Positions 1 to 12,174 of a stretch of 12,174 nucleotides of DNA are shown in pieces. This stretch comes from Lentimicrobium sp. (lineage in GTDB: Bacteria > Bacteroidota > Bacteroidia > Bacteroidales > Lentimicrobiaceae): assembly GCA_013336205.1 (NCBI GenBank), contig JAAXUD010000033.1:1-12174 (forward strand), written 5' to 3'. The notes beneath the pieces were generated by a model. The model did not search any database. It was not told the origin of the DNA and saw nothing but the letters and a program-made list of their open reading frames with translations. The translations under genes were made by a program, and so were the position numbers. How positions within the stretch are numbered: position 1 is the stretch's first letter; each line of letters starts with the position of its first letter.

Positions 1-594
1 CCTGCAGAACTGAGGTTCCTTTAAAACATCTTCGATTCCGCGTGCATTCATCAATGTCATTATCCGCCGGCTCCTGGTTACTATCCTCCAATAGTCGCCC
101 ATTCCTTCCACATACAACACATCAGCTGTTGTCACTTTCTCCATTCTGGTTTCGGTTTTCACGAAGAAAAAGTCTTTCTCAGCTGTCTCCGGGAGGTTCA
201 GCGAAACCGGCCGTTCCGGTTCATTAGCCGGCACTTTATACATCCTGTCGTAAACCTTGTTGATACCCTTGATAAACCGTTCAAATGAAATGGGTTTCAG
301 CAGGTAATCCGTTACATCAAGGTCGAAACCCTGCAGGGCATAAGAGTCATAGGCAGTAGTAAGTATCACAAACGGCTTCACCTTCAGTGCGTTGAGCAAC
401 TGTAACCCTGAAAGTTCCTCCATCTGAATATCAAGCAGGATTAAATCCACACTATTATTCCGGAGGTATTCCAGGGTATCGAGGGCGTTATCAAAAGTAT
501 GCAACAGGTTAATAAAAGGAACCTTGGTGCAATATTCCCGGATAATATCGAGGGCCAGTGGTTCGTCATCAATAGCGATACAATTGATCTTCAT
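1..594 (-). CDS. LytTR-family response regulator (3' end cut by window edge)
   Basis: A cytoplasmic two-component response regulator of the LytR/AlgR type, expected to bind DNA once phosphorylated. The visible 198 residues begin MKINCIAIDDEPLA. The receiver domain spans about residues 1-120, with the acidic pocket D9/D10, phospho-acceptor D55 (in LLDIQM), T79/T80 and K100 of the LKP motif. A linker of about 20 residues follows. The start of a LytTR domain runs from about residue 140 (FFFVKTETRMEKV, then VLYVEGMGDYWRI), and the frame is open at base 1, so roughly the last 40-50 residues are missing. The start codon lies 1 base after the TGA stop of the upstream kinase, which implies translational coupling and a cognate pair. 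The family is certain; target genes are not visible. Confidence 0.93.
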   Translation of the reverse strand, partial: MKINCIAIDDEPLALDIIREYCTKVPFINLLHTFDNALDTLEYLRNNSVDLILLDIQMEELSGLQLLNALKVKPFVILTTAYDSYALQGFDLDVTDYLLKPISFERFIKGINKVYDRMYKVPANEPERPVSLNLPETAEKDFFFVKTETRMEKVTTADVLYVEGMGDYWRIVTRSRRIMTLMNARGIEDVLKEPQFCR

Positions 595-595
595 A

Positions 596-1624
596 TCATT
601 TATTTATTTCGAGATAAATTCTGTAGGTTTCTGCATCTTCACTTATCAAAAACTTATGCTTACCGGGATAAATCAATTCGAGTCTTCTCCTGATATTGAC
701 AAGCCCAATTCCACTTTCGCGCTCTTCAGGCTTAAATGTAGTCTTTTTTATATAATTCATTACTTCAAAGCGTATCAGATTTCTCGCTGCTGACAAACGA
801 ATAACAATCCCCGGATTATGCTTTTTACTGCCATACCTGAAAGCATTTTCGACAAAAGAGATCAGTAACATTGGCGCAATAGACCTTCCTTCGGTGTCTC
901 CCTCAATCTCAAGCGAAACAAAATCAGGGTTTTTAATGCGTAGTTTCTGAAGTTCAATAAAGCTCACCAGGTATTCAACTTCCTTTTCAAGCGGTACTTT
1001 ATCGGTGGTAGCATCATAAAGCATATACCGCATAATGGAAGAAAGTTTCATAACGGCAGCCGGTGCTTCTTCAGATTTCCGGTATACAAGAGAATAGATA
1101 TTATTGAGCGTATTGAATAGAAAATGCGGATTTATCTGGGACCTGAGCAACGCAAGTTCACTGGCTTGCTGCTGATTGATTAATTCGTCCTTAAGCTTCT
1201 GTGATTCAAACCAGTTAATCATAAACCGGATCAGTATGGCATAGATACCGGTGATAATTACCAGGCGGAGGTTGTTCCAGGTATAAATCCATTTAAAAAC
1301 CATTTCCTCATCAGATATACTGCCGAAAAGTTTCCAGAATAAAAATTCCACCGGTGTGCGGAATGCAGTAACCAATGCCAGCATTAGTATGCCGCTTAAT
1401 ATTGCCAGGGCTTTATTCCTGAATTTCAGCAAATAAGGGAAAGAATAATAGATAATATAAAACGACATTATATTGAGTATAGTCGTCACGCAAACATCTT
1501 TCAGATACTTATTTCCGGCCAGATAAGCCTCATCGAGCTGTCCGAGGTATAGAGGATACAGTCCCTGGTTTATTATATAAAACCAGAAGAGAAAGTGAAT
1601 GAGAAGGATGTTTTTCCTTTTCAT
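596..1624 (-). CDS. LytS/YehU-like sensor histidine kinase
   Basis: A membrane histidine kinase of the His_kinase (PF06580) family, partner of the LytTR regulator directly downstream. I chose the ATG at 1624 (342 aa, MKRKNILLIHFLFW) over an upstream in-frame ATG at 1795. The extra 57 residues would be polar and unlike the family, and a TAnnTTTG promoter box lies inside that extension. Four hydrophobic spans are visible at about residues 5-25, 43-65, 70-88 and 118-138. The phospho-acceptor is H167 in the QINPHFLFN motif. The ATPase domain follows, with N-box residue N260 (FVENAFRYG) and a G-box around 304-308 (SGIGL). There is no separate sensor domain, so sensing presumably involves the membrane part. 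AAGGA lies about 8 bases upstream of the start. The minus-strand block that carries the shared operator ends before this gene. Confidence 0.92.
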   Translation of the reverse strand: MKRKNILLIHFLFWFYIINQGLYPLYLGQLDEAYLAGNKYLKDVCVTTILNIMSFYIIYYSFPYLLKFRNKALAILSGILMLALVTAFRTPVEFLFWKLFGSISDEEMVFKWIYTWNNLRLVIITGIYAILIRFMINWFESQKLKDELINQQQASELALLRSQINPHFLFNTLNNIYSLVYRKSEEAPAAVMKLSSIMRYMLYDATTDKVPLEKEVEYLVSFIELQKLRIKNPDFVSLEIEGDTEGRSIAPMLLISFVENAFRYGSKKHNPGIVIRLSAARNLIRFEVMNYIKKTTFKPEERESGIGLVNIRRRLELIYPGKHKFLISEDAETYRIYLEINK

Positions 1625-1660
1625 CTTAATATCCTTATTTAGGTAATGAATTTTGTTACT

Positions 1661-1668
1661 CAAAGTTA
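1661..1668 (-). promoter_or_regulatory. Promoter -7 box for the LytS/LytTR pair
   Basis: The minus strand reads TAACTTTG, an exact match to the Bacteroidota TAnnTTTG element, about 37 bases upstream of the chosen kinase start. No clear TTG is seen at the usual 17-23 base distance, so the -33 element is weak or absent. The shared operator found further upstream in the window is not present here. Confidence 0.45.
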
Positions 1669-1812
1669 TGCAAAATAAAGGATTCCGGTTCTTTAAGTTA
1701 CAATCAAATCGATGAAATGCGTTGATTATCCGGTCAATTGAACGCTTGATTCTGCAACTGCCGTTAAAATGACAGAACTCAGGCCAAGATCCCAAGGGTT
1801 AAGAGAACCGGA

Positions 1813-1850
1813 TAAAAAAAGAGGCTGCCACTTTTATTGAACAGCCTCTT
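1813..1850 (-). terminator. Rho-independent terminator after the lipoprotein gene
   Basis: Perfect 9-base inverted repeat aagaggctg (1819-1827) / cagcctctt (1842-1850) with a 14-base loop. On the minus strand the stem is followed by a T-rich run (CTTTTTTTATC). It lies about 67 bases past the stop of the lipoprotein gene and before the LytS promoter, so it separates the two transcription units. Confidence 0.9.
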
Positions 1851-1916
1851 GCCTGAATTTTATCGAACAATGGTCTGGCATAGAATTCACATTTAGTTCT
1901 CACTTAGTTCCTATCA

Positions 1917-2711
1917 TTATTTATTGTCTGGAGGATACGAAACCCTGACAAAGTCGTGGTAAGCATTTGTTCTATTACCAGGCGAAACATACCCCAATAC
2001 AATATGTTTGTTTTTCAAGATATTATAATCCAATGGGTAATCACATTTCCATATGCATACATTGTCGAGCAAGAAACTCACATAATGCAACTTATCGATA
2101 CTGATCTGCATTTTATGCCAGCTTCCTGATGAAATATTTACCGGGAAGGCAAAATCTCCTGAATACATTAAGTCTCCCCCATCTGAAATCGCCTTCATAA
2201 CAAGAAAAGTTTTATTCTGGCATTTATAGGGTACGTTAACCATATATCCGAAATAAATGAGTCTCATAGAGATCCCTGTCTGAGGAGAATCAGGAAGTAT
2301 GGACACACCTATTTCAGCGCCTGCAACGACGCCCGTGCTGGTGTGCCTTTCGATGCACACATCTGATTCAATGGTATACCCTTCATCAGAACCAACATAA
2401 ATTTTTGAAACAGCAAAACTACCCTCCGGATATAATCCGTTGTTTACAAATAAGCCTTCTCTGCCGCATGCCTTGTCCACCCATCCGGGTTGAGGATTGC
2501 CATACAAATTCCATCTTTCGGTAAAACTAATATCAGAAGTAAATGTGTCGGTCCAGTTTTTCTTGCAATCCGCTACCTGAGGATCCAGTGTGGATTGAAT
2601 CATTTCAGAATTTTGTGGTTCTGATGGCAGAGGAACTTCATCTTTTGTGCATGCTGTGAAAAATAAGGAACCGGCCATCAAGGCGATTCCCAGATAATTA
2701 AATGTTTTCAT
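1917..2711 (-). CDS. Probable surface lipoprotein with concanavalin A/LamG-like domain
   Basis: A 264-residue exported protein, starting at the ATG at 2711 (MKTFNYLGIALM). The in-frame ATG at 2735 would add eight residues before the signal peptide. A type II signal peptide ends in a lipobox, FFTA-C21. The residues after the cysteine, TKDE, resemble the K-(D/E)2 lipoprotein export signal described in Bacteroidota, so display on the cell surface is likely. From about residue 52 the protein looks like a beta-sandwich (DTFTSDISFTERWNLYG..., later SGSWHKMQISID and VSFLLDNVCIW). This pattern is typical of concanavalin A-like/LamG carbohydrate- or protein-binding folds. Extra cysteines (C49, C82, C119, C164, C219, C223) may form disulfides. 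I see no catalytic motif. It is followed by a strong terminator. No clear promoter lies directly upstream, so it may be the last gene of the thioredoxin-fold unit. Confidence 0.75.
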   Translation of the reverse strand: MKTFNYLGIALMAGSLFFTACTKDEVPLPSEPQNSEMIQSTLDPQVADCKKNWTDTFTSDISFTERWNLYGNPQPGWVDKACGREGLFVNNGLYPEGSFAVSKIYVGSDEGYTIESDVCIERHTSTGVVAGAEIGVSILPDSPQTGISMRLIYFGYMVNVPYKCQNKTFLVMKAISDGGDLMYSGDFAFPVNISSGSWHKMQISIDKLHYVSFLLDNVCIWKCDYPLDYNILKNKHIVLGYVSPGNRTNAYHDFVRVSYPPDNK

Positions 2712-2826
2712 GGCTTTGAATTTTACGTAAATCAATCCGTGGAAATAATTTCGGTATTTGCCAGTTATAAACTAATGTTCACTGGTCATACCCTTAAGCG
2801 ATTAAACTAATTCCGGGGGTGCTGAG

Positions 2827-2851
2827 CCTCCTTACGGAGGTCGTGCCGGAG
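2827..2851. repeat. GC-rich hairpin with repeated CGGAGG
   Basis: CCTCC-ttac-GGAGG hairpin (2827-2840) followed by a second copy of CGGAGG at 2846-2851, in an otherwise AT-rich spacer between the small membrane protein gene and the lipoprotein gene. There is no U-tract on either strand, so it is not an ordinary terminator. It could be a fragment of an intergenic repeat family or an RNA processing/stability element. Confidence 0.35.
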
Positions 2852-2932
2852 GGATAAGTTGTGTTTCAGCTTTCATATAAGCTCTTTTTAAAAGTTTACC
2901 GGCTTACTGCATGCTAAATATTTCCGTTGATT

Positions 2933-3034
2933 TCAGAAGAAAAGAAATGCGAGGATCGCCAGGATAATTAAAAACAGGAAAGCTGTATAAGAACCGGCTG
3001 CCTTGTCATTCATATAGCGTTTAAATAATTCCAT
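2933..3034 (-). CDS. Small single-span membrane protein (33 aa)
   Basis: An unannotated-size reading frame of 33 residues beginning MELFKRYMNDKAAG and ending in a hydrophobic stretch of about 17-19 residues (YTAFLFLIILAILAFLFF). The layout is a short charged, positively biased N-terminus and a single C-terminal transmembrane helix that runs to the last residue. It lies 43 bases downstream of the thioredoxin-fold gene on the same strand with no terminator between, so it is probably co-transcribed. The ATG is preceded by AAAGCC, as is the ATG of the lipoprotein gene. I do not recognise a family. The helix without interruption and the operon-like position argue for a real gene, but an ORF this short could arise by chance. 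Confidence 0.5.
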   Translation of the reverse strand: MELFKRYMNDKAAGSYTAFLFLIILAILAFLFF

Positions 3035-3077
3035 GGCTTTGGTGTTTTCGGGGTTAAAAAATAATTCCTTACCTCTG

Positions 3078-3599
3078 TTAATGTTGAGGTTGATTGTTAT
3101 CATTTAAATTCTCTAACCGGCTGATTATTTTCTCACACAAAAGTTCTTCATTTCCCGAACACCAGCCCGGATGAGTGCAAATAATGTTCTGCTGCGCATC
3201 ATAGAGAATGGTACTGGGAATAATGCTGATGCCAAGGGAGCGTTTAAAATCTCCATTCACATCAATATAAACCTCAAATTCCCATCCTTTGCCGGCAACA
3301 ATGGGTTTTACATGGCTCCAGGAGCCTGAACAATCCTCACAAATGGCAATAAAGTTTACGCCTTTGTCTTTCAGCTGACTCAGCCAGGCAGACTGAACCG
3401 TCTCAAGATTTTCGCAGCATTTCGAATTTCCTGATTTCCAGAATAACACGATTACCGGTTGTCCGGGAGTGATCACCTCTGAAACCGGGATGAGTTTCCC
3501 GTTCAGGTCGCGCAATTCAACACCCGGCTTTTCTGCCTTCTGAGCCGGAAGACAGGAACTACTGAACATCATCAGAAGTAAAATCAGCACCGTTTTCAT
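3078..3599 (-). CDS. Exported thioredoxin-fold protein with incomplete CXXC
   Basis: A 173-residue exported protein of the TlpA/AhpC-TSA thioredoxin superfamily, starting at the ATG at 3599 (MKTVLILLLMMF). The upstream in-frame ATG at 3632 would place 11 charged residues before the signal peptide. The signal could be lipoprotein type (SSS-C16) or be cleaved after LPA-19. The fold is recognisable: a beta strand PVIVLFW (48-54), then the active-site loop, then a cis-Pro motif SIIPSTILYD (P128). The usual W-C-x-x-C is replaced by FWKSGNSKCC, so the first Cys of the pair is Asn and only C61 (plus C62) remains. Other cysteines form CEDC (87-90) and C141, C147, C155. A canonical disulfide reductase role is therefore doubtful; a peroxiredoxin-like, metal-binding or structural role is possible. 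It is the first gene behind operator copy A. Confidence 0.8.
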   Translation of the reverse strand: MKTVLILLLMMFSSSCLPAQKAEKPGVELRDLNGKLIPVSEVITPGQPVIVLFWKSGNSKCCENLETVQSAWLSQLKDKGVNFIAICEDCSGSWSHVKPIVAGKGWEFEVYIDVNGDFKRSLGISIIPSTILYDAQQNIICTHPGWCSGNEELLCEKIISRLENLNDNNQPQH

Positions 3600-3661
3600 G
3601 ATTTCAGATTTTTTATTCTTTTGTTTCACCACTGCGCTCCAATGACTTATTTGGTTGGGTT

Positions 3662-3697
3662 GAAAATCAATATTTTATTGTAAACACATTGATTTTC
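3662..3697 (-). promoter_or_regulatory. 5' leader stem-loop of the thioredoxin-fold gene
   Basis: Perfect 10-base inverted repeat gaaaatcaat (3662-3671) / attgattttc (3688-3697), loop 16 bases. It lies just downstream of the predicted start site of promoter A, so it would form near the 5' end of the transcript. A comparably placed 10-base repeat occurs in the leader of the T9SS cargo gene. Confidence 0.45.
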
Positions 3698-3710
3698 AGA
3701 AATGTATATA

Positions 3711-3764
3711 CAAAGTTAAAGAACAAAAAAGGCCCTGTCAATCGCATGAAAGTAGATAAATGAA
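3711..3764 (-). promoter_or_regulatory. Promoter A with shared operator (thioredoxin-fold unit)
   Basis: On the minus strand the shared block (3735-3764, core TATCYRCTTTYATGCGATTG) ends in a TTG at 3741-3739. Exactly 20 bases later comes TAACTTTG (3718-3711), a perfect TAnnTTTG box. The 30-base block is identical to that of promoter B. The predicted leader to the ATG at 3599 is about 105 bases. The position of the block, immediately upstream of and overlapping the -33 element, suits a transcriptional activator. Confidence 0.8.
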
Positions 3765-3841
3765 GCGACAACACTGCCCCGGCTCAACCAGAAAAATGGG
3801 TTGCAGGGCAAGAATTCCTGATCCATTTTCACACCCGGAGA

Positions 3842-3874
3842 TAAAAAATCCCGGGTGTTGCAACCCGGGATTTT
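3842..3874 (-). terminator. Rho-independent terminator after the T9SS cargo gene
   Basis: Perfect 12-base inverted repeat aaaatcccgggt (3845-3856) / acccgggatttt (3863-3874) with a 6-base loop. On the minus strand the stem leads into a T run (ATTTTTTATC). It lies about 29 bases after the stop codon. The other strand has four T residues after the stem and could terminate weakly. Confidence 0.92.
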
Positions 3875-3902
3875 CGTCAGGTGCACAATAGATTAAAATC
3901 AA

Positions 3903-6263
3903 TTATTTGTGAATCACAACTTTCTTTATCTCCCTGTTAACACCCTGCACGATTTCAAAGAGATACAGCCCGTCAGGCAGGTTCTCAAGCCCGATAACAA
4001 AGGCGTTATCTCCTTCCGAAACCCTGGTTTCAAGCCGTTTTTGTTGCCGTCCCGTTGTATCGAACAGGCGCATGGTAACAAAGCCGTCGGCGTTGCTGTT
4101 AAACTCAATGTTCAGTGCGGTAGCAGCAGGGTTTGGATAGAGTTTCAAAGCGGTTTCTGCTGCAACTTCTTCAACCGGATCAGCTTCGGAGCTCTTGTAA
4201 ATTCTGGCCAGCAATGAATAACATTCGCTCTGGTTAAAATGGCCAGAATTCCCGTAAACGCGGATATAATACGTTCCTGCAGCCCCTTTTGTATAAACAA
4301 TGGATTCGCTGCCGTCCGCCAATGCTGAGGAGGTTGCCAGCAAGGTTCCGCTGGATTTCACCAGTTGCATTTTATATGGACCCGGCAGATTATAAAGGCT
4401 GAGGTTTATCTTCTTCTGGGCGCTGGTATTGTTAAATTTATACCAATCTATATCCGTAAAGAAACTTATCACCCCCGTGACCGGCACACCAACACTGATC
4501 TGTGTAGCCGTGGCCAGGGTATTGTTTGGTTCGCCGGGATTGTTGCAACCATCGGCAATGGTTTTAAACCAGCAGCATGTTGACCATGTTCCCGGCGTAC
4601 CATCGCAAACGCCCTGAACCTGGTATTCGTAGAAGCTTCCAGTTGAAAGTCCGGTTAATATAAAACCGGAAGTCACATTGCCCGGGGTTGTCCACTCAGT
4701 GCCTCCGTAAAGCCTGTAGCGCAGGTTATAACTGCCCGCAGCGTTTGTGTTGATCCAGTTTGCCGAAGCGCTGTTCTGCTCAACATTCAATACTTGTATG
4801 GCTGTTGGTGGCTGGCAACCCGGCAACCCGACTTTGCGCAATTTTTGAAAGAAACCGGAAGAATGATTACCTGGTTCCATGTAAAAGGTTCCGGGATCGG
4901 GATCAAAATCTATGGGGAGTCCCTGTTCTCCTGATAGAATAAGGTTTTCAGCCGGATCAAGGCGAATCGTACCTACACCGCTGCAACAGTATACCTTAAA
5001 TTCAAGAACCCATTCGAATGCCCCGGCATTGTTTAGTTTAAGGATCACCGGGTTCCCATCGAAGGTTGTCGGATTACTCAGTATATACTTGCCCGGCCCG
5101 GGATCAAAATCAATATTCCCCCTATAGGATGCTTTTACGTAAAGGTTGCCGGCTGCATCCATACAAAGGTCTGTGCATGCAATAAAGTCGGTAGATTTGG
5201 GACTTATCAATAAGTCAGTCCAAACGGCATTCCCTGTAGCCGGGTCTATTTTCTGTATCTCAGAGCTGGTTTTTGTGTTGTATACTCCAATAAATTTAAC
5301 TGTATAGAGGTATCCATCCGGGTGATACCATAGACCATGGATTTCGGCAACGCCTGGTACGTTATAATTTTTAACCCACGAAAACTGTCCGTTCATGATT
5401 TTGAGTAAAAAAGGGTCACCATCGGCATCTGTCAGGTAATAAACACCGGGACCCGGGTCAAAATCAACTGTGCCGCTAAAACCGCCACCCAGGTACATTT
5501 CCCATCCGTTTGCGTTGACATTTACAAACAGAGCACGGCATCCTTCGCTACCAATTCCGCCAATACTTCCGGCCCAGTTGAAATTGCCGTCCGGATCAAG
5601 CCTGAGCAGGTATACATCGCTATTGCTTCCATTGGCGTTTAAGAGCATTTCCCCCGGACCGGGATCAACATCCAGTGTTCCATAAAACTCACCCGCAGCA
5701 TAGATGTACCCATCTGTGCCAATCATAAGAAAGCCTGCCCAACCGGTTACAGCCGAAGAAACCAGTTGCTTGGCCCACAGCACAGTCCCTTCAGGCGACA
5801 GTTTCAGAATAAAATCATCAGATTCTGCCTGTGCAGTAAGGGTAAATTCTCCAAAACTGACAATACCATAGAAGTGCCCAATGACATAGATATTTCCATA
5901 GGCGTCGGTACTGACTCCTCTTCCAACATCCTGCACTTCCCCGCTGTTGGCACCAAACTGTAGCGCCCAAAGGAAGTTACCGTCAGGATCCAGCTTCTGT
6001 ACAAAAATCTCCCTTTCCTCCGGAGACGCGCTTGTTAAGGAGTAAACTCCAGGACCGGGATCAAAATCAACGTTCAGCGTAAAATAGCCTGTGGAAATGC
6101 TGTTTCCATTGTTGTCAACAGCCATGTCGATGATGCCGACAAATCCCCCGTCAGGCATGATCTGTTTTGCCCAATCGAATTCGTGGGACAGTTGTGCATT
6201 GGCCGAAAGTGAGATGAACAGGCTTCCGGCCATGCAGACCAATAAGTAAACTAACTTTTTCAT
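3903..6263 (-). CDS. T9SS-secreted multidomain protein: propeller repeats, FN3, PPC, sorting domain
   Basis: A 786-residue secreted protein. A Sec signal peptide occupies residues 1-23 (MKKLVYLLVCMAG... ending SANA before QLS). Residues about 30-475 consist of blade-like repeats of about 60-69 residues. Each reads roughly 'GN-x-Y-x-x-G-x-F-x-G-x-x-DFDPGPG-x-x-x-L' followed by 'F-x-x-K-L-DPDGN-F-x-W', as in SBBP/beta-propeller proteins. DxDPxPG motifs sit at 66, 198, 267, 385 and 452; degenerate blades fall near 134 and 326, giving seven blades. An FN3-like domain follows (about 484-570), then a PPC-type beta-sandwich (about 578-690). A type A T9SS C-terminal sorting domain ends the protein (707-786: KLYPNPAATALNIEF, GLYLFEI, KKVVIHK). 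It should be exported through the outer membrane and attached to the surface or released. No catalytic motif is seen. It is a monocistronic unit with operator copy B and its own terminator. Confidence 0.9.
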   Translation of the reverse strand: MKKLVYLLVCMAGSLFISLSANAQLSHEFDWAKQIMPDGGFVGIIDMAVDNNGNSISTGYFTLNVDFDPGPGVYSLTSASPEEREIFVQKLDPDGNFLWALQFGANSGEVQDVGRGVSTDAYGNIYVIGHFYGIVSFGEFTLTAQAESDDFILKLSPEGTVLWAKQLVSSAVTGWAGFLMIGTDGYIYAAGEFYGTLDVDPGPGEMLLNANGSNSDVYLLRLDPDGNFNWAGSIGGIGSEGCRALFVNVNANGWEMYLGGGFSGTVDFDPGPGVYYLTDADGDPFLLKIMNGQFSWVKNYNVPGVAEIHGLWYHPDGYLYTVKFIGVYNTKTSSEIQKIDPATGNAVWTDLLISPKSTDFIACTDLCMDAAGNLYVKASYRGNIDFDPGPGKYILSNPTTFDGNPVILKLNNAGAFEWVLEFKVYCCSGVGTIRLDPAENLILSGEQGLPIDFDPDPGTFYMEPGNHSSGFFQKLRKVGLPGCQPPTAIQVLNVEQNSASANWINTNAAGSYNLRYRLYGGTEWTTPGNVTSGFILTGLSTGSFYEYQVQGVCDGTPGTWSTCCWFKTIADGCNNPGEPNNTLATATQISVGVPVTGVISFFTDIDWYKFNNTSAQKKINLSLYNLPGPYKMQLVKSSGTLLATSSALADGSESIVYTKGAAGTYYIRVYGNSGHFNQSECYSLLARIYKSSEADPVEEVAAETALKLYPNPAATALNIEFNSNADGFVTMRLFDTTGRQQKRLETRVSEGDNAFVIGLENLPDGLYLFEIVQGVNREIKKVVIHK

Positions 6264-6294
6264 GATGCTGATGGATTTGGGTTTTTTGTTAAAA

Positions 6295-6346
6295 CAATGG
6301 TTTTTATGACATGACTATAATTTTTATTAAACTGCCAAAACCATTG
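6295..6346 (-). promoter_or_regulatory. 5' leader stem-loop of the T9SS cargo gene
   Basis: Perfect 10-base inverted repeat caatggtttt (6295-6304) / aaaaccattg (6337-6346), loop 32 bases. It lies between the predicted transcription start of promoter B and the ATG at 6263, starting about 12 bases into the leader. Its 5' arm contains AATCAATG-like sequence (minus strand), also present in the leader hairpin of the thioredoxin-fold gene. Confidence 0.4.
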
Positions 6347-6364
6347 ATTGTCAGTAGCATAATA

Positions 6365-6418
6365 CAAAGTTAAGCCTATAAAAAAGGGCTGTCAATCGCA
6401 TGAAAGTAGATAAATGAA
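6365..6418 (-). promoter_or_regulatory. Promoter B with shared operator (T9SS cargo gene)
   Basis: The minus strand carries the 30-base block (6389-6418), identical to copy A. It ends in TTG (6395-6393), then exactly 20 bases, then TAACTTTG (6372-6365), a perfect TAnnTTTG box. The 20-base spacer differs from that of copy A at 9 positions, mostly in its box-proximal half, whereas block and box are fully conserved. The predicted leader is about 95 bases. Confidence 0.82.
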
Positions 6419-6640
6419 AGTGGAAAAAGGGGATAATCGTTGATGTGAGGATGTGGTTATTTTACAATTTGTAAGTATAACGCTGCGGACTGCGGGGCAG
6501 GCGAAAATACAGGCATTGAAAACAGGAAGATAAGCAGACCGATTGCTTGTAGTTTAAATGATATACGCAGGAAGGCTGATCAAATTGATCTGCTTATGAT
6601 TCATACCCGGATTGCCGTTTCCCTGAAGCAAATAAAGGAC
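6419..6640. other. Intergenic stretch with no gene seen
   Basis: Between operator B and the terminator of the response regulator I find no reading frame longer than about 16 residues with a start codon, on either strand. The only structure noted is a short dyad GATCAAATTGATC at 6578-6590, with no promoter box placed to give it a role. Confidence 0.5.
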
Positions 6641-6670
6641 AAAAAATAAACGCTGAAATTGTCTCAGCGT
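6641..6670 (-). terminator. Rho-independent terminator after the LuxR-type regulator
   Basis: Inverted repeat acgctga (6650-6656) / tcagcgt (6664-6670) with a 7-base loop. The minus-strand 3' side is TTATTTTTTG. It begins about 17 bases past the stop codon of the regulator gene. Confidence 0.8.
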
Positions 6671-6686
6671 CATATACTCAGGAATT

Positions 6687-7313
6687 CTACCTGAACACCT
6701 TATTAATGGCATCGATACGTGAATGCACCTGGAGTTTTTCGTAGATATTTCTTACATAAGTTCTGACGGTTTCTATGCTGATGCACATCTGATCAGCAAT
6801 TTCCTTGTACTGGAAGCCCTTCGACAATGCCTTCAGCAACTCCTGTTCGCGCTGTGTAAAATTCTGGAGCAAGCCGGGGCTTTGGTTCTGCACCTGGAAA
6901 GCCTTGATCACATAACGGGCGATCTGCGGCGACATAGGTGAACCGCCGCGCGCTATGTCGTAAACGGCATCGGTGAGCTGAGCCGGTGAGGCATTTTTGA
7001 GGATATAACCCGATGCCCCTGCACAAAGGGCGGCAAAGGTTTTGTCCTGGTCTTCGTGCACGGTGCACATCATGTATTGAACTGTTTCCCTTTGTGGCTT
7101 CAAAAGTTTCACACATTCAATGCCATCGATGCCGGGCAGGTTGATGTCCATCAATACCACATCAACATCCATTTCGGGAAAAGCATCTATATACGCTTCG
7201 GCAGAACCAAAGGATCCAACAACGTTCAGATCCTCGGGCTTCGAAAGAAATAATTCCATAGATTCCCTGATCTCTTCGTCGTCTTCTACCAATGCAAGTT
7301 GTATCGCTGACAT
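6687..7313 (-). CDS. NarL/FixJ (LuxR-type) response regulator
   Basis: A 208-residue DNA-binding response regulator. The receiver domain (about 3-120) has acidic residues E10/D11/D12, phospho-acceptor D56 (VVLMDINLPG), T84 and K106 (SGYILKNAS). The C-terminal LuxR/GerE helix-turn-helix (about 150-205) shows FTQREQELLKALSKG, then YKEIADQMCISIETVRTYV and the NIYEKLQVHSR helix. It is encoded downstream of the TPR histidine kinase on the same strand, the usual pairing of HisKA_3 kinases with NarL-type regulators. It has its own operator-bearing promoter in the 123-base gap. No terminator separates it from the kinase, so read-through is also possible. It is the best candidate for the protein that binds the four-copy operator, including its own. 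The start codon has GGAG only 2 bases upstream, and the predicted leader is very short, about 11 bases. Confidence 0.93.
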   Translation of the reverse strand: MSAIQLALVEDDEEIRESMELFLSKPEDLNVVGSFGSAEAYIDAFPEMDVDVVLMDINLPGIDGIECVKLLKPQRETVQYMMCTVHEDQDKTFAALCAGASGYILKNASPAQLTDAVYDIARGGSPMSPQIARYVIKAFQVQNQSPGLLQNFTQREQELLKALSKGFQYKEIADQMCISIETVRTYVRNIYEKLQVHSRIDAINKVFR

Positions 7314-7329
7314 GACTCCATTTTTAATG

Positions 7330-7383
7330 TAAACTTAAAAATTTCAGGGGCGCCGCGCAATCGCATAAAAGTAGATAGTTGAA
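7330..7383 (-). promoter_or_regulatory. Promoter C with shared operator (response regulator)
   Basis: The minus strand reads the operator core (within 7358-7383: TATCTACTTTTATGCGATTG), ending in TTG at 7360-7358. Exactly 20 bases later lies TAAGTTTA (7337-7330), one mismatch from TAnnTTTG. The spacer starts with a GC-rich stretch unlike the other copies. The four bases after TTG are CGCG rather than ACAG, so those bases are outside the conserved core. Confidence 0.72.
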
Positions 7384-7436
7384 GGCGTTTGGAGTCAGCT
7401 TCTGGTTGTTTGACAGAATTGTAATTATATACCATT

Positions 7437-9896
7437 TTAATTGTAAACTTCTCCTGAGAGGTGTACAGCGGTTCCTTGATCTGGCCGGCTCTCAATTTCA
7501 ATCTTCCCGCCCACACTTTCCATCCTTTTCTGCATGTTTTTCAGGCCATTGCCTTTCAGTTTCATTGCTTCTGCGTCGAATCCCCTGCCATCGTCGGTAA
7601 TGGTGAGCCGGTATTGATGATCGGGGCAATAACAGGCTACGCCGATGTTTTGGGCGCCTGAGTGCTTGGCTGCATTGTGCAGGGCTTCCTTAACCACCAA
7701 AAACAGCGTTCGCTTCAGATCGGGATTGAATTTCAGGTCGGTCTCCTTTTCGGGGAAGTCCAGTGAAACCCTGAAACCGGTGTCTTCGAAGAATTTTACG
7801 ATGTAACTTCTCAGGTAAGCAAAGAAGCCTTCGAGGTTGTCGCGGTCGGGGTTGATGGCCCAGATAATCTCACCCAGCCGGTCAACTGTTTCATGCGAGG
7901 AGGCCAGAATTTTCTCCAGTGCATTTTCGGCATCGGACGGACTGCCGCTTTTTGCCTTTTCGCGGGCCAGTTCGCTTAGCCAGGCAATGCGGGTAAGGCC
8001 TGAACTGATGTCGTCGTGAATGTCCTGCGAAATGCGGCGGCGGATAACTTCCGTTTCCTTCTGCTTTTCGATTGCCACCAGTTGTTCCTGGGTTTGTTTC
8101 AGGTCTTCAAGGGTAACGGCCAGTTTGTTATTCTTCATGTTCAGCTCCTCGTTCGCCCATCTGATTTCGCTGTTCAGTTCCTTCTGTTTAAGAGCGGCCC
8201 TGCGTTGGTTTCGGTAAATCCGGAAGATCAGGAAGATGGACAGGAGGCTGAGCGCCACACCCCAAATTAAAAGGTTACGCTCCAGTAAGCGTTTGCCGAG
8301 TTTGAGCTGCTGCAGGTTCAGGTTCTGTTTCGTGAGGATCAGCTGTTTCTCCTTATCCTGTTTATCGAGCTTTACCACATCCAGTTCAGCCATCTTCTTC
8401 AGGTAGGCGAGGTGCTGCATCTCCTTGTCTTTCCTGCCGATTTCCAGGGCTTTATCTTTGAGCAGCATTTCCTGCCCGCGGGTGCGGGCAAGCAGGAGTT
8501 GCTGCTGCAGTTGGGTATTGGCGTTGGCAGCAGCAATATCACTTAGCTCCTTCTGGTACAGGATGTCTTTTTCCTTAATGCTGTATTCGTATTCGGCATC
8601 TTTACGGGCGAGCTGGTCGCGGATTTCTTTGTTATCTATACTGTCGCGCTGAATAATGTACTCTTTGTAATAGTAATAGGCTGAGTCGTACCTGCCCATA
8701 GCTTCGTATATTTCTGACATAGTTTTCAAGGCTACCTTCCTGCTAAGCAATTCTTTTGTGCTATCAGCCACAATAATTGCATTTTTGGCATAATTCAATG
8801 CTTGACCAAAATTCTTCTGGTAATTGTATATTTCAGCCATTATTATAAAGCAAGCACTATTTAATACATACTGTCCTGTCTTGTTATTATAAAAGACAGA
8901 TTCATTCAAGCAGGCAAGGGCAAGACTATATTGATCGACTTCGGCATATCCAAGCTTTTTATAATAGTCTGATTTCTTAAAATGATTAAATGTTGAATCA
9001 TCGATTACATACAAATATTCTCCAATAGTTAATAAAACGCTTGAAAGCATACCGTAGCTTTGTTGTAATCTGATGATTTCAAGTGCTTCAAATAAATACT
9101 TAAGTGGTCTTTCAGTTGTGTCGCCACTATTAAAATAGGCTTCGGAAATTGCTATCTTCACCATTGAAACCCAATACAATGAACCCGCGGTCTCAAAAAC
9201 GGGAAGTGCCTCAAGAAGATAATCCAGGGCCTTGCTATTATCGCTAAGACATTTATAAATAGCGCCTAGAATCATTTTGCTGTGCGCTGAACTCATTTTA
9301 TCATAAAGTGTTGAGTCTGAAATATTCAATGCTTTAAGAATGTAATCCTGTGCTTTTTTATATTTTGCTATTTTATAATATGTAACACCGAGTCCTTCAT
9401 AAGGGTCATATAATTTGTCATTTCTTCCAATAGATTTATAAGTTTCTATTGCTTCATTATACAACATGATGGCTGTTTCGAATTCTCCCAACTCATTATA
9501 GAAATTAGCCAATGAGGTTGTCATAACACCTATGCGAAGGGTGTCATTCAATTCTTTATATATGTTAAGTGCTTCCTCTAGTTCTTGAAGTGAAAGATCA
9601 TATTCTGCAGTACGTCTGTGAGAAAAGCTAAGATGTTGCAAGTTTCTGGCCAAAGCCTTTTGATTTCCAAGTTTTCTTGCAAGTTTTATTGCTTTTGTAC
9701 TATATTCTATACAATTTTGAGCATCTACCAAACGTGCAAAGTGATCTGTAATTTTTGTCAATAGCATTAGATGTGTTGTGTCATCCTTCAGGTAATTCTT
9801 TTCCGCATTGATCAGCGAATCCAACTCAGCATTCTGGGCCAGGGAAACGGTATTTCCGGAAAATAATAACAGCAGAATAAAAATTAACTTTTTCAT
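7437..9896 (-). CDS. TPR-containing sensor histidine kinase (HisKA_3 type)
   Basis: An 819-residue membrane sensor kinase. A signal peptide (about 1-20, MKKLIFILLLLFSG) is followed by TPR-type helical repeats from about residue 40 to 415. A long coiled coil follows (about 425-540), then a single transmembrane helix (542-561, LLIWGVALSLLSIFLIF). The TPR region should therefore lie in the periplasm. The cytoplasmic part has a second coiled coil, then a HisKA_3 dimerisation domain with phospho-acceptor H627 (SQDIHDDISSGL). The ATPase domain has N741 (KEALHNAAKHS), D768/D769 (ITDDGRGFD) and G782/G784 (KGNGLKNM). All key residues are present. Base composition changes sharply inside the gene: the sampled TPR-coding lines are about 28-30% GC, the sampled coiled-coil and kinase lines about 47-62%. 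The adjacent NarL-type regulator is its expected partner. Upstream lie two promoters, one with the shared operator. Confidence 0.93.
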   Translation of the reverse strand: MKKLIFILLLLFSGNTVSLAQNAELDSLINAEKNYLKDDTTHLMLLTKITDHFARLVDAQNCIEYSTKAIKLARKLGNQKALARNLQHLSFSHRRTAEYDLSLQELEEALNIYKELNDTLRIGVMTTSLANFYNELGEFETAIMLYNEAIETYKSIGRNDKLYDPYEGLGVTYYKIAKYKKAQDYILKALNISDSTLYDKMSSAHSKMILGAIYKCLSDNSKALDYLLEALPVFETAGSLYWVSMVKIAISEAYFNSGDTTERPLKYLFEALEIIRLQQSYGMLSSVLLTIGEYLYVIDDSTFNHFKKSDYYKKLGYAEVDQYSLALACLNESVFYNNKTGQYVLNSACFIIMAEIYNYQKNFGQALNYAKNAIIVADSTKELLSRKVALKTMSEIYEAMGRYDSAYYYYKEYIIQRDSIDNKEIRDQLARKDAEYEYSIKEKDILYQKELSDIAAANANTQLQQQLLLARTRGQEMLLKDKALEIGRKDKEMQHLAYLKKMAELDVVKLDKQDKEKQLILTKQNLNLQQLKLGKRLLERNLLIWGVALSLLSIFLIFRIYRNQRRAALKQKELNSEIRWANEELNMKNNKLAVTLEDLKQTQEQLVAIEKQKETEVIRRRISQDIHDDISSGLTRIAWLSELAREKAKSGSPSDAENALEKILASSHETVDRLGEIIWAINPDRDNLEGFFAYLRSYIVKFFEDTGFRVSLDFPEKETDLKFNPDLKRTLFLVVKEALHNAAKHSGAQNIGVACYCPDHQYRLTITDDGRGFDAEAMKLKGNGLKNMQKRMESVGGKIEIESRPDQGTAVHLSGEVYN

Positions 9897-10100
9897 GGCC
9901 GAAAGACGATAATTAAAAATTTAACTTCAGGCAAATGATGGTTAGAAATGAGCTTTCCAAGTCAGGGCGGGCTGTTTAAAACAGAATTAAGATTGAATCG
10001 CAGGCCGGGCATGGGAGGTAAAGATGCCGTCAGGACAGGAAAGTGAAATATGACTAAATTACCCATGCTACAGTAAAACCGGTCACATATAGCATTTTCA

Positions 10101-10131
10101 CAAATATAAGAAAATTTCGGGCAAATATCAA
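10101..10131 (-). promoter_or_regulatory. Proximal promoter of the TPR kinase gene
   Basis: On the minus strand TTG (10131-10129), 20 bases, then TATATTTG (10108-10101), a perfect TAnnTTTG box at the standard spacing. It lacks the shared operator, so it could supply basal expression beneath the regulated distal promoter. It implies a leader of about 200 bases before the ATG at 9896. Confidence 0.65.
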
Positions 10132-10185
10132 GGATTTCGGAAATTTTTTATTTGAACCCTTCACTGCTGCACCGGCTGTTTTTAC

Positions 10186-10239
10186 AAAATATATCTGTTT
10201 AAAAAATTACTGTCAATCGCATAAAAGCGGATAAATCAA
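10186..10239 (-). promoter_or_regulatory. Promoter D with shared operator (TPR kinase gene)
   Basis: The minus strand carries the operator block (10210-10239; core TATCCGCTTTTATGCGATTG) ending in TTG at 10216-10214. Exactly 20 bases later lies TATATTTT (10193-10186), one mismatch from TAnnTTTG. ACAG follows TTG, as in copies A and B. The core differs from A/B by TA to CG and C to T. The predicted leader to the kinase start is about 280 bases. Confidence 0.72.
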
Positions 10240-10669
10240 TTTCATGCCACAGCAGTGGCTGGTTTGATTCATCAATTGATCAAACGCTAAATTCAGGCCC
10301 TGTGTAGTTGTTTAAATTTTTTGATAAAGAACCCATCCCTCCTTATGGTATATCGGAACAGGTTTTATAAACCCACAAAGCACTTGATCCGGACGGCATA
10401 TTAACAGCGTTGATGGCCAACGCAACATCTGTATATTTTAAAACAACTGTTTAATTAACATTTATCTTGCCCCTGCTTATTTTTCAAAATCACCTTCTTA
10501 TAAATCAGAAGGCTTTTCAGGCCGATAAGCAGAATTAGCATTAACTTTGTCGTGTGAAATCCCTTTCCATATTTTCAAATTTCCACCTTTAGAAATAAGG
10601 TCGGCAATTACATGGTTTCGCGACCCAAACCCTTTATTAATTCCGATATTTATTCTAATCCAGCATATT
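10240..10669. other. Intergenic region between divergent genes, no gene seen
   Basis: About 430 bases separate operator D from the plus-strand beta-helix gene. Reading frames here are 38 residues or shorter, and none has convincing start context. Minor structures are an inverted repeat gtttgat/atcaaac (10262-10285, 10-base loop) and a short hairpin ccttct/agaagg (10493-10512) followed on the plus strand by CTTTT. The hairpin is too weak to call a terminator, with no gene upstream to terminate. Confidence 0.5.
10542..10549 (+). promoter_or_regulatory. Possible promoter -7 box for the beta-helix gene
   Basis: Plus-strand TAACTTTG, an exact TAnnTTTG match, 121 bases before the ATG. No TTG lies at the expected upstream distance, so this is weaker than the minus-strand promoters. 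The shared operator is absent. Confidence 0.3.
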
Positions 10670-12174
10670 ATGAAAAAATCTTTCGCCCTTCTTTTTGCCC
10701 TGGCCAGCCTATGGGCACAGGCACAATACAGCACACCCGGCACAGGCGTTACCTGGAACCTCGATTCGCTGGTGACAAATTCAGGCGGTGCAGTGATCCG
10801 GGATGGTGACAATTATGAAGTTACCGAAACGATCATCATTCAACCTACTGACGCGCTGAATATCCTGGAAAATGCAACCATACTGTTTCACGAATTAACC
10901 GGTATTGAATCGTCGGGAATACTGACAATAGATGCCCCTTTTCAGGCACTGTTTACCGCCATCGACAGCACTTCTGTGAATAAATGGAACGGGATTAAAC
11001 TGCTTTCGGACCACGTAACCAGCATAAAAAATGCTACCTTCTCGTTCGGGGGAGGAATGCGGGTGCTGACAGGTACATTTTCAGTTGACGGCAGTAAATT
11101 CTATAAAAATTTCTATAATTCAGATTCCTATACTTCGAGCGCGGCCCTTGATATTTCAGGCTTTGCCAATGTAACCAATTGCATTTTTACGTTTAACCAG
11201 CGCGGCGCTATTGCTTCAGGATCGAATATTGCCTGCCGGGCAAATATCCGCAATAACTATATTTTCGGGAATACGACCGAAAACACAAACCGGCCACAAA
11301 TAAACATGGGACCCTCGGGCCCGAACGATACCACTTTTATTGTGGGCAATACCGTGATTGGCAATGGAAGTACAAATTCAGGCGGCATCGCTTATTCCTC
11401 ACTGGTGGGTTTGGCCGGCAATGTGGTAATTGATTCCAACTTTATAGATCAGAACCGCTACGGGCTTACCTTAACCGGAAGCCCAATCAATGGAGCTGTG
11501 CGTTACAACACAGTGACCAACAACAATATACAAAGTGATCCCAACCTGGGAGGCAGCGGGCTCAATTTTACCGCATCAAGCGCTTCATCCGACCTGCAGG
11601 CCGTGGTTACAGGCAATGTAATCAGCGGCAACCACTGGGGAATTACCATTATTGGTTATCCACAGGTCAACATGGGCGATTCTGCCGTCGCTACCTTTAA
11701 TCCCGGAGGAAACCAGTTTTCTGACAACGGCAACGGGGGGATACTCTACGATCTTTATAACAATGGCCCGGTGGCTCAAACGGCCATGTACAACTGCTGG
11801 GGCGTGGCTTCACAGGATGCAGCCAGCATAGAAACTGTTGTTTTTCATGTAGTTGACAACCTTTCACTGGGCCGTGTTACATTTATGCCGTCCTGTGCTT
11901 TTCAGACAGTATTTAATGTGCAAAACGAGGCAGGCCTGCCATTATCGGGTGTCGAAATTGCTATTGAAAATTTTGACGAAACCCTTATTACCGGTTTCAA
12001 TGGAAGTGCAGCTGCCATGTTACCTCCCGGCAATCATCTGTTTACAGCCAGTCTTGACGGATACAATGACTATAATGGCAACTATACCGTTGTGCCGGGC
12101 ATCAATTCGGTGAACATTGAAATGGAAAGTTCAACTCCACAGTATTATACGCTCACATTCCAGGTAAACAACCC
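10670..12174 (+). CDS. Exported right-handed beta-helix protein (3' end cut by window edge)
   Basis: A reading frame open to the end of the window, 501 residues visible. It starts MKKSFALLFALASLWAQA with a predicted Sec cleavage after residue 18, leaving Gln as the first residue. From about residue 60 to 400 the sequence is rich in Asn, Gly, Thr and short beta strands in repeated turns (ITNCIF-like: VTNCIFTFNQRGAI, NIRNNYIFGN, VVIDSNFIDQNRYG, VVTGNVISGNHWG). This pattern is characteristic of right-handed parallel beta-helix (PbH1) proteins. From about residue 413 a carboxypeptidase-regulatory-like beta-sandwich begins (FNVQNEAGLPLSGVEIAIENF, LPPGNHLFTASLDGY). Such modules commonly precede a T9SS sorting domain, which would lie beyond the edge. 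It could be a polysaccharide-interacting protein or adhesin; no catalytic residues can be assigned. It is divergent from the kinase gene. Confidence 0.88.
   Translation, partial: MKKSFALLFALASLWAQAQYSTPGTGVTWNLDSLVTNSGGAVIRDGDNYEVTETIIIQPTDALNILENATILFHELTGIESSGILTIDAPFQALFTAIDSTSVNKWNGIKLLSDHVTSIKNATFSFGGGMRVLTGTFSVDGSKFYKNFYNSDSYTSSAALDISGFANVTNCIFTFNQRGAIASGSNIACRANIRNNYIFGNTTENTNRPQINMGPSGPNDTTFIVGNTVIGNGSTNSGGIAYSSLVGLAGNVVIDSNFIDQNRYGLTLTGSPINGAVRYNTVTNNNIQSDPNLGGSGLNFTASSASSDLQAVVTGNVISGNHWGITIIGYPQVNMGDSAVATFNPGGNQFSDNGNGGILYDLYNNGPVAQTAMYNCWGVASQDAASIETVVFHVVDNLSLGRVTFMPSCAFQTVFNVQNEAGLPLSGVEIAIENFDETLITGFNGSAAAMLPPGNHLFTASLDGYNDYNGNYTVVPGINSVNIEMESSTPQYYTLTFQVNN

Follow-up and report, generated by a model that had tools for sequence, protein, structure and literature searches.

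The repeated element and its genes

The window, by which we mean the whole stretch of 12,174 nucleotides analysed here (Lentimicrobium sp., contig JAAXUD010000033.1), carries on its minus strand four copies of a promoter-linked element and the genes of a two-component system and two exported proteins. The features are as follows.

3078..3599, minus strand: AhpC/TSA (thioredoxin-fold) protein of 173 aa (PF00578), with a signal-peptide-like N-terminus (by eye); candidate target
3742..3757, minus strand: putative operator copy 1, ATCTACTTTCATGCGA; -33 TTG at 3739-3741, -7 box TAACTTTG at 3711-3718
3903..6263, minus strand: 786-aa secreted protein carrying fn3, PPC and Por_Secre_tail (T9SS) domains; candidate target
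6396..6411, minus strand: putative operator copy 2, ATCTACTTTCATGCGA; -33 TTG at 6393-6395, -7 box TAACTTTG at 6365-6372
6687..7313, minus strand: NarL/FixJ-family response regulator (receiver PF00072, GerE helix-turn-helix PF00196); proposed operator binder
7361..7376, minus strand: putative operator copy 3, ATCTACTTTTATGCGA; -33 TTG at 7358-7360, -7 box TAAGTTTA at 7330-7337
7437..9896, minus strand: proposed cognate sensor kinase of 819 aa with TPRs, HisKA_3 and HATPase_c, and a signal-peptide-like N-terminus (by eye)
10217..10232, minus strand: putative operator copy 4, ATCCGCTTTTATGCGA, the most divergent; -33 TTG at 10214-10216, -7 box TATATTTT at 10186-10193

An earlier note on this DNA had described four blocks with a common core, each ending in TTG and followed at a fixed distance by a promoter box, and this description proved exact. 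Each block contains a copy of a 16-mer (ATCYRCTTTYATGCGA); all four match the stated core with 0 mismatches (minus strand, 3739-3758, 6393-6412, 7358-7377 and 10214-10233), the copies at 3735 and 6389 share 30 identical bases, and TTG is followed after 20 bases by TAACTTTG, TAACTTTG, TAAGTTTA and TATATTTT, respectively. At up to 3 mismatches the core gave 4 matches against 0.01 expected, a number reached by 0 of 200 dinucleotide shuffles. The closing TTG of the block belongs to the promoter, as its -33 element; the putative operator is confined to the preceding 16-mer, which directly abuts the TTG in 4/4 copies. All four promoters follow the Bacteroidota sigma-A format of TTG (-33) and TAnnTTTG (-7) with a spacing of about 20; two of the -7 boxes are exact and two are changed (TAAGTTTA, TATATTTT), and in three of the four the spacer starts with ACAG, which lengthens TTG to TTGACA.

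Pairwise likeness among the copies is 81-100% for the operators, 25-60% for the spacers and 18-42% for the 60-nt flanks. Since spacers and flanks differ while the operators stay alike, we agree with the earlier note that this is no simple recent duplication; a long recent duplication is ruled out, and homologous genes in other families carry the element too.

Both regulator domains are clear (PF00072, E 1.2e-24; PF00196, E 6e-17), D56 and K106 are invariant in 13 aligned sequences, and VraR, NarL and DevR are among its PDB matches. The adjacent kinase has PF07730 (HisKA_3-type) and PF02518 above cut-off; its homologues P0002-P0015 are 54-75% identical, and those in the two best comparison genomes only 34-37%. 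The 786-aa secreted protein has a full-length homologue, 37% identical, in locus L112. Leader RNA hairpins were not strong (z -1.44 for the T9SS gene, -2.05 for the thioredoxin-fold gene).

The element in the genome and genus

The draft genome (4,105,322 bases in 914 contigs, 89.75% complete, 5.23% contamination) was scanned throughout. At up to 3 mismatches TATCTACTTTYATGCGATTG found the four window copies only (reversed control 0), and the more degenerate TATCYRCTTTYATGCGATTG added one match, with 3 mismatches, at C835:4821. A half-core combined with the promoter gave 12 matches at up to 3 mismatches against 3 in the control, and all 8 lying outside the window had 3 mismatches.

The genus has 18 other genomes in the comparison, and no regulator orthologue was seen among them; the best matches reach 48%, and the kinases beside these are alike in the kinase domain only. 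In these genomes the 20-mer had no match at up to 1 mismatch and 59 matches at 2-3 mismatches against 12 for the reversed pattern, a genus-wide excess even though the closest regulator seen there is only 48% identical.

Conservation beside homologous regulators

The same kind of element immediately precedes the regulator homologue in L110, L111 and L112 (59-61% identity), in L289, and also in three loci outside the construction of the matrix, L115, L117 and L186; in L112 it is also found before the homologous T9SS cargo gene, at 4787, and in L186, from the cultured relative Pseudarcicella hirudinis, two sites lie around the regulator gene. More generally, in two other families of the order and in more distant Bacteroidota the homologous regulator gene is immediately preceded by the same element or a co-varying one, as are genes there for neighbouring exported, often type IX-secreted (T9SS), proteins. 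Matches before exported genes and in orthologous loci are what the earlier note had named as support for its reading.

Upstream regions were viewed in 40 loci, chosen among the 80 listed for titles from Bacteroidota or near, and in 20 genus regions. Among the 40 relatives' loci, an operator was recognised at the regulator promoter in 25 and elsewhere in the locus in one (L114); none was recognised in 14, including L113 (57% regulator) and L116 (50%). Regulator homologues of 76-84% (P0122-P0133) were absent among the matches listed in the profile search of contigs with the regulator alignment. Together with L114, 7 of the 20 genus regions and the window, the 25 loci make up 34, chosen for a recognised operator, which were scanned with their own operators; the seed was the operator at each regulator promoter (for L114 its only site), and promoter geometry was demanded beyond 1 mismatch. 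This gave 25 non-seed sites, against 3 for the reversed operators. Por_Secre_tail was present in 7 of 10 target proteins scanned, these being hand-picked out of 12 listed.

Sites and regulator also co-occur. Across 393 genomes of the order there were 14 composite sites at up to 2 mismatches, a cut picked after the result was seen, in 5 genomes, all of them belonging to the 9 that have a regulator homologue at E<=1e-60; two of the five, G350 and G174, had no part in shaping the pattern, and a site in G350 lies directly before the regulator gene. At up to 3 mismatches, 37 of the 393 genomes match, with 38 sites at 3 mismatches versus 25 for the reversed pattern. The remaining four of the nine (G161, G226, G286, G352) had no composite match, and the upstream regions in three of them have TACTACT- or TACAACT-led variants. 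A looser pattern showed no overall excess in 296 genomes of the phylum (22 matches outside G000 versus 24 reversed), of which only G000 has the regulator at E<=1e-60. The pattern on its own also picked up two sites from outside the class, in G658 and G525, and these adjoin a regulator homologue of 49%.

Probable co-variation of operator and regulator

Within the genus, operators of the TCACATCAAAGGGTGA type take the same place in a family of paralogues, where they stand upstream of the paralogue gene and of exported genes (19 sites, spread over 10 of 19 genomes; control 0). The paralogue with its different operator, TCACACGAAAGGGTGA, also occurs in the Lentimicrobium genome itself; for a second paralogue there (C360, L103) no clear operator was recognised. 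In L176 the operator TAGCCAGAACTGGCTA goes with a different recognition helix, SNDTVHNHIRK. The 16-mer changes between regulator clades and the box format is constant.

The claim of the earlier note that the block is the binding site of the regulator at 6687-7313 is supported by the way the element is conserved beside homologous regulator genes, by the co-occurrence of site and regulator, and by the different operator of the paralogue. That a different transcription factor binds the element and co-regulates the gene neighbourhood seems improbable to us. The right half, TATGTGA, may resemble half-sites of other families, and the genome has further members of the regulator's own family (43 matches at E<=0.001, receiver-only ones probably among them); however, within the order the sites go with this regulator subfamily, they lie directly before the regulator gene in several families and also outside the class, and operators differ beside the paralogue or beside a homologue with a different recognition helix (L176).

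The window 16-mers are asymmetric, with 1/7 inverted-repeat pairs. Related operators in L128, L135, L148, L153, L157, L176, L180 and L188 are 7-2-7 inverted repeats with 5-7/7 pairs (L128, L135 and L188, 6/7; L148 and L176, 7/7). When 50 loci were reduced to 27 representatives at 75% identity, the mean was 3.63 pairs at 22-24 bases before the box, compared with 2.59-3.07 at seven other offset ranges and 1.82 in 500 shuffles, which also destroy the boxes. Because the window 16-mer is no clear palindrome, binding by a dimer is suggested by these relatives.

The same comparisons bear on whether the block belongs to an alternative sigma-factor promoter and is no operator at all, which we regard as very improbable indeed. 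The block ends in the -33 box and its distance to the -7 box is fixed, as such a promoter would have it, but the core boxes match ordinary sigma-A promoters of Bacteroidota, with TAnnTTTG as given in the promoter description of PMC9723704; moreover, the 16-mer varies by regulator clade while the box format stays, and several of the related operators are the inverted repeats just described.

Proposed mechanism

We consider it probable, from the sequence comparisons above, that the 16-mer is the operator of the regulator at 6687-7313 and that the locus is a locally wired, positively autoregulated module for exported proteins. Adjacency and domains suggest that the TPR-sensor kinase (7437-9896) would be the phosphodonor of the regulator. 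The phosphorylated regulator, probably a dimer, would then occupy the 16 bp immediately before the -33 TTG, at about -51 to -36, and would help sigma-A RNA polymerase at four promoters: its own, that of the kinase, that of the T9SS-secreted protein and that of the exported thioredoxin-fold protein. The outcome would be a two-component module that turns on exported proteins. Physical binding, phosphorylation, dimerisation, the signal, and activation over repression are all steps that we infer.

The centre of the putative operator would lie near -43.5, because the promoter description for F. psychrophilum places TAnnTTTG at -12 to -5 (PMC9723704). This position resembles that of NarL sites abutting the -35 element, and class II activation therefore appears likeliest. 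According to PMC7419079, E. coli yeaR-yoaG needs no more than one NarL 7-2-7 site, placed just upstream of -35; at ogt two sites are needed, one abutting -35 at -44.5 and a second at -77.5, and a derivative with the -44.5 site alone is active and not nitrate-coupled.

It is unlikely, though less so than the two alternatives above, that the regulator binds as a repressor or dual regulator, holding its own expression and that of its neighbours down until a signal arrives. Sites through which a regulator controls its own gene can be repressive, and this one lies next to the -33 box. The -35-like hexamer is nearer TTGACA at targets than at the regulator's own promoter in 13 of 16 loci (2 opposite, 1 tie; near-duplicates L095, L097, L100 and L156, plus L152, omitted), and this weaker hexamer at the regulator promoter would fit either sign. 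Against repression, the 16-mer covers neither the -33 nor the -7 box, it is placed immediately before -33 much as the activating NarL sites at yeaR-yoaG and ogt are placed (PMC7419079), and several regulator promoters have poor core boxes (e.g., TAG...CAATATTG in the Spirosoma group), which suggests the need for an activator.

Relation to known systems

The receiver plus GerE architecture is that of VraR, NarL, DevR, RcsB and other solved NarL-family regulators, VraR being the closest solved structure by sequence (E 2.2e-30); the VraR, NarL, DevR and RcsB systems belong to other phyla. E. coli NarX/NarL (PMC7419079) shares with the window a NarL/FixJ regulator and a site, of the 7-2-7 type in E. 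coli, beside the -35/-33 element. The window differs in its operator sequence, which is also asymmetric, in its Bacteroidota -33/-7 promoter with N20, in its TPR sensor and in its candidate targets, namely exported and T9SS proteins and the system's own genes; the second site at -77.5 required by native ogt is a further difference.

PorX/PorY/SigP of Porphyromonas gingivalis is likewise a Bacteroidota two-component system tied to type IX secretion. PorX/PorY is reported to control secretion-apparatus genes (porT, SigP), although the title of one study denies that the regulation is direct. In the window, by contrast, secreted cargo is among the proposed targets, and the regulator is of the NarL type. 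The hybrid two-component systems of Bacteroides, as outlined in PMC11253607, also exert two-component control in Bacteroidota, but they are one-protein systems for polysaccharide-use genes, whereas the window has a separate kinase and a NarL-type regulator. In the open-licence PubMed Central literature we found neither a published description of the element nor one of promoter-level choice of T9SS cargo in Bacteroidota.

We lean, by a little, towards a widespread Bacteroidota class of such modules, each with a sensor kinase (TPR in the window) and a NarL-type regulator, and with one promoter format (a 16-bp operator fused to the -33 TTG, N20 and a -7 box) that would serve to turn on the regulator gene together with proteins exported by the T9SS or otherwise; operator and recognition helix would co-vary by clade, and the window-type operator would be a hybrid of unlike half-sites (TACTACT-like and TCRCATR). 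The paired regulator and operator clades are ready material for working out recognition, and a readable operator format beside the regulator gene would allow sequence-based prediction of targets for NarL-type regulators in uncultured Bacteroidota.

Element copies and promoter geometry

The earlier note had described four operator-like copies at one distance from four promoters, and we could confirm this: TATCYRCTTTYATGCGATTG occurs four times on the minus strand of the window (chance expectation 0.01; four copies reached in none of 200 shuffles), each copy having TTG at its end, followed after exactly 20 bases by a TAnnTTTG-like box. A genome-wide scan of the kind proposed in the same note, run with a strict pattern that allowed up to three mismatches, returned only these four sites from the draft genome; a looser pattern added one match, with three mismatches. 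In the following list, the copies were assigned by pattern match and the four genes preceded by an element promoter by domain search.

1-594: receiver protein, incomplete at the contig end, part of a second two-component pair
596-1627: His_kinase (PF06580), part of the same pair
1917-2711: lipoprotein-like protein of 264 aa, export-like start, without Pfam match
3078-3599: AhpC/TSA protein, preceded by an element promoter
3739-3758, minus strand: TATCYRCTTTYATGCGATTG copy
3903-6263: type IX secretion (T9SS) cargo protein (PPC and Por_Secre_tail), preceded by an element promoter
6393-6412, minus strand: TATCYRCTTTYATGCGATTG copy
6687-7313: receiver-GerE response regulator, preceded by an element promoter
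7358-7377, minus strand: TATCYRCTTTYATGCGATTG copy
7437-9896: TPR-HisKA_3 kinase, preceded by an element promoter
10214-10233, minus strand: TATCYRCTTTYATGCGATTG copy
10670-12172: protein of at least 501 aa, export-like start, CarboxypepD_reg match below cut-off

Bacteroidota sigma-A promoters have TTG as their -33 element and TAnnTTTG as their -7 element. Given that these two motifs belong to the promoter, the non-promoter part is the 16-mer before the TTG, at roughly -51 to -36. In Flavobacterium psychrophilum the -7 box spans -12 to -5, according to PMC9723704. The second two-component pair (1-1627), which is of a different type, adjoins the locus; no operator copy was found there, nor at either of the export-like genes at 1917-2711 and 10670-12172. 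Inverted repeats are present on the minus strand in the leaders of the T9SS gene (6264-6362; CAATGGTTTT...AAAACCATTG; folding z-score -1.44, not decisive) and the thioredoxin-fold gene (3600-3706; TGAAAATCAAT...ATTGATTTTCA; -2.05, likewise not decisive).

Distribution of the element and the regulator

The closest homologues of the regulator share 76-84% identity (P0122-P0133) and those of the kinase 54-75% (P0002-P0015). Kinase homologues at E<=1e-80 are found in three of the 393 genomes of the order, namely the window's own (G000) and two from other families, G103 and G111, both of which carry the element, most commonly as ATCTACTTTTATGTGATTG or near it, with N20 spacing (N21 once) before the -7 box. 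As the note expected, sites recur here in orthologous loci and before exported genes: the element precedes each of two regulator genes of G103 and a homologue of the window's T9SS protein (37% identity, full length), and in G111 it precedes the regulator and the next gene, which encodes another Por_Secre_tail protein.

The composite of operator and promoter boxes was found at up to three mismatches in 37/393 genomes, the sites with exactly three numbering 38 vs 25 for the reversed control; with the limit at two mismatches, a cut set after the list was seen, 14 sites remain, spread over five genomes (G000, four; G103, three; G111, four; G350, two; G174, one). Nine of the 393 genomes, these five included, have a regulator homologue at E<=1e-60. 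With this post hoc cut, and the three pattern-shaping genomes set aside, both remaining site genomes are among the six remaining with a regulator (p ~2e-4 if unrelated); without the cut the figures are 2/6 vs 34/390 (p ~0.09). One G350 site lies directly before the regulator gene, and the one in G174 precedes, 1.8 kb from the regulator, a protein of 550 aa whose start resembles a signal peptide. The composite site was not found in the other four of the nine genomes, three of which have TACTACT- or TACAACT-led variants in upstream regions.

Across 296 genomes of the phylum a looser version of the composite pattern gave no excess (22 matches outside G000 vs 24 reversed), and no regulator at E<=1e-60 was found beyond G000. 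Of 19 loci examined from these matches, two, in G658 and G525 (each from outside the class), have the site immediately adjacent to a regulator of 49% identity.

Operator variety and symmetry

In a matrix scan of 80 relatives' loci, those listed by the regulator search, 44 hits reached at least 9 bits vs 27 reversed. The best 13 (at least 18 bits) fall at the regulator gene or elsewhere in the same locus in L110, L111, L112, L114, L115, L117 and L186, the matrix having been built without L115, L117 and L186; L114 and L115 carry the label Chitinophagaceae, and L186 comes from an isolate, Pseudarcicella hirudinis. Different 16-mers occupy the same position elsewhere: TACAACGTTYGTGTGA in L136 and L142, TACCACTAAAGTAGTA in L128, TACTACAAACGTAGTA and variants in Spirosoma, Larkinella and relatives, TAGCCAGAACTGGCTA in L176 and TCACATTTTCATGTGA in L188. 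An operator was recognised at the regulator promoter in 25 of 40 loci examined and elsewhere in the locus in one; in 14, among them L113 (57% identity) and L116 (50%), none was recognised. Searching 34 loci, chosen for a recognised operator (in L114 the sole site), each with its own operator gave 59 sites. Of these, 34 are the seeds; reversed operators gave 3 against the remaining 25, a few of which resemble chance matches (e.g., L152 at 5302). Por_Secre_tail scored above cut-off in 7/10 target proteins scanned, and other target proteins have, by eye, lipoprotein-like or signal-peptide-like starts.

Several relatives' operators form 7-2-7 inverted repeats, pairing at 5-7 of the 7 positions. 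In 27 representatives of 50 loci, self-complementarity peaks 22-24 bases upstream of the box (a mean of 3.63 pairs vs 2.59-3.07 at seven other offset ranges), a fairer control than shuffling (1.82, largest 2.78), because shuffling destroys the boxes too. The unreduced loci peak at 24 and 23, probably owing in part to the many Spirosoma-type loci. The window-type operator is asymmetric (1/7 pairs), and the case for dimer binding is therefore drawn from its relatives.

Paralogues in the genus

The closest same-genus regulators share at most 48% identity. In seven loci, TCACATCAAAGGGTGA-type operators precede both the regulator and an exported gene next to it, and the corresponding composite pattern gave 19 sites in 10/19 genomes vs 0 reversed. 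Sites away from the regulator, TCACAY-led, lie upstream of small lipoprotein-like genes of a single family (judged similar by eye) in five genomes (L242, L243, L244, L246, L247) and another exported protein in two (L245, L248); judged from these sequences, the paralogue family seems to have a wider regulon. One such paralogue, C485, lies in the window's own genome and carries the different TCACATCAAAGGGTGA-type operator, so that two related regulators, each with its own operator in that position, coexist in a single genome; for another paralogue, C360, no clear operator was recognised. In the rest of the genus (18 genomes), 2-3-mismatch matches to the 20-mer outnumber those to its reverse about fivefold (59 vs 12), and none was found there with fewer than two mismatches.

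Proposed mechanism

NarL recognises 7-2-7 sites. According to PMC7419079, one site just upstream of -35 is enough at Escherichia coli yeaR-yoaG, and ogt requires two, one abutting -35 at -44.5; a derivative having the -44.5 site alone was active but uncoupled from nitrate. The window element has the same geometry, at about -43.5. The proposed mechanism is of a known, NarL-type kind, with the site beside the -35/-33 element; in the open literature (open-licence PubMed Central) we found no description of the operator, of its being fused to the -33 box of Bacteroidota or of its association with T9SS cargo.

Of 16 loci, the window among them, 13 have target promoters that match TTGACA better than the promoter of the regulator does (two opposite, one tie; sign test 0.007, the loci not being independent), as if, on promoter sequence, the regulator gene were set to a lower strength than the genes it targets. 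We infer that the phosphorylated regulator (6687-7313) would act from the element by class II activation, both at its own promoter, as positive autoregulation, and on neighbouring exported proteins, whose control would be local.
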